From assembly GCA_913775265.1 (NCBI GenBank), contig CAJYJH010000065.1, positions 62,001-126,000 on the forward strand: a DNA stretch of 64,000 bases, given 5' to 3'. The stretch's first letter is position 1. Each line of letters begins with the position of its first letter. This document shows, in pieces, positions 1 to 64,000 of the stretch. Under the pieces are notes generated by a model. That model was not told where the DNA came from, made no database searches, and worked only from the letters and a program-made list of their open reading frames with translations. The translations under genes were made by a program, and so were the position numbers. This stretch comes from an uncultured Mucilaginibacter sp. (GTDB lineage: Bacteria; Bacteroidota; Bacteroidia; Sphingobacteriales; Sphingobacteriaceae).

Positions 1-5
1 AATAC

Positions 6-1232
6 ATGAGCTCTGGGTTATATAGTGGGTTTTCTGATGTGGCCAAACAGGCCATGATGCAGCCGCAGGAATCAATGCTGGCTACCAAAAGCAAAAAAAA
101 TACACTTTATATCGGTATTCCGCGCGAAACCTCCTTTCAGGAAAACCGCATTACGCTCACCCCTTTTTCGGTAGCTCTATTGGTGAATAACGGGCACGAA
201 GTGCTGCTGGAAACCAATGCAGGTAAAGCAGCCAATTTTTTAGATAACCATTACAGTGAGCAGGGCGCTCAAATTGTTTATGACACCAAAAAGGTGTACG
301 AAGCAGATATCATCATCAAAGTTGCGCCGCCAACCCTGGCCGAAATTGAATTGATGAAGCCCGGCCAGATACTGATCTCCACGCTGCAGCCCTCTACATT
401 AAAAGCTGAATGCTTACATGCATTGATCAATAAACGTATTACTGCTCTTTCGTTCGAGCATTTGCGTGATGAGGGCGGTGTGCTAAGCGTGGTTAGAGCC
501 ATGAGTGAAATCGTGGGCGCCACATCTATATCTATCGCTGCTGAATATTTAAGCAACGTGTTTGGCGGAAAAGGCTTAATGCTGGGTGGCATTACCGGCG
601 TACCCCCTACCGAGATTGTAATTTTAGGCGCGGGTACCGTTGGCGAATATGCCGCACGTACGGCTATATCCTTGGGTGCCGAAGTTAAAGTGTTCGACCC
701 CTCTATTTACAAACTACGCCGATTACAAAATAACATTGGCAGCCGGGTATTCACTTCGGTTATTCAACCCATTGTGCTCGAAAAAGCTATTACCACCTGC
801 GATGTAGTGATTGGCGCATTGCGCTCCGATGATGGCCGTAGCCCCTGTATTATTACAGAAAATACCGTAAGCCGGATGAAACCTAATTCGGTAGTAATTG
901 ATGTAAGTATCGATCAGGGTGGTTGTTTCGAAACCTCTGAAATTACTAATCATACTCACCCAACATTCCGTAAGTATGAGGTGATACATTACTGCGTGCC
1001 TAACATTGCATCACGGGTTGCACGTACTGCTACTTATGCTTTAACCAATATTTTTACCCCTATACTTTTGGATATTGGTGAAAATGGCGGCATTAATAAT
1101 GTTATATGGCAAAAAACAGGTATACGTAATGCGGTTTATATTTATCACGGACAACTGACTAACAAGCACTTGGGTGAGCGGTTTAACATTCCGTGTAAAG
1201 ACCTGGATTTGCTGATTGTATCTAACCGATAA
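6..1232 (+). CDS. ald: Alanine dehydrogenase
   Basis: Probable NAD-dependent alanine dehydrogenase, interconverting L-alanine and pyruvate plus ammonia in the cytosol. The 408-residue protein has the AlaDH/PNT N-terminal domain (GIPRETSFQENRIT near residues 37-50, the substrate-binding start of the family) and a Rossmann NAD motif GAGTVGEY at 208-215. An N-terminal extension of about 33 residues precedes the usual family start; I recall similar extensions in Sphingobacteriaceae homologues. The ATG lies 5 bases from the window edge, so the promoter is not visible and a further upstream start cannot be excluded. The transhydrogenase alpha subunit is the alternative, but it is usually paired with a beta subunit, which is absent downstream. 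Confidence 0.88.
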   Translation: MSSGLYSGFSDVAKQAMMQPQESMLATKSKKNTLYIGIPRETSFQENRITLTPFSVALLVNNGHEVLLETNAGKAANFLDNHYSEQGAQIVYDTKKVYEADIIIKVAPPTLAEIELMKPGQILISTLQPSTLKAECLHALINKRITALSFEHLRDEGGVLSVVRAMSEIVGATSISIAAEYLSNVFGGKGLMLGGITGVPPTEIVILGAGTVGEYAARTAISLGAEVKVFDPSIYKLRRLQNNIGSRVFTSVIQPIVLEKAITTCDVVIGALRSDDGRSPCIITENTVSRMKPNSVVIDVSIDQGGCFETSEITNHTHPTFRKYEVIHYCVPNIASRVARTATYALTNIFTPILLDIGENGGINNVIWQKTGIRNAVYIYHGQLTNKHLGERFNIPCKDLDLLIVSNR

Positions 1233-1243
1233 GGCTATAACTC

Positions 1244-1801
1244 CTATGGTTTAAATGCCGACGGTATCTCGGTAGTATGATGTGGTATGCCGTAGTGGCT
1301 AATGGTAAGTTTGGCCGCGCCGTCTTTATATACCATTATTTTAAACAGCATATCGTAATCATTATCTGTAAGATCTTCAAACGGTACTGCTGCTCCGAAC
1401 GCTTTGACTTGGGGAATGATAGTGTTGGAATGTCCTACTATAAGAATCTCCTTGCCTTTATGATTTTGTAATACCTCGGTAGCAAAAACTTTAAAATCTT
1501 TTGGTGTGTAAGTAATTATTTTTAACTGACGTGCAGCAGCTACCGGACTACCGGTACTCATAGTACGCTTATAAGCAGTACTATAAACAGCATCAATCTT
1601 TTCATTTTTAAGCACTGCGGCTAAATCGTGAGCGCGTTTGTCGCCATCGGCAGTTAAATCGGGGTCAGTGCTACTCATTGCTCTCTCTGCCGTTTGCTTT
1701 TCTGCATGCCTTACTAGCCAAATTGTAGTTTTTTGTGCATAAGTATATAAAGTACTTATAAGCAGTACTATAAGTATTAAAAATGTGCCTTTTTTTAACA
1801 T
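1244..1801 (-). CDS. Secreted histidine phosphatase (SixA/phosphoglycerate mutase-like)
   Basis: Member of the histidine phosphatase superfamily (branch 1, SixA-like). From the ATG at 1801 the 185-residue protein starts with a hydrophobic signal peptide ending near YAQ, then has the catalytic VRHAEK motif (His32) and a second catalytic His in VGHSNT. Export to the periplasm or outer membrane is inferred from the signal peptide. An upstream in-frame ATG at 1864 would add 21 residues that break the signal peptide and overlap the divergent gene, so 1801 is preferred. It ends 11 bases from the convergent ald gene. The substrate cannot be told from sequence. Confidence 0.8.
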   Translation of the reverse strand: MLKKGTFLILIVLLISTLYTYAQKTTIWLVRHAEKQTAERAMSSTDPDLTADGDKRAHDLAAVLKNEKIDAVYSTAYKRTMSTGSPVAAARQLKIITYTPKDFKVFATEVLQNHKGKEILIVGHSNTIIPQVKAFGAAVPFEDLTDNDYDMLFKIMVYKDGAAKLTISHYGIPHHTTEIPSAFKP

Positions 1802-1891
1802 AAGTTTAACAGGTTTTGTGCTAATGTAACTACTTCGTTTAAAACAAAATATGTTTAAATGCAATTATTAGAGAAAGTACTCCATTCAAAT

Positions 1892-2866
1892 ATGAAGTTT
1901 TTTAGCAAAGAATATTTTAAAAGCTTATGGAAGGTTTTAGTAGCAACCTTTTCTGGTTTTATTGATGATAACGGTTTAAAATTGAGTGCCTCTTTGGCCT
2001 ATTATACCATTTTTTCTATCGCCCCTCTTTTGATCCTGATATTATCGTTAGCAGGTATTTTTTTAGGGCCTGATGCTGCTTCGGCTAGGCTTTACGGACA
2101 AATAGATCAGTATGTAGGCAAAGAGGCTGCAAAACAAATTCAGGATATTGTTAAAAATCTGCAGTTCTCAGGTAAAAGCGGATTGGCTTTAATATCAGGT
2201 ATCGTAACCTTGTTGATCGGTGCTAGCAGTATATTTTTAGAGATACAAGATTCAATCAATACTATCTGGAGGGTAAAAGCCAAGCCCAAAAAAGGATGGT
2301 TGAAAATGCTTCAAAACCGATTTCTGTCCTTTTCTTTAATAATTAGTCTTGGATTCTTGTTGCTGGCTTCGTTGGTAGTAAATATTGTTGTTACTGCGGT
2401 AAGTAAACAGATTACACGATTTTTACCCGAAATTACTGAGAAACTGATTTTGGTTGTTAACCTCGGCATCTCATTTATTGTTATTGCAACGCTCTTCGGC
2501 ATCATCTTTAAGTTTTTGCCTGATGTTAAAATCAAATTTAAAGATGTGCGTTCCGGCGCATTTTTTACTGCAATACTCTTCTTGCTTGGTCAGTTTTTAA
2601 TCAGCATGTACCTCAAATATTCAGCACAAGGGTCTGCTTATGGCGCTGCAGGATCGGTAATTATTTTATTGGTCTGGATATACTATACAGCAGCCATATT
2701 ATACATAGGCGCGGAATTTACGCAGGTATACGCAGAAGCTAATTGTAGCCACATAGAACCTGCTGAGTATGCTGTTCATATACAGCAAACTGAAATTGAG
2801 CATGATGTGAAGCGCTTACCGCCTCAAAATCCGGAACTTAAAGGGCAATTTAAAAAAGACGGTTAA
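1892..2866 (+). CDS. YihY/virulence factor BrkB family inner-membrane protein
   Basis: About 324 residues with some six predicted membrane segments; the first follows the family-typical pattern of a small amphipathic stretch, then LSASLAYYTIFSIAPLLILI. The motif IWRVKAKPKKGW after a PxxGxS-like loop and the hydrophobic C-terminal segments ending in GAEFTQVYAE match the YihY/BrkB (UPF0761) family, whose molecular role is unsettled (it was once mistaken for RNase BN). The ATG at 1892 (MKFFSKEYF) is preferred; an earlier in-frame ATG at 1859 adds 11 residues. It is transcribed divergently from the histidine phosphatase and followed by a strong terminator at 2879-2908. Confidence 0.82.
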   Translation: MKFFSKEYFKSLWKVLVATFSGFIDDNGLKLSASLAYYTIFSIAPLLILILSLAGIFLGPDAASARLYGQIDQYVGKEAAKQIQDIVKNLQFSGKSGLALISGIVTLLIGASSIFLEIQDSINTIWRVKAKPKKGWLKMLQNRFLSFSLIISLGFLLLASLVVNIVVTAVSKQITRFLPEITEKLILVVNLGISFIVIATLFGIIFKFLPDVKIKFKDVRSGAFFTAILFLLGQFLISMYLKYSAQGSAYGAAGSVIILLVWIYYTAAILYIGAEFTQVYAEANCSHIEPAEYAVHIQQTEIEHDVKRLPPQNPELKGQFKKDG

Positions 2867-2878
2867 TATCAATCCATT

Positions 2879-2908
2879 AAAAAAGGCGCAGTTTGGTGCG
2901 TCTTTTTT
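2879..2908 (+). terminator. Intrinsic terminator after the YihY gene
   Basis: A 12-base-pair stem (2879-2890 with 2897-2908, one G-T wobble) encloses a 6-base loop; the 5' arm begins with six A and the 3' arm ends in six T. It lies 12 bases after the yihY-like stop codon. Confidence 0.85.
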
Positions 2909-3040
2909 ATGGAAATCCATCAGTTGTTGCGATATTATTATTTAGGGTAGTTTTTTATTGAATTTAATATATAAATGAGCAGATAATTGCATCGATAGAT
3001 ATAAGTATGTATCTTTAGCACAACCAATTATAAACTTAAA

Positions 3041-4273
3041 TTGTACCGGATAGCATATATCGCCAGATATCTGTTTTTATCCGTCTGCATACTCTGCTTG
3101 TCTGTAGCAGTTAGTGCCCAGCAATTCAGTATCAACGAAAATCAAAAACAGGTTAAAATCCATTTCCGACTGGTGCGGGATATGGTGGTTATTCCATTGT
3201 TCATTAATCAAAGAGGGCCATTCAATTTCGTGTTAGATACTGGAGTTGGACTGATGGTTATCACTGATCCAACATTGGTTGACTCCATAAACATTAATAA
3301 TCGGCGTACTCTAAGAATGTACGGAATGGGCAACGACGTAGTTTTTGAGGCCTACGCTACATCCAGCCTGGATATTTTAATAGATCGGAAGATAAAAAGC
3401 CAGGATGTATCTGCTGCAATATTTAAAGAGGATCATTTTGGTTTGTCTAATTACGCCGGTATACCTATACATGGTTTATTGGGCTATGAGTTTTTTTTAA
3501 ACCTCGCAGTTAAGGTAAACTTTATGGATAGTACCCTAACGATAGCCAAGCCAGGAAAAATTAAGCCGTTTAAGCGAGGTGTCATTTTGCCCATTAGCAT
3601 TGATGAACGTAAGCCCTATTTTACAACTAAAGTGTTGCTGCCAAGCGGTCATTATGGTGAAAATAAATTCCTGATTGACTTAGGTGCAGGTCATCCTTTA
3701 TCTATAGAAAATTCGCAGCCTTATATAAGAAGTCACAAAAAAATGATAATTGCCAATTTAGGTGTTGGTTTGACAGGGCCAGTTAACGGATACATCAGCC
3801 GCATTAGCGAGTTATATATAGGTAAATACAAGTTTAAAGATGTTATCACCTCTTTTCCGGACAGCAATGTGCATACGAATTATATTGTGCCGCGCGATGG
3901 GAGCTTAGGTATGGGAGTATTAAAGAAATTTTTATTGGTGTTTGATTATAAAAATCAAAAATTATATCTCAAGCCTAATGCAAGATTTAAAGAGTCATTT
4001 GAACATGATATGTCGGGAATGGAATATTATGCAAGTGGCAGCGATTATAAACACATCATAGTAAGCCGTGTAGAACTGGGTTCTGCCGCTGATGAAGCCG
4101 GTATAGAAGCTAATGACGAAATTACTGCAATAAATTTTAAGGGCGTATATAATATGACTATAATTGAAATTGATAATCTGCTTAAATCAAGAGAAAATCG
4201 AAATGTTTTAATTGAGATTTACCGTAACAAGAAATTTGAAACGGTAGTGCTGACTTTAAAAAGGCGTATTTGA
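3041..4273 (+). CDS. Secreted aspartyl protease with PDZ domain
   Basis: Retropepsin-like aspartyl protease with a C-terminal PDZ domain, a type common in Bacteroidota envelopes. No ATG precedes the signal peptide in frame; TTG at 3041 is chosen because the following residues (YRIAYIARYLFLS to VSAQQ) form a clear signal peptide, and an upstream in-frame stop lies at 3002. The catalytic motif FVLDTG is near residue 65; a second motif FLIDLGAGHPLS near residue 210 corresponds to the other half of the fold. The PDZ domain occupies roughly residues 330-405 (GSAADEAGIEANDEI). A near-consensus -7 element (TATCTTTA, 3010-3017) lies 23 bases upstream. The substrate is unknown. Confidence 0.8.
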   Translation: MYRIAYIARYLFLSVCILCLSVAVSAQQFSINENQKQVKIHFRLVRDMVVIPLFINQRGPFNFVLDTGVGLMVITDPTLVDSININNRRTLRMYGMGNDVVFEAYATSSLDILIDRKIKSQDVSAAIFKEDHFGLSNYAGIPIHGLLGYEFFLNLAVKVNFMDSTLTIAKPGKIKPFKRGVILPISIDERKPYFTTKVLLPSGHYGENKFLIDLGAGHPLSIENSQPYIRSHKKMIIANLGVGLTGPVNGYISRISELYIGKYKFKDVITSFPDSNVHTNYIVPRDGSLGMGVLKKFLLVFDYKNQKLYLKPNARFKESFEHDMSGMEYYASGSDYKHIIVSRVELGSAADEAGIEANDEITAINFKGVYNMTIIEIDNLLKSRENRNVLIEIYRNKKFETVVLTLKRRI

Positions 4274-4334
4274 GGTAAGAAAGGTGTCCAGCCAGCTTAC
4301 GCTATGGTAAGCTGACTTTGTAATTAATTTAATA

Positions 4335-4607
4335 TTATTTAAGCTGACTGATGTTTTCGTAAAATGCGGTCTGCAAATCGAGCAGTGAGCGTACTTTCAA
4401 TTTTTCGCCATAAGTGTCAAAACATATGTAGCTGCTTTTGTCCGGCTCTTTAACGTTCAGTTTTTCTAAAAAGTTAAAGGTTTCAAAAAAATAGTGGCGG
4501 GTAGTCACATTTTTTTTCTGATCGGTTTGTGATGAGTTAAGCCTAAAGCCCATCAATTTTGTCCAATCACGAACTTTAGATTGCAGATTTGCACGCAGAG
4601 ATCTCAT
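4335..4607 (-). CDS. Small hypothetical protein, not recognised
   Basis: A 90-residue basic protein if started at the ATG at 4607; a TTG at 4622 would add five residues. It has no signal peptide, membrane segment or Cys pair. It is rich in charged and aromatic residues (for example RHYFFETFNFLEKL), looks soluble and ends SLLDLQTAFYENISQLK. It stands alone between the PDZ protease and a 540-base AT-rich stretch. I do not recognise the family; its reality rests on coding-like composition only. Confidence 0.5.
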   Translation of the reverse strand: MRSLRANLQSKVRDWTKLMGFRLNSSQTDQKKNVTTRHYFFETFNFLEKLNVKEPDKSSYICFDTYGEKLKVRSLLDLQTAFYENISQLK

Positions 4608-4894
4608 ATGTGTCTTTTTCAATTGAGTAATACAGTAGGTTAATTGTTGCGTTTATGTCGTAACCTTAAGTTAATAACGGCATAAAATTCAGTTTAATAT
4701 AGCTACTTCAAAACCGCGCATACCTGCCTCACAATTCATGCCATGTTTTTAAATAAGTACTGATAATCAATAAAATATAATATAAAGGTTGATGCGGCTA
4801 TTTAGTATAGCTTATTTTATACATCAGCTATGTTTTAACATACACATAACCGTTCGTTCAATAAGTAATCCATTGTTAATCAATTACTACAAAA

Positions 4895-4926
4895 TTGTTG
4901 ATCTTAATTCAAATGGGGTAAATTTG
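4895..4926 (+). promoter_or_regulatory. Candidate promoter of the outer-membrane receptor gene
   Basis: TAAATTTG (4919-4926) matches the Bacteroidetes -7 consensus TAnnTTTG exactly; TTGTTG at 4895-4900 sits at about the right distance for the -33 element. No other perfect -7 match was noticed closer to the gene. Confidence 0.4.
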
Positions 4927-5041
4927 ATAGTGATATCAAAATCAGATATGTTAAACTTTTGATTAAAAAGTAGTTAAAAGCATATTAGAGTTTGATAAGG
5001 ATACAGCGATGAAGTTTAGAATCATCTTAAACAGCCACATG

Positions 5042-5061
5042 TAACAATCCTATGATTGTTA
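5042..5061. repeat. Perfect inverted repeat in the receptor leader
   Basis: TAACAATC and its reverse complement are separated by CTAT. It lies 88 bases before the receptor start codon, downstream of the candidate promoter. It could be an RNA hairpin in the leader or an operator; there is no T-run, so a terminator is unlikely. Confidence 0.5.
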
Positions 5062-5148
5062 GCTATTTAACTAAAAGAAATTGAACTTTTGTAGTCCAAC
5101 GCTGTAATAAGTAAAATCTTAATATCAGATAGCGACTACAAATAATTT

Positions 5149-8100
5149 ATGAAACGTTTTTTTACTCTCTTAGCTCTTCTGGTAAGCTTTGCAACCTTTA
5201 CCTACGCACAAACCGGCCGCGAAGTACATGGCATGGTAACAGACTCAACCAAGCAAGCTCTACCGGGTACAACCATCAAGTTAACATCCGATGCAAATGA
5301 TAATGCCACAACCATTGCCAATGGTGAAGGAAGATTTTCGTTTGCTGGTGTAAAAGGTACCAAGCTTAACTTAACTATCAGCTCAATAGGCTTTGAAGGA
5401 GTCATCAAGCATTATACTTTAGAAAATGACGGTAAGGCTGCTGATGTAGGGACCATCACGTTAAAAGCACAATCTACCCAATTAGGTGTAGTTACTGTGG
5501 TGGGCACCAACCCGGTTACACTTAAAGAAGATACCGTTGAGTATCGGGCCAGTGCTTATAAAGTAAGGGCCAACTCTCCGGTTGAAGACCAACTGAAACG
5601 TATACCTGGTGTAGATGTGGATGCTACGGGTAATGTAAGCGCTCAAGGCAAACAAGTAACTAAAGTGCGCATTAATGGTAAAGACTTTTTTGGAGGTGAC
5701 GTGCAAACAGCTACCAAAAACTTACCTGCAGACTTAGTAGAAAGTTACCAGATTGTGGATGATTATGGCGACCAGGCTAATTTAACCGGTATCAAAACAG
5801 GAGAACCAAATAAAATCCTGAATATCACTATCCGAAAAGATAAAAATCATGGCTATTTCGGTCAGGCTACTGCCGGGGAGGGTGTAGATGCACTACCTAA
5901 AAACCCAGGTGTAAGTAACGACAACCGATATGTGGGTTTGCTAAATGTATTTAAGTTTAATAACGACCAGCAAATTGCTGTATTAGGTAACTTAAACAAT
6001 ACCAATGTTAATACTTTTTCTTTCGGTAGCCCAACAGGCGGTGGTGGTGGAGGCGGTTTTGGCGGCGGCGGTGGCGGACGTGGATTTGGCGGCGGCGGTG
6101 GTGGCCGGGGTAATGCAGGCCGTGGAGGTGGCAGTCAAACCAGTAGTCAGCCCGGTATAAACACAACTAAAACTATTGGTACCAATTTTCGTGACCAATG
6201 GGGTAAAATGTCGGTATATGGCAGTTATAGTTTCGAAGATAAAGACGTTTATACTGTAAGTCAAAATTTTCAAATCAATACAGGAACTGTTCCTACAACA
6301 AGTAATCAAAATAGTACACAAACTGATGCTAACACAAATCATCGGTTAACCTGGAACATGGAATACCGACCAGATACGTTAAACTATTTTAAACTGAATC
6401 CCACTTTTGCTTACTCGAGTGTTACTACCACTGCTCTTGAGGCTTTACAATCAACCCGTCAAGGTAACCCTAATCTAGCATATACAACAAATACTTATAG
6501 TACATCTTCAGCGCCTAATTACGGTGCTACGCTATTGTATAATCATCGGTTTAATGGTGTTGGCCGTAACTTAAGTATCAACGGAAATTTCAATTCAACA
6601 CGAAATTTTAACTTCGACAATCCGGTATATACTTATGATCCGGTTACGGTTAATCGGTTAAATGTTCCTATCAATCAATTGGTGAATACTTATTACCGTT
6701 CAATCACATCAGGTTTAAGTTTGTCTTACATTGAACCATTGAGCACCGTGTCATTTTTAGAGTTTAACTATGCATATAACCACACTTATAACCGTAATGA
6801 TAACCGCACTGATACACTAGCAAATAATAATCAGCTAAATAATTATCCACTGGGTACTAGTAATTACGACTACACATTTACCACACATCGCGTAGGCTTA
6901 AATTATCGTTTCATTAAACCTAAATATAATATCACTTTAGGTGCCGGTGTGTTGCCGAGTAAGCTGGACGGATCTGGAACGTCATACGACGCAATTAGCC
7001 GTACTAATGTGAATCCGGTTACCAGCAAAACTACTGTCAACTTTGTGCCAACAGCACGTTTCAGTTATAATTTCTCCAGAAGTCAGTCGTTAAATTTCAA
7101 TTATAATGGTTCTAACAATCAACCTAGTTACAATCAATTAGTTCCGGTTATTAACTTCTCTAACGCGCTTTACCCTGTACAAGGCAATCCAAATCTTAAT
7201 CCGGAGTTTACTAATAATTTTAACCTTCGTTATAATAAGTTCGCTTTTGAAACTGGTAACATATTTTTCACTAACTTGAGCTTTACACAAACCAACAATA
7301 AAATTGTAACTACTTCAACCGTTTACCCTGTTAGATTTTCAAGAGCTGCTCTTGCTGCTAATCCGGGTTTAACATCATTCAGAAACACCATCTTCTCAAA
7401 CTACATGAACGTTGATGGCTATTACTCTGGTCAGGCCAATGTATTGTTTGCTAAGCCATGGGCTGCCCGAAAATATACACTGTTATTAGGCGCTCAAGTC
7501 GCTTACACAAACAACCTGTCGTTTACCAATAATGTTGATTCAAACAACGTAGCTACTGCGTTCCAAAAAAACACAGCAAAAAACATTTCCTTTGCTCCAA
7601 ATCCAAGATTCAGAATCAATATTCTGGATAAAATTGATTTAGAAACGGGTGCCACTTATACTATCAATAAAACTACCAATTCATTAACTAATCCGCTATT
7701 CAGTAATAATACGAACATACGTACACTTGATTTAACGCTGAGTGGTAAAAACTATTTGTGGAAAGACTGGACGTTTAGTTATGATTTCAGACGTACAGTA
7801 AACTATGGTTACAGCTTTGCTGTTCCGAATCCAAATATCTTGAATGTATACGTAGAACGTCGTTTTTTAAAGCAAAACGCAGCAACCATACGTCTGCAAG
7901 GTTTCGATTTGTTCAATCAAAATACGGGTTTCTCTTTTACCAGTGCAAACAACGTTACAACCCAATCGCAGGTTAATCGTTTAGGTCGCTATTTCTTGAT
8001 GACATTCACTTACCGTTTACAAAAATTTGCAGGTCGTTCGCCAATGCAGGGTGGAGATGAGCGTGGTGAGCGTCGTGGTGGCTTTGGTGGTCGTGGCGAT

Positions 8101-8163
8101 CGTGGTGGCATGGGAGGCCCGGGCGGTGGTCCTGGTGGCCCCGGTGGACCAAACATGGAGTAA
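5149..8163 (+). CDS. Outer-membrane beta-barrel receptor (TonB-dependent-like) with Gly-rich inserts
   Basis: A 1004-residue outer-membrane protein. A signal peptide (MKRFFTLLALLVSFATFTYAQ) is followed by a carboxypeptidase-regulatory-like domain (residues about 25-105), a plug-like region (about 115-225, with RIPGVDVDATGNVSAQGK) and a long beta-barrel rich in Asn, Thr and Tyr ending in an aromatic-rich strand. It resembles the OMP_b-brl family of Bacteroidota rather than a classical siderophore receptor; no TonB box is evident. Two low-complexity glycine/arginine inserts stand out: residues about 297-330 within the barrel and the last 35 residues, which follow the barrel. It is monocistronic, ended by a 19-base-pair terminator. 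The ligand is unknown. Confidence 0.85.
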   Translation: MKRFFTLLALLVSFATFTYAQTGREVHGMVTDSTKQALPGTTIKLTSDANDNATTIANGEGRFSFAGVKGTKLNLTISSIGFEGVIKHYTLENDGKAADVGTITLKAQSTQLGVVTVVGTNPVTLKEDTVEYRASAYKVRANSPVEDQLKRIPGVDVDATGNVSAQGKQVTKVRINGKDFFGGDVQTATKNLPADLVESYQIVDDYGDQANLTGIKTGEPNKILNITIRKDKNHGYFGQATAGEGVDALPKNPGVSNDNRYVGLLNVFKFNNDQQIAVLGNLNNTNVNTFSFGSPTGGGGGGGFGGGGGGRGFGGGGGGRGNAGRGGGSQTSSQPGINTTKTIGTNFRDQWGKMSVYGSYSFEDKDVYTVSQNFQINTGTVPTTSNQNSTQTDANTNHRLTWNMEYRPDTLNYFKLNPTFAYSSVTTTALEALQSTRQGNPNLAYTTNTYSTSSAPNYGATLLYNHRFNGVGRNLSINGNFNSTRNFNFDNPVYTYDPVTVNRLNVPINQLVNTYYRSITSGLSLSYIEPLSTVSFLEFNYAYNHTYNRNDNRTDTLANNNQLNNYPLGTSNYDYTFTTHRVGLNYRFIKPKYNITLGAGVLPSKLDGSGTSYDAISRTNVNPVTSKTTVNFVPTARFSYNFSRSQSLNFNYNGSNNQPSYNQLVPVINFSNALYPVQGNPNLNPEFTNNFNLRYNKFAFETGNIFFTNLSFTQTNNKIVTTSTVYPVRFSRAALAANPGLTSFRNTIFSNYMNVDGYYSGQANVLFAKPWAARKYTLLLGAQVAYTNNLSFTNNVDSNNVATAFQKNTAKNISFAPNPRFRINILDKIDLETGATYTINKTTNSLTNPLFSNNTNIRTLDLTLSGKNYLWKDWTFSYDFRRTVNYGYSFAVPNPNILNVYVERRFLKQNAATIRLQGFDLFNQNTGFSFTSANNVTTQSQVNRLGRYFLMTFTYRLQKFAGRSPMQGGDERGERRGGFGGRGDRGGMGGPGGGPGGPGGPNME

Positions 8164-8174
8164 CCAAAGAGCAC

Positions 8175-8217
8175 AAAAGAAAACCCCGGTTGAGTTAATC
8201 AACCGGGGTTTTCTTTT
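8175..8217. terminator. Bidirectional terminator between the receptor and receiver genes
   Basis: A perfect 19-base-pair stem (8175-8193 with 8199-8217) has a 5-base loop GTTAA; it is A-rich at the 5' foot and T-rich at the 3' foot, so it can work for both convergent genes. Confidence 0.9.
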
Positions 8218-8237
8218 ATAAAGTATTTATGTAATTT

Positions 8238-8615
8238 TTATGCTTTTTGTAATACGTCATTAATGGTTCTTTCCAACTCGTCCAGGTCAAAAGGTTTAGC
8301 CAGGTAAGTTTCGGCACCGGCATGGTCGGCCAGTAACTGGATATCGCTGTTAGCCGAAAAATAGACCACCGGGATGTTCTTTAAATCCTCGTTGCTTTTT
8401 AAGGTCTGTGTAGCCACAATACCTCCCGAGTCCGGGATCCAGTTATCCATCAGGATAACACTTGGCATTACGCCCGATACCTTCTCAACAATATTGTTGC
8501 AATCGGTATAGGTATGCACCTGCCAGCCCTGTTCCTCTAAAATATAAGCACAAATAGACAGGATATCTTCATCGTCATCAAATATGACGATCTTTTTTGC
8601 GTCGTTGTTATCCAT
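8238..8615 (-). CDS. Stand-alone response regulator receiver protein
   Basis: A 125-residue CheY-like receiver domain with no output domain. The acidic pocket is FDDDED (Asp13-15), the phospho-acceptor Asp57 lies in ILMDNW, Ser87 is the conserved Ser/Thr and Lys107 in AKPF is the switch lysine. Single-domain receivers relay or quench phosphoryl groups from hybrid kinases, or act in chemotaxis or gliding control. No kinase is adjacent. A perfect -7 element lies 21 bases upstream of the ATG. The nearest same-strand upstream gene, heme oxygenase, is 110 bases away with its own promoter element. Confidence 0.9.
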   Translation of the reverse strand: MDNNDAKKIVIFDDDEDILSICAYILEEQGWQVHTYTDCNNIVEKVSGVMPSVILMDNWIPDSGGIVATQTLKSNEDLKNIPVVYFSANSDIQLLADHAGAETYLAKPFDLDELERTINDVLQKA

Positions 8616-8636
8616 AGGTATAGTAGTGTAGTATTA

Positions 8637-8644
8637 CAAACTTA
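8637..8644 (-). promoter_or_regulatory. Candidate -7 element for the receiver gene
   Basis: On the minus strand it reads TAAGTTTG, an exact match to TAnnTTTG, 21 bases before the ATG. No good -33 box is seen. Confidence 0.45.
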
Positions 8645-8725
8645 CGATATAATTTTGAGTTTAAAATTTAAAATAATATTAGAACTCCAAATATTTGTGT
8701 AACAAAATTACTCAAGCAAAAACAG

Positions 8726-9292
8726 TTAGGCATGCTTTTCTGCCCACTGTTTAAATTTATCGAATGTTTCGTTAGCGCTGTCAATCACTATTTTATCCTC
8801 TTCAGATGATTTTGTGACGTTATTGAGGGTATCTTTGAAAGATTCCCATTTCGTTTCAGTGTCATCACCGTAGCCATTAAAGAATGACAAACCTTCGCCG
8901 TTGTTGATGCCCAATTGCTGCGCCATCATTTTGCTGATGATTTTTCCACCCAAGGTTGAACCTTCAATTACATACATAGCCGCATAAGCTTGTAAAATAT
9001 TTTTTATCTGGGGCAAATCCTCGTCATTGGCTTTAGCCATAGGTTTGCCACCCAAGGTTTCAATGTCATGAGCAAGTGCCTGTGTTTTGCGACGTTCTGC
9101 ATAATCATGCAATTCGTTTTGACCGATATATTGATCAATTTGAGTTTCGAGTCCGCCAAAGTAAGTGTAAAAGAGCTGTAACAGGTTTACATAATCTTCT
9201 TTACTACGGATGGCTTTCATGCGGCCTACCAGCATTTTTTCCAACTGTTGATGGCTACGTAGCGTATCTTTTTTTAATTGTTCTGCGAGCAT
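8726..9292 (-). CDS. Biliverdin-producing heme oxygenase
   Basis: A 188-residue heme oxygenase fold. His14 in RSHQQLEKML is the probable proximal heme ligand, and YVIEGSTLGGKII (residues about 107-119) is the distal-helix glycine motif of the BphO/HemO type. It would cleave heme to biliverdin, iron and CO in the cytosol. In other bacteria such genes sit beside bacteriophytochromes or heme-uptake genes; here the neighbours are a lone receiver and YifB, so either bilin synthesis for a phytochrome elsewhere or iron recovery is possible. An exact -7 element lies 31 bases upstream. Confidence 0.85.
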   Translation of the reverse strand: MLAEQLKKDTLRSHQQLEKMLVGRMKAIRSKEDYVNLLQLFYTYFGGLETQIDQYIGQNELHDYAERRKTQALAHDIETLGGKPMAKANDEDLPQIKNILQAYAAMYVIEGSTLGGKIISKMMAQQLGINNGEGLSFFNGYGDDTETKWESFKDTLNNVTKSSEEDKIVIDSANETFDKFKQWAEKHA

Positions 9293-9323
9293 GTATTTAA
9301 CGCGGGTAGATATAATATTTAAA

Positions 9324-9331
9324 CAAATGTA
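9324..9331 (-). promoter_or_regulatory. Candidate -7 element for heme oxygenase
   Basis: The minus strand reads TACATTTG, an exact match to TAnnTTTG, 31 bases before the heme oxygenase ATG. The -33 region is AT-rich without a clear TTTG. Confidence 0.42.
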
Positions 9332-9345
9332 TTGTTTTCAAAAAT

Positions 9346-10887
9346 TTAGTTTCCGGCCCAACCCTCACGGTCAAGGCTCCTGAAATGAATAGCTTCTGCT
9401 AAGTGTTCCAGCTTAATGTCGTCGCTGCCTGCCAAATCGGCAATAGTGCGGGCTACCTTCAATATACGGTCATACGCACGTGCCGACAGGCCTAACTTTT
9501 CCATAGCTTTTTTTAATAAATTTTGGCCGGCTTCGGTAATCTTGCACAACTCCCGTACCATTTGTGAAGTCATCTGCGCATTAGCATGTAAATCGGGCTT
9601 GTTACCAAAGCGTTCAACCTGTATTTCACGGGCTTTAATCACGCGTTCGCGTATGCTTTCGCTGCTTTCGGCCACACGGTCTGATGCCAGTTCGCTAAAA
9701 TTGACCGGCGTTACTTCTACATGCAAGTCTATACGATCGAGCAGTGGTCCGGAAACCTTGCTTAAATATCTTTGCACTGTACCTGGCGGGCATACACACT
9801 CTTTTTCGGGATGATTATAATATCCGCATGGGCATGGATTCATAGAGGCTACCAGCATAAAGCTGGAGGGGTAGTCGACCGTGAATTTTGCCCTCGATAT
9901 CGTGATGCGGCGTTCCTCCAACGGCTGACGCATTACTTCGAGCACGCTGCGCTTAAATTCGGGTAATTCGTCTAAAAATAAAACGCCGTTATGCGCTAAT
10001 GAAATTTCGCCGGGTTGCGGATTGCCACCCCCGCCGACTAAAGCTACGTCGCTAATGGTATGGTGAGGCGACCGGAACGGCCGGGTGGTCACCAAGGCAT
10101 CAGCTGCTGCCAGCTTGCCGGCTACAGAATGTATCTTGGTAGTTTCGAGCGATTCTTGCAGGCTCAGCGGTGGCATTATGGAGGGCATGCGCTTAGCCAA
10201 CATCGTTTTACCGGCACCGGGCGGCCCTATCAGTATTACATTATGCCCGCCGGCGGCTGCAATTTCGAGTGCGCGTTTAATATTTTCCTGGCCCTTTACC
10301 TCGCTAAAATCGCTGGCATAGTTGCACAAGCTGTCGTAAAATTCTTCGCGGGTATTAACGATGGTTCGCTCCAAGTCAGCATCACCATTAAAAAACGAGG
10401 CAACTTCCCTAATACTGTCCACGCCATACACTTCCAGGTCGTTTACAATGGCTGCTTCGCGGGCATTTTGTTTGGGCAGGATAAAGCCTTTGTAACCTTC
10501 TTTGCGGGCCTGTATAGCAATGGGTAATGCACCTTTAATGGGCTGTAATCCACCGTCTAAAGATAGCTCGCCCATGATCAGATACCGATCCAGCTCGGTA
10601 GCAACCATCTGGCCGCTGGCAGCAAGTATGCCGGTGGCAATGGTTAAATCATAAGCCGATCCTTCTTTTCGTATATCGGCGGGTGCCATGTTAACAATAA
10701 CCTGCTGGCGCGGCATTTTATATCCGCAGTTTTTTAGGGCCGACTCGATACGGAAGTAACTTTCTTTTACGGCAATATCGGGCAGGCCAACAATAAAGTA
10801 TTTGGTACCGGCAGCAATGTTTACCTCAACGGTAATGGTTGTTGCCTGTATACCGTATACGGCGCTGCCAAAGGTTTTAACTAACAA
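9346..10887 (-). CDS. YifB/ComM family Mg-chelatase-like AAA+ ATPase
   Basis: A 513-residue YifB/ComM protein: an N-terminal Lon-protease-like domain (residues about 1-170), an AAA+ core with Walker A GPPGAGKT at 221-228, Walker B VLFLDE at about 302-307, and a C-terminal Mg-chelatase-like domain. It carries a Cys cluster ([18 protein letters not shown]) typical of the family. ComM is a hexameric helicase that extends branch migration during natural transformation in Vibrio. The start is TTG at 10887; no in-frame ATG, GTG or alternative gives the conserved opening [13 protein letters not shown] near-palindrome (GTGCTT/AAGCAC, 10894-10912) lies just upstream of the start. Confidence 0.93.
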
Positions 10888-10978
10888 TGTGATGTGCTTA
10901 AATTTGAAGCACTAAATATATCAAAATATAAAAGCTTTTGTGGTGGTGCTGCGTTCAAGTATAATAATGCCGGTAGCG

Positions 10979-11368
10979 CTATTGCTTTTTGGATTTTGCC
11001 TTTGACTTTATTTTTGCCTCATTTTCTTTTACCCGGAATGCTACCATACGTTTAATCAAATCAAGTGGCATCGGTTGGTTTAGCGGGAATTGTACCGATC
11101 CTTTGCCGGTTTTATAAACAACAAGTTCTTCTTTAAAAGCTTCATGCCCATTTGGCGTAGCATAGAAACCAATGTGATTTTTATAACCTGCAAAGTAAAC
11201 CAAGTTGCCGTTTAATTTAAAGGCAGGCATCGCATAACTGATTGTTTCTTCGGCATCAGGTGCGGCTTCTTGTATGGCCCGGCGTATTTGCTCCAGTAGG
11301 ATTTGTGTCTCCGTTGGAAAGGCAGCAATGTATTCATCGATATTTAACGGTGACTGGTTGGCTGCCAT
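10979..11368 (-). CDS. DUF1801 (YdhG-like) domain protein
   Basis: From the ATG at 11368 the protein has 129 residues and matches the DUF1801/YdhG-like fold: an N-terminal helix (NIDEYIAAFPTETQILLEQIR), then the signature EETISYAMPAFKLNG and YFAGYKNHIGFYATP. The tail is Lys-rich. The family is sometimes called iron chaperone by homology to frataxin-like Bacillus Fra, but the role is unproven. The reading frame continues upstream to 11515 over the neighbouring gene without domain similarity, so the shorter start is chosen. It follows the GtrA gene by 31 bases, probably as an operon. Confidence 0.8.
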   Translation of the reverse strand: MAANQSPLNIDEYIAAFPTETQILLEQIRRAIQEAAPDAEETISYAMPAFKLNGNLVYFAGYKNHIGFYATPNGHEAFKEELVVYKTGKGSVQFPLNQPMPLDLIKRMVAFRVKENEAKIKSKAKSKKQ

Positions 11369-11399
11369 TATTAGTGGTATTGATTTCTTAATACAGTTC

Positions 11400-11900
11400 T
11401 TAAACGGCTGTTTTAGGCTTGAAAAAGAAATAGGTCTGACTAAAATAACTGAAGAAGATGATAAACCCGGTGGAAATAATCTTAGATATGGTTGGATAAA
11501 GGCCCATAAAATCAACCAGTAATTTAAGCAATACCACGTTTAGTAGAATACAGATGGCATTTACTGCAATGTACCGGTACAGTTGCACGCGCTTACTTAA
11601 ACCGGATGCCTTAAACACGATATAACGGTTTAAATAAAAACCTGTACAAAACGAGATACTGAAAGAGAAAATTAAAGCGGCAATGTGCGGGCTCACCGTA
11701 TAATGAGCAATGGGTAAGCTTTCTTTTTTAAACAGAAAATTATAGCTCAGGCTAAAAAGCAAAATATCAAATAAGGTGTTAGAGCCACCACAAGCTGCAT
11801 AGCGGAATGTTTGCAAAGGCATCAATTTTTTAAACGGAGCGTAGAAAAAATCAATAACGCTTAGTATAGCGTGCTTAACGAAGTAGTGGATTCTGAGCAT
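11400..11900 (-). CDS. GtrA family membrane protein
   Basis: A 166-residue protein with four predicted membrane segments in the GtrA/DPMS1 pattern: LQTFRYAACGGSNTLFDILLF near residue 30, FYLNRYIVFK near residue 87, and a C-terminal segment IFFSYFSQTYFFF. GtrA proteins are thought to help translocate lipid-linked sugars for cell-surface glycosylation. No glycosyltransferase is adjacent; the likely partner by position is only the DUF1801 gene, so its substrate is open. Confidence 0.82.
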   Translation of the reverse strand: MLRIHYFVKHAILSVIDFFYAPFKKLMPLQTFRYAACGGSNTLFDILLFSLSYNFLFKKESLPIAHYTVSPHIAALIFSFSISFCTGFYLNRYIVFKASGLSKRVQLYRYIAVNAICILLNVVLLKLLVDFMGLYPTISKIISTGFIIFFSYFSQTYFFFKPKTAV

Positions 11901-12022
11901 TATTTAAACAGTGGCCAGCCAAAAAATTAACTAAAATTAAATAATTATGCTGCTTGCTGCAACAGTAATCAACGATTGAAGCGCTTTTTAACACTTATTT
12001 AACAAAAATTGATCAGTTAAAT

Positions 12023-12859
12023 TTAGTAGTTCAACACTTTTTTCATTGCCTTAACAACCAAGTCGGCAATGCGTTGATTACCTCGATCAGACGGATGCAG
12101 GCCATCGTAAGTCATATTAATTGCTTCGGGTGGATAGGGGTATTCGTCGGTTTCAGGGTTAAACAGAAATTTTGTAAAGTCCGGATATTTGTAGTTTTTG
12201 TATTGACCGGTAATAGGATCTTTTAAGCGTTTAAAATTGACGAGGTTTTTCTGCGTGATCTTACTTTTATGGTACAAGTCGACCAGCTCAAACTTTTCAT
12301 AATGAGCGATGATGTCTACTGCCTTGGCAAAGTCTGAAAGTTGCTGACCGTCTTTATCCTTATAGGAGCCATAGGCATTATTTTTAGGGTTATTGATGTA
12401 CACAAAGTCCGACCGCTGCATAGGAGTAATCAGAATAACTTTGGCTTCAGGATTTAAGCTGCGTATTTTATTGATGATGGTACGATAAGCGCCATAAACG
12501 GTTTGGTTGCCGGTAGCGTTCTGATAGTCTGCAAATGTACCTAAAGGGCCGCTATGCCACCAATCATTAGTACCTAAAAACACGCTGTAAACATCTGCTT
12601 TAACTAAGCCGAGCTTTTCAATGTTCTGAGCTATGCGAACCACTGTCCAGCCATTATGGCCTTGATTAACATAATTTATCTGAGGAAGCTTTTCGATTAC
12701 CCGGCTTAAATAGCCTTTGGTAACCCGGCTACCGGTTTCGTTGGTGTGATCGTTTAAATACGTGATAGAATCGCCAATGGCTACCCAGGTTACTTTCTTT
12801 TGAGAAAACGAAAAGAGTAGAATGCCCCCGACTACAAGTAAAAAGAGCAGTATTTTCAT
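12023..12859 (-). CDS. SGNH/GDSL-family hydrolase
   Basis: A 278-residue secreted or membrane-anchored esterase-like protein. A hydrophobic N-terminus (residues 3-18) is followed by block I VAIGDSIT (Ser31), a GTNDWW block III and the C-terminal catalytic DGLH (Asp252, His255). The family includes lipases, rhamnogalacturonan acetylesterases and sialate esterases. The gene is monocistronic, with 150 bases before it on the minus strand that show no clear motif. The substrate is not inferable. Confidence 0.85.
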   Translation of the reverse strand: MKILLFLLVVGGILLFSFSQKKVTWVAIGDSITYLNDHTNETGSRVTKGYLSRVIEKLPQINYVNQGHNGWTVVRIAQNIEKLGLVKADVYSVFLGTNDWWHSGPLGTFADYQNATGNQTVYGAYRTIINKIRSLNPEAKVILITPMQRSDFVYINNPKNNAYGSYKDKDGQQLSDFAKAVDIIAHYEKFELVDLYHKSKITQKNLVNFKRLKDPITGQYKNYKYPDFTKFLFNPETDEYPYPPEAINMTYDGLHPSDRGNQRIADLVVKAMKKVLNY

Positions 12860-13012
12860 CCGCTTAAATTAAGCAAATTGCTTGTGTACTTTTGTAACGT
12901 CTTTTGTTTTTCGAGATGTAATAGCAACAGGCTAAATATGAACAAGGCGCATAGAGGATTAAGTTTTTGAATGCTTAAATACATTAGTACGCCTTGTTAC
13001 AACAACTAAGAA

Positions 13013-13420
13013 TTATTTTGGAAACGATAATGCTAAGCCAGCCGAGGCTACCTCATGGTCTTGCTCAACCGAACCACCCGAAACGCCGATAGCACCAATT
13101 ATTTCGCCGTCCGAACTTTTAATCGGTATACCGCCCGGAAAGGTAATCAATCCGCCGTTTGATACTTCAATTTGATATAGTGCGCCGCCAGGTTGCGACA
13201 GTTCTCCAAGCTTGCCGGTTTCCATATCAAAATAACGGGCTGTTTTGGCTTTTTTAATAGCAATGTCGATAGAGCCTAACCAGGCATTCTCCATGCGATG
13301 GAAAGCTTTCAGGTTTGCTCCTGCATCCACAATAGCAATGTTCATAGGCACGCCAATCTCCTTAGCCTTTTGTTTTGCAGCATTGCTAATGGCTTCTGCC
13401 TGTTCTAATGTAATATCCAT
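13013..13420 (-). CDS. GlcG/HbpS family protein (DUF336)
   Basis: A 135-residue member of the GlcG/HbpS family: the N-terminal helix [19 protein letters not shown], the strand [18 protein letters not shown] and the glycine motif FPGGIPI...[17 protein letters not shown]. HbpS in Streptomyces binds heme; GlcG sits in glycolate loci. Neither partner is present here, although a heme oxygenase gene lies 4 kb away. It could be a cofactor or small-molecule binding protein. Confidence 0.85.
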
Positions 13421-13483
13421 ATTTAATAGGTTTTATTACATTAAAAGACAAGCCGTTGCAAAGAGTGTTTTGCTAAATACGGT

Positions 13484-13867
13484 TTAACTGCCTAATGCTA
13501 TCGATAAGATGCAAATGGCGATGACATTAATTAATAATATTACCGACCATGTATTTTTATTACGACGACTCAGTAAAGCCAAACGGTTGTTAACAGACTC
13601 CATCCATTTGTTGTTTAGTAGCACATAGTAATTCAACAACGTGAAAAATACCATACCTATTAATATCCAGGTAGCCAAGGAATGATTCATGTGCACCAAG
13701 TTTGATTTGGCCATAAACTGCGCCGTCAACAATACGCCTGTTAGCACAATGATTAATAAAAAGCTGGTATTGAACAGCGATTTTGGTTGAGGCAGTTTAC
13801 CGCCACCAAAGTTTTTAATGATCCACCGATGTAATGCTAAGTAAGCATGTTGATATTGATTAATCAT
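13484..13867 (-). CDS. Small membrane protein, not recognised
   Basis: A 127-residue protein with three predicted membrane segments (residues about 35-53, 65-86 and 107-125), a basic loop RLALLSRRNKNT before the last one and a polar N-terminus with HRWIIKNFGGG. I do not recognise a family. It is followed on the same strand by the GlcG gene 63 bases away, but no functional link is evident. Confidence 0.65.
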   Translation of the reverse strand: MINQYQHAYLALHRWIIKNFGGGKLPQPKSLFNTSFLLIIVLTGVLLTAQFMAKSNLVHMNHSLATWILIGMVFFTLLNYYVLLNNKWMESVNNRLALLSRRNKNTWSVILLINVIAICILSIALGS

Positions 13868-14039
13868 AGCCGTAAAGTTTAAATTGGCAATGCAATAGCC
13901 ATTGTTTATTTGGCTATTTTTATTTAATACAATATTAAATTTTGTGATTTGTTTTTGGAAATAATTTTTGATAAAAATTTCTTCAAACTATGCGTACCAA
14001 TCATTCTATCCTGAAAATTCAAAAACTGGTATAAAAACA

Positions 14040-14074
14040 AAACCGCCATGCTAATCAACTTAGCATGGCGGTTT
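14040..14074 (-). terminator. Terminator of ffh
   Basis: A perfect 15-base-pair stem (14040-14054 with 14060-14074) has a 5-base loop. On the minus strand it is followed by a T-rich tract (TTGTTTTTAT), so it is oriented to end ffh transcription. Confidence 0.88.
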
Positions 14075-14117
14075 CTAAAAGTCTTAAATCCTGACTCTGT
14101 AATCTATCTTCTAATTA

Positions 14118-15446
14118 CTACATCTTCGGCATTTTGCGCATCATGTTGGCCATGGCAGCCGGGTTGCTTACCTGCTTCATAATTTTACGCATATCCTCAA
14201 ACTGCTTAATCAAACGGTTTACTTCCTGAATATCGGTACCCGAGCCTTTGGCAATACGTGTACGACGGCTTTGGTTGATACTGTCCGGATTAGCTTTTTC
14301 ATAAGGAGTCATTGACTGGATGATTGCTTCGATGGCTTTGAAGGCGTCATCACCAATTTCCACATCCTTCATCATTTTGCCAACGCCCGGGATCATACCC
14401 ATCAGATCTTTCATGTTACCCATTTTTTTGATCTGCTGTATCTGGCTGTAAAAGTCGGTGAAGTCGAATTTATTCTTGCGGATCTTCTTTTGCAGTTCGG
14501 CAGCTTGTTTTTCGTCAAACTGTTGCTGGGCACGTTCTACTAACGAGATCACGTCGCCCATGCCCAAAATACGCGAAGCCATACGGTCGGGGTGGAAAAC
14601 GTCAAGCGCTTCCATTTTTTCGCCCGTACCAATAAACTTAATAGGTTTGTTAACTACCGATTTGATAGACAACGCTGCACCACCGCGGGTATCACCATCA
14701 AGCTTGGTTAACACCGCACCGGTAAAATCTAAACGCTCGTTGAACACCTTGGCTGTATTCACCGCATCCTGACCGGTCATGGCGTCTACCACAAATAAAA
14801 TTTCGTGCGGATTTACGGCAGCTTTCACCTGCTCAATCTCCTGCATCATGGCCTCATCAATGGCTAAACGGCCGGCGGTATCGATAATCACTACGTTATT
14901 GCCGTTTTGCTTAGCCTGGGCAATACCTTCGCGAGCAATAGCCACCGGATCTTTAGATTCCAGGTTAGCATAAACCGGGATGCCTATTTGCTCGCCCAAT
15001 ACCTGCAACTGATTTATCGCCGCAGGGCGGTAAACGTCATCAGCAACCAATAAAGGCTTTTTATTTTTTTGCGTTTTTAAGAAGTTGGCCAGCTTACCGC
15101 TGAAAGTAGTTTTACCGGCACCATTTAAACCTGCAATCAGGATGATGGTTGGCGTAGCCGGAAATGCAATTTCGGCAGTGGTGCCACCCATTAAGGCTGT
15201 CAGCTCATCATTCATGATTTTGGTGAGCAACTGGCCCGGCGAAATGGTAGTTAATACGTTTTCGCCTAATGCTTTTTGCCTTACCTCGTCGGTAAAGGCT
15301 TTAGCTGTTTTATAGTTTACGTCGGCATCCAGTAAGGCTTTTCTAATTTCCTTCATGGTTTCGGCCACGTTAATTTCAGTAATAGTTCCTTGTCCTTTCA
15401 GAACTTTAAACGCCCTGTCGAGCTTATCGGAAAGATTTTCAAACAT
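14118..15446 (-). CDS. ffh: Signal recognition particle protein Ffh
   Basis: The 442-residue GTPase of the signal recognition particle, which binds signal sequences of nascent membrane proteins and docks with FtsY. It has the NG domain with GLNGAGKTT at 106-114, DTAGRL (G3), TKLDGDTRGG (G4 region), and a methionine-rich M domain ending MANMMRKMPKM. Length is normal. The 4.5S RNA gene and ftsY are not in the window. It is transcribed alone and ended by a strong hairpin. Confidence 0.97.
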   Translation of the reverse strand: MFENLSDKLDRAFKVLKGQGTITEINVAETMKEIRKALLDADVNYKTAKAFTDEVRQKALGENVLTTISPGQLLTKIMNDELTALMGGTTAEIAFPATPTIILIAGLNGAGKTTFSGKLANFLKTQKNKKPLLVADDVYRPAAINQLQVLGEQIGIPVYANLESKDPVAIAREGIAQAKQNGNNVVIIDTAGRLAIDEAMMQEIEQVKAAVNPHEILFVVDAMTGQDAVNTAKVFNERLDFTGAVLTKLDGDTRGGAALSIKSVVNKPIKFIGTGEKMEALDVFHPDRMASRILGMGDVISLVERAQQQFDEKQAAELQKKIRKNKFDFTDFYSQIQQIKKMGNMKDLMGMIPGVGKMMKDVEIGDDAFKAIEAIIQSMTPYEKANPDSINQSRRTRIAKGSGTDIQEVNRLIKQFEDMRKIMKQVSNPAAMANMMRKMPKM

Positions 15447-15586
15447 GCTTTATCTAATGCTTTAATTTGAGGTTACAAAGGTATTAATTTTTGCGGTATG
15501 TTGTGCCGGTAAGTTACAGAGAACGAGGGTTTGAGATTAGATTTCTTCATCTTTTGAAAGATAAAGGATGTTAAAAAAAATTAAAC

Positions 15587-15618
15587 ATACATTTAACTAA
15601 AAAATTAGTTAAATGTAT
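15587..15618. promoter_or_regulatory. 14-bp perfect palindrome, candidate operator
   Basis: ATACATTTAACTAA (15587-15600), the spacer AAAA, then its exact reverse complement (15605-15618). It overlaps the place where the -33 region of the downstream promoter (TATTTTTG at 15634-15641) would be, so it is placed like an operator. There is no T-run, so it is not a classical terminator. Confidence 0.6.
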
Positions 15619-15633
15619 AAAATATGATTAGCT

Positions 15634-15641
15634 TATTTTTG
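15634..15641 (+). promoter_or_regulatory. Candidate -7 element for the small secreted protein
   Basis: TATTTTTG matches TAnnTTTG exactly, 28 bases before the ATG at 15670. The expected start site is near 15648. Confidence 0.45.
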
Positions 15642-15669
15642 GCATCATTCGTTATCACATAAATAAGTC

Positions 15670-15996
15670 ATGAAAACATCTAAATTAACTTGCCAATTCG
15701 TAGCAATAGGTTTGATCTCTATGTCAGCATCTTCAGCAGCACACGCGCAATTAAAATCATCAAATAAAAAAGATGCGGTTTATTCAACTATTGGCATAAA
15801 TCCAACTATTAAAGATGAAAAAGGTAATATGCTTACTAATCAGCAGATGATCGCTCGCACAAAAACGGGCGATTATAAAGTAAGCAGAAAATTAGATAGT
15901 GATAAAAAACCTTATTTGTTAGTTGAAAAAGTTCCCGGTTTTGAACGGCGGCCAGAATATATACCAGTTATAGTAAAACCAATCAAAAAGCCGTAG
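15670..15996 (+). CDS. Small secreted basic protein, not recognised
   Basis: A 108-residue protein with a signal peptide (hydrophobic to about residue 25, cleavage near AHAQ) and a lysine-rich mature part of about 80 residues (YKVSRKLDSDKKPYLLVEKV). It has no Cys, repeats or known domain. A palindrome overlapping its promoter suggests that its expression is specifically controlled. It converges on the DUF3078 gene with only 9 bases between. Confidence 0.65.
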   Translation: MKTSKLTCQFVAIGLISMSASSAAHAQLKSSNKKDAVYSTIGINPTIKDEKGNMLTNQQMIARTKTGDYKVSRKLDSDKKPYLLVEKVPGFERRPEYIPVIVKPIKKP

Positions 15997-16005
15997 AAAC
16001 AATAT

Positions 16006-17097
16006 TTACGGGAATCTATAAATGACTCCCAAGGCCAGGTTTTCGTTGCCTTGTATAGACGGTGATGTATCGTTATCAAACAAAGCTACACCGGTAATAG
16101 TAACAGCAATTAAACGGTTAACACGAGCCGCCAAAGTAAGGTCAAGGCGGTGGTCAACATTTTTTAGCGACCGGCCATAAGGGACGAATATGTTATAGCG
16201 GCTGGTTAAATGCAGATTTTGCATAATATCTTTGTCAAACAAAGCTGTGGCCTGGAAAGCCAACTCGTTCTTAAAGGTACGTCCGGGTGTTACACCGTAG
16301 TTACCTGATAGGTTGCGGTAAATAGTGGTGTCCAGAACAAATGTTTGGCGAGCAGTACCCGTACCTATACGCAAATCAAAATAAGTGGTTGGCTTATATT
16401 CAAAACCCAAAGACTCGGTCACATAGCCTGGCGACATAAAATTCGAAATCAGCAGCGGGCCACGGTTGGCATCAAAATTAAAACCCTTGTCAAACTGCGA
16501 CTCAAAACTTAATGAACCGTAAAAAAACCAGCTTTTAGATAGCTGCGTAGCCAACTTGTTATCCCAAAAAATACGGTCGTTAGTTTTGCGCGAAAGCTGA
16601 CCCCTGTTTTTGGAACGGCCGTATAGCAAAATCAGTTGCGTAGTATATACAAACGGTTGCTTGTTGTACTCCAGTTTATAATCAAGATTGCCACCCAAAG
16701 CAAATGAGTTAACACCACCACCGGCCCAATTATTACTAAAGCCTGATTGGTTAAAGTTAAAGCCCAGAGTTACCGTTTTATGCCAGTAACTCACCTTGTA
16801 GTCAAGCATGGTAACGGGAATAAGCTCGGGCGTTATTTGCACCGGGCGCAGGCGTTGCGGTAAAGCATTGCGGGGTGTACCCAAACGATAGCTGTTGAGC
16901 AGGTTGGTATCTATCTTAATATTTTCGCGGCGTATACTATCGGCACGGCGCAAACTGTCGGCACGACGGAGATTATTCACTCGCAGCAAGCTATCAACCC
17001 GGCGCAAACTATCTGTTTGCTGTGCCTCAGCCACCGAAGCGCAAAATATCAATGCCAGAAATATCCCTAATACCGTTCGCAACATATTTATCAGCAA
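16006..17097 (-). CDS. DUF3078 outer-membrane-type protein
   Basis: A 363-residue exported protein. The signal peptide ends near AEAQQ; residues about 28-60 are a run of imperfect pentad repeats (RRxDSL); from about 95 the DUF3078 domain follows (WHKTVTLGFNFNQSGFSNNWAGGG), with alternating aromatic strands ending in IYRFP, which suggests a small outer-membrane beta barrel. The function of DUF3078 is unknown; it is confined mostly to Bacteroidota. An alternative ATG four codons downstream is possible. Confidence 0.8.
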   Translation of the reverse strand: MLINMLRTVLGIFLALIFCASVAEAQQTDSLRRVDSLLRVNNLRRADSLRRADSIRRENIKIDTNLLNSYRLGTPRNALPQRLRPVQITPELIPVTMLDYKVSYWHKTVTLGFNFNQSGFSNNWAGGGVNSFALGGNLDYKLEYNKQPFVYTTQLILLYGRSKNRGQLSRKTNDRIFWDNKLATQLSKSWFFYGSLSFESQFDKGFNFDANRGPLLISNFMSPGYVTESLGFEYKPTTYFDLRIGTGTARQTFVLDTTIYRNLSGNYGVTPGRTFKNELAFQATALFDKDIMQNLHLTSRYNIFVPYGRSLKNVDHRLDLTLAARVNRLIAVTITGVALFDNDTSPSIQGNENLALGVIYRFP

Positions 17098-17144
17098 ATA
17101 AAACGAAAATGAGCTTGCTTTAAAAATTGATTTTTAATTAAGAT

Positions 17145-17480
17145 TTAATTACCCCGTTTAAAGTATCGCATCCAGGCGTACAACCTACGGGTTTGTAAGT
17201 AGGTGGTATTCCTTTCCTGGTGGTAAGCCTCGCGTTCAAATATAATGTGCATATAGGCTTGGTGATGATTATTATATTTAAACCGGTTGATGATGTAATT
17301 AACCAGATAAAGAATATAAAAAGGAATAACTAGTAACTCCACGGCCTGCCTTAGATGAATAATTTCGTGCCTGATGAGAACCGAATCCTTTTTCATGCTC
17401 GGCTTTTTAACCAGTATAAACGGAAATACGGCCATGCCATCAACCTTTAAAAACGGAGCAACAATAACCGGGTACCTCAT
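17145..17480 (-). CDS. Small HExxH putative metalloprotease-like protein
   Basis: A 111-residue protein with an exact zinc-binding HEIIH (His38-Glu39-His42) followed by a hydrophobic segment (residues about 46-62) and FEREAY (Glu82/84), which could supply the third ligand. The layout resembles a minimal M56/M48-like gluzincin fragment or a catalytic helix of a membrane peptidase. It lies 1 base after the stop of the carboxypeptidase-regulatory-like gene, so the two are surely co-transcribed. Activity is inference from the motif only. Confidence 0.65.
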   Translation of the reverse strand: MRYPVIVAPFLKVDGMAVFPFILVKKPSMKKDSVLIRHEIIHLRQAVELLVIPFYILYLVNYIINRFKYNNHHQAYMHIIFEREAYHQERNTTYLQTRRLYAWMRYFKRGN

Positions 17481-17481
17481 T

Positions 17482-18228
17482 TTATTCGGGTTGTAGTTGT
17501 TGAAGCTGCTGCAATGCTCTTGCGTTAGGGTTGCGCATAAAACGCTTTACATTCGATTTAATATAAGTTACAAATTCATAATCGCTCGCTGTGGTTACCA
17601 GATAGTAACTTGGTCGGTAGCGTATCATAAAGCTGGTAAGCTGCGGCTCTTTTAGTCCGGTAACCTGTTGCACCAGTGTTTTATTAAAGCGCTGGTCTAC
17701 CACGTTGGTGCGATAATCCTGCTCAATAATTTGTCTCAGGTGCTCGGCATTCCGACCACTTTTACTAATCATGTTCCAAATAGCATCAATGCTGATACCT
17801 GCACCTGCGCCGGGCGATATGCTCAGTAAATCGCGATGGTTGAGAGAGCCATAAATTTTGCTGTACTCGCGCTGTGTTTGCTCCAATTTCTTTTTAGCCG
17901 AAAGTACAGTATCGCGCACATTTACTTCTTTAAGCACAATACTGCTGGCTTTTAAATAAACCGCCAGATCATTATAATTCTGTATGTTGAGGGTGTCTGA
18001 AAAGTAGCCGAATTTGCTTACCACTAAAGCGTCGCCTATTTTAACGTTAATTTTAAATTCTGCTTTCAGGTTATTATAAACTGACTGTCCGCTACGCAAA
18101 TTGCGCAAATTCACCCTGGCTATGCGTTCTTTTGTAGTTTTGTCAAACACCAGTCCCTGCACGGTTTTTTCTTGTGCAAACGTAACAGTTGCCATTAGCC
18201 AAAAAACAAACAGAAAGCCTAATTTCAC
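17482..18228 (-). CDS. Carboxypeptidase-regulatory-like domain protein
   Basis: A 248-residue secreted protein: a signal peptide (cleavage near TFAQ), then a CarboxypepD_reg-like beta-sandwich (VQGLVFDKTTKERIARVNL to about residue 95), then a helical region of about 140 residues ending in a Gln-rich stretch. In Bacteroidota such proteins without a barrel are common in the periplasm or on the cell surface. It is the first gene of a two-gene unit with the HEIIH protein. Confidence 0.75.
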   Translation of the reverse strand: MKLGFLFVFWLMATVTFAQEKTVQGLVFDKTTKERIARVNLRNLRSGQSVYNNLKAEFKINVKIGDALVVSKFGYFSDTLNIQNYNDLAVYLKASSIVLKEVNVRDTVLSAKKKLEQTQREYSKIYGSLNHRDLLSISPGAGAGISIDAIWNMISKSGRNAEHLRQIIEQDYRTNVVDQRFNKTLVQQVTGLKEPQLTSFMIRYRPSYYLVTTASDYEFVTYIKSNVKRFMRNPNARALQQLQQLQPE

Positions 18229-18309
18229 AATACAGAATTACCCTATTTAAATAAGATTGTTGAATAATTTAACTGTTTTTAACAGTCGGGGTTTAAGCAG
18301 CTGATCAAA

Positions 18310-19146
18310 CTATTTACTCACTATAATTTGCTGACCAATTTTGATGTTGTTATCCGGCAAATTATTTAACGCTCTGAGTTCGTCAACGGTAAGGCCAAAA
18401 CGCCGTGATACAGAATATAGTGTATCACCGGTTACAACGGTGTATAATTTATTAGCAGAGGTGCTACGAATAATGGAATCGTTAGCTGCTTTGCCTATTT
18501 TTTGATTGATCTGGCTCAGCACACGGTCTTCGCGTTTTATTTTTTGTATTTCGCCTTCCGGACGATCAAACTGGTCGAGGTGATACTTTTGAATGGCGTT
18601 GATGAGCAATTGAGGGTATTGCGGATTAGTAGCATAACCGGCTTCTTTTAGTCCGTAGGCCCAGCCTACGTAGTCGTTTTTATCAAGCTCAAACAATCGG
18701 GCGTAGCGTTTACGTTTCAAAAATTCGGAGTGGTCGCGGTAAGAATCCTCGGGGTTGTTGTACACCCTGAAGCAGTCGTTCACGTTGTCATCATCTTTAA
18801 AATAGCTGCGGCCTTTCCAGTCGGAGGTACATTTAATACCAAAATGATTATTGGCCACTTTAGCTAACTCGCCGTTGCCAAAGCCTGACTCAAATAGTCC
18901 TTGTGCTAAAGTGATGCTGGCAGGTATACCATACAGGTTCATTTCTTGTACGGCGATAGCTTTAAAACGATCAATGTATGAGTTTACCGTGTAAGTAGAG
19001 TATGAACCGATAGCCTGCCGGTTTTCGTTTTGTACGCGCTTGTTGTTTTCGCGCGCTACATCGGTAGAGCTAAATACTTTTTTACGGGTAGAACATGCCG
19101 ACAGCACCACCACCAACAAAAGCCAGTAACTTGTATTTTTTAACAC
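18310..19146 (-). CDS. Glucosaminidase lipoprotein with C-terminal LysM
   Basis: A 278-residue lipoprotein (lipobox VLSAC, Cys18) with a glucosaminidase/FlgJ-type domain (residues about 60-195; SITLAQGLFESGFGNGELA holds the catalytic Glu; also NNHFGIKC) and one C-terminal LysM motif (about 233-276, YTVVTGDTLYSVSRRFGL). It probably hydrolyses peptidoglycan glycan strands at the outer membrane or periplasm. A shorter paralogue lies 100 bases upstream on the same strand, which suggests local duplication followed by loss or gain of LysM. Confidence 0.88.
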   Translation of the reverse strand: MLKNTSYWLLLVVVLSACSTRKKVFSSTDVARENNKRVQNENRQAIGSYSTYTVNSYIDRFKAIAVQEMNLYGIPASITLAQGLFESGFGNGELAKVANNHFGIKCTSDWKGRSYFKDDDNVNDCFRVYNNPEDSYRDHSEFLKRKRYARLFELDKNDYVGWAYGLKEAGYATNPQYPQLLINAIQKYHLDQFDRPEGEIQKIKREDRVLSQINQKIGKAANDSIIRSTSANKLYTVVTGDTLYSVSRRFGLTVDELRALNNLPDNNIKIGQQIIVSK

Positions 19147-19246
19147 GAGTAAAATTTTAGGCTATAAAAGTAAAGCATTGCATCTTAGGAAGCAACGTCA
19201 AAGCTTACTTTATCAAAGAGTTATAGTAGCCGGATGCTGAAGCTGC

Positions 19247-19777
19247 TTAGTTACGCTTAGGCTCTGCTTTTACCGAATCGGGCTGCTCATCATAAGCATG
19301 CAATTCGTATTTGCGGATGAGACCTAAAACCTGGTTACCCCAGGCGCGGCTGCTGGCGTAACCACTACGCTGAATACCTTTTACCCAGCTTTTATAATCG
19401 TAATGAGTGAGGCTTTGTGCTAAATGGCTAAACTGCTTACGCTCAGTCATGATGCGGGCAAAATCCTGGAAAGAATCAGAAGCTGAATCGTATTGTTTAA
19501 AGGAGGAGTGTACACGCTTGCGTCCTGAATAAGATACGGGGCTTTTACCCTTCATCCCAAAATGATTATTCTGGGTACGTGCTAATTTGCTGTTTCCGCT
19601 GGCCGACTCGTGCATGGCTATAGCTAAAATGATGCTGGCAGGCACTCCGCTCTCGTGCATAATGCGAATGGCATTACTTTTGAACTTATCGATATAAGAC
19701 TGTGAGTTGCTATTGGTTTGTGCAGAAGCTGCAAAGGTGGATATTAGCAAACATGCAAACAGTAAGATTTTCTTCAT
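19247..19777 (-). CDS. Secreted glucosaminidase-domain protein
   Basis: A 176-residue protein with a signal peptide (cleavage near ASAQ) and a single glucosaminidase domain (ASIILAIAMHESASGNSKLA with the catalytic Glu; NNHFGMKG). It lacks a LysM domain and lipobox, unlike its downstream paralogue. It starts 3 bases after the O-methyltransferase stop, so it is likely co-transcribed with it. Role: peptidoglycan remodelling, inferred from the domain. Confidence 0.85.
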   Translation of the reverse strand: MKKILLFACLLISTFAASAQTNSNSQSYIDKFKSNAIRIMHESGVPASIILAIAMHESASGNSKLARTQNNHFGMKGKSPVSYSGRKRVHSSFKQYDSASDSFQDFARIMTERKQFSHLAQSLTHYDYKSWVKGIQRSGYASSRAWGNQVLGLIRKYELHAYDEQPDSVKAEPKRN

Positions 19778-19780
19778 AAT

Positions 19781-20419
19781 TTACTTCTTTCTGATGACGA
19801 GCACTCCGTCTCGCACAGGTAGTATTAGTTTTTCAACCTGTGTATTAACAGCAATGGCGTCATTTAGTTTTCTGAAAAGCTCGGTATCGGCATCTGTTGC
19901 CTCTCCGTACACTTTCGCTTTCCACAAAACGTTATCAATTATTATTAAACCTCCCGGCCTTATCTTGTCAATAATCAACTCAAAATAAGTCAAATTGCTT
20001 TTCTTATCTGCGTCGATAAAACAAATATCAAAAATTTGATCGGTAAATCCAAATATAACTTGCTTAGCATCACCTATATGCAATTCAATGCGGTCGGCAA
20101 AGCCTGCTAAGTCAAAGTTTTTGCGCAGGGTTTCTTCCTGCTCACAGTTCACTTCAATAGTGTGTATTTTGCCGCCTTCTGTCAGTCCTTCGGCCAGGCA
20201 AATGGTTGCATAGCCGGTAAATGAACCAATTTCCAAAATCAGTTTTGGGTTTACCAGTTTGCTTAACATACTTAGTAAACGGCCCTGGTAATGGCCCGAC
20301 AACATGTTAGGTTTTAATTGCTTTAAATGCGTTTCGCGATTGATCTTTTTTAGCGCTTCGGGCTCCGGGTCACAATGCGTTTCGAGGTAAAGCTGCAGTT
20401 GCGGATCTAATATTTCCAT
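19781..20419 (-). CDS. Class I SAM-dependent O-methyltransferase
   Basis: A 212-residue member of the catechol/caffeoyl-CoA O-methyltransferase family. The SAM motif is LILEIGSFTGYATICLAEGL (about residues 60-79), the acidic residue follows in HTIEVN, and the metal-binding Asp lies in ICFIDADKKS, with GGLIIIDNVLW after it. It would methylate a small phenolic or similar acceptor. It probably begins an operon with the glucosaminidase gene (3-base gap). A 28-base perfect palindrome lies 50-80 bases upstream. Confidence 0.87.
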   Translation of the reverse strand: MEILDPQLQLYLETHCDPEPEALKKINRETHLKQLKPNMLSGHYQGRLLSMLSKLVNPKLILEIGSFTGYATICLAEGLTEGGKIHTIEVNCEQEETLRKNFDLAGFADRIELHIGDAKQVIFGFTDQIFDICFIDADKKSNLTYFELIIDKIRPGGLIIIDNVLWKAKVYGEATDADTELFRKLNDAIAVNTQVEKLILPVRDGVLVIRKK

Positions 20420-20467
20420 CCGGCAAAGGTAGGGATTTTCACAGACGTGCTTTTAAAGAGGCTTTTG

Positions 20468-20495
20468 GCAGATGTTATTTTAAAATAACATCTGC
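20468..20495. repeat. 28-base perfect palindrome
   Basis: GCAGATGTTATTTT is followed directly by its reverse complement. It lies between the end of the orphan membrane gene and the start of the O-methyltransferase gene, both on the minus strand. There is no flanking T-run on either strand. It could be an operator for the methyltransferase or a weak terminator for the upstream gene. Confidence 0.6.
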
Positions 20496-20576
20496 ATGTA
20501 CTTAAATATTGAAATTCGATTTCTAAGACACTCTTAAATTGGTCGACTATCAAAGGAAGCACATATATTAGGTTAG

Positions 20577-21500
20577 TTATTTGATTTTCAAATATGATAC
20601 TAACTTAGTTTGTATTTGAAAGTAATCGATATCTTTTTCAAGTTCTCCGTAACTTAATTCTATTGCTTCTCCATAATTTCTGAAAATTTCACTTGTTCCT
20701 TTTTTGTAAACGTTCCATTTTCTGTTAATAAGTATCATCGTATTTAATAAATCATACATTTCTAAAAGGAAAACATTGCCTTTTTTTTGGTTGAAACTAC
20801 TTTTAATAAATTCTAACGAGGGTTTAATCAACTTTTCTATAGTATGTTGCGTGGTACTAACTTCTTCAGATTTATCGATAGACTCCGTCCAGGCGTTTCT
20901 GAAATCATTTAGTACTTTTATATATCTGGCATCTGAGTGATGTGTATCTTGCCCCACTTCTGAAACTTTTCGAAAAAATAATGCTTCAATTTTTAAAAAT
21001 GTACTGTTAAACTCTGAGTTTATAAGTTCCATAGATTTGTATGACTTCTCATACTTTTCTTTAAGTTCTGGTCCTACAACAGTTAAATAATTGACATTAG
21101 CAATTAAACTGTTAAACCTTAATAAGTTGTCTTTTCCAGTTGAATTGAAAACAAATGCTTTAATGGCTTTGTCAAAATTCAGATTATTTAGTCTTTCGTA
21201 CATGAGGGGAGAAGACTTAAATGGGACGGTATCAATGTACTTACTGTTCAACAAGTCATCCGCAAATTCTTGACAGCTTCTCGATTGCTCTTTCGTTCTG
21301 TTTTTTGCCGTTCGAACCCATGAAATAAATAGATTCCTATAAATTATATTCTCATCTCTTTTATCAATCTGAGATTTTCTCCATGTTAAAAAATAGCCGA
21401 GTAAGAATATTATGAAAGGGATCCAGCCTTTCGCCGATAAATTACTGAAAAAGATAGTAAGGCAATTAATAACATCATGAATTATTTGGAACAACTGCAT
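20577..21500 (-). CDS. Orphan single-pass membrane protein, not recognised
   Basis: A 307-residue protein with one N-terminal membrane segment (residues about 27-41, GWIPFIIFLLGYFLTW) and a long, mostly helical, charged cytoplasmic part. No known domain is seen. Base composition is clearly more AT-rich than in the neighbours, which suggests transfer. It begins 12 bases after the ruvX stop on the same strand, so it would be co-transcribed with ruvX. The single-TM plus helical layout is seen in some phage-defence accessory proteins, but nothing here shows that. Confidence 0.65.
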   Translation of the reverse strand: MQLFQIIHDVINCLTIFFSNLSAKGWIPFIIFLLGYFLTWRKSQIDKRDENIIYRNLFISWVRTAKNRTKEQSRSCQEFADDLLNSKYIDTVPFKSSPLMYERLNNLNFDKAIKAFVFNSTGKDNLLRFNSLIANVNYLTVVGPELKEKYEKSYKSMELINSEFNSTFLKIEALFFRKVSEVGQDTHHSDARYIKVLNDFRNAWTESIDKSEEVSTTQHTIEKLIKPSLEFIKSSFNQKKGNVFLLEMYDLLNTMILINRKWNVYKKGTSEIFRNYGEAIELSYGELEKDIDYFQIQTKLVSYLKIK

Positions 21501-21512
21501 GAGGTAAATTTA

Positions 21513-21935
21513 TTATCTTTTATATTCTCGTTGCTCCATCCAGGACTGCAGTAAGATCACTGCCGAAACTGTATCCACCAAAGCTTTATTCTGTCGGCCT
21601 GCTTTCTTAACACCACCGGCCAAAATAGCAGCCGAGGCCATTTTAGACGTAAACCGCTCGTCCATCATTTCTACAGGTATTTCGGGGAACGTCTTTTTTA
21701 ACAAGTTAACAAAGCCACGTACATGTACGGCCGATTGCGAAGGCGTATTGTCCATTTGCTTGGGTTCGCCCACTACAAAGGTTTCTATTTGCTCGCTTTG
21801 TAAGTACTTTTTCAGGTAGTTGATGATGTCTTTGGGGTGAATGTTGTCCAGCCCGGTGGCAATCATTTGCAGCGGGTCGGTTACGGCAATGCCAATGCGT
21901 TTGGTACCATAATCAAAAGACATTACCCGGGCCAT
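21513..21935 (-). CDS. ruvX: Holliday junction resolvase RuvX (YqgF)
   Basis: A 140-residue YqgF-type RNase H-fold nuclease. It has MSFDYGTKRIGIAV (catalytic Asp), FVVGEPKQ, MDERFTS and a C-terminal Asp in KALVDTVSAVILLQ. The family is linked to Holliday junction resolution and, in E. coli, to 16S rRNA maturation. Length is normal. Its downstream neighbour is an AT-rich orphan gene. Confidence 0.93.
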   Translation of the reverse strand: MARVMSFDYGTKRIGIAVTDPLQMIATGLDNIHPKDIINYLKKYLQSEQIETFVVGEPKQMDNTPSQSAVHVRGFVNLLKKTFPEIPVEMMDERFTSKMASAAILAGGVKKAGRQNKALVDTVSAVILLQSWMEQREYKR

Positions 21936-22092
21936 ATATAGTTTTTATCAGTTATTGAACGTAGTTACGATAATTGCAAACTTACTAATTGCAACGCAGT
22001 CTAGGCTTAATTAACATTCAACAGTATTGTCATTACTCATCTCCTAACGTACAATTGATAACGCACTAATAAAAAATTTATATCTTGCACCA

Positions 22093-23232
22093 ATGCAGTT
22101 TAAAGATATTGTAGGGCAGCAAGCTGTAAAGCAACGTTTATTGAACACTGTTCATGAGAACAGGGTTAGTCATGCGCAATTGTTTTTGGGACCAGAAGGT
22201 TCCGGATCATTGGCGTTGGCGGTTGCTTATGCGCAATATCTATCATGCGAAGATCGGCAAGCCGAAGATTCGTGCGGGGTGTGTGCTTCCTGCCGTAAAT
22301 ATGAAAAGCTGGTACACCCCGATCTGCATTTCTCATACCCGTTCTTCGCTTCCGACAAAAATGATACGGCCTTAAGCTTCATCGAACAATGGCGCGAGGC
22401 ACTGTTAACTCATCCATATTTAAGCCTTGATATATGGCGCGGGTACTTGGAAGCCGAAAACAAACAGGCCAATATTAATATTGCCGAGTGCCATCAAATT
22501 ATTAAAAAACTGAGTTTAAAGCCATTCGAGTCGGTTTATAAAATATTGATCTTATGGCTGCCGGAATACTTGGATAAGGAAGGCAATACACTGCTTAAAA
22601 TTATTGAAGAGCCGCAGCCCAACACGGTGTTTTTACTGGTTGCTCAAAATCAGGATCAGATTCTGAATACCATTTTATCTCGTACGCAACTGGTTAAAAT
22701 ACCTGGCTTGGGGTACGAGGATGTACGCAATTACTTGGTGAACGAACGTGGTGTGCCTGCTAAAGCGGCCGAAGAGGCCGCTTACCTGAGTAACGGCAAT
22801 TTAACAGAAGCGTTAAGTATGCTGCAACAGGAAACCAACAGCTTTCATGCTGATTTTGTAGACTGGCTGCGCAACTGCTATGGTAACAAAGGCCTCAATA
22901 TTATGAAGTTTGTGGAAGTTAAAGCCAAGGCCGGGCGCGAACCGCAAAAGAACTTTATACGTTATGGCATCAACTATATACGCGAGTGTTGTTTGTTACT
23001 GGGCGGTGCCGGTAGCTTGGTGCATTTGCCTGCGGCCGAAAAGGAAACGGCTCAAAAAATGGCAGGCGTAATGAATATGGAAATGGCCGAGGCCATTAGC
23101 GAAGTGCTCGAGAAAGCGCACTACGCCGTTGAACGAAATGCAAATCCTAAAATTTTGTTTTTAGATGTATCTTTGCAGATTATAAAAATATTACACTTTA
23201 AAATCATCCCGAAAGGGAATCAATATATATAA
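22093..23232 (+). CDS. holB: DNA polymerase III delta prime subunit
   Basis: A 379-residue clamp-loader subunit. The AAA+ domain has a degenerate P-loop GPEGSGSLALA (no Lys), as expected for delta prime, which does not hydrolyse ATP, while the four-Cys zinc module is kept (Cys residues in SCEDRQAEDSCGVCASCRK). The sensor region EEPQPNTVFLL and LSRTQLVKIPG follow. A TATCTTG-like element ends only 5 bases before the ATG. It begins the conserved Bacteroidota order holB-ricT-gldH; ricT follows 6 bases after its stop. Confidence 0.9.
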   Translation: MQFKDIVGQQAVKQRLLNTVHENRVSHAQLFLGPEGSGSLALAVAYAQYLSCEDRQAEDSCGVCASCRKYEKLVHPDLHFSYPFFASDKNDTALSFIEQWREALLTHPYLSLDIWRGYLEAENKQANINIAECHQIIKKLSLKPFESVYKILILWLPEYLDKEGNTLLKIIEEPQPNTVFLLVAQNQDQILNTILSRTQLVKIPGLGYEDVRNYLVNERGVPAKAAEEAAYLSNGNLTEALSMLQQETNSFHADFVDWLRNCYGNKGLNIMKFVEVKAKAGREPQKNFIRYGINYIRECCLLLGGAGSLVHLPAAEKETAQKMAGVMNMEMAEAISEVLEKAHYAVERNANPKILFLDVSLQIIKILHFKIIPKGNQYI

Positions 23233-23238
23233 CTTAAA

Positions 23239-24753
23239 ATGGGATGTGGAAGTTGCTCAACCGGGGGCGGATGCACACCGGCAGGCTGTAAAAGCAATGG
23301 GTCATGCATGACCAATGGCTGCAGCAAGCTTGATGTGTATGATTGGCTGGCGCATATGGATATGCCGTCGAGCTACAAGCCTTTCCAGGTGGTTGAGATA
23401 AAATTTAAAGGATCGCGTAAGGATTTTTATCTGAACGCCGACAATATATACCTCGAATCGGGCGAACTGGTGGCCGTTGAAACCGCAACAGGCGGGTACG
23501 ACATCGGCCACGTATCGCTAACCGGCGAACTGGTGCGTATGCAAATGGTGAAGCGCCACGTTAAAGAGGCGGATGTTGCCAAGAAAATTTACCGCCGTGC
23601 TACGCCTGCCGACGTAGATAAATGGAAGATGGCCAAAGAGCTGGAGTGGGAAACCATGCACCGTGCCCGCAAACTGGCGCTCGACCTTAATTTATCTATG
23701 AAGATAAGCGACGTAGATTACCAGGGCGATAAAACCAAGGCTACATTTTATTACACTGCCGAAGGACGGGTGGATTTTAGAGAGCTGATCAAAAAAATGG
23801 CTGAGGCGTTCCGTATTCGTATCGAGATGCGGCAGATCGGTATGCGCCAGGAGGCCAGCCGTTTAGGCGGTATTGGTTCCTGCGGACGTGAACTGTGCTG
23901 CTCTACTTGGTTAACCGATTTTAAAACGGTTTCTACGTCAGCAGCGCGTTATCAAAACTTGTCTTTAAACACCTTAAAGCTGGCCGGCCAATGCGGTAAG
24001 CTCAAATGCTGTTTAAATTATGAGCTGGATGGCTATATGGATGCGCTGAAACATATACCTGATAACGTTAATGTTTTACGCACCGAAAAAGGCGATGCCA
24101 GGTTGCAAAAAACGGATATTTTTAAACGGATGATGTGGTTTAGCCTGCCTGGTGCAGAAAATTGGATTCCGCTTACCATTGCCCGCGTTAAAGAAGTACA
24201 GCGTTTAAACAAAGAAGGCATCACCCCTGAAGAGCTTGACGACGTTACCGAAGTTAAAGCTGCACCAGTTAAAGTGCTGGATTATGAAAACGTAGTAGGG
24301 CAAGATAGCCTAACCCGTTTAGACGAGCGTAGCCAGCAAAACCGTAACAACAAAAAGAAAAAGAATAAAAAGCCAGGCGCACCGCAAGCAAACGGACAAC
24401 CGCAGCAGGCTCAAGGTGGTGACAGAAAGCCACAGGGAAACAATAATAGCAATAATCAGCAACAGCCTGCTGCCGATAAAAAGCCACAGAACAATCAGCA
24501 AAGGCCAAAGAATCAGCCAAAGCAGGGCACCCAACCAAGGCCTGACAATCAGGGCAAACCCAATAATGCGCCACGTCAAAATACACCGGTAACGGCAGCT
24601 ATGGCAAGTGATGCAAAACCGGTAGACGGTGCAACTGAAGGTGCAAAAACCGGTGGCGATGGTACCAAGCGTAACAATCGCAGGCACCGGCCCAACCGTA
24701 ACCGCGGCAATAACAACAATAATAGCCAGCAACCTAACGCTCCGCAAGCATGA
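23239..24753 (+). CDS. ricT: PSP1/RicT family iron-sulfur regulatory protein
   Basis: A 504-residue PSP1-domain protein of the RicT (YaaT) family, which in Bacillus forms a complex carrying iron-sulfur clusters that acts in RNA maturation and development. The first 28 residues carry six Cys (3, 6, 12, 17, 23, 28); the PSP1 core (about 50-260) has the paired motifs CGRELCC and CGKLKCC. From about residue 368 the protein becomes a low-complexity Asn/Gln/Pro/Lys tail ending in RRHRPNRNRG-type basic sequence, unlike the compact Bacillus protein. Its stop overlaps the gldH start (ATGA). Confidence 0.88.
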   Translation: MGCGSCSTGGGCTPAGCKSNGSCMTNGCSKLDVYDWLAHMDMPSSYKPFQVVEIKFKGSRKDFYLNADNIYLESGELVAVETATGGYDIGHVSLTGELVRMQMVKRHVKEADVAKKIYRRATPADVDKWKMAKELEWETMHRARKLALDLNLSMKISDVDYQGDKTKATFYYTAEGRVDFRELIKKMAEAFRIRIEMRQIGMRQEASRLGGIGSCGRELCCSTWLTDFKTVSTSAARYQNLSLNTLKLAGQCGKLKCCLNYELDGYMDALKHIPDNVNVLRTEKGDARLQKTDIFKRMMWFSLPGAENWIPLTIARVKEVQRLNKEGITPEELDDVTEVKAAPVKVLDYENVVGQDSLTRLDERSQQNRNNKKKKNKKPGAPQANGQPQQAQGGDRKPQGNNNSNNQQQPAADKKPQNNQQRPKNQPKQGTQPRPDNQGKPNNAPRQNTPVTAAMASDAKPVDGATEGAKTGGDGTKRNNRRHRPNRNRGNNNNNSQQPNAPQA

Positions 24754-25295
24754 AGTTAGCCGCAATTAATAAAGCATTTGTACAACCATCTGTTGCTACT
24801 GCACGTAGCAACAGATGCTTTTTAAACTACGGATTTTCTTGTTTTATTATTGCTCTGCTTTTTGCCTTTACCGGTTGCTCAGACCCCAAGCGGGTGATGG
24901 ACGAGAGTATATCTATTGCTAATCATAACTGGATTTACGGTAACAAAATAAAGTTTGATGTAGACATTAAAGATGCGCAGGTATCTTATAATTTGTACTT
25001 AAACGTGCGGGTAACTTCTGCTTACCGGTATTCTAATATGTTTGTGCTGGTTTATCAAAGCCAAGGGCCTACTAAAAAAGCTACCACAACCCGTTACGAG
25101 TTAAAGCTGGCCAGCCCAACGGGCGAGTGGTTAGGCAAAGGTTCGGGTAGTATGTACAGTTACCAAATTCCTTTTAAGCAGCAATACCATTTCCCGGTTG
25201 CGGGTAAATACCACTTTGAAATTGAGCAAAACATGCGCGACAACCCACTACGTTCGGTAAGTGATGTGGGTTTACGGGTAGAAAAGTCGGAGTAA
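24750..25295 (+). CDS. gldH: Gliding motility lipoprotein GldH
   Basis: A 181-residue lipoprotein matching GldH of Bacteroidota gliding/type IX secretion gene sets: a lipobox FTGC (Cys43), then SDPKRVMDESISIANHNW and a beta-rich C-terminal half (YHFPVAGKYHFEIEQNMR). The ATG at 24750 overlaps the ricT stop; no other in-frame ATG, GTG or TTG precedes the signal sequence. The region before the lipobox is unusually long (42 residues), and codons 13-25 form a perfect hairpin followed by five T. GldH is needed for gliding in Flavobacterium; many non-gliding relatives keep it. Confidence 0.88.
   Translation: MKLAAINKAFVQPSVATARSNRCFLNYGFSCFIIALLFAFTGCSDPKRVMDESISIANHNWIYGNKIKFDVDIKDAQVSYNLYLNVRVTSAYRYSNMFVLVYQSQGPTKKATTTRYELKLASPTGEWLGKGSGSMYSYQIPFKQQYHFPVAGKYHFEIEQNMRDNPLRSVSDVGLRVEKSE
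24787..24823 (+). terminator. Terminator-like hairpin inside the gldH 5' coding region
   Basis: A perfect 13-base-pair stem (24787-24799 with 24805-24817) with loop TGCAC is followed by CTTTTT. It begins 34 bases after the ricT stop and lies fully within codons 13-25 of gldH. By sequence it is a canonical intrinsic terminator; translation of gldH would cover it. Confidence 0.75.
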
Positions 25296-25355
25296 GCACG
25301 CCTTTTTACCATCAAACAGTTTTGGGTTTATCCTGTTGAGAAATAAACAGAGATC

Positions 25356-25601
25356 ATGAAAAAGCTATTTTTTGTTGTAATGATAGGTGTTGCTACGTTA
25401 ACTGCTTGCAAAAGCTCGACCAGTAAAACCGGTGGTGATGTAGCCGATTCAGGATCTCATGGCAATTCTGGCCCGGTAGATACCGGCAAATCGGCCGGAT
25501 CGGGCACCATGTCCGGTAATTCAACCGGCGGAACCGATACCAGCACTATTGGCCGGGGCGTTGCCACGCCGCAAACCGATACCACGCCGGTTAAGCCGTA
25601 A
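25356..25601 (+). CDS. Small Gly/Ser/Thr-rich lipoprotein
   Basis: An 81-residue lipoprotein: signal peptide and lipobox LTAC (Cys18), followed by a disordered Gly/Ser/Thr/Asp-rich mature part (SGSHGNSGP, TGGTDTSTIG). It resembles the many surface-exposed or periplasmic low-complexity lipoproteins of Bacteroidota. It lies 60 bases after gldH. No function can be inferred. Confidence 0.65.
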   Translation: MKKLFFVVMIGVATLTACKSSTSKTGGDVADSGSHGNSGPVDTGKSAGSGTMSGNSTGGTDTSTIGRGVATPQTDTTPVKP

Positions 25602-25659
25602 TCAAATAAAATTAGTATTATTCAGAAATCCTTCTTTCATTTGCTAAAAATTTTATCGG

Positions 25660-27057
25660 ATGAGTGTAGGGATTTTGGCTATTGCCGTAGTGATATTGTT
25701 GATTGCTGTCTTTCTATTTGTCAGCAAGGGAAAGGATAGTGCAAATGGCATTTCGGCTGACGAATTTAATCAGCTTAGAAAAGACAACGAGCAACTAAAT
25801 ATAAATCTGCGTGTTGCCGAAGAAAAAGTCAAAAGTGCTTACGCCGAAAAAGACAGCATTACTCAACTGCTGAAAGAAGAAAACATCAAGCTGGCCGATC
25901 AGTTAATGTTTGAACGCCAGGAATTGGCCCAGGTAAGCCAGACACTCGAAAGTACCCGCGCTTACTATAAAGCACAGCAGGAAAAACTACAGGAACAGAA
26001 AGTAGAGATAGAACAAACCCGTCAGCATTTTCAGCGTGAGTTTGAAAACGTAGCTGAGAAGCTGCTCAAAGAAAAATCACGTGAGTTTCTGGATGTCAAC
26101 AAAAATAACCTCGACCACATCCTGAATCCGCTTAAAGAAAATATCAAGGCTTTTGAAGACAAGGTAGACAAAGTATACAACATGGAAGCTGCCGACCGTA
26201 ATACGCTAAAGGGCGTAATTACGCAATTGATGGAGCTGAATAAGCAGATCAGCAGCGAAGCTCAAAACCTGACCAAAGCCCTGAAAGGCGATACCAAAAA
26301 ACAAGGTAATTGGGGGGAGTTTATCCTGGAAAAAGTGCTGGAGCGGTCGGGACTGGTAAAAGACCGGGAGTACCGCATCCAAGCCAGCCACCAGGCACAG
26401 GATGGCACACGCTTTCAGCCCGATGTGGTGATTGATTTACCGGATGATAAGCACTTGGTCATTGATTCTAAAGTATCGCTGATTGCCTATGAGCGTTTAG
26501 TGAACTGCGAAACTGAAGAAGACCGTAAACTGCACGCCCGGGCACATGTAGAGTCGTTGCGCAGCCACGTGCAAGGTTTATCAGCTAAAAACTATCACGA
26601 TCTCCAAAAAATAAATTCGCCCGATTTTGTGCTGCTGTTCGTACCTATCGAATCATCATTCAGCTTTGCTGTACAGTTGGATGCCGATTTGTTCAACGAT
26701 GCCTGGGATAAACGCGTAGTCATCGTTAGCCCGTCTACTTTGCTGGCTACACTGCGTACCATTGCCAGCATGTGGAAACAAGAGCGCCAAAACCGCAACG
26801 TGATGGAAATAGCCCGCCTGAGCGGCGAGATGTACGACAAGTTTGTGGGCTTTTTAACCGACATGGACAGCATTGGCCGTAACCTCAAGCTCAGCCAGGA
26901 TGCTTATGACAAAGCTATCAACAAACTGAGTGATGGCCGCGGTAACCTGACCATCACTGCCGAAAAAATTAAAAAGTTAGGCGCTAAAGCCAACAAGCAA
27001 ATCGAAAATAAATACATCAGCGAAGCTGAGTTTCTGCCCGAAAGTAAAACAGAGTAA
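25660..27057 (+). CDS. rmuC: DNA recombination protein RmuC
   Basis: A 465-residue RmuC homologue. An N-terminal membrane anchor (residues about 4-24) is followed by a long coiled coil (about 35-200) and the conserved nuclease-like domain (GNWGEFILEKVLERSGL, FQPDVVIDLPDDKHLVIDSKVSL, ESSFSFAV). RmuC limits inversions at short inverted repeats in E. coli. The Asp/Lys motif PDVVI...DSKV is that of the PD-(D/E)XK fold. It converges with the MscS channel with 12 bases between. Confidence 0.93.
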   Translation: MSVGILAIAVVILLIAVFLFVSKGKDSANGISADEFNQLRKDNEQLNINLRVAEEKVKSAYAEKDSITQLLKEENIKLADQLMFERQELAQVSQTLESTRAYYKAQQEKLQEQKVEIEQTRQHFQREFENVAEKLLKEKSREFLDVNKNNLDHILNPLKENIKAFEDKVDKVYNMEAADRNTLKGVITQLMELNKQISSEAQNLTKALKGDTKKQGNWGEFILEKVLERSGLVKDREYRIQASHQAQDGTRFQPDVVIDLPDDKHLVIDSKVSLIAYERLVNCETEEDRKLHARAHVESLRSHVQGLSAKNYHDLQKINSPDFVLLFVPIESSFSFAVQLDADLFNDAWDKRVVIVSPSTLLATLRTIASMWKQERQNRNVMEIARLSGEMYDKFVGFLTDMDSIGRNLKLSQDAYDKAINKLSDGRGNLTITAEKIKKLGAKANKQIENKYISEAEFLPESKTE

Positions 27058-27069
27058 ATGCCCGTCAGG

Positions 27070-29445
27070 CTACATCACTTTTACTTGTAGTTCAGCAAAC
27101 TTTACCAGCAGCTTTTTATACAGTTCGCTTTTAAATGAGGCTTCGCTATAGATGTCGGTGATCCAAACTAATACCTTCAGCTCAACCGCATCAAGCAAAA
27201 TGGTATTCACCAGTATCTCGGGCGGCAGATTTTTAACTACGCTGTTGCTTTTGCTAACTTCCTCTTCAATAATTTTAAAGATGGCCTGTAGATCGGTGGC
27301 TATATTCACTTTAAAAATTAGCTCCGTTTTGAGGTAATCGTTACTTAAGGTCCAGTTAACCAATCGGCCCGACAGGAGGTCGCCGTTCGGGATAATCACT
27401 TCAGAACCTTGAGGCGTCAGCATTTTGCTGGAGCGGATACCAATATCCTGCACTTTCCCTTTTTTGTCGGCCAGTTCAATATAGTCGCCAATACGGAACG
27501 GCTTTTCAAAGATGAGGATGATACCCGATACAAAGTTGTTCACAATGTTTTGCATACCTAAGCCAATACCCACACTCAGCGCACCTACAACCACAGTAAG
27601 CCTATCCATGCCAATACCTGATGCGGTTACGGCCAGCAACAGGCCGGCAATAAATATAACCAGCCGTACCAGTACCAGCTTGGAGCCTTTGTGCTCTATC
27701 TTGTCATCAAACTTAAGGTTATTGTTTTCGCCAAACAGTACACCTATGTGCTTTTGCAGCATGTTGGCCACGTAAATAATTACGGCAAAAAACAGCACAT
27801 TACCCAGGGTGAAGCTTACGCTGCCAAAAGTTCTTGTTTTGTTCAACAGCGTATGCAAAAGCGCAAAAACACCACCAGCAATGCTTAGGTTGATCAGGAA
27901 TACCAATAACCAAAGGATCACCGCAACTACAGATAATATACGCTTAAACGACTTGCGGGTACTACTTAGGTTGATGCGCGAAAAAAGTCCATTGGTATTA
28001 GAACCTACCTTTATCTGTAGCTCAAGGGCATCAGTAAGTACCTGTACAAATATGGCCAGTGCAATAATTTGGGTTAGGCCTATAATGGCCGTAGTACTAA
28101 ACACTTTGGCCAGGCTGATCCGGCCGAAAACATTAAGTGCGACCGATAACAGGTTAAGACCCCAAAAAATAAATAGTATCGGTTTAATTAATTTTTCGGT
28201 AATGTTTGCCTGGAGTAGCTTTTTGTAAAAATAGTAACCAATATATAGTGAGGCCAGATTAAGCACTATCAGCCATAGGCGGATCCACAGTGCGTCATGC
28301 ACCACCATGTTGGTTAAAATGATGACAATATAGAGTGCTACAATAATCAGCCAGTAGTTTAAATCGGATTTAGGCAGCGTTTTCCAGAAGTGTATAGTAA
28401 TTACAATCAGTAATAAAAACTGCGTAATTTCTATATACATTGATGGCGCATCCGGTTCAAAAAGCGGGGTGAGGTTAAGCATTACCACAAGTGTGGCTAT
28501 CACCGGATAGGGCTTAATGTAAGTGAAGTTTAGCTCGCCAATGGTTTGCTGCAACTCAGCTTTGCGTGCACTTTTAAAATTGCGGTACACCCAAACATAA
28601 AAGGCTACGCCAATGAGCAGTAACAGCAGGCGGTTATCCCAGGTACTGCTGATAAAGTAACTCAATATCTTGTTCTGTCCCTCAAATGATGATTGAATCA
28701 ACTCGCTCACACTGTGGTCGCCATCACCAGTGCTCGGTGCCGACCATATATAAGGCGACTCGCGGCTTAGAGCGCTTTGGCCCGACTGCCGTAAATGATC
28801 GTTGATCGAGTTTTGCAAATCGGTTACTGTAATATATTCTGCTGATACATCAGCCAGCAAGTGGCTCACCGTATCCAGTTTAGCCGTAGTGCCTTTACCA
28901 GCATTTTGCAGCCTCTGTTTAATATTGACAAGTTGTGCATTGTAAAGTCGCTTTTCGGTAGTGTCGGCGGCGCTTACCATCAATACCGAATCGTTGCTTA
29001 ACTCAATAACTTCATTGGCTAAACGCTGCAAATCATTGTTGTATTTAGTAAGCGTATTGCGCCAATCGGTAAGTTTAGCTAAGGCGTCTTTCAGTATCAG
29101 GTTATAACTCAGCAGGCTTTTAGGATCGGTCAGTTTCCCTGCGGCATCCAGGTCGCGTTTTACCGGAGCTATATCTTTTTTTACAGCTGCGAGCCCATCA
29201 CTAATAGCCGGAACTCCAAAACCACGTTTATTAGTGGCGTTAATTTCGGTAATGGCAGCCTGTGCTTTTTGTATCCTAAAAAGCAGCGTATCCGGAATAG
29301 TTTTGGCCGAATCAGTTTTTACCTGCGTACTGTCCTGTGCATAGGCAGGTAGCATGTATGTTAGGCAGCAGACAGTAAATCCCCATAAAATTATCGAACG
29401 TTTTAAGAGACTTTTTGGATGAACTTGTTGCTGAGAATAGAGCAT
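27070..29445 (-). CDS. Large MscS-family mechanosensitive channel (MscK-like)
   Basis: A 791-residue channel. A signal peptide (residues 15-36), a periplasmic coiled-coil region of about 200 residues, then about ten membrane segments, ending in the conserved MscS pore and beta domain (VGIGLGMQNIVNNFVSGIIL, EKPFRIGDYIEL, IIPNGDLLSGRLVNWT). The large periplasmic domain and extra helices place it with MscK/MscM rather than the short MscS. It would release solutes at hypo-osmotic shock. A potential regulatory input of the periplasmic part is unknown. Confidence 0.9.
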   Translation of the reverse strand: MLYSQQQVHPKSLLKRSIILWGFTVCCLTYMLPAYAQDSTQVKTDSAKTIPDTLLFRIQKAQAAITEINATNKRGFGVPAISDGLAAVKKDIAPVKRDLDAAGKLTDPKSLLSYNLILKDALAKLTDWRNTLTKYNNDLQRLANEVIELSNDSVLMVSAADTTEKRLYNAQLVNIKQRLQNAGKGTTAKLDTVSHLLADVSAEYITVTDLQNSINDHLRQSGQSALSRESPYIWSAPSTGDGDHSVSELIQSSFEGQNKILSYFISSTWDNRLLLLLIGVAFYVWVYRNFKSARKAELQQTIGELNFTYIKPYPVIATLVVMLNLTPLFEPDAPSMYIEITQFLLLIVITIHFWKTLPKSDLNYWLIIVALYIVIILTNMVVHDALWIRLWLIVLNLASLYIGYYFYKKLLQANITEKLIKPILFIFWGLNLLSVALNVFGRISLAKVFSTTAIIGLTQIIALAIFVQVLTDALELQIKVGSNTNGLFSRINLSSTRKSFKRILSVVAVILWLLVFLINLSIAGGVFALLHTLLNKTRTFGSVSFTLGNVLFFAVIIYVANMLQKHIGVLFGENNNLKFDDKIEHKGSKLVLVRLVIFIAGLLLAVTASGIGMDRLTVVVGALSVGIGLGMQNIVNNFVSGIILIFEKPFRIGDYIELADKKGKVQDIGIRSSKMLTPQGSEVIIPNGDLLSGRLVNWTLSNDYLKTELIFKVNIATDLQAIFKIIEEEVSKSNSVVKNLPPEILVNTILLDAVELKVLVWITDIYSEASFKSELYKKLLVKFAELQVKVM

Positions 29446-29617
29446 AATAGAGAAGTATTGTTAACAAAGCAGGCACATAATGCCAGTTTGGTATACAAGC
29501 GGTTGTCGAAAGAGTTTTCAGGAATATAGCATTGGTTTCTGTAAGCCTTTGTCTAAAAAGTACAACTAACAGCTATTAATCAAACCATTAGCTGAAAAAT
29601 GAGTTGATGATTTTACT

Positions 29618-30109
29618 GTGGCTAATCTTTCAAATAATAAACCGCCTGTAAACCTCACCGGTCGCCTTAAATGGGTGGAGCGGATTGCTTATTTGTTTGA
29701 TGAACAGTTTAGGATTCCCGGCACCAAATTTAAATTCGGGCTCGATCCTATTATCAACTTATTACCCGTAGCCGGCGACGCTGCCGGTTTTATGGTAGGG
29801 GCCGCTTTGGTACTCACCATGGCCAAACATGGGGTGAGCCGTAAGGTGTTAATTTTAATGATGTTTAACCTGCTGCTGGATGGCCTGATTGGTTCTATCC
29901 CGCTTATTGGGCAAGTGTTTGATTTTTACTACAAGTCCAATACCCGTAACATCAAGCTGCTGAAAGAGCATTACGAAGAAGGAAAACACCAGGGGCGTGG
30001 TACCGGAACACTCATTATGATCTTCATATTCCTGGTCGTGTTTATGGCGTTAGTGCTCTTCCTGGCCGTTAAATTGTTAAGCTTACTTTACCATTGGATT
30101 AAGGGCTAA
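29618..30109 (+). CDS. DUF4112 membrane protein
   Basis: A 163-residue protein of the DUF4112 family: ERIAYLFDEQFRIPGTKFKFGLDPIINLLPVAGD, two or three membrane segments (about 50-70, 75-100 and 130-158) and a signature NLLLDGLIGSIPLIGQVFDFYYKSNTRN. The start is GTG at 29618, as an in-frame stop lies at 29600 with no ATG between. It is divergent from the MscS gene. The family has no known function. Confidence 0.8.
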   Translation: MANLSNNKPPVNLTGRLKWVERIAYLFDEQFRIPGTKFKFGLDPIINLLPVAGDAAGFMVGAALVLTMAKHGVSRKVLILMMFNLLLDGLIGSIPLIGQVFDFYYKSNTRNIKLLKEHYEEGKHQGRGTGTLIMIFIFLVVFMALVLFLAVKLLSLLYHWIKG

Positions 30110-30190
30110 TTAACCGAAACCTACTTACAGCTGACAATTTTAAACGCCTCCCGGTGTACTTTTTACACGTATTATTGCCTGTAAGTGAGA

Positions 30191-30234
30191 GCAAACGATT
30201 GCGTAACTTTTTAAACGTATTGACGACGTTTAAA
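30191..30234. promoter_or_regulatory. Cluster of palindromes upstream of the hexuronate operon
   Basis: GCAAACGATTGC (30191-30202) contains AAnCGnTT, the core of LacI-family operators. Just after it TTTAAACG (30210-30217) and its exact complement CGTTTAAA (30227-30234) are separated by 9 bases. A GTGTA/TACAC repeat lies at 30154-30168. All fall 170-250 bases before uxaC. Operator function is inference. Confidence 0.35.
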
Positions 30235-30339
30235 GGCAAAATCTTTCAGATACTCAATTATTATTATTTAGTTTGTGTTTTACCTATGATTGCCAATAAG
30301 GCATCACGCAGAACATATTATTAAAAAAATATAAACCCA

Positions 30340-30365
30340 ACTGTTCAAAACAGTCACTAACTTTA
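30340..30365 (+). promoter_or_regulatory. Candidate promoter-operator of uxaC
   Basis: A -7-like TAACTTTA (30358-30365, 7 of 8 to TAnnTTTG) lies 36 bases before the ATG. A perfect palindrome ACTGTT-CAA-AACAGT (30340-30354) abuts it within the spacer, the position of a repressor site. Confidence 0.4.
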
Positions 30366-30401
30366 AAGCAACGGCTATAAGTTGCCAGTACCACATTTGT
30401 T

Positions 30402-31799
30402 ATGAAAAAGTTTTTAGATGAGAATTTTTTGCTGCAAACCGAAACCGCGCAGCGCTTGTACCACGAGTATGCAAAAGGGCTTCCAATCATAGATTATCAC
30501 TGTCACCTTCCGCCCAACGAGATTGCAGCGAATCTCAATTTTAAAAATTTAACTCACGCCTGGTTATACGGCGACCATTACAAATGGCGTGCATTGCGCA
30601 CCAATGGCGTAGACGAAAGCTACATTACCGGTGATAAAAGTGATGCTGAAAAATTTGAAAAGTGGGCCGCTACCGTACCATATACCTTACGTAACCCATT
30701 ATACCACTGGACGCATTTAGAATTACAGCGTTATTTTGATACCAACGAAATCTTATCGCCTGATACTGCTAAAAAAATCTATGATGATTGTTCGGCTAAA
30801 TTGCAAACGCCGGAATTTGCAGTGCAAAGCCTGATCAAAAAAATGAAGGTAGAAACCATCTGTACTACCGACGATCCGCTGGATAACCTGGAGTTTCATC
30901 AGCAAATGGCCGGTAGCGACGTAGCTAAAATATTGCCTACTTTCCGTCCGGATAAAGCCATGAACGCCGATGATACACAGGCGCTCAACGCTTACATCAA
31001 CAAATTGGAGGAAGTTGCTAATGTTAGTATCTCGGATTACGATAGCTATTTGGCTGCATTAAAAACCCGTCATGATTTCTTTGCTGCTCATGGTTGTAAA
31101 GTATCAGACCATGGTTTAGAGCATATCTACGCCGAAAACTATACTAATGAAGAAGTTAAAGCCATATTTGATAAAATCCGCTCTGGACAAGCTTTGCTTC
31201 CGGGGGAAATCTTAAAAATCAAATCGGCTTTATTAATTCAGTTTGCCATCTGGGATCACGAAAAAGGATGGGTTCAGCAGTTCCACTTGGGTGCTTTGCG
31301 CAACAACAATACCCGTTTGCTAACCAAATTAGGGCCAGATACCGGTTTCGACTCTATCGGTGATTTTAGCCAGGCTGCTAACCTGTCAAAATTCCTGAAC
31401 AAGTTAGATACTGAAGATAAACTGACTAAAACCATCATCTATAACCTTAACCCGGCTGATAATGAAATGATGGCTGCCATGATTGGTAACTTTAATGATG
31501 GTACCGTTGCCGGTAAAGTACAGTTTGGCTCTGGCTGGTGGTTCCTGGATCAGAAAGATGGTATGATCAGACAGATGAATGCTTTGTCAAACTTAGGTTT
31601 GATCAGTCGTTTCATAGGTATGCTAACTGATTCTCGCAGCTTCCTGTCGTTCCCTCGTCATGAGTATTTCCGCCGCATTGTATGCAACTTGTTTGCCGAG
31701 GATATTGAGAACGGCGAATTGCCTAATGATATTGAATGGACCGGAAAAATAATCCAGGACATCTGTTACTACAACGCTAAAAATTACTTCCCGTTTTAA
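30402..31799 (+). CDS. uxaC: Glucuronate (uronate) isomerase
   Basis: The 465-residue UxaC, which converts D-glucuronate to D-fructuronate and D-galacturonate to D-tagaturonate. Zinc-binding and amidohydrolase-fold motifs are visible: IDYHCHLPP near residue 31, CTTDDPLDNLEFHQ, FHLGALRNNNTR and MLTDSRSFLSFPRHEYFRR near the C-terminus. Length is typical. It is the first gene of a plus-strand block with kdgK, eda and a transporter; kdgK follows after 13 bases. Confidence 0.96.
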   Translation: MKKFLDENFLLQTETAQRLYHEYAKGLPIIDYHCHLPPNEIAANLNFKNLTHAWLYGDHYKWRALRTNGVDESYITGDKSDAEKFEKWAATVPYTLRNPLYHWTHLELQRYFDTNEILSPDTAKKIYDDCSAKLQTPEFAVQSLIKKMKVETICTTDDPLDNLEFHQQMAGSDVAKILPTFRPDKAMNADDTQALNAYINKLEEVANVSISDYDSYLAALKTRHDFFAAHGCKVSDHGLEHIYAENYTNEEVKAIFDKIRSGQALLPGEILKIKSALLIQFAIWDHEKGWVQQFHLGALRNNNTRLLTKLGPDTGFDSIGDFSQAANLSKFLNKLDTEDKLTKTIIYNLNPADNEMMAAMIGNFNDGTVAGKVQFGSGWWFLDQKDGMIRQMNALSNLGLISRFIGMLTDSRSFLSFPRHEYFRRIVCNLFAEDIENGELPNDIEWTGKIIQDICYYNAKNYFPF

Positions 31800-31812
31800 T
31801 TAGCGATTTTAG

Positions 31813-32853
31813 ATGAGCGAATTAACCAGTAAAGATTATACTACAGGAGCTGTTTTAAACTTTGGCGAATTGCTGTTACGCATCACCCCTGATGCGCAGG
31901 GCGATTGGCTGCAGCAAAACAGCCTGCCTGTTTTTGTTGGTGGAGCCGAGCTTAATGTGGCTACGGCATTAGCCTTATGGGATGTGCCTTCGCGCTATTT
32001 TACAGCTTTGCCTAAAAATGGCATGTCGGCGCAAATTGTCAGCTTTTTAGAAGATAAAGACATTGATACGTCTTCTATCTTTTACCATGGCAACCGCGTT
32101 GGCCTGTACTTTTTAACCAAGGGTCAGGATTTAAAACATGATGCCTTAATTTACGACCGTGCTTATTCGGCTTTTGCAGAGCTAACGCCCGGCCAGGTTG
32201 ATTGGGATAAAGTGCTGGATGGTGTAACCTGGTTTCACTTTAGTGCCATATGCCCGGCCATCAGCCAAAACGCGGCCGATGTTTGCAAGGAGGTTCTAGA
32301 AGCGGCATCCAAAAAAGGCATCACTATTTCGGTCGACCTAAATTACCGTGCCAAACTTTGGAAGTATGGTAAAGAGCCAATTGACGTTATGCCCGAACTG
32401 GCACAATATTGCGACCTGATTATGGGTAACGTTTGGGCCGCCGAGCGTATGCTGGGTACGCCGGTAAGTCCGGATGTAACCGAGTCTGGCCAGAAAAGCC
32501 TGTACGTAAAAGAAGCACAAAACAGCTCAGAGGCTATCATGAAGCAGTTCCCTAAATGTAAAGCGGTAGCCAACACTTTTAGGTTTGATGCCAATAATAC
32601 AGATGTTCAATATTATACAGTGTTGTATACTGATGGCCAACCTTACCTGTCGGGTGAGTATGCAGCCGAAACAATTATTGATAAAGTGGGTAGCGGCGAT
32701 TGCTACATGGCAGGCCTTATTTATGGCTTTTACAACGGTTTAGGCGCTCAGCAAATCGTAAACTTTGCTACTGCGGCCGCTTTTACCAAGCTTTTTGTAA
32801 ACAGCGACGCCACCAACAAAACCGTTGAGGAGATAGAAAAAGAAATTAAGTAA
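31813..32853 (+). CDS. kdgK: 2-keto-3-deoxygluconate kinase (PfkB family)
   Basis: A 346-residue ribokinase-fold sugar kinase. It has the N-terminal FVGGAELNVATALA and the C-terminal PfkB signature DKVGSGDCYMAGLIYG, with the catalytic Asp in GSGD. Context (uronate isomerase before, KDPG aldolase after, stop of kdgK touching the start of eda) indicates phosphorylation of 2-keto-3-deoxygluconate to KDPG. It is annotated by family and operon; the kinase could also take related ketoses. Confidence 0.88.
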   Translation: MSELTSKDYTTGAVLNFGELLLRITPDAQGDWLQQNSLPVFVGGAELNVATALALWDVPSRYFTALPKNGMSAQIVSFLEDKDIDTSSIFYHGNRVGLYFLTKGQDLKHDALIYDRAYSAFAELTPGQVDWDKVLDGVTWFHFSAICPAISQNAADVCKEVLEAASKKGITISVDLNYRAKLWKYGKEPIDVMPELAQYCDLIMGNVWAAERMLGTPVSPDVTESGQKSLYVKEAQNSSEAIMKQFPKCKAVANTFRFDANNTDVQYYTVLYTDGQPYLSGEYAAETIIDKVGSGDCYMAGLIYGFYNGLGAQQIVNFATAAAFTKLFVNSDATNKTVEEIEKEIK

Positions 32854-33513
32854 ATGAAAACTAAACAGGAAGTATTAGATAGCATAGTTACCCAAGGCAT
32901 GCTGCCTTTGTTTTTTTACGAAGATGCAGCCACCAGCGTAGAGATAACCCGAACTTTATATAAAGCAGGTGTTCGTGTGTTTGAATACACCAATCGCGGT
33001 GCCGCAGCGCTTGATAACTTTAAAAAATTAAAAGAGCTGCAGCAAAATGAAATGCCCGATCTGCATTTAGGTATCGGTACTATTAAATCGGTTAACGATG
33101 CTGATGCTTTCATCAACGCCGGTGCCGATTTCCTGGTGTCGCCCATTGTTAACCCTGAAGTGGCTAAAATGGCACACGATCGCAATATGCTTTGGATACC
33201 GGGTTGTATGACGCCTACAGAAATTTATACCGCACAATGCAATGATGCGGCATTGATTAAGCTTTTCCCGGCCAATATTTTAGGTCCTGGCTTTTTAACC
33301 GCTATTAAAGAGCTGTTCCGCGACCAATTATTTATGCCTACCGGTGGTGTAGAGTTAGAGGCAGGCAACATATCTACCTGGTTTAAAGCCGGTGTATGTG
33401 CCGTTGGAATGGGCAGCAAACTGATCAGCAAAAAAGTACTCGAAGAAAAACAATACGACCAATTATTCACCGATACACAAAAAGCCCTGGAGCTGGTAAA
33501 AACCAGCCGGTAA
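32854..33513 (+). CDS. eda: 2-keto-3-deoxy-6-phosphogluconate aldolase
   Basis: A 219-residue class I KDPG/KHG aldolase. The Schiff-base lysine lies in IKLFPANILGPGF, and GGVELEAGNISTW is the phosphate-binding loop. It splits KDPG to pyruvate and glyceraldehyde 3-phosphate, the last step of hexuronate breakdown. It starts directly at the base after the kdgK stop, so the two are translationally coupled. Confidence 0.92.
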   Translation: MKTKQEVLDSIVTQGMLPLFFYEDAATSVEITRTLYKAGVRVFEYTNRGAAALDNFKKLKELQQNEMPDLHLGIGTIKSVNDADAFINAGADFLVSPIVNPEVAKMAHDRNMLWIPGCMTPTEIYTAQCNDAALIKLFPANILGPGFLTAIKELFRDQLFMPTGGVELEAGNISTWFKAGVCAVGMGSKLISKKVLEEKQYDQLFTDTQKALELVKTSR

Positions 33514-33532
33514 TAACTATCTATAACCCATT

Positions 33533-34858
33533 ATGAGTAACCTAAAAATGAGCAATTACCGCTGGACCATTTGCGCCCTGCTGTTTTTTGCCACTACTAT
33601 TAATTACCTCGACAGGCAAGTATTGAGCTTATTAAAGCCTACGCTGTCAAAAGAGTTTGGCTGGACCGATAGCGATTACGGAACCATTGTAGGTGTATTC
33701 TCACTGGCTTATGCGTTTTCGATGTTATTTGCCGGACGTATAGTAGATTATCTGGGTACCAAAAGCGGTTATGCATGGTCTATTATTTTATGGTCTATTG
33801 GTGCTATTGTACATGCCGTGGCTCATTTGATCCCTAACAATATTTTAGGTTTCTCATTAGGCCGTACGGTGTTAGCTGCGGGCGAGTCGGGTAACTTTCC
33901 GGCTGCTATTAAAACTACGGCAGAGTATTTTCCTAAAAAAGATCGTGCTTTAGCAACAGGTGTATTTAATTCGGGTGCTAACGTGGGTGCTATCTTGGCG
34001 CCTATCCTGGTGCCTTGGATTGCCGTAACCTGGGGCTGGCAATGGGCCTTTGTCAGTATTGGTGCCATCGGCTTTATCTGGCTGATTTTTTGGCTGATAC
34101 TTTACGAGATCCCATCAAAAAACAAGAATGTAAATGAGGCAGAGTATGCGTACATCCATAGTGATGAAATACAGCAGCACGAGCCCATCAAAGTAGAAAA
34201 AGAAGACGAGGGCAGAAAGTTTACTTACAGTGAGTGCTTAAAATACAAGCAAACCTGGGCATTCGCCTTCGGTAAATTTATGACCGACGGTGTATGGTGG
34301 TTTTACCTGTTCTGGTTACCGGCATACTTTGATTCGAGGTATCACATGACCGGTACTTCCATTTCTTTACCTATCGCCATTTTATACACTATCACCATGT
34401 TTGGTTCCATTGGTGGTGGCGCTTTCCCGGCTTACTTTATCAACAAAGGATATGATGCCTACACCGGTCGTATGAAAGCCATGTTTATTATTGCGCTTTT
34501 CCCGCTGGTGGTACTATTAACACCTTATTTAAGCGAATATAGTTATTGGTGGGCCGTGGCTTTAATTGCCGTTGGTGCATCTGCTCACCAGGCATGGTCG
34601 GCTAACATCTTTACTACCGTTGGCGATATGTTCCCGAAAAAGGCTATTGCCACTATTACTGGTATTGGTGGTATGGCCGGCGGTATCGGCTCGTTTTTAT
34701 TAAGTAAAGGTGGCGGTATGCTGTTTGACCATTACAAAGCCGAAGGCAACATTAGCACAGGTTACTCTATCATGTTTGTACTTTGTGCTATAGCCTACGT
34801 AATTGCCTGGGTGGTAATGAAGGCACTGGTACCTAAGATGAAGCCGATTGAACTATAG
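33533..34858 (+). CDS. MFS transporter, probable hexuronate:H+ symporter (ACS family)
   Basis: A 441-residue major facilitator with 12 predicted membrane segments. The opening NYRWTICALLFFATTINYLDRQVLSLLKP is typical of the anion:cation symporter (ExuT/GudP) subgroup, as is GRTVLAAGESGNFPAAIKTTAEYFPKKDRA. By operon position it imports glucuronate and/or galacturonate. It follows eda by 19 bases. Confidence 0.88.
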   Translation: MSNLKMSNYRWTICALLFFATTINYLDRQVLSLLKPTLSKEFGWTDSDYGTIVGVFSLAYAFSMLFAGRIVDYLGTKSGYAWSIILWSIGAIVHAVAHLIPNNILGFSLGRTVLAAGESGNFPAAIKTTAEYFPKKDRALATGVFNSGANVGAILAPILVPWIAVTWGWQWAFVSIGAIGFIWLIFWLILYEIPSKNKNVNEAEYAYIHSDEIQQHEPIKVEKEDEGRKFTYSECLKYKQTWAFAFGKFMTDGVWWFYLFWLPAYFDSRYHMTGTSISLPIAILYTITMFGSIGGGAFPAYFINKGYDAYTGRMKAMFIIALFPLVVLLTPYLSEYSYWWAVALIAVGASAHQAWSANIFTTVGDMFPKKAIATITGIGGMAGGIGSFLLSKGGGMLFDHYKAEGNISTGYSIMFVLCAIAYVIAWVVMKALVPKMKPIEL

Positions 34859-34976
34859 TTAATGAATGTAATGTAACCCAGCAGTGGATTGACATTAACA
34901 AATCTATAGCTTGGATTACATACATTGATCACACAACAAACAACCTGAACATAAGCATTAACATTAAACAATTATC

Positions 34977-36599
34977 ATGAGTTTCAAAGACGAGCTTAAC
35001 AGCTTATTTGTTGATGAAAACCAGGTTCCGGCCGAATACCGGATTGAAGAGTTACATCAGCGTGAGTATTTAGTTAACGGCGAAATGAGACCTTGGGACG
35101 GAGAAGTGAGCGAAGTGTATTCGCCCATTTGTATACCCGGACCTGATGGTTTGCAGCGTAAACTGATTGGCAGTTATCCGCTGGGTACTGAAAAAGAAGC
35201 AATGGACGCTTTAGAAGCAGCCGAAGCCGCTTACAATAATGGTCGCGGAGAGTGGCCAACTATGAGCGTAGCCGACCGCATTAAATGCCTGGAGAAGTTT
35301 GTGTACAAGATGGTGGAGCAGCGCGACCTGGTAATCAAATTGATTATGTGGGAAATCGGTAAGTCGCTGGCCGATTCTACCAAAGAATTTGACCGCACCG
35401 TTGAGTATATCAACTTAACGATTGATGCCCTGAAAGATACCGACCGCCACTCATCAAGATTTGAAATTGCCGAAGGTGTAGTGGCGCAAACCCGCCGTTC
35501 GCCTATTGGTGTAGTGTTATGTATGGGCCCGTTCAACTACCCGTTGAACGAAACCTTTACGACGCTTATCCCGGCCATCATTATGGGGAATACGATTTTA
35601 TTTAAACCACCTAAGCACGGTACTTTAGTGCATTACCCATTATTACGTGCTTTCCAGGAATCGTTCCCTAAAGGCGTAGTAAATACGGTTTATGGCCGTG
35701 GTGCTAATGTAACCCCTGGTTTAATGGCTACTGGTCGTATCAATGTACTGGCTTTCATTGGCTCAAGTAAAGTAGCTAACGACCTTAAAAAGCGTCATCC
35801 AAAAATTAACCGCTTACGTGCGGTATTAAGTTTGGATGCTAAAAATGCCGCCATTGTAACTAAAAGTGCGGATCTGAATATTGCCGTAAGCGAGTGTATT
35901 TTAGGTTCGCTTTCATATAACGGACAGCGTTGTACAGCTATTAAAATCATCCACGTACATAAAGATGTAGCTGATGAGTTTTTGAAGCTGTTGGGCGAAG
36001 GCATTGCTAAGCTTAAATACGGCATGCCGTGGACCAAAGGCGTTAATTTGACGCCAGTAGCAGAGCCCGGCAAGCCGGCCTACTTAAAAGAGTGTATAGA
36101 TGATGCCTTAGCCAACGGTGCCCCGGTAGTGAACGAAAACGGTGGCGAAACTGTGGCCTCATTTGTTTTCCCGGCGGTAGTATACCCGGTTAATGATAAA
36201 ATGAAGCTTTATCGCGAAGAGCAGTTTGGACCGGTTATCCCTGTAATCCCTTTCGAAAATATTGAGGAGCCGATCCAGTACCAGATTGACTCGCCGCATG
36301 GCATGCAGGTAAGTATCTTTAGTACTGATGCGCAGGAAACAGCCAATCTGATTGATCCGTTTGTAAACCTGGTAAGCCGGGTAAATATTAACGCACAGTG
36401 CCAGCGTGGCCCGGACGTGTTTCCGTTTACCGGCCGTAAAGATAGTGCCGAGGGTACGCTTTCGGTTCATGATGCCCTGCGTTCGTTCTCTATCCGCTCA
36501 CTGGTAGCTACCAAGATGAACGATACTAACAAGCAGTTGTTAAACGAGATTGTAAACAATCACGACAGTAACTTCCTGAGCACAAATTATATTTTTTAA
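34977..36599 (+). CDS. Aldehyde dehydrogenase, NADP-dependent GAPDH (GapN)-like
   Basis: A 540-residue aldehyde dehydrogenase resembling non-phosphorylating glyceraldehyde-3-phosphate dehydrogenase. Motifs: GPFNYPLNETFTTLIPAI (cofactor domain), FIGSSKVAND, the catalytic Cys in SYNGQRCTAIK (about residue 318) and EEQFGPVIPVIPF. The usual ELGGK motif, which carries the general-base Glu, reads LSLDAKN here. Beside a KDPG aldolase it could oxidise the glyceraldehyde 3-phosphate to 3-phosphoglycerate with NADPH formation. It is 118 bases after the transporter, either in the same unit or with its own promoter, and ends at a strong terminator. Confidence 0.85.
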   Translation: MSFKDELNSLFVDENQVPAEYRIEELHQREYLVNGEMRPWDGEVSEVYSPICIPGPDGLQRKLIGSYPLGTEKEAMDALEAAEAAYNNGRGEWPTMSVADRIKCLEKFVYKMVEQRDLVIKLIMWEIGKSLADSTKEFDRTVEYINLTIDALKDTDRHSSRFEIAEGVVAQTRRSPIGVVLCMGPFNYPLNETFTTLIPAIIMGNTILFKPPKHGTLVHYPLLRAFQESFPKGVVNTVYGRGANVTPGLMATGRINVLAFIGSSKVANDLKKRHPKINRLRAVLSLDAKNAAIVTKSADLNIAVSECILGSLSYNGQRCTAIKIIHVHKDVADEFLKLLGEGIAKLKYGMPWTKGVNLTPVAEPGKPAYLKECIDDALANGAPVVNENGGETVASFVFPAVVYPVNDKMKLYREEQFGPVIPVIPFENIEEPIQYQIDSPHGMQVSIFSTDAQETANLIDPFVNLVSRVNINAQCQRGPDVFPFTGRKDSAEGTLSVHDALRSFSIRSLVATKMNDTNKQLLNEIVNNHDSNFLSTNYIF

Positions 36600-36614
36600 A
36601 CGCTTAGAAAGGCT

Positions 36615-36660
36615 ATAAAACAAAAATGCAAGCTTTTACAGGCTTGCATTTTTGTTTTAT
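36615..36660. terminator. Bidirectional terminator between the GapN-like gene and dtd
   Basis: A perfect 19-base-pair stem (36615-36633 with 36642-36660) has an 8-base loop; its A-rich and T-rich feet suit both convergent genes. Confidence 0.9.
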
Positions 36661-36688
36661 ATGAAGTGAATAAATCTCGGCAAATTAA

Positions 36689-37141
36689 TTATTCGCGGTT
36701 TTTGGTGTCCATGGTTATGGTGACAGGGCCGTCATTCACTAAGCTGATTTTCATATCGGCACCAAAAATACCGGTAGCTGTAGTTTTACCGATAAGAGTA
36801 TTTAATAATTCAATCATGTTTTCGTAGAGCGGTATAGCCTTTTCTGGCCTGGCGGCTCTGATAAATGAAGGGCGATTGCCTTTTTTTGTTTGCGCAAATA
36901 AGGTGAACTGCGAAATCAACAGGATGCTGCCATCAACATCAGCCAGCGCTTTATTCATCAAGCCATTTTCATCACTAAATACCCGCATACCCACAATTTT
37001 TTGAGCCAGCCATTGTACATCTTCGGTAGTGTCGGCATCTTCAACCCCAAGCAACACCAAAAAGCCGGTGTCAATCTGCCCGGTTATTTGGCCATCCACC
37101 GTGCATGATGCACTGGTTACGCGCTGTAATACTGCCCTCAT
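36689..37141 (-). CDS. dtd: D-aminoacyl-tRNA deacylase
   Basis: The 150-residue DTD, which removes D-amino acids (and Gly mischarged on tRNA-Ala) from tRNA. The hallmarks are SQFTLFAQTKKGNRPSF (catalytic region, about residues 77-93) and the Gly-cisPro motif NDGPVTI near residue 137. Length is normal. It follows rsgA by 29 bases on the same strand, a translation-quality and ribosome-assembly pair. Confidence 0.95.
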   Translation of the reverse strand: MRAVLQRVTSASCTVDGQITGQIDTGFLVLLGVEDADTTEDVQWLAQKIVGMRVFSDENGLMNKALADVDGSILLISQFTLFAQTKKGNRPSFIRAARPEKAIPLYENMIELLNTLIGKTTATGIFGADMKISLVNDGPVTITMDTKNRE

Positions 37142-37170
37142 AAATAAGAAATTGAATTAGGATAGAATTG

Positions 37171-38091
37171 TTATGTACGGGTATCATTACCGTTATAAAT
37201 GCTCAGGTAACTTTCGTAACGTGAGGGTTCGATCTCACCGTTTTCCAACGCCTCTAACACTGCGCAACCCGGCTCATTAATATGCCGGCAGTTGTGAAAA
37301 CGGCAATTATGCATACGGTCGCGCATTTCCGGAAAAAAATGGCTGAGCTCCTGCTTTTCAATATCGATGATGCCCAACTCACGTATGCCCGGTGTGTCGA
37401 TGATAGAACCGCCGCCCGGCAAGTCATACATCTCGGCAAAGGTGGTGGTGTGCATCCCTTTATCACTCCATTCCGATACTTCCATCGTGCGTATATCCAA
37501 ATCAGGCAGTATGGCATTCATCAAACTGGATTTACCCACGCCGGAATGGCCTGAGAAGAGCGTAATCTTATCTTTCAGTAAGGTGATTAAATGCGGAATA
37601 TTAGTGCCTTTTAGCGCAGATACCTCGTGGCAGGGATATCCTAAATTCTGGTAAATACTTTTATACTCAGCTAATATTTCTAAACCTTCATCGCTAAACA
37701 TATCCAGCTTGTTAAAAATCAGGCTGGCTGGTATATCATAAGCCTCAGCCGTCACTAAAAAGCGGTCGATAAAACCCAGCGAAGTACGTGGTGATGCAAG
37801 CGTAACTACTAAAAATGCCTGATCGAGGTTTGCCGCGATAATCTGCGCCTGCTTTGACAGGTTGATAGATTTACGGATGATGTAGTTTTTACGCTCGTAA
37901 AGCTTATTAATTACACCTTGCTGTTGCTCGGGCTCCAAATCAAAATCAACCTTGTCGCCTACGGCAACAGGGTTGGTAGTAGTAAGGCCTTTGATACGGA
38001 ATTTGCCTTTAATGCGACAATCGTACCTTCGCCCATCAGGTGTTTGCACCTGGTACCAGCTGCCGGTTGATTTTGTTACAAGCCCTTGCAT
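37171..38091 (-). CDS. rsgA: Ribosome small-subunit GTPase A
   Basis: A 306-residue circularly permuted GTPase that matures the 30S subunit. Order of motifs: an OB-fold N-terminus, G4 FNKLDM (about 120-125), then G1 GHSGVGKSSL (about 178-187), G3 DTPGIRELG, and a C-terminal zinc module (CRFHNCRHINEPGC). Length is typical. Divergent from the thr leader with a 110-base gap. Confidence 0.95.
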   Translation of the reverse strand: MQGLVTKSTGSWYQVQTPDGRRYDCRIKGKFRIKGLTTTNPVAVGDKVDFDLEPEQQQGVINKLYERKNYIIRKSINLSKQAQIIAANLDQAFLVVTLASPRTSLGFIDRFLVTAEAYDIPASLIFNKLDMFSDEGLEILAEYKSIYQNLGYPCHEVSALKGTNIPHLITLLKDKITLFSGHSGVGKSSLMNAILPDLDIRTMEVSEWSDKGMHTTTFAEMYDLPGGGSIIDTPGIRELGIIDIEKQELSHFFPEMRDRMHNCRFHNCRHINEPGCAVLEALENGEIEPSRYESYLSIYNGNDTRT

Positions 38092-38143
38092 AAGTCTGCA
38101 AAATTAAAAAGTTTGTTTCCCTAACTAAAATAAAACCGTTAAC

Positions 38144-38177
38144 ATTTGTTTTTATAAAAATTAAGCCTTTAATTTAC
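38144..38177 (+). promoter_or_regulatory. Candidate promoter of the thr operon
   Basis: A TTTG at 38144-38147 and TAATTTAC at 38170-38177 are separated by 22 bases, near the Bacteroidetes -33/-7 pattern. It lies 27 bases before the leader peptide ATG. Confidence 0.35.
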
Positions 38178-38203
38178 GGCTGTAGATCAACTACATACAA
38201 CGA

Positions 38204-38269
38204 ATGATTTTTAACAGCACCATTATTATTACCATTATTACCATCGGCACAGCGCTCGGAGGAAGGTAA
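38204..38269 (+). CDS. thrL: thr operon leader peptide
   Basis: A 21-codon ORF, MIFNSTIIITIITIGTALGG plus Arg, with 4 Thr and 7 Ile codons clustered at positions 6-16, as in the E. coli thrL peptide. It is not a functional protein but a sensor of charged Thr- and Ile-tRNA. Its last codons and stop cover the segment GGAGGAAGG (38258-38266), which can form an antiterminator. It lies 82 bases upstream of thrA. Confidence 0.88.
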   Translation: MIFNSTIIITIITIGTALGGR

Positions 38270-38340
38270 TTGTATGGTGTAATCAAAACATAAAAAACCA
38301 GCAAAGCGCCTTCCTCCACACAGGAAGGCGCTTTTGTTTT
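38258..38340 (+). promoter_or_regulatory. thr attenuator: antiterminator and terminator
   Basis: Two exclusive pairings are visible. GGAGGAAGG (38258-38266) is exactly complementary to CCTTCCTCC (38309-38317), giving the antiterminator. The latter also lies in the 5' arm of a perfect 13-base-pair hairpin (38303-38315 with 38322-38334) followed by TTTTGTTTT, the terminator. A ribosome stalled on Thr/Ile codons frees 38258-38266 and permits antitermination; one that reaches the stop at 38267-38269 hides it and lets the terminator form. Confidence 0.87.
38303..38340 (+). terminator. Attenuator terminator before thrA
   Basis: 13-base-pair GC-rich stem, loop CCACAC and a T-rich tail at 38332-38340, ending 11 bases before the thrA ATG. 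Confidence 0.9.
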
Positions 38341-38351
38341 AATATGCATTT

Positions 38352-40802
38352 ATGAAAGTTTTAAAGTTTGGGGGCACATCAGTAGGCACAGCGCAAAGTA
38401 TCGAAGCTGTAATGAACATTGTTAGGCAGGAACACCAGTCGGGCGAAGGTTTGGTAGTGGTATTATCTGCTATGAGCGGTGTAACTAATTTGTTGGTGGA
38501 AATGGCCGACAGGGCCGCGGCCGGTGATGATTTTGCTAAGTACCTGGCTGCACTCGAAATCAGGCATTTTGAAGTAGTAAAACAATTGCTGGATATTCCG
38601 CACCAAAACCCGGTTTACACCCGCTTAAAAATTTACTTTAATCAGCTCGAAGATTTGCTGCAGGGCGTTATGGTGTTGCGCGAGCTTACTCCCAAAACAC
38701 GCGACTTGATTTTAAGCTACGGCGAACGTTGCTCAACACTGTTAATCAGCCGGATGGCTTTACAGTATTTTGATGATGCCGTTTATGTTGATGCTACCGA
38801 AGTAGTTAAAACCGACAGTGCTTTTGGACAGGCCCGGGTAAATACCCAACTAACCGAGTTACTGATACAAGGTTTAGCGCAAGAGAGTGCCGGAAAAGTG
38901 CTGTTTGTAACCGGCTTTATTGCCAGTAACGAGGCCGGTCAGGTAACTACTTTGGGTCGTGGCGGCAGCGATTATACTGCGGCTATATTTGGTGCAGCAT
39001 TAAACGCTTCGGAAATACAAATATGGACCGATGTAAACGGGATGATGACGGCCGACCCACGTATGGTAAAAAAGGCATTTTCATTACCCGAGCTTACTTA
39101 TACCGAAGCCATGGAGCTTTCTTACTTCGGCGCCAAGGTGATTTACCCGCCTACCATGACTCCGGCTTTTTTGAAACGTATCCCTATCGTCATCAAAAAT
39201 ACTTTTGATACAGCCTTTGCCGGTACGGTTATCCGTCATGACTGTAACGGGTCTAACCTGCCTATTAAGGGTATTTCATCTATCGAAAACATCAGCATCA
39301 TCAACCTGCAGGGTAGCGGTATGGTAGGTAAAGCAGGCTTCAGCGGTCGCTTGTTCTCACTGCTGGCCCGTGAGCAGATCAACGTCATGCTGATTACCCA
39401 ATCATCATCAGAGCATAGCATTACCTTTGCGGTACAACCAGCAGATGCCGAAAAAGCCTGCCGCCTGATAGAGCAGGAATTTGAGTTAGAGTTGGGTGCC
39501 CGTAAACTGGAGAACCCGATTATTGAGTCGAGCCTGGCGGTACTGGCCATTGTTGGCGAAAATATGAAACAAACACCGGGCATGTCGGGTCGCTTGTTTC
39601 ATGCACTGGGCCGTAACGGTATCAACGTAAGAGCTATTGCACAGGGGTCATCGGAGTACAACATTTCCGTAATCATCTCTGCTCATGATTTAGCTAAAGC
39701 TGTCAACGCGGTACATGATGCATTTTTTGTGCAGTTTAACAAAACGCTTAACGTATTCTGTTTAGGTACAGGTAATATTGGTAAAACCATGTTTAAGCAA
39801 CTGCTGCAACACACCGAATTTTTAGAAGAAAATAATAGTATACAGGTTAAGATTGCCGGTATAAGCAATACCCGTAAAATGACCTTCAACGCCGAAGGTT
39901 TAGACTTGAACACCTGGCAGCAGGACCTTGACACTTATGGCGAAACTGCCGATTTGGATGAGTTTGTAGACCGCATGAAGAGCATGAACCTGCCTAACTG
40001 CGTTTTTGTAGATAACACGGCCAGCCCCAAACCTATTGCTTACTACCAAGGTATTTTCGAGTCTACTATCTCTATTGTTACCTGTAATAAAATTGGTAAC
40101 TCAGGTGAGTACAGTCAATACAAGGGCTTTAAAGATGCGGCCCGCAAACATGGTGTCGACTTTTTCTACGAAACCAACGTGGGGGCAGGTCTGCCGATTA
40201 TCCGTACGCTGAAAGACTTGATGGTGAGCGGCGACCGGGTACAAAAAATTGAAGCTATTTTATCAGGCACCATCTCTTTCATCTTTAATAATTTTAAAGG
40301 TGATGCCAGTTTCCATGACGTAGTATTGTCGGCCCAGGAAAAAGGCTACACCGAACCCGATCCTCGTGATGATTTGAGCGGTAAAGACTTTATGCGTAAG
40401 ATACTCATCCTGGCACGCGATGCCGGTTACCACATGGAGGCCGAGGATGTAGAAATCGAAAATATGCTGCCGCAAGCGTGCTTAGATGCACAAAATGTCC
40501 CGGATTTCTATGCAGCCCTAAAAGCCAACGACGAATATTTCAATAACATCAAGCAACAGGCTGAAAGCAGCGGTAAGGTATTGCGTTATATAGGCAAACT
40601 GGATGATGGTAAAGCCTCGATTACCCTGCAAATGGTGGACGAAAGCCATCCGTTCTTCAGCATGTCGGGTAGCGATAATATCATCGCCTTTACGACCGAC
40701 CGCTATAAAGAGCGCCCGATGGTGGTTAAAGGCCCTGGTGCAGGTGCCGAGGTAACAGCAGCCGGTGTATTTGCCGATTTAATTAACGTAGGCGCTAATT
40801 AA
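38352..40802 (+). CDS. thrA: Bifunctional aspartate kinase/homoserine dehydrogenase I
   Basis: An 816-residue fusion. N-terminal aspartokinase (KFGGTSVGTAQSIE at residue 4; GRGGSDYTAAIFG about 201), two ACT regulatory repeats (about 315-465, both with LIxQGSSE-like signatures) and C-terminal homoserine dehydrogenase (GTGNIGKTM about 474, FYETNVGAGLPII). It carries the first and third steps from aspartate to threonine and methionine, with likely Thr feedback through ACT. It is the first gene after the attenuator; thrB follows after 44 bases. Confidence 0.97.
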   Translation: MKVLKFGGTSVGTAQSIEAVMNIVRQEHQSGEGLVVVLSAMSGVTNLLVEMADRAAAGDDFAKYLAALEIRHFEVVKQLLDIPHQNPVYTRLKIYFNQLEDLLQGVMVLRELTPKTRDLILSYGERCSTLLISRMALQYFDDAVYVDATEVVKTDSAFGQARVNTQLTELLIQGLAQESAGKVLFVTGFIASNEAGQVTTLGRGGSDYTAAIFGAALNASEIQIWTDVNGMMTADPRMVKKAFSLPELTYTEAMELSYFGAKVIYPPTMTPAFLKRIPIVIKNTFDTAFAGTVIRHDCNGSNLPIKGISSIENISIINLQGSGMVGKAGFSGRLFSLLAREQINVMLITQSSSEHSITFAVQPADAEKACRLIEQEFELELGARKLENPIIESSLAVLAIVGENMKQTPGMSGRLFHALGRNGINVRAIAQGSSEYNISVIISAHDLAKAVNAVHDAFFVQFNKTLNVFCLGTGNIGKTMFKQLLQHTEFLEENNSIQVKIAGISNTRKMTFNAEGLDLNTWQQDLDTYGETADLDEFVDRMKSMNLPNCVFVDNTASPKPIAYYQGIFESTISIVTCNKIGNSGEYSQYKGFKDAARKHGVDFFYETNVGAGLPIIRTLKDLMVSGDRVQKIEAILSGTISFIFNNFKGDASFHDVVLSAQEKGYTEPDPRDDLSGKDFMRKILILARDAGYHMEAEDVEIENMLPQACLDAQNVPDFYAALKANDEYFNNIKQQAESSGKVLRYIGKLDDGKASITLQMVDESHPFFSMSGSDNIIAFTTDRYKERPMVVKGPGAGAEVTAAGVFADLINVGAN

Positions 40803-40846
40803 GCTTATCATAAAAAATTATCATTTAGATTGAAGATACTACTGTA

Positions 40847-41866
40847 ATGGAACAGGAAATAGAGAAAGAGGCAGCGCCAACCGGCGTTAATTTATCTACA
40901 GATAATAACAACCTGAATTTAAAGCATCCGGCACCCGGCACCGAAGTAAAAGTTTTTGCACCGGCAACCGTAGCCAACGTAGTTTGTGGCTTTGATGTTT
41001 TAGGTTTTGCCGTAAACGAACCCGGCGACGAGGTGGTAATGCGGGTGACTGCCCAGCCCGGCATCACCATTAGCAAAATAACCGGCGATAACGGTCGTCT
41101 GCCGCTCGATCCGGCTAAGAATACAGTAAGCGTAAGCGTACAACATTATCTGGAAAGCATTGGCCGTACCGATTTAGGTTTAGATATTGAGCTGCACAAA
41201 AAAATGCCTATCGGCAGTGGTTTAGGCTCAAGTTCGGCCAGTACCGTGGCTGGTTTATTTGCTGCCAAAACCTTGTTAGGCGACGAGCGGGATGTAGCCA
41301 AACTGCTGCCCTTTGCCATGAAAGGCGAAGAAATGGCTTGCGGCCATGGCCATGCCGATAACGTTGCACCTGCTTTATTAGGCGGTTTTGTGTTAATTCG
41401 CAGTTACGAACCTTTAGATGTGATCCGTCTGCCGCATCCGGCAGGTTTACACTGCGCCGTAGTTTTCCCGGATGTAGATGTACCTACCCGCGAGGCCAGG
41501 CAGATCATCCGCAATAAAATAGCCATGAAAGATGCCGTTACCCAATGGGGCAATATCGCCGGTTTAGTCAGTGGTTTATATACGCAGGACATTGACCTGA
41601 TAGGCCGCAGCATGCAGGATGTATTGGTAGAGCCGGTACGTTCTATACTCATCCCCGATTTTTATACCATGCGCCAACTGGCCATGGAGGCTGGTGCGGT
41701 AAGCTTTGGTATATCAGGTTCAGGCCCATCAGTGTTTGCCTTTACACGCGACGAAAAAACTGCCCGCCTGATTACGCAAAAACTACAGCAACACCTGGCC
41801 GGTATCAAAATAGATTCACAGGCTTATGTTTCTACTATTAACGATGCCGGACCAAGGGTGCTTTAA
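40847..41866 (+). CDS. thrB: Homoserine kinase
   Basis: A 339-residue GHMP kinase that phosphorylates homoserine. The core begins at VKVFAPATVANVVCGFDVLGFA (about residue 34), with the ATP motif PIGSGLGSSSAST near residue 123 and GISGSGPSVFAF near residue 286. The 32 residues before the core (Glu/Asn-rich, MEQEIEKEAAP) have no counterpart in E. coli ThrB, but the only in-frame ATG is at 40847. Second gene of thrABC. Confidence 0.95.
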   Translation: MEQEIEKEAAPTGVNLSTDNNNLNLKHPAPGTEVKVFAPATVANVVCGFDVLGFAVNEPGDEVVMRVTAQPGITISKITGDNGRLPLDPAKNTVSVSVQHYLESIGRTDLGLDIELHKKMPIGSGLGSSSASTVAGLFAAKTLLGDERDVAKLLPFAMKGEEMACGHGHADNVAPALLGGFVLIRSYEPLDVIRLPHPAGLHCAVVFPDVDVPTREARQIIRNKIAMKDAVTQWGNIAGLVSGLYTQDIDLIGRSMQDVLVEPVRSILIPDFYTMRQLAMEAGAVSFGISGSGPSVFAFTRDEKTARLITQKLQQHLAGIKIDSQAYVSTINDAGPRVL

Positions 41867-41899
41867 CCTGATTACTTAAACTTTAACCTGAAACATTCC

Positions 41900-43204
41900 A
41901 TGAAATTATATAGTACCAATAATCCTGCATCAGCAGTGTCGTTTAAAGATGCTGTTTTTAACAGCATGCCGCAGGATAAAGGCTTGTACATGCCGGTACA
42001 GATTAACCGCTTACCTGATAGCTTTTTTGAGCAACTGCCCAAACTAACCCTGCCACAGATTGCCTTTGCGGTGGCTCATCATTTATTAGCTAACGCTATC
42101 CCGGAAAACGATTTGCGCAACCTGATTAATGATGCCGTTAACTTTGATGCACCGGTAGTAAAGCTGGAAAATGACGTGTATGTGCTCGAGCTTTTCCACG
42201 GACCATCCTTAGCTTTTAAAGACTTCGGTGCCCGCTTTATGAGCCGGGTGATGAGTTATTTTTTAGAGGAAGGCGAGAAGCAGTTAGATGTACTGGTGGC
42301 TACCTCGGGCGATACCGGCGGAGCTGTAGCTTTAGGTTTTTTAGGTGTGCCTAATACTCGGGTAACTATCCTATACCCTGAAGGTAAAGTAAGTGATATA
42401 CAAGAGCTGCAACTCACCACTAACGGCCAAAATATTCGTGCCCTGCAAATTGATGGCACTTTTGATGACTGCCAGGCATTAGTAAAGCATGCTTTTGTGG
42501 ATGATGAATTGAATGAGGCATTCCGTTTAACATCAGCTAACTCTATTAATATTGCAAGGTTGATTCCGCAAACCTTTTATTACTTTAATGCTTACGCACA
42601 ACTGCTGCGCGAGGGTAAGGGCAATGTAGCATTTTGTGTGCCCAGTGGTAACTTCGGTAATATTGGTGCCGGATTGCTGGCCTGGAAAATGGGTTTGCCG
42701 GTAACCAAGTTTATTGCAGCTACTAACGCTAACGATACGGTGCCTGCTTATTTTAAAACAGGTGTATACGAGCCTAAACCCTCTGTACAAACTATTGCTA
42801 ACGCGATGGATGTAGGTAACCCCAGCAATTGGGCCCGTATTGCCGATTTGTTTAAAGAGGATGCCGAAGCATTAAAGCAACTCGTAGAAAGCCACAGCTA
42901 CACCGATGAGCAAACCCATCAGGCAATTAAAGATGTATACAACAGCTATGATTATGTGGTTTGTCCGCACACCGCTATCGCCTGGCGCGCGCTAACCGAT
43001 TGGCAGCAAAGCCACCCGGGAGTTACCGGCGTGTTTTTGTCTACTGCACATCCTTGCAAGTTTCCGGATGTTTTTTCGGAGCCTATTGCCTCCAATGTAG
43101 AAGTGCCCGAACAGGTGCGGGCCTTGGCCAGCCGTGAAAAGCATGCGGTAGCCTTAGGAAAAGATTTCACATCGTTTAAAAACTATTTGCTGAGTAACGG
43201 TTAA
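41900..43204 (+). CDS. thrC: Threonine synthase
   Basis: A 434-residue PLP enzyme that turns O-phosphohomoserine into threonine. The PLP lysine lies in HGPSLAFKDFGARFM (about residues 98-112), followed by the phosphate loop ATSGDTGGA and CVPSGNFGN. Length fits the E. coli-type ThrC group. Third gene, 33 bases after thrB. Confidence 0.97.
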   Translation: MKLYSTNNPASAVSFKDAVFNSMPQDKGLYMPVQINRLPDSFFEQLPKLTLPQIAFAVAHHLLANAIPENDLRNLINDAVNFDAPVVKLENDVYVLELFHGPSLAFKDFGARFMSRVMSYFLEEGEKQLDVLVATSGDTGGAVALGFLGVPNTRVTILYPEGKVSDIQELQLTTNGQNIRALQIDGTFDDCQALVKHAFVDDELNEAFRLTSANSINIARLIPQTFYYFNAYAQLLREGKGNVAFCVPSGNFGNIGAGLLAWKMGLPVTKFIAATNANDTVPAYFKTGVYEPKPSVQTIANAMDVGNPSNWARIADLFKEDAEALKQLVESHSYTDEQTHQAIKDVYNSYDYVVCPHTAIAWRALTDWQQSHPGVTGVFLSTAHPCKFPDVFSEPIASNVEVPEQVRALASREKHAVALGKDFTSFKNYLLSNG

Positions 43205-43243
43205 AGCTATTCTTTTGCAGCAGAATAATTTTAAGGCAGATCA

Positions 43244-43849
43244 ATGATCAATACCATCATATTTGATTTAGGTGCGGTGTTAATAGACTGGAACCCGCAC
43301 CACTTATACCGCAAACTGATAGCCGATGATGAACAACGGCAACATTTTTTAGATAACATCTGTACTTCCGACTGGAACGAGGAACAGGATGCCGGACGCT
43401 CCCTGGCAGACGGTACCGAATTTCTGGTGAGCAAGCATCCCGCGCATGAAGAAAATATCAGGGCTTTTTACGGTCGCTGGGACGAAATGCTGGCCGGACC
43501 TATTCAAGGTACAGTTGACATTTTTAAAGCGCTTAAAGAAAGCGGTAAGTATAAAATATACGCGTTGAGTAACTGGTCGGCCGAAACGTTTGAGATTGCA
43601 CAGCAAAAATTTGAGTTTTTAAGCTGGTTTGACGGCATGGTAGTGTCGGGCCTGGAAAAAATACGCAAGCCCGCCCCCGCCTTTTACAATTTATTATTGA
43701 ACCGTTATCAGGTAAAGCCGGAAGAAGCCGTATTTATTGACGACAACCACCGCAACATTTTAGCTGCCGAAGCTTTAGGCATTCAAAGTATCCATTTTAC
43801 TTCAGCAGAGGAATTGAAGGAAGAGTTATTAAGCTTAAGTGTGTTGTAA
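43244..43849 (+). CDS. HAD-family hydrolase (YihX-like)
   Basis: A 201-residue haloacid-dehalogenase-fold phosphatase. Motif I is FDLGAVLIDWN (Asp nucleophile; the second Asp of DxD is Gly, as in YihX-like proteins), motif II lies in YALSNWS, and motifs III and IV are KIRKPAPAFY and EAVFIDDNHRN. It follows thrC by 39 bases and shares the terminator at 43871-43914, so it is likely the fourth gene of the thr operon. The substrate is unknown; YihX acts on glucose 1-phosphate. Confidence 0.85.
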   Translation: MINTIIFDLGAVLIDWNPHHLYRKLIADDEQRQHFLDNICTSDWNEEQDAGRSLADGTEFLVSKHPAHEENIRAFYGRWDEMLAGPIQGTVDIFKALKESGKYKIYALSNWSAETFEIAQQKFEFLSWFDGMVVSGLEKIRKPAPAFYNLLLNRYQVKPEEAVFIDDNHRNILAAEALGIQSIHFTSAEELKEELLSLSVL

Positions 43850-43870
43850 CTTAATCGTTTATAACGCCAA

Positions 43871-43914
43871 TAATACATAAAGAGCTGCTTGTTTAGGCAG
43901 CTCTTTATGTATTA
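43871..43914. terminator. Bidirectional terminator between the thr operon and metF
   Basis: A perfect 18-base-pair stem (43871-43888 with 43897-43914) with an 8-base loop, between convergent genes. Confidence 0.9.
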
Positions 43915-43938
43915 TTTAAATTTATAAATACTAAAAAG

Positions 43939-44895
43939 TTAAAAAATCTCCTGCGCAATTCGTTTGGTAGGCTCGGCATTGCCCATAGTGTAAAAGTGTA
44001 GTACCGGGGCGCCAAATTCAACCAGTTCTTTACATTGATTAATCATCCACTCGATACCTACTTCTTTAACTTCTTTATCGTTTTTACAGGCATGTACCGC
44101 GTCGCACAAATCTTCCGGAATATCAATATGAAATATTTTAGGCAGGTTGATAAGTTGCTTTGCGGTAGTGAGCGGTTTCAACCCGGGTATGATCGGTATG
44201 TTGATGCCTTCGGCCCGGCATTGGTTTACAAAAGCTTTGTATTTACTGTTATCAAAAAACATTTGAGTTACAATAAATTGCGCACCAAGCTCTACTTTCT
44301 TCCTAAGATACTTAAAATCTGTTTTTAAGTTAGGTGCTTCAAAGTGCTTTTCGGGGTAGGCCGCTACACCAATACAAAAATCCGTTTTGTACGACGAATC
44401 CTGGTACTCATGCAAGTAAATACCGTTATTCATGTTTGTGACTTGTTCTAACAGATCTGTTGCGTAACAGTGACCACCGGGTGTAGGGATAAAGCCTGAA
44501 TCGGTCTTACGGGCATCGCCGCGCAGTACCAAAACGTTATCAATCCCTAAAAACTGCAGGTCTATCAATGCATATTCAGTTTCTTCTTTGGTAAATCCAC
44601 CGCAAAGCAGGTGCGGTACTGCGTCCACCTTATATTTATTCATGATGGCGGCGCAAACCGCCACGGTACCTGGCCGTCGGCGATAAGTTACCTTTTCAAG
44701 TAGTCCGTTAGGCAGTTCTTTATAAACTAAATCCTCCCGCGATGACGTCACATCAATAAACGGAGGATTAAATTCCATCAACGGATCAATGGCGTTATAG
44801 ATGCCCTGCATGCTCTGTCCCTTAATTGGTGGCAGCAGCTCAAAAGAAAAAAGTGTTTTGCCCTTGGCGTTATTGATGTGCTCAGTTATTTTCAT
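43939..44895 (-). CDS. metF: Methylenetetrahydrofolate reductase
   Basis: A 318-residue FAD enzyme that reduces 5,10-methylene-THF to 5-methyl-THF for MetH. TIM-barrel motifs: FSFELLPPIKG (Glu18), FIDVTSSRED, VLVLRGDAR, CIGVAAYPEKH, TQMFFD and IPIIPGLKPLT. Length is normal. It is the last gene of a metH-RAYT-metF series; the ATG lies 9 bases from the outer REP hairpin, so its translation signals sit in or next to the mobile element. It ends at a shared terminator. Confidence 0.96.
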   Translation of the reverse strand: MKITEHINNAKGKTLFSFELLPPIKGQSMQGIYNAIDPLMEFNPPFIDVTSSREDLVYKELPNGLLEKVTYRRRPGTVAVCAAIMNKYKVDAVPHLLCGGFTKEETEYALIDLQFLGIDNVLVLRGDARKTDSGFIPTPGGHCYATDLLEQVTNMNNGIYLHEYQDSSYKTDFCIGVAAYPEKHFEAPNLKTDFKYLRKKVELGAQFIVTQMFFDNSKYKAFVNQCRAEGINIPIIPGLKPLTTAKQLINLPKIFHIDIPEDLCDAVHACKNDKEVKEVGIEWMINQCKELVEFGAPVLHFYTMGNAEPTKRIAQEIF

Positions 44896-44903
44896 GGTCT
44901 CAC

Positions 44904-44936
44904 TGCCCCGTCAGGGGCTACCTATTTATAGAAAAA
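44904..44936. repeat. REP element, outer left
   Basis: A hairpin GCCCC-GTCA-GGGGC (44905-44918) is followed by TACC; read on the minus strand this is GTAG then a hairpin, the architecture of REP elements. The 33-base unit is repeated in inverted orientation at 45482-45514 with one mismatch. Confidence 0.8.
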
Positions 44937-44950
44937 AGTTAAAAGTATTT

Positions 44951-44970
44951 TGCCTCGATAGAGGCTACCC
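44951..44970. repeat. REP element, inner left
   Basis: A hairpin GCCTC-GATA-GAGGC (44952-44965) plus TACC. It differs in stem sequence from the outer type. Exact inverse copy at 45446-45465. It lies 1 base after the transposase stop. Confidence 0.8.
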
Positions 44971-44971
44971 T

Positions 44972-45436
44972 TTAATCAATTAAATCGTTAAAAATATAAG
45001 AATTTTGATAATTTATCTGGTAAGCATCCAACATTTCAATGTACTCTTCTTTAAAAATCCTTTTTTGATGATGTTGCTTTTGATTAGCGATATATTTAAT
45101 TACGCTGTCAAGTCGCGAATGGCTATTGCTGAATGCACCGTAGCCTTCCTGCCACTGAAACTTTACCGCAGATAACTTATGTTTATTTACAAACTCCGAA
45201 CTGTCGCCCTTTACTAAACGCATCAATTCGGAAATCGACTGTTTGGGATTTAACCCAATTAATAAATGCATATGGTCCGTCACTGAGTTAATGGCTATCA
45301 TTTTATGTCCATTGTTTTGAACGATACCAGTTATATACTTATGCAAGCGTTCTTCCCATTCTGGCTTAATAAGAGCTGCCCGATATTTTACAGCAAATAC
45401 GCAATGTATGTATAGTTGTGTATAGGTGTTAGGCAT
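44972..45436 (-). CDS. REP-associated tyrosine transposase (IS200-like Y1)
   Basis: A 154-residue HUH transposase. The HUH motif is HMH (His55, His57) in SVTDHMHLLIGLNP, and the catalytic Tyr115 lies in VIKYIANQKQHH. The length and motifs are of the Y1 family, complete and without frameshift, so it may be active. It starts 10 bases after the inner right REP. It is embedded in the metH-metF interval and likely co-transcribed from the SAM-controlled promoter. Confidence 0.92.
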   Translation of the reverse strand: MPNTYTQLYIHCVFAVKYRAALIKPEWEERLHKYITGIVQNNGHKMIAINSVTDHMHLLIGLNPKQSISELMRLVKGDSSEFVNKHKLSAVKFQWQEGYGAFSNSHSRLDSVIKYIANQKQHHQKRIFKEEYIEMLDAYQINYQNSYIFNDLID

Positions 45437-45445
45437 GTGGTTTAT

Positions 45446-45465
45446 GGGTAGCCTCTATCGAGGCA
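45446..45465. repeat. REP element, inner right
   Basis: GTAG (45448-45451) with hairpin GCCTC-TATC-GAGGC (45451-45464). It is the exact reverse complement of 44951-44970. Confidence 0.8.
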
Positions 45466-45481
45466 TTTTATTGTATATTAA

Positions 45482-45514
45482 TTTTTCTATAAACAGGTAG
45501 CCCCTGACGGGGCA
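45482..45514. repeat. REP element, outer right
   Basis: GTAG (45497-45500) with hairpin GCCCC-TGAC-GGGGC (45500-45513), preceded by TTTTTCTATAAACAG. It is the reverse complement of 44904-44936 with one mismatch (C for T). Confidence 0.8.
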
Positions 45515-45565
45515 TTTTTATCAAATATTTTAATATAGTGATATACTCAAAACCCGCAACATTAA

Positions 45566-48500
45566 TTAATAATTCAAATTCGGCCCCAGCCACCTTTCTG
45601 CCGTTTCTAATGACATATTTTTGCGTTTGGCGTAGTCTTCTACCTGGTCTTTGCCTATTTTGCCTAAGCCGAAGTAGCGCGACTGCGGGTGGGCGAAATA
45701 GAAACCACTTACTGCAGCGGTTGGCAGCATGGCCATGCTTTCGGTTAGATGGATGTGTGCGTTATCGGTAGCTTTTAGTAAATCAAATAGCGTAACTTTT
45801 TCGGTATGTTCAGGACAAGCCGGGTACCCCGGTGCCGGGCGGATGCCCTGGTATTCTTCTTTAATGAGTTGCTGGTTGGTTAATTGCTCTCCTTGGGCAT
45901 AACCCCAATATTCGCGACGTACCAGCTCATGCATTTTTTCGGCAAAAGCTTCGGCCAGACGGTCGGCAATGGCTTTGATCATGATGCTATTATAGTCATC
46001 GTGATCGGCTTCGTACTGCGCCACCAGTTCGTCGCAGCCAATACCGGTAGTTACTGCAAAACCGCCAAAATAATCGGGAACACCACTTTCTTTAGGGGCA
46101 ATAAAATCTGACAAAGCATAATAAGGCTCACCTGCTGCTTTTTCGGCTTGCTGACGTAGGGTATGAATGCGTGCGAGCAGTTGCGTGCGGCTTTCGTCGC
46201 TATACAACTCAATATCATCGCCTACACTGTTAGCCGGCCAAAAGCCAATCACCCCACTGGCTTGTAAAAGGTTATTGTCAATGACTTTCTGCAGCATTTG
46301 TTGTGCATCATCAAACAGCTTTTTAGCCTCAACGCCTATATTTTTATCATCAAATATTTTAGGATAACTGCCGCGCAGCTCCCAGGTATGGAAGAAAGGG
46401 GTCCAGTCGATATAAGGCACCAGCTCTTTAAGTGAAAAAGCTTCAAAAACTTTGGTGCCCGTGAAAGATGGCTTAACAGGAGCAAAACTTTCCAGATCAA
46501 TCTGGTATTTGTTTGACCGGGCCTCGTCAATGCTTAAAAAGCGCTTATCGGAGCGTTTATTCAAATGCGCCTCGCGTGCTTTTTCGTATTCCTGTTTAAT
46601 GTTTTGAATGTACTCGTCGCGGTTGTCTTGGCTCATCAAGGTGCTGCACACCGTAACACTGCGTGATGCATCCAGTACGTGAATAGCAGGACCAGAGTAA
46701 TTAGGCGCAATTTTTACGGCTGCATGGATGCGTGAGGTAGTAGCTCCACCAACAATCAACGGAATAGAAAACCCTTCGCGCTCCATCTCCTTGGCAAAAT
46801 GTACCATTTCATCTAAAGATGGTGTAATCAGTCCGCTTAGTCCGATAATATCGACCTGTTGCTTTTTGGCTTCCTCAATAATTTTCTGAGCAGGCACCAT
46901 TACGCCCATGTCGATAATTTCGAAGTTGTTACAGGCCAGTACCACACCCACAATGTTTTTACCAATATCGTGCACATCGCCTTTTACCGTAGCAAGCAGT
47001 ACTTTGCCGGCATTGCTGCGCTGGCTGGCATCGGCATTTTTTAGCTTTTCTTCTTCAATAAATGGAAGCAGGTAAGCTACCGCTTTTTTCATTACCCGTG
47101 CTGATTTTACCACTTGGGGCAAAAACATTTTACCCGAACCGAACAGGTCGCCCACGATGTTCATGCCATCCATCAGCGGACCTTCAATTACCTCGAGCGG
47201 ACGATCATATTTTTGGCGCGCTTCTTCCACATCATTATCCAGATATTCAACAATGCCTTTCACTAAGGCATGCGATAGACGCTTTTCTACCGGCTCGTTG
47301 CGCCAGGCTTCGTCTTTAACAACTTCTTTGCCTTTGGCTTTTACTGTTTCAGCATATTCTACCAAACGTTCGGTGGCATCGGGCCTGCGGTTAAGCAGCA
47401 CGTCTTCTACCCGCTCTAACAGCGGTTTGGGTATTTCCTCGTAAACTTCGAGCATACCGGCGTTTACGATGCCCATATCCATACCTGCTTTAATAGCATG
47501 GTACAGGAAAGCCGAGTGCATAGCCTCGCGCACGACGTTATTGCCACGGAAAGAGAAGGATATATTACTTACCCCGCCGCTTACTTTGGCAAATGGCAGG
47601 TTCTCTTTAATCCAGCGGGTAGCGTTAATAAAATCAACTGCATAATTATTATGCTCTTCCAAACCGGTAGCTACGGTAAGGATGTTTGGGTCGAAAATAA
47701 TATCCTGTGGTGGAAAACCAATTTCGTTTACCAAAATATCGTATGAGCGCTTACAGATTTCAATGCGGCGTTCATAATTGTCGGCCTGGCCTTGCTCATC
47801 AAATGCCATCACCACAGCGGCGGCACCATAGCTTAATATTTTACGGGCATGCTCTCTGAACTTTTCTTCGCCTTCTTTAAGCGATATAGAGTTAACAATG
47901 CCTTTTCCCTGCAAGCACTTTAAACCGGCTTCGATTACTGTCCATTTAGACGAATCGACCATGATGGGTAGCTTTGCAATATCTGGTTCTGAGGCAACAA
48001 GGTTCAAAAACTTCACCATCACTGCTTCTGAGTCGATCATGCCCTCATCCATGTTGATGTCGATCACCTGTGCGCCGCCTTCAACCTGCTGACGGGCCAC
48101 GGTAAGAGCCTCCTCATAATTTTCGGCCAGAATAAGCTTCGAAAATTTGGGAGATCCGGTGATATTAGTACGCTCGCCAACGTTTACAAAGTTAGCTTCG
48201 GGTGTTATAGTTACGGCTTCTAAACCGCTTAGGCGCATATAGGGTGCTACCTCCGGTTTTTTGCGGGGGGCATGTTTGGCGGCTTTATCGGCAATACACT
48301 TAATATGGTCGGGCGTGGTACCGCAACAGCCGCCCACAATATTTACTAAACCGGCTTTAATAAAATCATCAACTTGGTGAGCTGTTTCGTGCGGTGTTTC
48401 GTCGTACGCTCCAAACTCGTTAGGTAAACCAGCATTAGGGTATGCAGAAATAAATACGTTAGCCTTTTCGGAAAGTTCCTCAAGATACGGGCGCATTTCA

Positions 48501-49240
48501 CGGGCTCCCAAAGCACAGTTTAAGCCTACTGATAGCAGGTTGGCATGGCGTACCGAATTCCAGAATGCCTCAACCGTTTGGCCTGATAAGGTACGGCCTG
48601 ATGCATCGGTAATAGTACCCGAAATCATAATCGGCAGCTTTTTGCCCGACTCCTGTTCGTAACGCTGCACAGCAAATAAAGCCGCTTTGGCGTTTAACGT
48701 ATCAAAAATGGTTTCTATCAGTAAAAGGTCCGAGCCACCATCTACCAAACCGCGTACCTGCTCATAATAAGCTTCGGCTAGGTCGTCAAACGTAACGGCA
48801 CGATAGCCCGGGTCGTTTACATCTGGTGATAATGATGCGGTACGATTGGTAGGGCCTACCGCACCGGCTACAAAACGTGGTTTATCCGGCGTTTTGTGGT
48901 TGTATTCATCGGCAACTTCACGCGCTAAACGGGCACCTTCATAGCTCATTTCATAAGCCAGCTCTTCCATATGGTAGTCGGCCAAACTAATGCGTTGGGT
49001 ACTGAAGGTATTGGTTTCGATAATATCGGCACCGGCATCCAGGTATTCGGCATGAATAGCTTTGATCACATCCGGGCGGGTAAGATTGAGCAAATCATTA
49101 TTGCCCTTTAAATCAGACGGATGGTTTTTAAAACGCTCCCCACGAAAATCATCCTCCGTTAACTGATAGCGCTGTATCATGGTTCCCATGGCGCCGTCAA
49201 TTACCAGTATGCGTTTTTGTAATTGTTCGTATATATTCAT
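45566..49240 (-). CDS. metH: Cobalamin-dependent methionine synthase
   Basis: A full-length 1224-residue MetH. The homocysteine domain has zinc motifs GLNCALG and [11 protein letters not shown]; the pterin domain (about 350-640) has [15 protein letters not shown]; the cap and B12 domain carries [14 protein letters not shown] (about residue 755, His being the cobalt ligand); the C-terminal reactivation domain ends with the SAM-binding region [26 protein letters not shown]. It transfers a methyl from methyl-THF to homocysteine. A SAM-I riboswitch precedes it; a RAYT cassette separates it from metF. Confidence 0.98.
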
Positions 49241-49372
49241 TCTTGAGTATCAGATATTGAGTATCAAGTATCAAGATGCGGTTGCATCACAGGATTTTAA
49301 CCACCTAATTTTTGGTACTTGATATTAAAATAGCTTATGTCGAAAAGTCGGCGGTTTGGAATCTTGACTTTC
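49241..49372 (-). other. Leader between the SAM riboswitch and metH, with GTATCA-type repeats
   Basis: 132 bases. Tandem GAGTATCA (49245-49252, 49259-49266) and a third copy AAGTATCA (49266-49273) lie just before the metH start, and TACTTGATAT occurs near 49314. A second ATAAGC (minus strand, 49333-49338) repeats the P1 3' strand of the riboswitch and may take part in the expression switch. No T-tailed terminator was found here. Confidence 0.5.
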
Positions 49373-49485
49373 GCTTATCCGTCTTAAAATCTGATAGTTA
49401 ACAGTTTTAAGTAGAATGTAGCACCTTGTAAGCACAGGTTGCTAAGACTTCGCAGGGTCCAGTCCCTCCGTCTTTCTCTATAAGC
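49373..49485 (-). ncRNA. SAM-I (S-box) riboswitch
   Basis: The minus strand reads GCTTAT (P1 5'), then GGAGGGACTGGACCCTGCGA, then TTAGCAACC, then AAGGTGCTACATTC, closing with ATAAGC (P1 3' at 49373-49378). These are the conserved S-box core elements in order. About 113 bases long. It binds SAM and should reduce expression of metH and downstream metF when SAM is abundant. P1 strands are 6 bases each and fully complementary. Confidence 0.93.
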
Positions 49486-49489
49486 AGTA

Positions 49490-49497
49490 CAAAGTTG
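49490..49497 (-). promoter_or_regulatory. Candidate -7 element of the metH operon
   Basis: The minus strand reads CAACTTTG, 7 of 8 to TAnnTTTG, with ACTTG about 20 bases upstream. It would start transcription at or just before the riboswitch P1 stem. Confidence 0.35.
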
Positions 49498-49549
49498 CAA
49501 AATAGGGCCGTGATTTGCAAGTAATAAACCACACAATCAAGCCCAATAA

Positions 49550-49577
49550 AAAGGGCCGCCTTTACAGGCAGCCCTTT
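49550..49577 (-). terminator. Terminator of the BI-1 gene
   Basis: A stem AAAGGGC.GCC with GGC.GCCCTTT (one mismatch), 4-6 base loop; on the minus strand it is followed by TTTTTAT. It lies 26 bases after the gene's stop. Confidence 0.8.
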
Positions 49578-49603
49578 CATGAAAATATACTCAAAAGCAA
49601 CGT

Positions 49604-50335
49604 TTATCTACGGTTGCCGAATATTCTCAGTAACGATAAAAACAGGTTGATAAAGTCCATATATAGAGTCAGCGCACCCATAATGGCCATCTTTTTAGTA
49701 TCAGCTAAGCCATACTCTAAACCAGCGCCAATACGTTTCAATTTTTGAACATCATAAGCAGTTAAACCCACAAATACCGCTACGCCAATGTAGCTGATCG
49801 CTTTACTCAGTCCTTCGCTGCCAATAAACATGTTTACCAACGACGCAATGATTATACCTATCAGGCCCATTATCATTAACGAACCAAACTTGGTTAAATC
49901 CTGGTTGGTAGTGTAACCCGCTACGGCCATAATACCAAATACCGCCGAAGCCGTAATAAATACACCTAAAACTGATGATGCAGTGTAGACCAGTAACACA
50001 AAGCTTAAGCTGGTACCCATTAACGCTGCAAACAAAACAAATAAAAGGGTAAGCACCGGTGCCGAAAGTTTATTTAAACCAAACGACATCAGCATTACAA
50101 ATGCTAACGGAGCAAACATCACGATGGTACCTAAACCGGTTCTACGGCCGGTGCTCAGGTCAATCAGTTTGCTTAATAAATTAATGTCGGTAGCAAATAA
50201 ATAGGCGCAAAAAGCAGATATGCCTAACGCTACAAACATCCACATAAATACATTGGCGATAAACTTGCGCGATGAAGCCTGATCGTCCAATTGTATTACG
50301 TTCTCGTATTGATAATCAAAATTCTTGTTTTCCAT
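49604..50335 (-). CDS. Bax inhibitor-1/YccA family membrane protein
   Basis: A 243-residue protein with seven predicted membrane segments and the BI-1 signature IGVAVFVGLTAYDVQKLKRI near residue 180-200; the C-terminus ends YMDFINLFLSLLRIFGNRR. The YccA branch binds FtsH and inhibits its proteolysis; other members are calcium leak channels. Which applies here is not shown. Monocistronic, with its own terminator. Confidence 0.9.
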   Translation of the reverse strand: MENKNFDYQYENVIQLDDQASSRKFIANVFMWMFVALGISAFCAYLFATDINLLSKLIDLSTGRRTGLGTIVMFAPLAFVMLMSFGLNKLSAPVLTLLFVLFAALMGTSLSFVLLVYTASSVLGVFITASAVFGIMAVAGYTTNQDLTKFGSLMIMGLIGIIIASLVNMFIGSEGLSKAISYIGVAVFVGLTAYDVQKLKRIGAGLEYGLADTKKMAIMGALTLYMDFINLFLSLLRIFGNRR

Positions 50336-50396
50336 TTTTATAAATTAATCAGGTTAAAGGTATAATATATTTTAGACACTTAAACAGCCTTAAAGT

Positions 50397-50963
50397 TTAA
50401 GTAAGGCGGCGCATTAGTTGTTCCTCTACACGTTTAAACACTTGTAATGGTTTGAGCGCACGCCAGTTCAGTTCATCAAGACCGCCTCCAAAATTGATGT
50501 AGTAATCAATGTTGTTTTGTTTAAATTCGTCGATCACGTGTTCCCTGAAATTAACACCTGCAATCCATCCGTCTTCAACATCCTGAAACCACTCTTCGTA
50601 ATAACAATCGTCTGATGAGTGAAAGTTTAAGACGTTTTCGCCTATCAGTATAAACTTATTGATGCCGTTATCAATCATCAATTCCATGATCTCCCGTTTC
50701 AGCGTCATGATGTCGTTATTGATGGCATCATTCCACTCGCCAATAAACTCTATGATTACGTAACCGCGATCATAATCGGCATATAAAACTTTTAAATACA
50801 ATGTGTTGGAGCCAAAGTAGTCCCATTGCGGGTGCAACAGATAATTGTACACCTGCTTATCAAACTCAAACTCATTATACACCGTAGCATAAAATGGCGA
50901 ATACTCATCCTCCGACGCTACATAATCATCTCTCCACCTGTAGTATGGCTCTATTTCGTGCAT
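50397..50963 (-). CDS. Acidic hypothetical protein, not recognised
   Basis: A 188-residue, strongly acidic and Tyr/Trp-rich soluble protein (YYRWRDDYVASEDEYSPFY, DDCYYEEWFQDVEDGW). No signal peptide or membrane segment is seen. The central part YVIIEFIGEWNDAINNDI and KFILIGENVLNF suggests an alpha/beta fold. I have no family name for it; its even codon composition and intact length support a real gene. Confidence 0.7.
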   Translation of the reverse strand: MHEIEPYYRWRDDYVASEDEYSPFYATVYNEFEFDKQVYNYLLHPQWDYFGSNTLYLKVLYADYDRGYVIIEFIGEWNDAINNDIMTLKREIMELMIDNGINKFILIGENVLNFHSSDDCYYEEWFQDVEDGWIAGVNFREHVIDEFKQNNIDYYINFGGGLDELNWRALKPLQVFKRVEEQLMRRLT

Positions 50964-51097
50964 GTGTTATCAATGTGCAAATATGCTTGTGTACGTAAGT
51001 GCAAATGTTTTGCTTGCACGTATGCATACCTGCTTTTGCTTTTAAATTATAGTTCTCTTTTATTCATCTGCACATACGCTCACAGCATATCTGCACA

Positions 51098-51904
51098 TCA
51101 TTTTTTATACGCATCAACTGCTTTACGAACGCTGCCGTGCTCGTTCAAAAGTTGAGCAGCTGTTGGTTCATCAACGCCAATTTCCTGCATAATCATGCGG
51201 GTGCCGCGGTCAACCAGCTTATGGTTAGTTAACTGCATATCTACCATTTTATTACCTTTTACCCGTCCCAGTTGTATCATTACTGCCGTGCTTAGCATGT
51301 TTAATACCAACTTTTGCGCGGTACCGGCTTTCATGCGGGTAGAACCGGTTACAAACTCCGGCCCGGTTACTACTTCAACCGGAAATTGTGCTTCGGCTGC
51401 TACCGGGCTGCCTGCATTACAAACAACACAGCCGGTTATCAAACCTTCTTCGTTAGCCTTGCGCAAACCGCCAATTACATAGGGTGTACGACCCGAGGCG
51501 GCAATGCCTACTACCACGTCATTTGCAGTTATGTTAAATTCCTGCAGATCCTTCCAGGCCTGTTCGGCGTCATCTTCGGCAAACTCTACGGCTTTGCGTA
51601 TGGCGCTATCGCCGCCGGCTATAATGCCTACAACCCAATCAAAGGGTACACCAAAGGTTGGCGGACATTCAGAGGCATCAACCACACCTAAACGGCCGCT
51701 GGTGCCTGCGCCAATGTAAAACAGACGGCCCCCGGCTCTCATCTTTTCGGTTACGGCTTGTACCAGCTTTTCTATCTGCGGTAAAGCCTTGGCTACCGCC
51801 TCCGGAACAGTTCTGTCTTCTTGGTTGATGTGCTGAAGCAGTTCGGCAACCGGTAGTTGCTCCAGGTGAGTATAATGTGAGTCTTGCTCAGTGGTGTTTA
51901 TCAT
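51098..51904 (-). CDS. murQ: N-acetylmuramic acid 6-phosphate etherase
   Basis: From the ATG at 51904 the protein has 268 residues, a normal MurQ length. SIS-domain motifs: FYIGAGTSGRLGVVDASECPPTFG (catalytic Glu in DASE), GIAASGRTPYV and TGSTRMKAGTAQKLVLNMLST. It cleaves MurNAc-6-phosphate to GlcNAc-6-phosphate and lactate in cell-wall recycling. An upstream in-frame ATG at 51949 adds 15 unrelated residues and overlaps the divergent region. No murP or anmK is adjacent. Confidence 0.95.
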   Translation of the reverse strand: MINTTEQDSHYTHLEQLPVAELLQHINQEDRTVPEAVAKALPQIEKLVQAVTEKMRAGGRLFYIGAGTSGRLGVVDASECPPTFGVPFDWVVGIIAGGDSAIRKAVEFAEDDAEQAWKDLQEFNITANDVVVGIAASGRTPYVIGGLRKANEEGLITGCVVCNAGSPVAAEAQFPVEVVTGPEFVTGSTRMKAGTAQKLVLNMLSTAVMIQLGRVKGNKMVDMQLTNHKLVDRGTRMIMQEIGVDEPTAAQLLNEHGSVRKAVDAYKK

Positions 51905-51979
51905 TTCTTTCTTACAAATGTGTAACAAAATTCGGCAAAATTCCGTCAACTACAACAACGCATAACACATTCAAATGCG

Positions 51980-51987
51980 TATTTTTG
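51980..51987 (+). promoter_or_regulatory. Candidate -7 element of the S41 protease gene
   Basis: TATTTTTG matches TAnnTTTG exactly and ends only 12 bases before the ATG at 52000, which implies a leader of a few bases. Confidence 0.42.
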
Positions 51988-51999
51988 TTACGGGGACTT

Positions 52000-53592
52000 A
52001 TGAAGCAAACAGCAGTTATTATATTCAGATCGGTAATTTTATTACTTGCCGGTATAGCTATTGGTTTGCTCCTAAATAAGCGTACTGCCGACATTGACGA
52101 GCCCTACCAAATGACTGGTAACGACAAGCTTGACCGGGTCATGAAACTGGTTCGTAAAAAATATGTAGACTCGCTTAATATTGATAGTGTCGAGGGTGTG
52201 GCCATCAATAACCTGCTCCAAAAGCTGGATCCGCATTCGGTATACCTCCACAAAAAACAAGCAGAATCATTATCAGAAAAACTGGAAGGCGGCTTTGACG
52301 GCATTGGTGTAGAATCGCAAATACTGCGCGATACACTTTTTATTGCGCAGGTTATTCCGGGATCGCCGGCGGCTAAGGCAGGTTTGCCTAACGGTGCAAA
52401 GGTTGTTACCTTAAACGGACGGCCTTTTGCAGGTACGCATTTAGACCCAAATAAAGTAAGTGAGGCTTTTGCTGATAAAAAAGATACAGGTTTAGATTTT
52501 GGGGTGATAGCTTACGGCGAACAAACCGTTAAAAATTATCATATAAAACATGGCCATATTAACATGAGCAGCCTGGATGCTTCGTACATGAGTTCGCCGG
52601 GAACAGGGTATATTAAGATTGGGAAGTTTGGCGCAGCTACGGATGCCGACTTTAGGGCTGCCTTAAAGCGTTTAAAAGCCAATGGCATGCAAAAGCTGGT
52701 GCTCGATTTAAGGGGTAACGGCGGTGGCTATTTAAATACAGCTACAGCATTGGCCGATGAGTTTTTGCCTAAAAACAAACTAATTGTTTATACCCAGGGC
52801 CAACACGAACCTCGTACCGATTATTTTGCCACTGATTCGGGCGTATATGAAAACGGTAAGCTGGCTGTATTGATTGATGAACATTCGGCATCGGCCAGTG
52901 AAATATTGGCCGGGGCGTTACAGGATCTGGACCGCGCTGTGATTGTAGGCCGCCGTTCTTTTGGTAAGGGACTGGTGCAGGAGCAGTTTTCGTTTGATGA
53001 TGGTTCGGCGTTAAATTTAACGGTGGCCAGGTATTTTACCCCGTCGGGCCGCAGCATCCAAAAATCATATAAGAAAGGGACTGAAAATTACCGGAACGAG
53101 TTAAGTGAGCGTTTGCAAAAAGGCGAGCTGTATGTAGCTCAAAACAATGTAGACGACAGCACTTTTAATACCTCGGTAACTTACCATACCAGCGCCGGTA
53201 AAAAAGTGTATGGCGGCGGCGGTATTATGCCCGATGTTTTTGTGCCCGAGGACGCAGCCGTAAATGTGCCTCTGATAAATGAGCTGAGCCGCAGCCAATT
53301 ATTTACCGCTTATGTGATTGACCATATGCAAGGGGTATTGAAAAACTACAAAACTCCATCCGAATATGTACAGTATTACAGCGTGACCGATGATGAACTG
53401 ACCTGCTTTATTGTTTATGCTGCCGGAACGCTGAAAGAGATGGACTCACGTGAAATAGGCCTGGCTAAAAATTACATGAAGCTATTGCTGAAGGCACAAG
53501 GTGCCCGTTTTAAATGGGGTAACGAGTGGTACTACCGCATAATCAACCAAAATGACCTGGCCATATCTAAAGCCGAAACTGCTTTGGATTAA
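52000..53592 (+). CDS. S41-family carboxyl-terminal processing protease (CtpA-like)
   Basis: A 530-residue membrane-anchored serine protease. N-terminal membrane segment (residues about 5-24), a PDZ domain (about 95-175, GIGVESQILRDTLFIAQVIPG, SPAAKAGLPNGAKV), and the S41 core with catalytic Ser in DEHSASASEIL and Lys in RRSFGKGLVQ (about 325-331), then a C-terminal helical region of 130 residues. It trims or degrades envelope proteins from the C-terminus. The ATG at 52000 is chosen: an upstream ATG at 51877 would fuse unrelated residues and run across the promoter and into murQ. Confidence 0.92.
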   Translation: MKQTAVIIFRSVILLLAGIAIGLLLNKRTADIDEPYQMTGNDKLDRVMKLVRKKYVDSLNIDSVEGVAINNLLQKLDPHSVYLHKKQAESLSEKLEGGFDGIGVESQILRDTLFIAQVIPGSPAAKAGLPNGAKVVTLNGRPFAGTHLDPNKVSEAFADKKDTGLDFGVIAYGEQTVKNYHIKHGHINMSSLDASYMSSPGTGYIKIGKFGAATDADFRAALKRLKANGMQKLVLDLRGNGGGYLNTATALADEFLPKNKLIVYTQGQHEPRTDYFATDSGVYENGKLAVLIDEHSASASEILAGALQDLDRAVIVGRRSFGKGLVQEQFSFDDGSALNLTVARYFTPSGRSIQKSYKKGTENYRNELSERLQKGELYVAQNNVDDSTFNTSVTYHTSAGKKVYGGGGIMPDVFVPEDAAVNVPLINELSRSQLFTAYVIDHMQGVLKNYKTPSEYVQYYSVTDDELTCFIVYAAGTLKEMDSREIGLAKNYMKLLLKAQGARFKWGNEWYYRIINQNDLAISKAETALD

Positions 53593-53625
53593 GGCAGACC
53601 AATAAGCGACAAACAATAAGAATTT

Positions 53626-53676
53626 TATAATGCAAAACGGCCGCTGAATGTATTCCAGCGGCCGTTTTGCATTATA
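53626..53676. terminator. Bidirectional terminator between the S41 gene and lspA
   Basis: A perfect 21-base-pair stem (53626-53646 with 53656-53676) with a 9-base loop; it is A-rich at the 5' foot and T-rich at the 3' foot. Confidence 0.92.
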
Positions 53677-53690
53677 TCGTTCAAAAGCAT

Positions 53691-54296
53691 CTATTCTTCA
53701 ACAACCTCGCTATGCGGACTGCTTACTTCTTCTTCCTGCTTTTTAAAGTAGCGGTTTTGATATATTAAGATCAGGATGACGCCTACAGAGATGGCAGAGT
53801 CGGCCAGGTTAAAGATGGGTCTGAAAAATTTAAATTCTTCGCCGCCCCAAACCGGTAACCATGCCGGAAATGTACCCTGTATAATAGGGAAATAGAACAT
53901 ATCTACCACCCGTCCCTGAAAAATAGGGGCATATTTATAAATCACGCCATAAAAGGTAGAATCTATAATATTGCCCAAAGCTCCGGCAAAAATAAGTGCT
54001 ACGTTTAGGATAAGTCCGCGGTGGTATTTGTGTTTAATTAAATAAACCAACGCCACGCCAATGCCTATTACGGCAAATACCCTAAATAACGACAAGGCCA
54101 GTTTACCGGCCACGCCGCCTAATTCCCAGCCAAAGGCCATACCATTGTTTTCGGTGTAAAGCAACATGCCGCGGTCGCCCAGAAAATGAATTTCCTGACC
54201 CATGTACATATTGTTGCGCACCCATATTTTAATGGCCTGGTCTGCCAGGATGACTAAAAAAGCTAATAAAAAAGGTTTTACGTAAGATGCCTTCAT
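53691..54296 (-). CDS. lspA: Lipoprotein signal peptidase II
   Basis: A 201-residue LspA with four membrane segments. The catalytic Asp pair lies in GALGNIIDSTFYG and FNLADSAISVGVIL. It cleaves prolipoprotein signal peptides before the lipidated Cys. The loop between these motifs is somewhat long (about 50 residues), typical for Bacteroidota. It is the last gene of ileS-dksA/traR-lspA, 3 bases after the regulator. Confidence 0.95.
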   Translation of the reverse strand: MKASYVKPFLLAFLVILADQAIKIWVRNNMYMGQEIHFLGDRGMLLYTENNGMAFGWELGGVAGKLALSLFRVFAVIGIGVALVYLIKHKYHRGLILNVALIFAGALGNIIDSTFYGVIYKYAPIFQGRVVDMFYFPIIQGTFPAWLPVWGGEEFKFFRPIFNLADSAISVGVILILIYQNRYFKKQEEEVSSPHSEVVEE

Positions 54297-54299
54297 GTA

Positions 54300-54686
54300 T
54301 TACTGCTTCAGTTTGGCTTCCATGCTCATGGTAGTGTGCGGCACGGCGCGCAGGCGTTCTTTTTGGATTAACTTACCGGTTACGCGGCAAATACCATACG
54401 TTTTGGTTTCGATACGTACCAAGGCTGCTTCTAATTGCTCAATAAACTTTTTCTGACGGGCAGCTAACTGGTTAATCTGCTCTTTTTCTAAAGTGGCCGA
54501 ACCGTCTTCTAAAGTTTTATAAGTACCGGCGGTGTCATCAGTACCGTTTAAGTTAGGGTTGCTTAATGATGAAGCCAGTGCATTCAGTTCTTCGCGCGCA
54601 ATGCGGATCTTGTCTAAAATGAGTTCTTTAAACTCTTGCAGCTCTGCGTCTGAATATCTTGTTTTTTCCGTTTGTGGTGTGCTCAT
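54300..54686 (-). CDS. TraR/DksA-family regulator with reduced zinc finger
   Basis: A 128-residue TraR/DksA-like protein: a long helical hairpin (about residues 15-95, with an insert NPNLNGTDDTAGTYKT) and the C-terminal TYGICRVTGKLIQKERLRAVPHTT. Only one Cys of the canonical four-Cys zinc finger remains. Such proteins bind the RNA polymerase secondary channel. The start overlaps the ileS stop by one base (TAATG), so it is translationally coupled to ileS. Confidence 0.85.
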   Translation of the reverse strand: MSTPQTEKTRYSDAELQEFKELILDKIRIAREELNALASSLSNPNLNGTDDTAGTYKTLEDGSATLEKEQINQLAARQKKFIEQLEAALVRIETKTYGICRVTGKLIQKERLRAVPHTTMSMEAKLKQ

Positions 54687-57600
54687 TATATTTTACTGAT
54701 AGATATTAATATTTCGTTATCGTCAATAACGGTTTTTTCACCTTCGGTTAGCTCATTATCTAACTGGATGTCAGCCGCTAAAATTTCGGCGCAAATATAG
54801 GATAAATTGTTTTTAACCGCCTCGCTGATCAATGGATGGTTGCTCAGGCGCACATTGATCTTGTCGGTTACCTCGAAATTATTCCCTTTACGCAAGTTTT
54901 GGATGCGGTTAATCAACTCGCGTGATATGCCCTCCTGTTTCAGTTCTTCGGTTAAGGTAACATCTAAAGCAACGGTTAGTTTGCCTAAGTTTGCTACCTG
55001 CCATCCCGGTACGTCTTCGGCACTGATCTCAACATCAGTAGTCGAAATGGTATGGCCGGTGCCAGTTAGTGTAAAGCTTCCCTGGTTTTCAAGGGTTGCA
55101 ATGTCTTCCTGGCTAAACTCGGTAATGGCCTGCGCTACGGCTTTCATATCTTTACCCACCTTTTGACCTAAAGCTTTAAAGTTGGGTTTAATTTTACGTT
55201 TAATAAAACCGGCAGTATCGGTAATATACTCGATAGCTTTGATGTTGGTTTCAGATAAGATAAGCTCTTTAACTTCTTCTACCTGGTGCTCAAAGTTTTT
55301 ATCCAGTATCGGCAATAATATTTTGCTCAATGGCTGGCGCACATTGATGCCTACCTTTTTACGCAATGACAAAGTAAGCGAAGAAATATCCTGCGCTAAC
55401 TGCATGCGCTCTTCCAGCTCTTTATCTACCAGTTCGGTGTGATAAACCGGGAAGTCGGCCAGGTGAACAGACTCAAACTGCTCTTTACCGGTTGCGGTAT
55501 TTAAATCGTTATATAAACGCTCGGCAAAGAAAGGCGCGATAGGCGACATTAACTTGGCAATGGTTACCAAACAGGTATATAAAGTTTGATAAGCCGAGGT
55601 TTTATCTTCAGAATTGTCTGATTTCCAGAAACGGCGACGGCTCAGGCGTACGTACCAGTTGCTCAGGTGTGCATCCACAAAATCCTGGATAGCACGGGCC
55701 GCCTTGGTTGGCTCAAAGTCTGCATAAAAGGCGTCAACCTCCTGCGTAAGTGTGTTCAGCAATGATAAAATCCACCGGTCGATTTCCGGGCGTTGGTTCA
55801 GCTCAACCTCGGGGCTGCTATAATCAAACTTATCAATATTCGCGTACAGCGAAAAGAATGAGTAAGTATTGTACAGCGTGCCAAAGAATTTACGGCGTAC
55901 CTCGTCCAGCCCTTCAATGTTGAATTTAAGATTATCCCAAGGCGATGCATTGCTGATCATGTACCAGCGGGCGGCATCAGCACCGTAATTTTCAATGGTA
56001 TCAAACGGGTCAACCGCGTTGCCTAAACGTTTAGACATCTTGTTGCCGTTTTTATCGAGAACCAAGCCGTTAGATACTACGTTTTTAAACGCAATACCCG
56101 GGTTGCCTACTTGTTGATTTACTGCTTTAACCTCGTCGCTGGCTTCGCTCAGCATTACTGCTATGGCATGCAGGGTAAAGAACCAGCCACGGGTTTGGTC
56201 AACACCTTCGGCAATAAAATCGGCCGGGTAAGCATTGGCAAACTCTTCTTTATTTTCGAACGGAAAATGCCATTGTGCATAAGGCATAGCGCCTGAGTCA
56301 AACCAAACGTCGATCAGATCCGGCTCGCGGAACATTTTTTTGCCGGTTGATGAAGTTAATACCACATCATCAACATAAGGGCGGTGCATGTCGTCCAGTT
56401 TAAAGCCTTGTGGCATAAAACCGGCTTCCACAGACCGTGCAATTTCTTTATTCAACTCATCTATAGAGCCAATACATTTTTCTTCGCTGCCATTCTCTTC
56501 GCGCCAGATGGGTAGCGGAGTACCCCAGTACCGTGAACGCGATAAGTTCCAGTCTACCAGGTTTTCCAGCCAGTTGCCAAAACGGCCGGTACCGGTAGCT
56601 TCGGGTTTCCAGTTGATGGTTTTGTTCAGCTCAATAAGTTTATCTTTAACAGCTGTGGTTTTGATAAACCAGCTATCCAGCGGATAATATAAAATAGGCT
56701 CGTCGGTACGCCAAGAGTGCGGGTAACTGTGCTCATAACGCTGAACGTTAAAGGCTTTGTTATCTTCTTTAAGCTTAATCGAGATTAATACATCCGTAGC
56801 TTTAAAGCCAGCCTCTTCGCGCTCGGCAGGGGTATAATATTCTTCTTTAACGTACCGGCCCGCAAAATCAGTTACTTCATCAACAAAGCGGCCTTGCTTG
56901 TTTACCAACGGCACTTCTTTGCCGGTTTCGTCCAGCACCATTACCGATGGCACGTTGTTTTCTTTACAAGCCCTGAAGTCATCCGCACCAAAAACAGAAG
57001 CAGTATGCACGATGCCTGTACCATCACCGGTAGTCACAAAATCAGCCGGGATAACGCGGAACGCATTTTTCTCCAGCTCGTCATTAGTCACATAAGGCAT
57101 CAACTGGTGGTAGCGTAAGCCTACCAAGTCAGAACCTTTGATGGAAGCCTTAACAATCCAAGGGATAACTTTATCGCCTTCTTTATAATCTTCAAACGAC
57201 GCATTCTCTCCTTCGGCTTTAAAATATTTGTTCACTAAAGCCTTAGCCAGCACCACGCTAACCGGTTTAAAAGTATAGGGGTTAAGCGTGCTGATTTTTA
57301 CATAATCAATGTCCTCGCCAATGGCCAGCGCACAGTTAGACGGTAAAGTCCAAGGTGTGGTTGTCCAGGCTAAAATGGCAGTTTCTTCACCCGGCTCGCT
57401 AAACAAGGTTGACATCAGCGGGTGATGCTGGTCGTTCTTTAAAAAGAATTGAGCCGTAATGGTGGTATCTTTCACCATTTTGTAAGTACCCGGTTGGTTC
57501 AACTCGTGCGAGCTTAAACCGGTACCCGATTTTGGCGAGTAAGGCTGTACAGTGTAGCCTTTATATAGCCAGCCTTTGTTGTAAAGCTGCTTTAGTATCC

Positions 57601-58078
57601 ACCAAAGCGTTTCGATGTACTCGTTTTCGTAAGTCACATACGGATTTTCCAGGTCAACCCAGTAGCCCATTTTCAGGGTAAGGTCGTTCCAGATGTCGGT
57701 ATAGCGCATTACTTCTTTGCGGCAAGCTTCGTTATAATCTTCGATGGAGATTTTTTTACCGATGTCATCCTTGGTAATACCCAGCGATTTTTCGACCGCC
57801 AGTTCAATGGGCAAACCATGAGTATCCCAGCCACCTTTACGTTTTACCTGGTAACCTTTAAGGGTTTTATAACGGCAAAAAATATCTTTAATAGAACGTG
57901 CCATGGCGTGGTGAATGCCGGGCATACCGTTAGCCGATGGCGGACCTTCGTAAAAAGTATAAGGGTTGCTGGCCGGACGACTGCTGATACTTTTTTCGAA
58001 AATGTTGTTCTGCTGCCAGAACTCCAGCACATCCTTGCCTATTTGTGATAAATTTAATTGCTTATATTCCTTGTACAT
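54686..58078 (-). CDS. ileS: Isoleucyl-tRNA synthetase
   Basis: An 1130-residue class Ia synthetase from the ATG at 58078. The HIGH-like motif is PSANGMPGIHHAMAR, the KMSKS-like motif is NKMSKRLGN (about residue 685), and the editing domain lies between (about 200-410, TTPWTLPSN). This long form with GIHH is the type found in eukaryotes and many Bacteroidota, often associated with mupirocin insensitivity. A TTG at 58093 would add five residues. It heads the operon ileS-dksA/traR-lspA; an exact -7 element lies about 29 bases upstream. Confidence 0.96.
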   Translation of the reverse strand: MYKEYKQLNLSQIGKDVLEFWQQNNIFEKSISSRPASNPYTFYEGPPSANGMPGIHHAMARSIKDIFCRYKTLKGYQVKRKGGWDTHGLPIELAVEKSLGITKDDIGKKISIEDYNEACRKEVMRYTDIWNDLTLKMGYWVDLENPYVTYENEYIETLWWILKQLYNKGWLYKGYTVQPYSPKSGTGLSSHELNQPGTYKMVKDTTITAQFFLKNDQHHPLMSTLFSEPGEETAILAWTTTPWTLPSNCALAIGEDIDYVKISTLNPYTFKPVSVVLAKALVNKYFKAEGENASFEDYKEGDKVIPWIVKASIKGSDLVGLRYHQLMPYVTNDELEKNAFRVIPADFVTTGDGTGIVHTASVFGADDFRACKENNVPSVMVLDETGKEVPLVNKQGRFVDEVTDFAGRYVKEEYYTPAEREEAGFKATDVLISIKLKEDNKAFNVQRYEHSYPHSWRTDEPILYYPLDSWFIKTTAVKDKLIELNKTINWKPEATGTGRFGNWLENLVDWNLSRSRYWGTPLPIWREENGSEEKCIGSIDELNKEIARSVEAGFMPQGFKLDDMHRPYVDDVVLTSSTGKKMFREPDLIDVWFDSGAMPYAQWHFPFENKEEFANAYPADFIAEGVDQTRGWFFTLHAIAVMLSEASDEVKAVNQQVGNPGIAFKNVVSNGLVLDKNGNKMSKRLGNAVDPFDTIENYGADAARWYMISNASPWDNLKFNIEGLDEVRRKFFGTLYNTYSFFSLYANIDKFDYSSPEVELNQRPEIDRWILSLLNTLTQEVDAFYADFEPTKAARAIQDFVDAHLSNWYVRLSRRRFWKSDNSEDKTSAYQTLYTCLVTIAKLMSPIAPFFAERLYNDLNTATGKEQFESVHLADFPVYHTELVDKELEERMQLAQDISSLTLSLRKKVGINVRQPLSKILLPILDKNFEHQVEEVKELILSETNIKAIEYITDTAGFIKRKIKPNFKALGQKVGKDMKAVAQAITEFSQEDIATLENQGSFTLTGTGHTISTTDVEISAEDVPGWQVANLGKLTVALDVTLTEELKQEGISRELINRIQNLRKGNNFEVTDKINVRLSNHPLISEAVKNNLSYICAEILAADIQLDNELTEGEKTVIDDNEILISISKI

Positions 58079-58106
58079 CAGTGTTTTCCACAAAAATTAA
58101 GAGGCG

Positions 58107-58114
58107 CAAAATTA
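58107..58114 (-). promoter_or_regulatory. Candidate -7 element of the ileS operon
   Basis: The minus strand reads TAATTTTG, an exact match to TAnnTTTG, 28 bases before the ileS ATG. Confidence 0.42.
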
Positions 58115-58258
58115 CGGATTTTTAAAGTAATAATTTAGTTTGAAATGTGGAAATGTACTGTGGGGTTTATAATGCTATAACTTTAACAAAGTGTTAAGGC
58201 GTTTAAAATGAGTTTGTAAAGTGCTGATGAAAATAACACAAATCTTTTTAATAGGTAA

Positions 58259-59287
58259 TTACTTAGCGCCCAACCACTGTAGGGCAGCAATTACCTTACT
58301 GTCCTGGTTCAAGTTTTCAAAATTGTCTGGCCCGTTTACTTCTTGCTCAGGAGTGATGGCGCCATAATAAGTGTTGCCATTACGATCAGCCTCTACAGCT
58401 ACGGCCATAATTACGTTGATGTCAAACACCCTGAAAGATTCATTAGCCGTAGTGTAGGCCGCTGTTTTGTTACCAAACAAGCGAGCGCTTTTTCGGCCCA
58501 TAAAGGTAATGGCTGTCGCCTCGCCCGAGCTGGCCGTGTAAGGGCCAATAAGCAGGGCTACCTTAAGCTTGGTGGCTGGTTTGCCTAACTTTTGCAAACG
58601 GCAAACAGTGTCGGCGCCGGCATAGGTGGCTGTACCTTTAATGCCCCACGCATCTTTTTGCTTCGTTATCGGATCAATAAAAGAGCCGAACTGCCCATCG
58701 CCCAACAAATTGGCTACACCTAAAATCATAGGGTACATATTGCCGCCGCCGTTGGTGCGTAAGTCAATAATCAGTCCTTTGAGCTTTTCGGGCTGTAATT
58801 TAGCAAGCGAGTCTTGTATTTGCTGCGATAAGGTATCTGCTTCACGAGGACGAGTAGGGTTATTATCCGGAATGAGCAGATATCCGTATCCTTTTTGAAG
58901 TAGCCTGAATTCAATTTTGTGTTTCTGTTTTGCCTTGGCAATCAAGCTGCGATATTTAACGGTATCAAAAGGCGCTCTTGGCGCTTTCCATCGATAATAT
59001 TTACGGTTGTATACGGCAAATCCATGAAAATCGCCCAGCAATTCGTAAATCAGCGATACTGAGGGCATTGCCTCTTGTACAGACTTTGCCTTTGCACTGC
59101 GCTCTTTCACCGTAGCGGTAAGCTTTGTCCAATCAACCTTGTCCCTGTAAATGGAATGATGATGGGCGTAGCTCAACACACTATCAATAACTATACGGGC
59201 ACTATCTGCTCCGGAAGGTATTTGCTGTGCTGAACTTATAACCGGATAGCCTAAGATTAAGAGAGCGATAGCGAGATATTTTTTCAT
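58259..59287 (-). CDS. Secreted S41-family peptidase
   Basis: A 342-residue exported peptidase. Signal peptide MKKYLAIALLILGYPVISSAQ; the S41 core has GLIIDLRTNGGGNMYPMI, the catalytic Ser in GPYTASSGEATAI and NANESFRV. No PDZ domain is visible between the N-terminal helical region and the core, unlike the longer S41 protein at 52 kb. It stands alone on the minus strand; substrate unknown. It is of the type often annotated as periplasmic protease or interphotoreceptor-like. Confidence 0.85.
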   Translation of the reverse strand: MKKYLAIALLILGYPVISSAQQIPSGADSARIVIDSVLSYAHHHSIYRDKVDWTKLTATVKERSAKAKSVQEAMPSVSLIYELLGDFHGFAVYNRKYYRWKAPRAPFDTVKYRSLIAKAKQKHKIEFRLLQKGYGYLLIPDNNPTRPREADTLSQQIQDSLAKLQPEKLKGLIIDLRTNGGGNMYPMILGVANLLGDGQFGSFIDPITKQKDAWGIKGTATYAGADTVCRLQKLGKPATKLKVALLIGPYTASSGEATAITFMGRKSARLFGNKTAAYTTANESFRVFDINVIMAVAVEADRNGNTYYGAITPEQEVNGPDNFENLNQDSKVIAALQWLGAK

Positions 59288-59345
59288 GGATTAAAATGCT
59301 GAAGGTATAAGTTAAAACCTGAATGTATCTATACAATATATAAAA

Positions 59346-61745
59346 TTACATGCGGCCTTCTTCGGCACTGCTACCAGTTTGGCGGTTACGGGCGGCTTTC
59401 AGTTTAGTGTTGCCAAAGTTGTAGGTAAAACCAAGCGTAAAGCGGCGGCTTTCCCATTCGTTGTTCCAGCGGGTGTTAACGTTGTTGTATTGCTGGATGC
59501 TGCGGTAGCGGTTGCCAAAAAATATGTCGCGTGCTTTAAAGCTGATAGTTGCACGTTTGTTCATGAATGTTTTGCTGATACCGGCATCAATCTGCGAGCC
59601 CGAAAAGGTGCGTGCCAGGCCTGAGATAGAAGGCGAATAGTACTGTGCCGTTAGCTGTATTTTTACATTGTTGGGTAAAAAGAAGTTTTGGTCTAAATTG
59701 CCCGACCATGAAAAGCGACTGCTGTGAAAAGGGTTGCCCTGCACAACAGAGTTTACCCGGTCATAGCTGCCATCCAGCTCTGCGCTTACATTCCACCATT
59801 TTACAACGTTAAAGCTACCGGCACTGGTAGCAGTCAGGCTGCTGGTACTGCCCAGGTTTTGGTATCTGGATATGCTTTCTTTAGTCTGATCGTTTTGCTC
59901 AATCACATTATTGATGGTGCCGTTCACTTTCAAGTAACTTAAGCTCAATACCTGAAAGCTTTTGTAAGTATAATTCAGTACGTACGATTGTGAGATAGAG
60001 GGTTGCAGGTAAGGGTTGCCCTGTGTTGCCGTATATGGGTCTACGTAAGTAATGGCCGAGTTTAACGAACTATAACCCGGACGGCTGATGCGACGGCTGA
60101 AAGAAGCATTTAACTGCTGCACCGAAGTAATTTTATAAGTAACAAACGCACTTGGAAACAACTGCCAGTAGTTACGTTTAACCACCTCGTTACGGGTAAT
60201 AGAGTTAGCGGTAGATATGGTTTGCTCGGTGCGTAAGCTTGCTTTTACTTCCCACTGGGTTCCAATGGTTTTATTGAGGGTAGCATAAGCCGCATTGATG
60301 TTCTCATCATACTTAAAGTCGTTGCTGCGTTTAAGGTCGCGGATAAAGCCGGCAGTTTTTAACGAGTCGAATTGTACATTACTGTGGGTGTTTACCATGC
60401 TGCTTTTAAGTCCTGCTTCAAATATCCAGGTTTTGGCAAAAGGGTATGTATAATCGGCTTTGATAGATTTGATGTTATAATTAACCGGCATATAGTTGCG
60501 CAGTTGAATCGGATTGCCTATCTGATTTCCCTGACCATTGAAATAAGTATTAGTATACTGTTGATTATCTACCGACATGCTGTGCACGTAATCGGCATCC
60601 ACGCTCAACTTTTGGCCTAAAGTATCAATCGCGTAGCTGTAATTTAAATTGAAGTTATAAGTATTATTATCTGCCTTACGTGGGTTATTACCGGTTACAC
60701 TGCCGGTTTGCTGGCCCAGGCTGTTTATGGTGTTCGACTGACTGGTTACATCGGCAGTAAGCGGTGCATTGTAACCTTTAAACAAGATGCCAAAAGTGTG
60801 TTTCTTATTTGCATAATAATCGGCACCAACGCTGTAACCGGTAGCAAAAGTTTTAGGGTGCCAGTAATTGTATTGGTTGTAAACCTCGCTGCCTATTTGG
60901 CGACTTAGAGTAAGTTTGTTGTATGAGTCGAAGTAGCCGGAGTTTGCCCGGGCAAATAAGCTTACTTTTCCGGTATTGTAATTTAAGTTGAAACCGCCAT
61001 AAGCTTTGCCGTATTTACCATAAGCTAAGTTGGCATTAGCAGAACCATTATATCCCTGTATCTTATTACGTTTCATGATGATATTTACTACACCGGCGGT
61101 ACCCTCCGCATCGTAATTGCCCGGTGGGTTAGGGATCAGTTCCACTTTACTTACCGCGTTGCCCGGTAACGATTTCAGGTAATTGCTCAGTTCTGCACCG
61201 CTCATGTAAGTGCGGCGACCGTCAATCATCACTACTACTCCGGCATTGTTGCGGTATAATATGTTATCGTCTTTATCTAAGCGGATGCCGGGCGCTTTTT
61301 TAATAACGTCTAAAGCATTGTCGCCGGTGGTATTCATTTTTTCGACGTTAACTACCAATCTATCACTTTTTTGCTGTAATTGTGGCACAGTAGCTGCAAC
61401 GGTAACTTCTTTTAAAGTGTTCTTTTGCTGATTAAGAACAATGGCTGGTAACTCAACAGCTGCGCCGTTTACATTAAATGATTTACTGTAAGTGGTAGTA
61501 AAGCTTACCATGGCTGCCTTTACGATATAAGTACCGGTTGCAGGTAAAGCAAAGCTGTATACACCATTCGTGTTGGCTGCTTGTGCACTTACCTGGGCAG
61601 AGTCTGGTAAATGAAGCAGCATTACAGTAGCACCCGGCAATGGTTGTTGTTGAGCGTCGGTAATATGGCCTTTAATAGCAGCAGTTTGAGCAGAGGCAGT
61701 AGATGCGATAAAGAATAATAATAAGGAGGCGAGCGTAATTTTCAT
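59346..61745 (-). CDS. TonB-dependent-type outer-membrane receptor
   Basis: A 799-residue outer-membrane protein. Signal peptide (cleavage near ASAQ), a carboxypeptidase-regulatory-like domain (about 22-105), a plug domain (about 115-225, DNALDVIKKAPGIRLDKDDN, MIDGRRTYMSGAEL, VELIPNPPGNYDAEGTAGVVNI) and a barrel with the OMP_b-brl family features, ending FTLGFTYNFGNTKLK. It starts 200 bases from a divergent LytS-type kinase gene and shares that region, with an 11-base direct repeat. Ligand unknown. Confidence 0.9.
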   Translation of the reverse strand: MKITLASLLLFFIASTASAQTAAIKGHITDAQQQPLPGATVMLLHLPDSAQVSAQAANTNGVYSFALPATGTYIVKAAMVSFTTTYSKSFNVNGAAVELPAIVLNQQKNTLKEVTVAATVPQLQQKSDRLVVNVEKMNTTGDNALDVIKKAPGIRLDKDDNILYRNNAGVVVMIDGRRTYMSGAELSNYLKSLPGNAVSKVELIPNPPGNYDAEGTAGVVNIIMKRNKIQGYNGSANANLAYGKYGKAYGGFNLNYNTGKVSLFARANSGYFDSYNKLTLSRQIGSEVYNQYNYWHPKTFATGYSVGADYYANKKHTFGILFKGYNAPLTADVTSQSNTINSLGQQTGSVTGNNPRKADNNTYNFNLNYSYAIDTLGQKLSVDADYVHSMSVDNQQYTNTYFNGQGNQIGNPIQLRNYMPVNYNIKSIKADYTYPFAKTWIFEAGLKSSMVNTHSNVQFDSLKTAGFIRDLKRSNDFKYDENINAAYATLNKTIGTQWEVKASLRTEQTISTANSITRNEVVKRNYWQLFPSAFVTYKITSVQQLNASFSRRISRPGYSSLNSAITYVDPYTATQGNPYLQPSISQSYVLNYTYKSFQVLSLSYLKVNGTINNVIEQNDQTKESISRYQNLGSTSSLTATSAGSFNVVKWWNVSAELDGSYDRVNSVVQGNPFHSSRFSWSGNLDQNFFLPNNVKIQLTAQYYSPSISGLARTFSGSQIDAGISKTFMNKRATISFKARDIFFGNRYRSIQQYNNVNTRWNNEWESRRFTLGFTYNFGNTKLKAARNRQTGSSAEEGRM

Positions 61746-61868
61746 ATCTTTTTGTTGATGCTCAAAGGTGCAGCAGCAAAAGCGCCTTAAAAATATTATG
61801 ATACCAACGCCGGTTTTTATTATCCGAAGGCAGAATAGGTATATAAACAGGCAGAAATTGCCGATTTG

Positions 61869-61900
61869 GGGTGTTGGGAGTAAAAAACAGGGTGTTGGGA
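61869..61900. repeat. 11-base direct repeat with 21-base period
   Basis: GGGTGTTGGGA occurs at 61869-61879 and 61890-61900, exactly two helical turns apart. It lies between the divergent receptor and kinase genes. The spacing is that of LytTR-type response regulator sites (two 9-base direct repeats, 12-base spacer). Confidence 0.6.
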
Positions 61901-61945
61901 TAAAATTTTAATTGCGTTGACAGTTTTGCCCTAATTTTATCCATT

Positions 61946-62950
61946 ATGCGGAAAAAGGAAATTTACTACCACATCGCAGGATGGTTACTGTATATCATCT
62001 ACCTGATAATTGGGTATTGCATGCAATCATGGGGTAAACCCATTGCTGTATTTAATTACACTATTTGGATTGCAAGAGTACCTTTATTTTATTTCTGCTA
62101 CTTATGGGTTTATCCTAAATTTTTGTACAAAGGCAAGCCGTTGCAACTCACCAGTGGTATTATAGCCGCACTGCTTGGTTTTGTAGCCCTTCGGTTTTTA
62201 GTAGAAGAAGTACTTTTTTTACAGTTATTCGGTATACACAACTATTGGGGTTACACTTTTCTGTCATACACTTTAGATAATATTTATTGGGGAAGTTCGA
62301 CCGTTATTTTAAGCCTGGCTATTTACAGCGCATTTAACGCTATTTATAAAGAGCAGGAGAACAGATCATTACGCGAGGAAAAGATACAGGCTGAGCTGGC
62401 GTTTTTGAAAACTCAGATCAACCCACATTTTTTATACAATACGTTAAATTACATCTACTCGCTGGCTTACCCGTTGTCCGACAAATTGGGTAACGCCGTC
62501 ATCAAGCTTTCACAACTGATGCGTTATATGCTGACTGAAAGTGCCAGCGGCGATGTTGACCTGCAGCGCGAAGTAGAATACATAGAAAACTACATCAGCA
62601 TTTATCAGCTACGGTTTGAGGATAGCTTTTTTGTAGATTTTAAAACCGAAGGCGACATTGCCGGCAAGCGGGTTTCGGCTCTGTTACTGGTCCCGTTTGT
62701 CGAAAATGCCTTTAAGCACGGGGTAGTAAACGACCCCGACCGCCCAATCCGCATTCGCTTAAAAATAGCTGGCGACCGCCTGATGTTCACGGTAAGTAAC
62801 CAAATTAGCCGCGGACAAAAAGATCACTCTACCGGAGTGGGCTTACCTAATATACGCCGCCGTCTGGAATTAATTTACCCCAACCGTCACGAATTGCTAA
62901 TTGGTGATAACGGGCAAACTTATAAAACAACCTTAAACATCATAATATAA
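61946..62950 (+). CDS. LytS/YehU-type sensor histidine kinase
   Basis: A 334-residue kinase with four membrane segments in the first 140 residues and no periplasmic sensor domain. The His_kinase box QINPHFLYNTLNYIYSLA carries the phospho-acceptor His (about residue 160), and the ATPase domain has FVENAFKHGVVND and STGVGLPNIRRRLEL. Kinases of this group signal to LytTR-family regulators, which are not in the window. The gene ends 2 bases before the serine hydrolase, so the pair is co-transcribed. Confidence 0.9.
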   Translation: MRKKEIYYHIAGWLLYIIYLIIGYCMQSWGKPIAVFNYTIWIARVPLFYFCYLWVYPKFLYKGKPLQLTSGIIAALLGFVALRFLVEEVLFLQLFGIHNYWGYTFLSYTLDNIYWGSSTVILSLAIYSAFNAIYKEQENRSLREEKIQAELAFLKTQINPHFLYNTLNYIYSLAYPLSDKLGNAVIKLSQLMRYMLTESASGDVDLQREVEYIENYISIYQLRFEDSFFVDFKTEGDIAGKRVSALLLVPFVENAFKHGVVNDPDRPIRIRLKIAGDRLMFTVSNQISRGQKDHSTGVGLPNIRRRLELIYPNRHELLIGDNGQTYKTTLNIII

Positions 62951-62952
62951 AA

Positions 62953-64000
62953 ATGCTTATCAAAAAATTTAACAGCTTATGCTGTATGGCTTTGCTATGC
63001 CTTAGCGCCAGTAGTTGTTTCACTTTACGAGGACTTAAGTGGTGGCAGCCTAATTTAGATGACGTCAAAAAGTTCAAATCAGTCACTATTCCTACATCCT
63101 CTAACCCTTTCACATTTAATTTTAATACCAAGGCTCCTCAATATACAAAATTCAGGAATTGGCTGGATACGCTTCTACCTAATTCTAACACTAATGCATT
63201 TGTCGTGATTAAACACGATACTATTATTTACGAGTATTTTAATAAACAAAGTTCTGCAACGCTTCATCCCAGTTTTTCTATATCTAAATCTTTTATTGGT
63301 ACTTTGATAGGGATGGCTGTGGGTAAGCAATTAATTAGATCAACCAATGAGCCTGTGATTAAGTATTTACCTCAACTGAATGAAAATGACGAGCAACTAA
63401 AAAAACTAACCATCCAGCAATTACTTGATATGCGCGCCAGTATTGACTTTGACGAGCATAAAGAAACGCCCTTCGGTTCAATAACTAAACTTTATTACGG
63501 GCGTTCTTTAAAAAACCAGGTAAACCGGTTGCGTCTCAAAGCTAATCCCGGTGGCAAGTTTGAATACCAAAGTATTTGTACCCAAGTTTTATCCGCCATA
63601 TTGGAAAAGGCCTCAGGCAAAAAAGTAGAAGTTTTGCTTCGCGACTGGCTATGGCAGCCCTTGGGTATGGAAAGCGATGCAGTTTGGAGTACAGATGACC
63701 AACATACTGTCAAAGCTTACTGCTGTCTGAACGCTACTGCGCTCGATTTTGCAAAACTTGGACGGCTGTATCTGCACAAAGGGGAATGGCAGGGACGTAG
63801 GATACTTTCAGAAAATTGGGTAGCTGTTACAACTCATCCGGATACGCTGATGCACAAAGGATATAAAAATCAGTGGTGGGGGGTAGCTAATTATAAGTTT
63901 TTTAAAGACTCGGCACAGGCAGTCAACTACAAGCAACAGCAAAGGTTAAACGGCACTATTGGTAAAAACAGACGGCAGTTGTATTACATCCAGGTGCCTT
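62953..64000 (+). CDS. Serine hydrolase of the beta-lactamase family, lipoprotein (partial, cut by window end)
   Basis: The ATG at 62953 opens a frame of at least 349 codons with no stop before the end. Signal peptide with lipobox LSASSC (Cys22). The penicillin-binding-protein-like SxxK motif is SISK (Ser109, Lys112), and the Tyr of YxS is FEYQS (Tyr205). WWGVANYKFF is near the end. This is the class C beta-lactamase/6-aminohexanoate-dimer hydrolase group. It lies 2 bases after the kinase gene, so it may be regulated together with it. Cleavage of beta-lactams is not implied by the family alone. Confidence 0.85.
   Translation, partial: MLIKKFNSLCCMALLCLSASSCFTLRGLKWWQPNLDDVKKFKSVTIPTSSNPFTFNFNTKAPQYTKFRNWLDTLLPNSNTNAFVVIKHDTIIYEYFNKQSSATLHPSFSISKSFIGTLIGMAVGKQLIRSTNEPVIKYLPQLNENDEQLKKLTIQQLLDMRASIDFDEHKETPFGSITKLYYGRSLKNQVNRLRLKANPGGKFEYQSICTQVLSAILEKASGKKVEVLLRDWLWQPLGMESDAVWSTDDQHTVKAYCCLNATALDFAKLGRLYLHKGEWQGRRILSENWVAVTTHPDTLMHKGYKNQWWGVANYKFFKDSAQAVNYKQQQRLNGTIGKNRRQLYYIQVP

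Follow-up and report, generated by a model that had tools for sequence, protein, structure and literature searches.

A putative ribosome-mediated transcription attenuator upstream of thrABC in Mucilaginibacter sp. and its conservation among Sphingobacteriaceae

Organization of the thrABC locus and its leader region

The window, i.e., the whole 64-kb stretch of DNA analyzed here, belongs to a genome assembly of 4.9 Mb in 110 contigs. On its + strand it contains thrA (38352-40802), encoding a bifunctional aspartate kinase/homoserine dehydrogenase I (NCBIfam NF006959, 1039 bits with a cut-off of 726), thrB (40847-41866; homoserine kinase, NF002288 and TIGR00191) and thrC (41900-43204; threonine synthase, TIGR00260). 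The nearest gene upstream of thrA is rsgA, which is divergent from thrA. On the - strand, a metF-like ORF (43939-44895) and a metH-like ORF (45566-49240), both named by eye, were observed together with a SAM riboswitch (RF00162, 63.8 bits) at 49372-49486, upstream of both ORFs.

A short leader ORF, also conserved in relatives, is located in front of thrA at 38204-38269 (+ strand, as are all features of the element described below). It starts with an ATG at 38204-38206, has 21 sense codons, among them 4 Thr and 7 Ile codons, and ends with a TAA stop codon at 38267-38269. The translation, MIFNSTIIITIITIGTALGGR*, agreed base for base with the 21-codon Thr/Ile leader claimed in an earlier note on this DNA. 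From the leader translation and the codons used in relatives, codons 6-16 (38219-38251) were assigned as the putative regulatory Thr/Ile codon block.

Promoters of Bacteroidota have the consensus TTTG-N19..21-TAnnTTTG. Upstream of the leader a possible -33 element of this type, TTTG, was read at 38145-38148 and a possible -7 element, TAATTTAC, at 38170-38177, which would place the transcription start near 38182-38184. CTTTAC-like boxes similar to the -7 element of the window were found upstream of the leaders of several relatives for which the upstream sequence was inspected.

Competing RNA helices between the leader ORF and thrA

Between the leader and thrA a terminator hairpin of 13 bp was identified at 38303-38334 by folding and by a terminator scan. 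Its stem is formed by 38303-38315 and 38322-38334, with the loop CCACAC at 38316-38321 and a folding energy of -21.5 kcal/mol, and is followed by the T-rich tail TGTTTT at 38335-38340. The distance of 11 bases between the end of this tail and the ATG of thrA at 38352 was also as previously described. Since rsgA is divergent, the terminator is part of the 5' leader of thr and does not end transcription of any neighbouring gene upstream on the + strand.

The end of the leader ORF can pair with the 5' arm of this terminator. The sequence GGAGGAAGG at 38258-38266, which adjoins the stop codon and is referred to here as the leader tail, is the exact reverse complement of CCTTCCTCC at 38309-38317, so that the complementarity proposed in the earlier note was found with all coordinates in agreement. 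Together with the wobble pair T38267-G38308 as a tenth pair, the outer antiterminator helix consists of 38258-38267 as the 5' strand and GCCTTCCTCC (38308-38317) as the 3' strand, the latter overlapping the 5' arm of the terminator. When the transcript was folded as it would be before synthesis of the 3' arm, an inner antiterminator helix appeared as well, in which TTGT-A-TGGT (38270-38278) pairs with ACCAGCAA (38297-38304). The minimum free energy fold contained a further helix, here called the protector, in which GCACCAT (38217-38223) pairs with ATGGTGT (38274-38280) directly 3' of the stop codon. In the window the protector and the inner helix both use UGGU and are thus mutually exclusive, resembling strands 1:2 and 2:3 of a four-strand attenuator.

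The 171-nt region folded with -45.4 kcal/mol, compared to -28.0 ± 3.9 in 200 dinucleotide shuffles (z -4.5), and 0 of the 200 were as good. When the 200 nt upstream of thrA were shuffled 2000 times in the same way, no shuffle contained such a leader and 2 contained such a hairpin, and leader, hairpin and 8-nt complement occurred together in 0/2000. An origin by chance or as an isolated terminator was rejected on the basis of these shuffles and the divergent upstream gene. With one strict rule, three intrinsic-terminator-like hairpins in total were found in the whole window: that at 38303-38334, which qualifies in either orientation, and two on the - strand near 14074 and 8217.

Conservation of the leader, terminator and tail-arm helix in Sphingobacteriaceae

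One rule set was applied to thrA upstream regions, comprising a Thr/Ile-rich leader, a terminator 3' of the leader and a helix between leader tail and terminator arm. Set A consisted of the 80 thrA loci closest to that of the window (73-97% identity); 71 of these carry the label Mucilaginibacter, and the other 9 are MAGs with no finer name than Bacteroidetes or Sphingobacteriaceae bacterium. The genome of the window belongs to Mucilaginibacter or lies near this genus. Set B consisted of 80 of the 106 Sphingobacteriaceae matches, leaving out 8 matches (G214, G204, G241, G261, G154, G170, G151, G185), 14 genomes of the same genus (among them the own genome and G099) and 4 already present in the phylum sample. 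The leader was present in 80/80 loci of set A and 79/80 of set B, in line with the leader-codon conservation that the earlier note had asked to be checked in related Sphingobacteriaceae. A terminator was identified in 77 loci of set A and 75 of set B, i.e., in 152 of the 160 relatives, and all three parts in 77 and 74, respectively. Five further Sphingobacteriaceae loci from the phylum sample had leader, terminator and all three parts in 5/5, and the window locus itself passed the full rule. The full architecture was thus found in 157 of 166 Sphingobacteriaceae thrA loci, or in 155 of 164 distinct loci after removal of duplicates (L053 = L085, L084 = L194). The nine family loci that failed the rule are L057, L058, L080, L218, L259, L269, L270, L272 and L273. 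In two loci (L005, L088) an early stop codon ends the leader ahead of the tail.

Outside the family, 104 loci were analyzed by the same rule set, which was tuned on Sphingobacteriaceae; a leader was found in 27 of these, leader plus terminator in 1 and all three parts in 1. This sample was drawn from the 106 genomes with a match minus G029, G057, G081, G074, G019 and G035, and 4 of the 104 loci are second copies (L169, L191-L193). The sole outside locus that passed, L118, has a sequence unlike the others and may be a real attenuator. Another outside locus, L090, is of the family type by eye, yet fails the rule.

Every one of the four Thr and three Ile codons is in use in the Thr/Ile block of the family leaders. 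The share of Thr/Ile in the other two reading frames is near zero across the leaders, which is partly expected because the ORF was selected for its Thr/Ile content.

Covariation of the leader tail and the terminator arm

In nearly all leaders of set A the tail is read as Gly-Gly-Arg-stop. In other genera the same GGAGGAAG is read as Arg-Arg-Lys-stop or as Glu-Glu-Gly, and in some loci translation runs through GGAGGAAG to a stop codon ∼12 nt further, ending in MV*. A rough automatic tally of 157 loci gave 92 GGR-like, 22 RRK-like, 16 EE-like and 27 other readings. As the same tail RNA is read as GGR*, RRK* or EEG*, it is constrained as RNA and not as peptide, and a conserved GGR peptide motif was rejected on these grounds. 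The Shine-Dalgarno-like GGAGGAAG was kept at the leader end in many loci of sets A and B, where pairing alone would allow more change. Bacteroidota ribosomes are reported, in the part of the source available, to fail to recognise Shine-Dalgarno sequences (PMC9976891).

Tail and arm variants that change together were found by genus: CGGGGC or CGGGAC with GTCCCG, ATCGGGAGC/GCTCCCGAT, CGAGGGAAGT/GCTTCTCTCG, GAGGGGAGT/GCTTCCCTC and CGGGAAGG/CCTTCCCG. In a plain MAFFT alignment (64 distinct loci; 153 of 161 entered) many leader tails were one base out of register; therefore, pairs were not counted there and cross-locus duplex tests were used. The duplex of each tail with its own arm had a mean energy of -16.1 kcal/mol compared to -13.9 kcal/mol with the arms of other loci, and 0 of 10000 permutations, which ignore relatedness, were as good. 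For this test 5 of its 166 loci were dropped, having no terminator by its rule, and the 92 distinct arms include a few false hairpins (L057, L090, L269, L272). The covariation in the competing stems, the other check proposed in the earlier note, was thereby observed.

The two additional helices were compared in the same manner in 76 loci. The protector had a mean of -9.98 within loci versus -8.15 between loci, and the inner helix -5.17 versus -4.17; in either case 0/5000 permutations, again ignoring relatedness, reached the own value. In L234, for example, the protector is formed by ATTACAACAT pairing with ATGTTGTAAT. The genus tests covered these 76 loci in 16 genera. With one random locus drawn per genus, the own value was reached by a median fraction of the shuffles of 0.004 for the outer helix (worst draw 0.08), 0.003 for the protector (worst draw 0.09) and 0.013 for the inner helix (worst draw 0.38); by these values the inner helix has weaker support. 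Both predicted helices go beyond the model of the earlier note and have support from cross-locus pairing, to a lesser degree for the inner one.

Relation to known attenuators

Over 38150-38360, 17 weak Rfam matches were obtained at E up to 1, the best being Thr_leader (RF00506) with 36.7 bits and an E of 1.2e-5 over the full model length (1-118). The gathering score of this family is 55. A Thr/Ile leader and a terminator before thrA, as in RF00506, are present, and the score lies below gathering. Thus the element appears to work like Thr_leader, but by the curated Rfam gathering score is not a member. All three family loci matched in this way gave RF00506 as well (L006, 40.6 bits; L089, 36.5 bits; L087, 36.0 bits), and at E up to 1 it was matched in 0/9 loci from other families.

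The likeness to E. coli thrL, to which the earlier note had pointed for the use of Thr/Ile codons, turned out to be closer than claimed. Like the window, E. coli K-12 has a Thr/Ile leader of 21 codons, a stop-adjoining tail that is complementary to the 5' arm of the terminator, and thrA behind it. Its tail, GGTGCGGGCT, forms a duplex of -23.4 with the terminator arm, and the terminator is located 16 nt after the stop codon. The window differs from E. coli thrL and RF00506 in the sequence of tail and arm and in the phylum, and the inner antiterminator helix of the window is absent from the fold of the E. coli thrL segment.

Comparable leaders were found in front of other amino-acid genes of the own genome. 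Upstream of pheA (L277) the leader MKLNNAFGFGFYYFYFSSKSRD* contains Phe/Tyr codons and is followed by a terminator, and upstream of a trpE-like gene (L278; 430.7 bits, below the TIGR00564 cut-off of 517.7) the leader MTKQLHNLGWWHLI* with Trp-Trp codons is also followed by a terminator. The best Rfam matches of these leaders were Phe_leader (RF01859, 29.5 bits) and Trp_leader (RF00513, 24.6 bits), both below the gathering scores of 55 and 41, respectively. Upstream of ilvD (L275), a TTG-started ORF with the Ile/Leu/Val stretch LQILIVNLIL was observed, for which the rule gave no terminator; this ORF could be a branched-chain leader or due to chance.

Candidate attenuators were reportedly found also in Bacteroidetes/Chlorobi by Vitreschak et al. 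in 2004 (FEMS Microbiol Lett). In the accessible part of a study on Flavobacterium psychrophilum, strong hints of attenuation by leader peptides are reported for the regions preceding amino-acid operons, and elements of unknown type for those preceding pheA and hisG; thrA does not occur in its main text (PMC9723704). Small ORFs reminiscent of leader peptides are described, in the available portion of the source, for Bacteroides thetaiotaomicron (PMC7366714), and leader genes in general, with Bacteroidetes included, are treated in the part at hand of another article (PMC4833913). Bacteroid-trp (RF01692) is a Bacteroidetes motif with a cis-reg flag according to the section available of its source (PMC2864571); it matched neither over 38150-38360 at E up to 1, nor in the window at gathering scores, nor in the pheA and trpE-like leaders. 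In the accessible parts of the literature on thr and leader-peptide attenuation in Bacteroidetes, Bacteroides, Cytophaga, Flavobacterium and Mucilaginibacter, covering few subscription papers, no description of the element was found.

Proposed mechanism and alternative explanations

The locus has a leader ORF rich in codons for the products of the operon, an intrinsic terminator between leader and thrA, and a covarying antiterminator that starts at the leader end and is exclusive with this terminator, as in the class of ribosome-mediated attenuators. From these sequence features, i.e., the leader, both competing helices and their exclusiveness, conservation and covariation, and the downstream operon, the element is very probably a ribosome-mediated transcription attenuator of the thrABC operon. 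The same function had been proposed in the earlier note, and it gained support from the conservation of the leader, the covariation of the stems and the closer match to E. coli thrL.

When charged tRNA-Thr or tRNA-Ile is short, the ribosome would stall within codons 6-16 and break the protector (38217-38223 with 38274-38280), by which 38258-38278 would become free. As soon as 38297-38317 is made, the free strand could pair with it to form the antiterminator, which would occupy the 5' arm of the terminator, and RNA polymerase would continue into thrA. With ample Thr and Ile, the ribosome would get to the stop codon at 38267 and cover 38258-38266 and the RNA just 3' of it. With the tail covered, the hairpin at 38303-38334 would form and transcription would stop at about 38335-38340. 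We infer stalling, the order of folding and termination in the cell, as well as a role of the protector when the leader is not translated.

In a static folding model with masked ribosomes no clean switch was observed. Among the ribosome positions tried on the full-length RNA, only stalls at codons 9 and 10 favoured the antiterminator; the terminator prevailed without a ribosome and for codons 6, 13, 14, 16 and the stop codon. When the RNA was cut at 38319, the antiterminator won without a ribosome and for codons 6, 9, 10, 13 and 14, and failed for codon 16 and the stop codon. Therefore, folding order or kinetics must decide. The order of folding also matters in other attenuators.

A constitutive intrinsic terminator or a processing hairpin in the 5' leader, with the Thr/Ile ORF there by chance or encoding a non-regulatory small protein, would be compatible with a hairpin that is strong alone (-21.5 kcal/mol). 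This explanation is very improbable, as the leader is conserved with synonymous variation among its codons, the tail persists in three reading frames, and tail and arm co-vary. A predominantly non-transcriptional mode of leader-dependent control, exerted by the prematurely terminated leader RNA or the peptide in trans or by a fold controlling thrA translation, is just as unlikely: genera with other tails keep the pairing with their own arm and the hairpin with its T tail points to termination, although GGAGGAAG is nearly invariant in many loci, which pairing alone does not demand, and the apex side carries CCTTCCTC in 103 of 161 stems.

A metabolite-binding riboswitch or T-box before thrA has next to no probability and was rejected on the Rfam matches, in the window at gathering scores and over the element at E up to 1. 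Such elements do control amino-acid genes, and a SAM riboswitch is present elsewhere in the window before the metH-like ORF, but apart from this riboswitch (RF00162 at 49372-49486) nothing in the window reached a gathering score, and the 17 weak matches over the element, of which Thr_leader was the best, included neither type.

The kind of switch assigned here, a ribosome-mediated attenuator, is itself not new and would be expected by a specialist; the value lies in its family-wide extent and the extra helices. An E. coli-style signature of thr attenuation, with covariation, is the rule among the sampled Sphingobacteriaceae, and neighbouring families keep a Thr leader without a terminator, which makes the contrast with Sphingobacteriaceae valuable. 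If the mechanism holds, coupling of ribosome and polymerase would be implied for Bacteroidota. The data further yield predictions that can be tested on thr, phe and trp genes of a single genome, and could be used to curate a Bacteroidota branch of Thr_leader.

A terminator-less threonine leader element in other Bacteroidota

The terminator-less Thr-leader element before thrA is the more novel by-product of this analysis. At many thrA loci of other families the Thr/Ile leader ends in a small hairpin whose loop holds the stop codon or lies next to it (e.g., L101:4093-4145, L105:1394-1445, L117:118-169 and L138:590-644, among others). The stems of these hairpins show compensated changes, such as ACCCC-UUA-GGGGU, ACGGG-GUGA-CCCGU and CAACCC-GUUA-GGGUUG. 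CAUAU follows within 26 nt after the hairpin in 15 of 20 such loci, and the longer ACAUAUMAUCC in 7/20; the terminator rule was passed by 0/20. Rfam gave no match over the element at E up to 1 in L101, L103, L105, L106, L108, L110, L117 and L138.

A covariance model, R1, was built from 16 terminator-less elements and compared with 100 sources, namely 99 of the 109 thrA loci of the phylum sample and the hisG locus. At E up to 1, 19 of the 100 were matched, 16 of them its own members. A search over 60 genomes of the class gave 1 match, which says little since only 96 candidates were scored per genome under strict filters.

In the Sphingobacteriaceae genus g95 (L263-L271), a strong TACGC/GCGTA-like stop-codon hairpin was found in 4 of 9 loci (L267, L269, L270, L271), with leaders such as MTFYTTYTTTTTTLKA*, and a weaker one in 4 more. 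Seven of the nine loci pass the full attenuator rule, and L267 and L271 have both the strong hairpin and the terminator. A rather unlikely but conceivable scenario is that the attenuator of the family and the terminator-less element represent two states of one old threonine sensor before thrA, with g95 as an intermediate. If this were true, leader translation would be read in an as yet undescribed way in the terminator-less state; control by Rho or at the level of translation can be guessed.

A related observation was made at hisG of the own genome (L274, G000:C72), where the leader MNGITLHHLHMHHRPCGDND* runs straight into the hairpin ATCGCC/GGCGAT. No terminator by the rule and no match to R1 were found upstream of this gene, and the arrangement resembles the terminator-less type.
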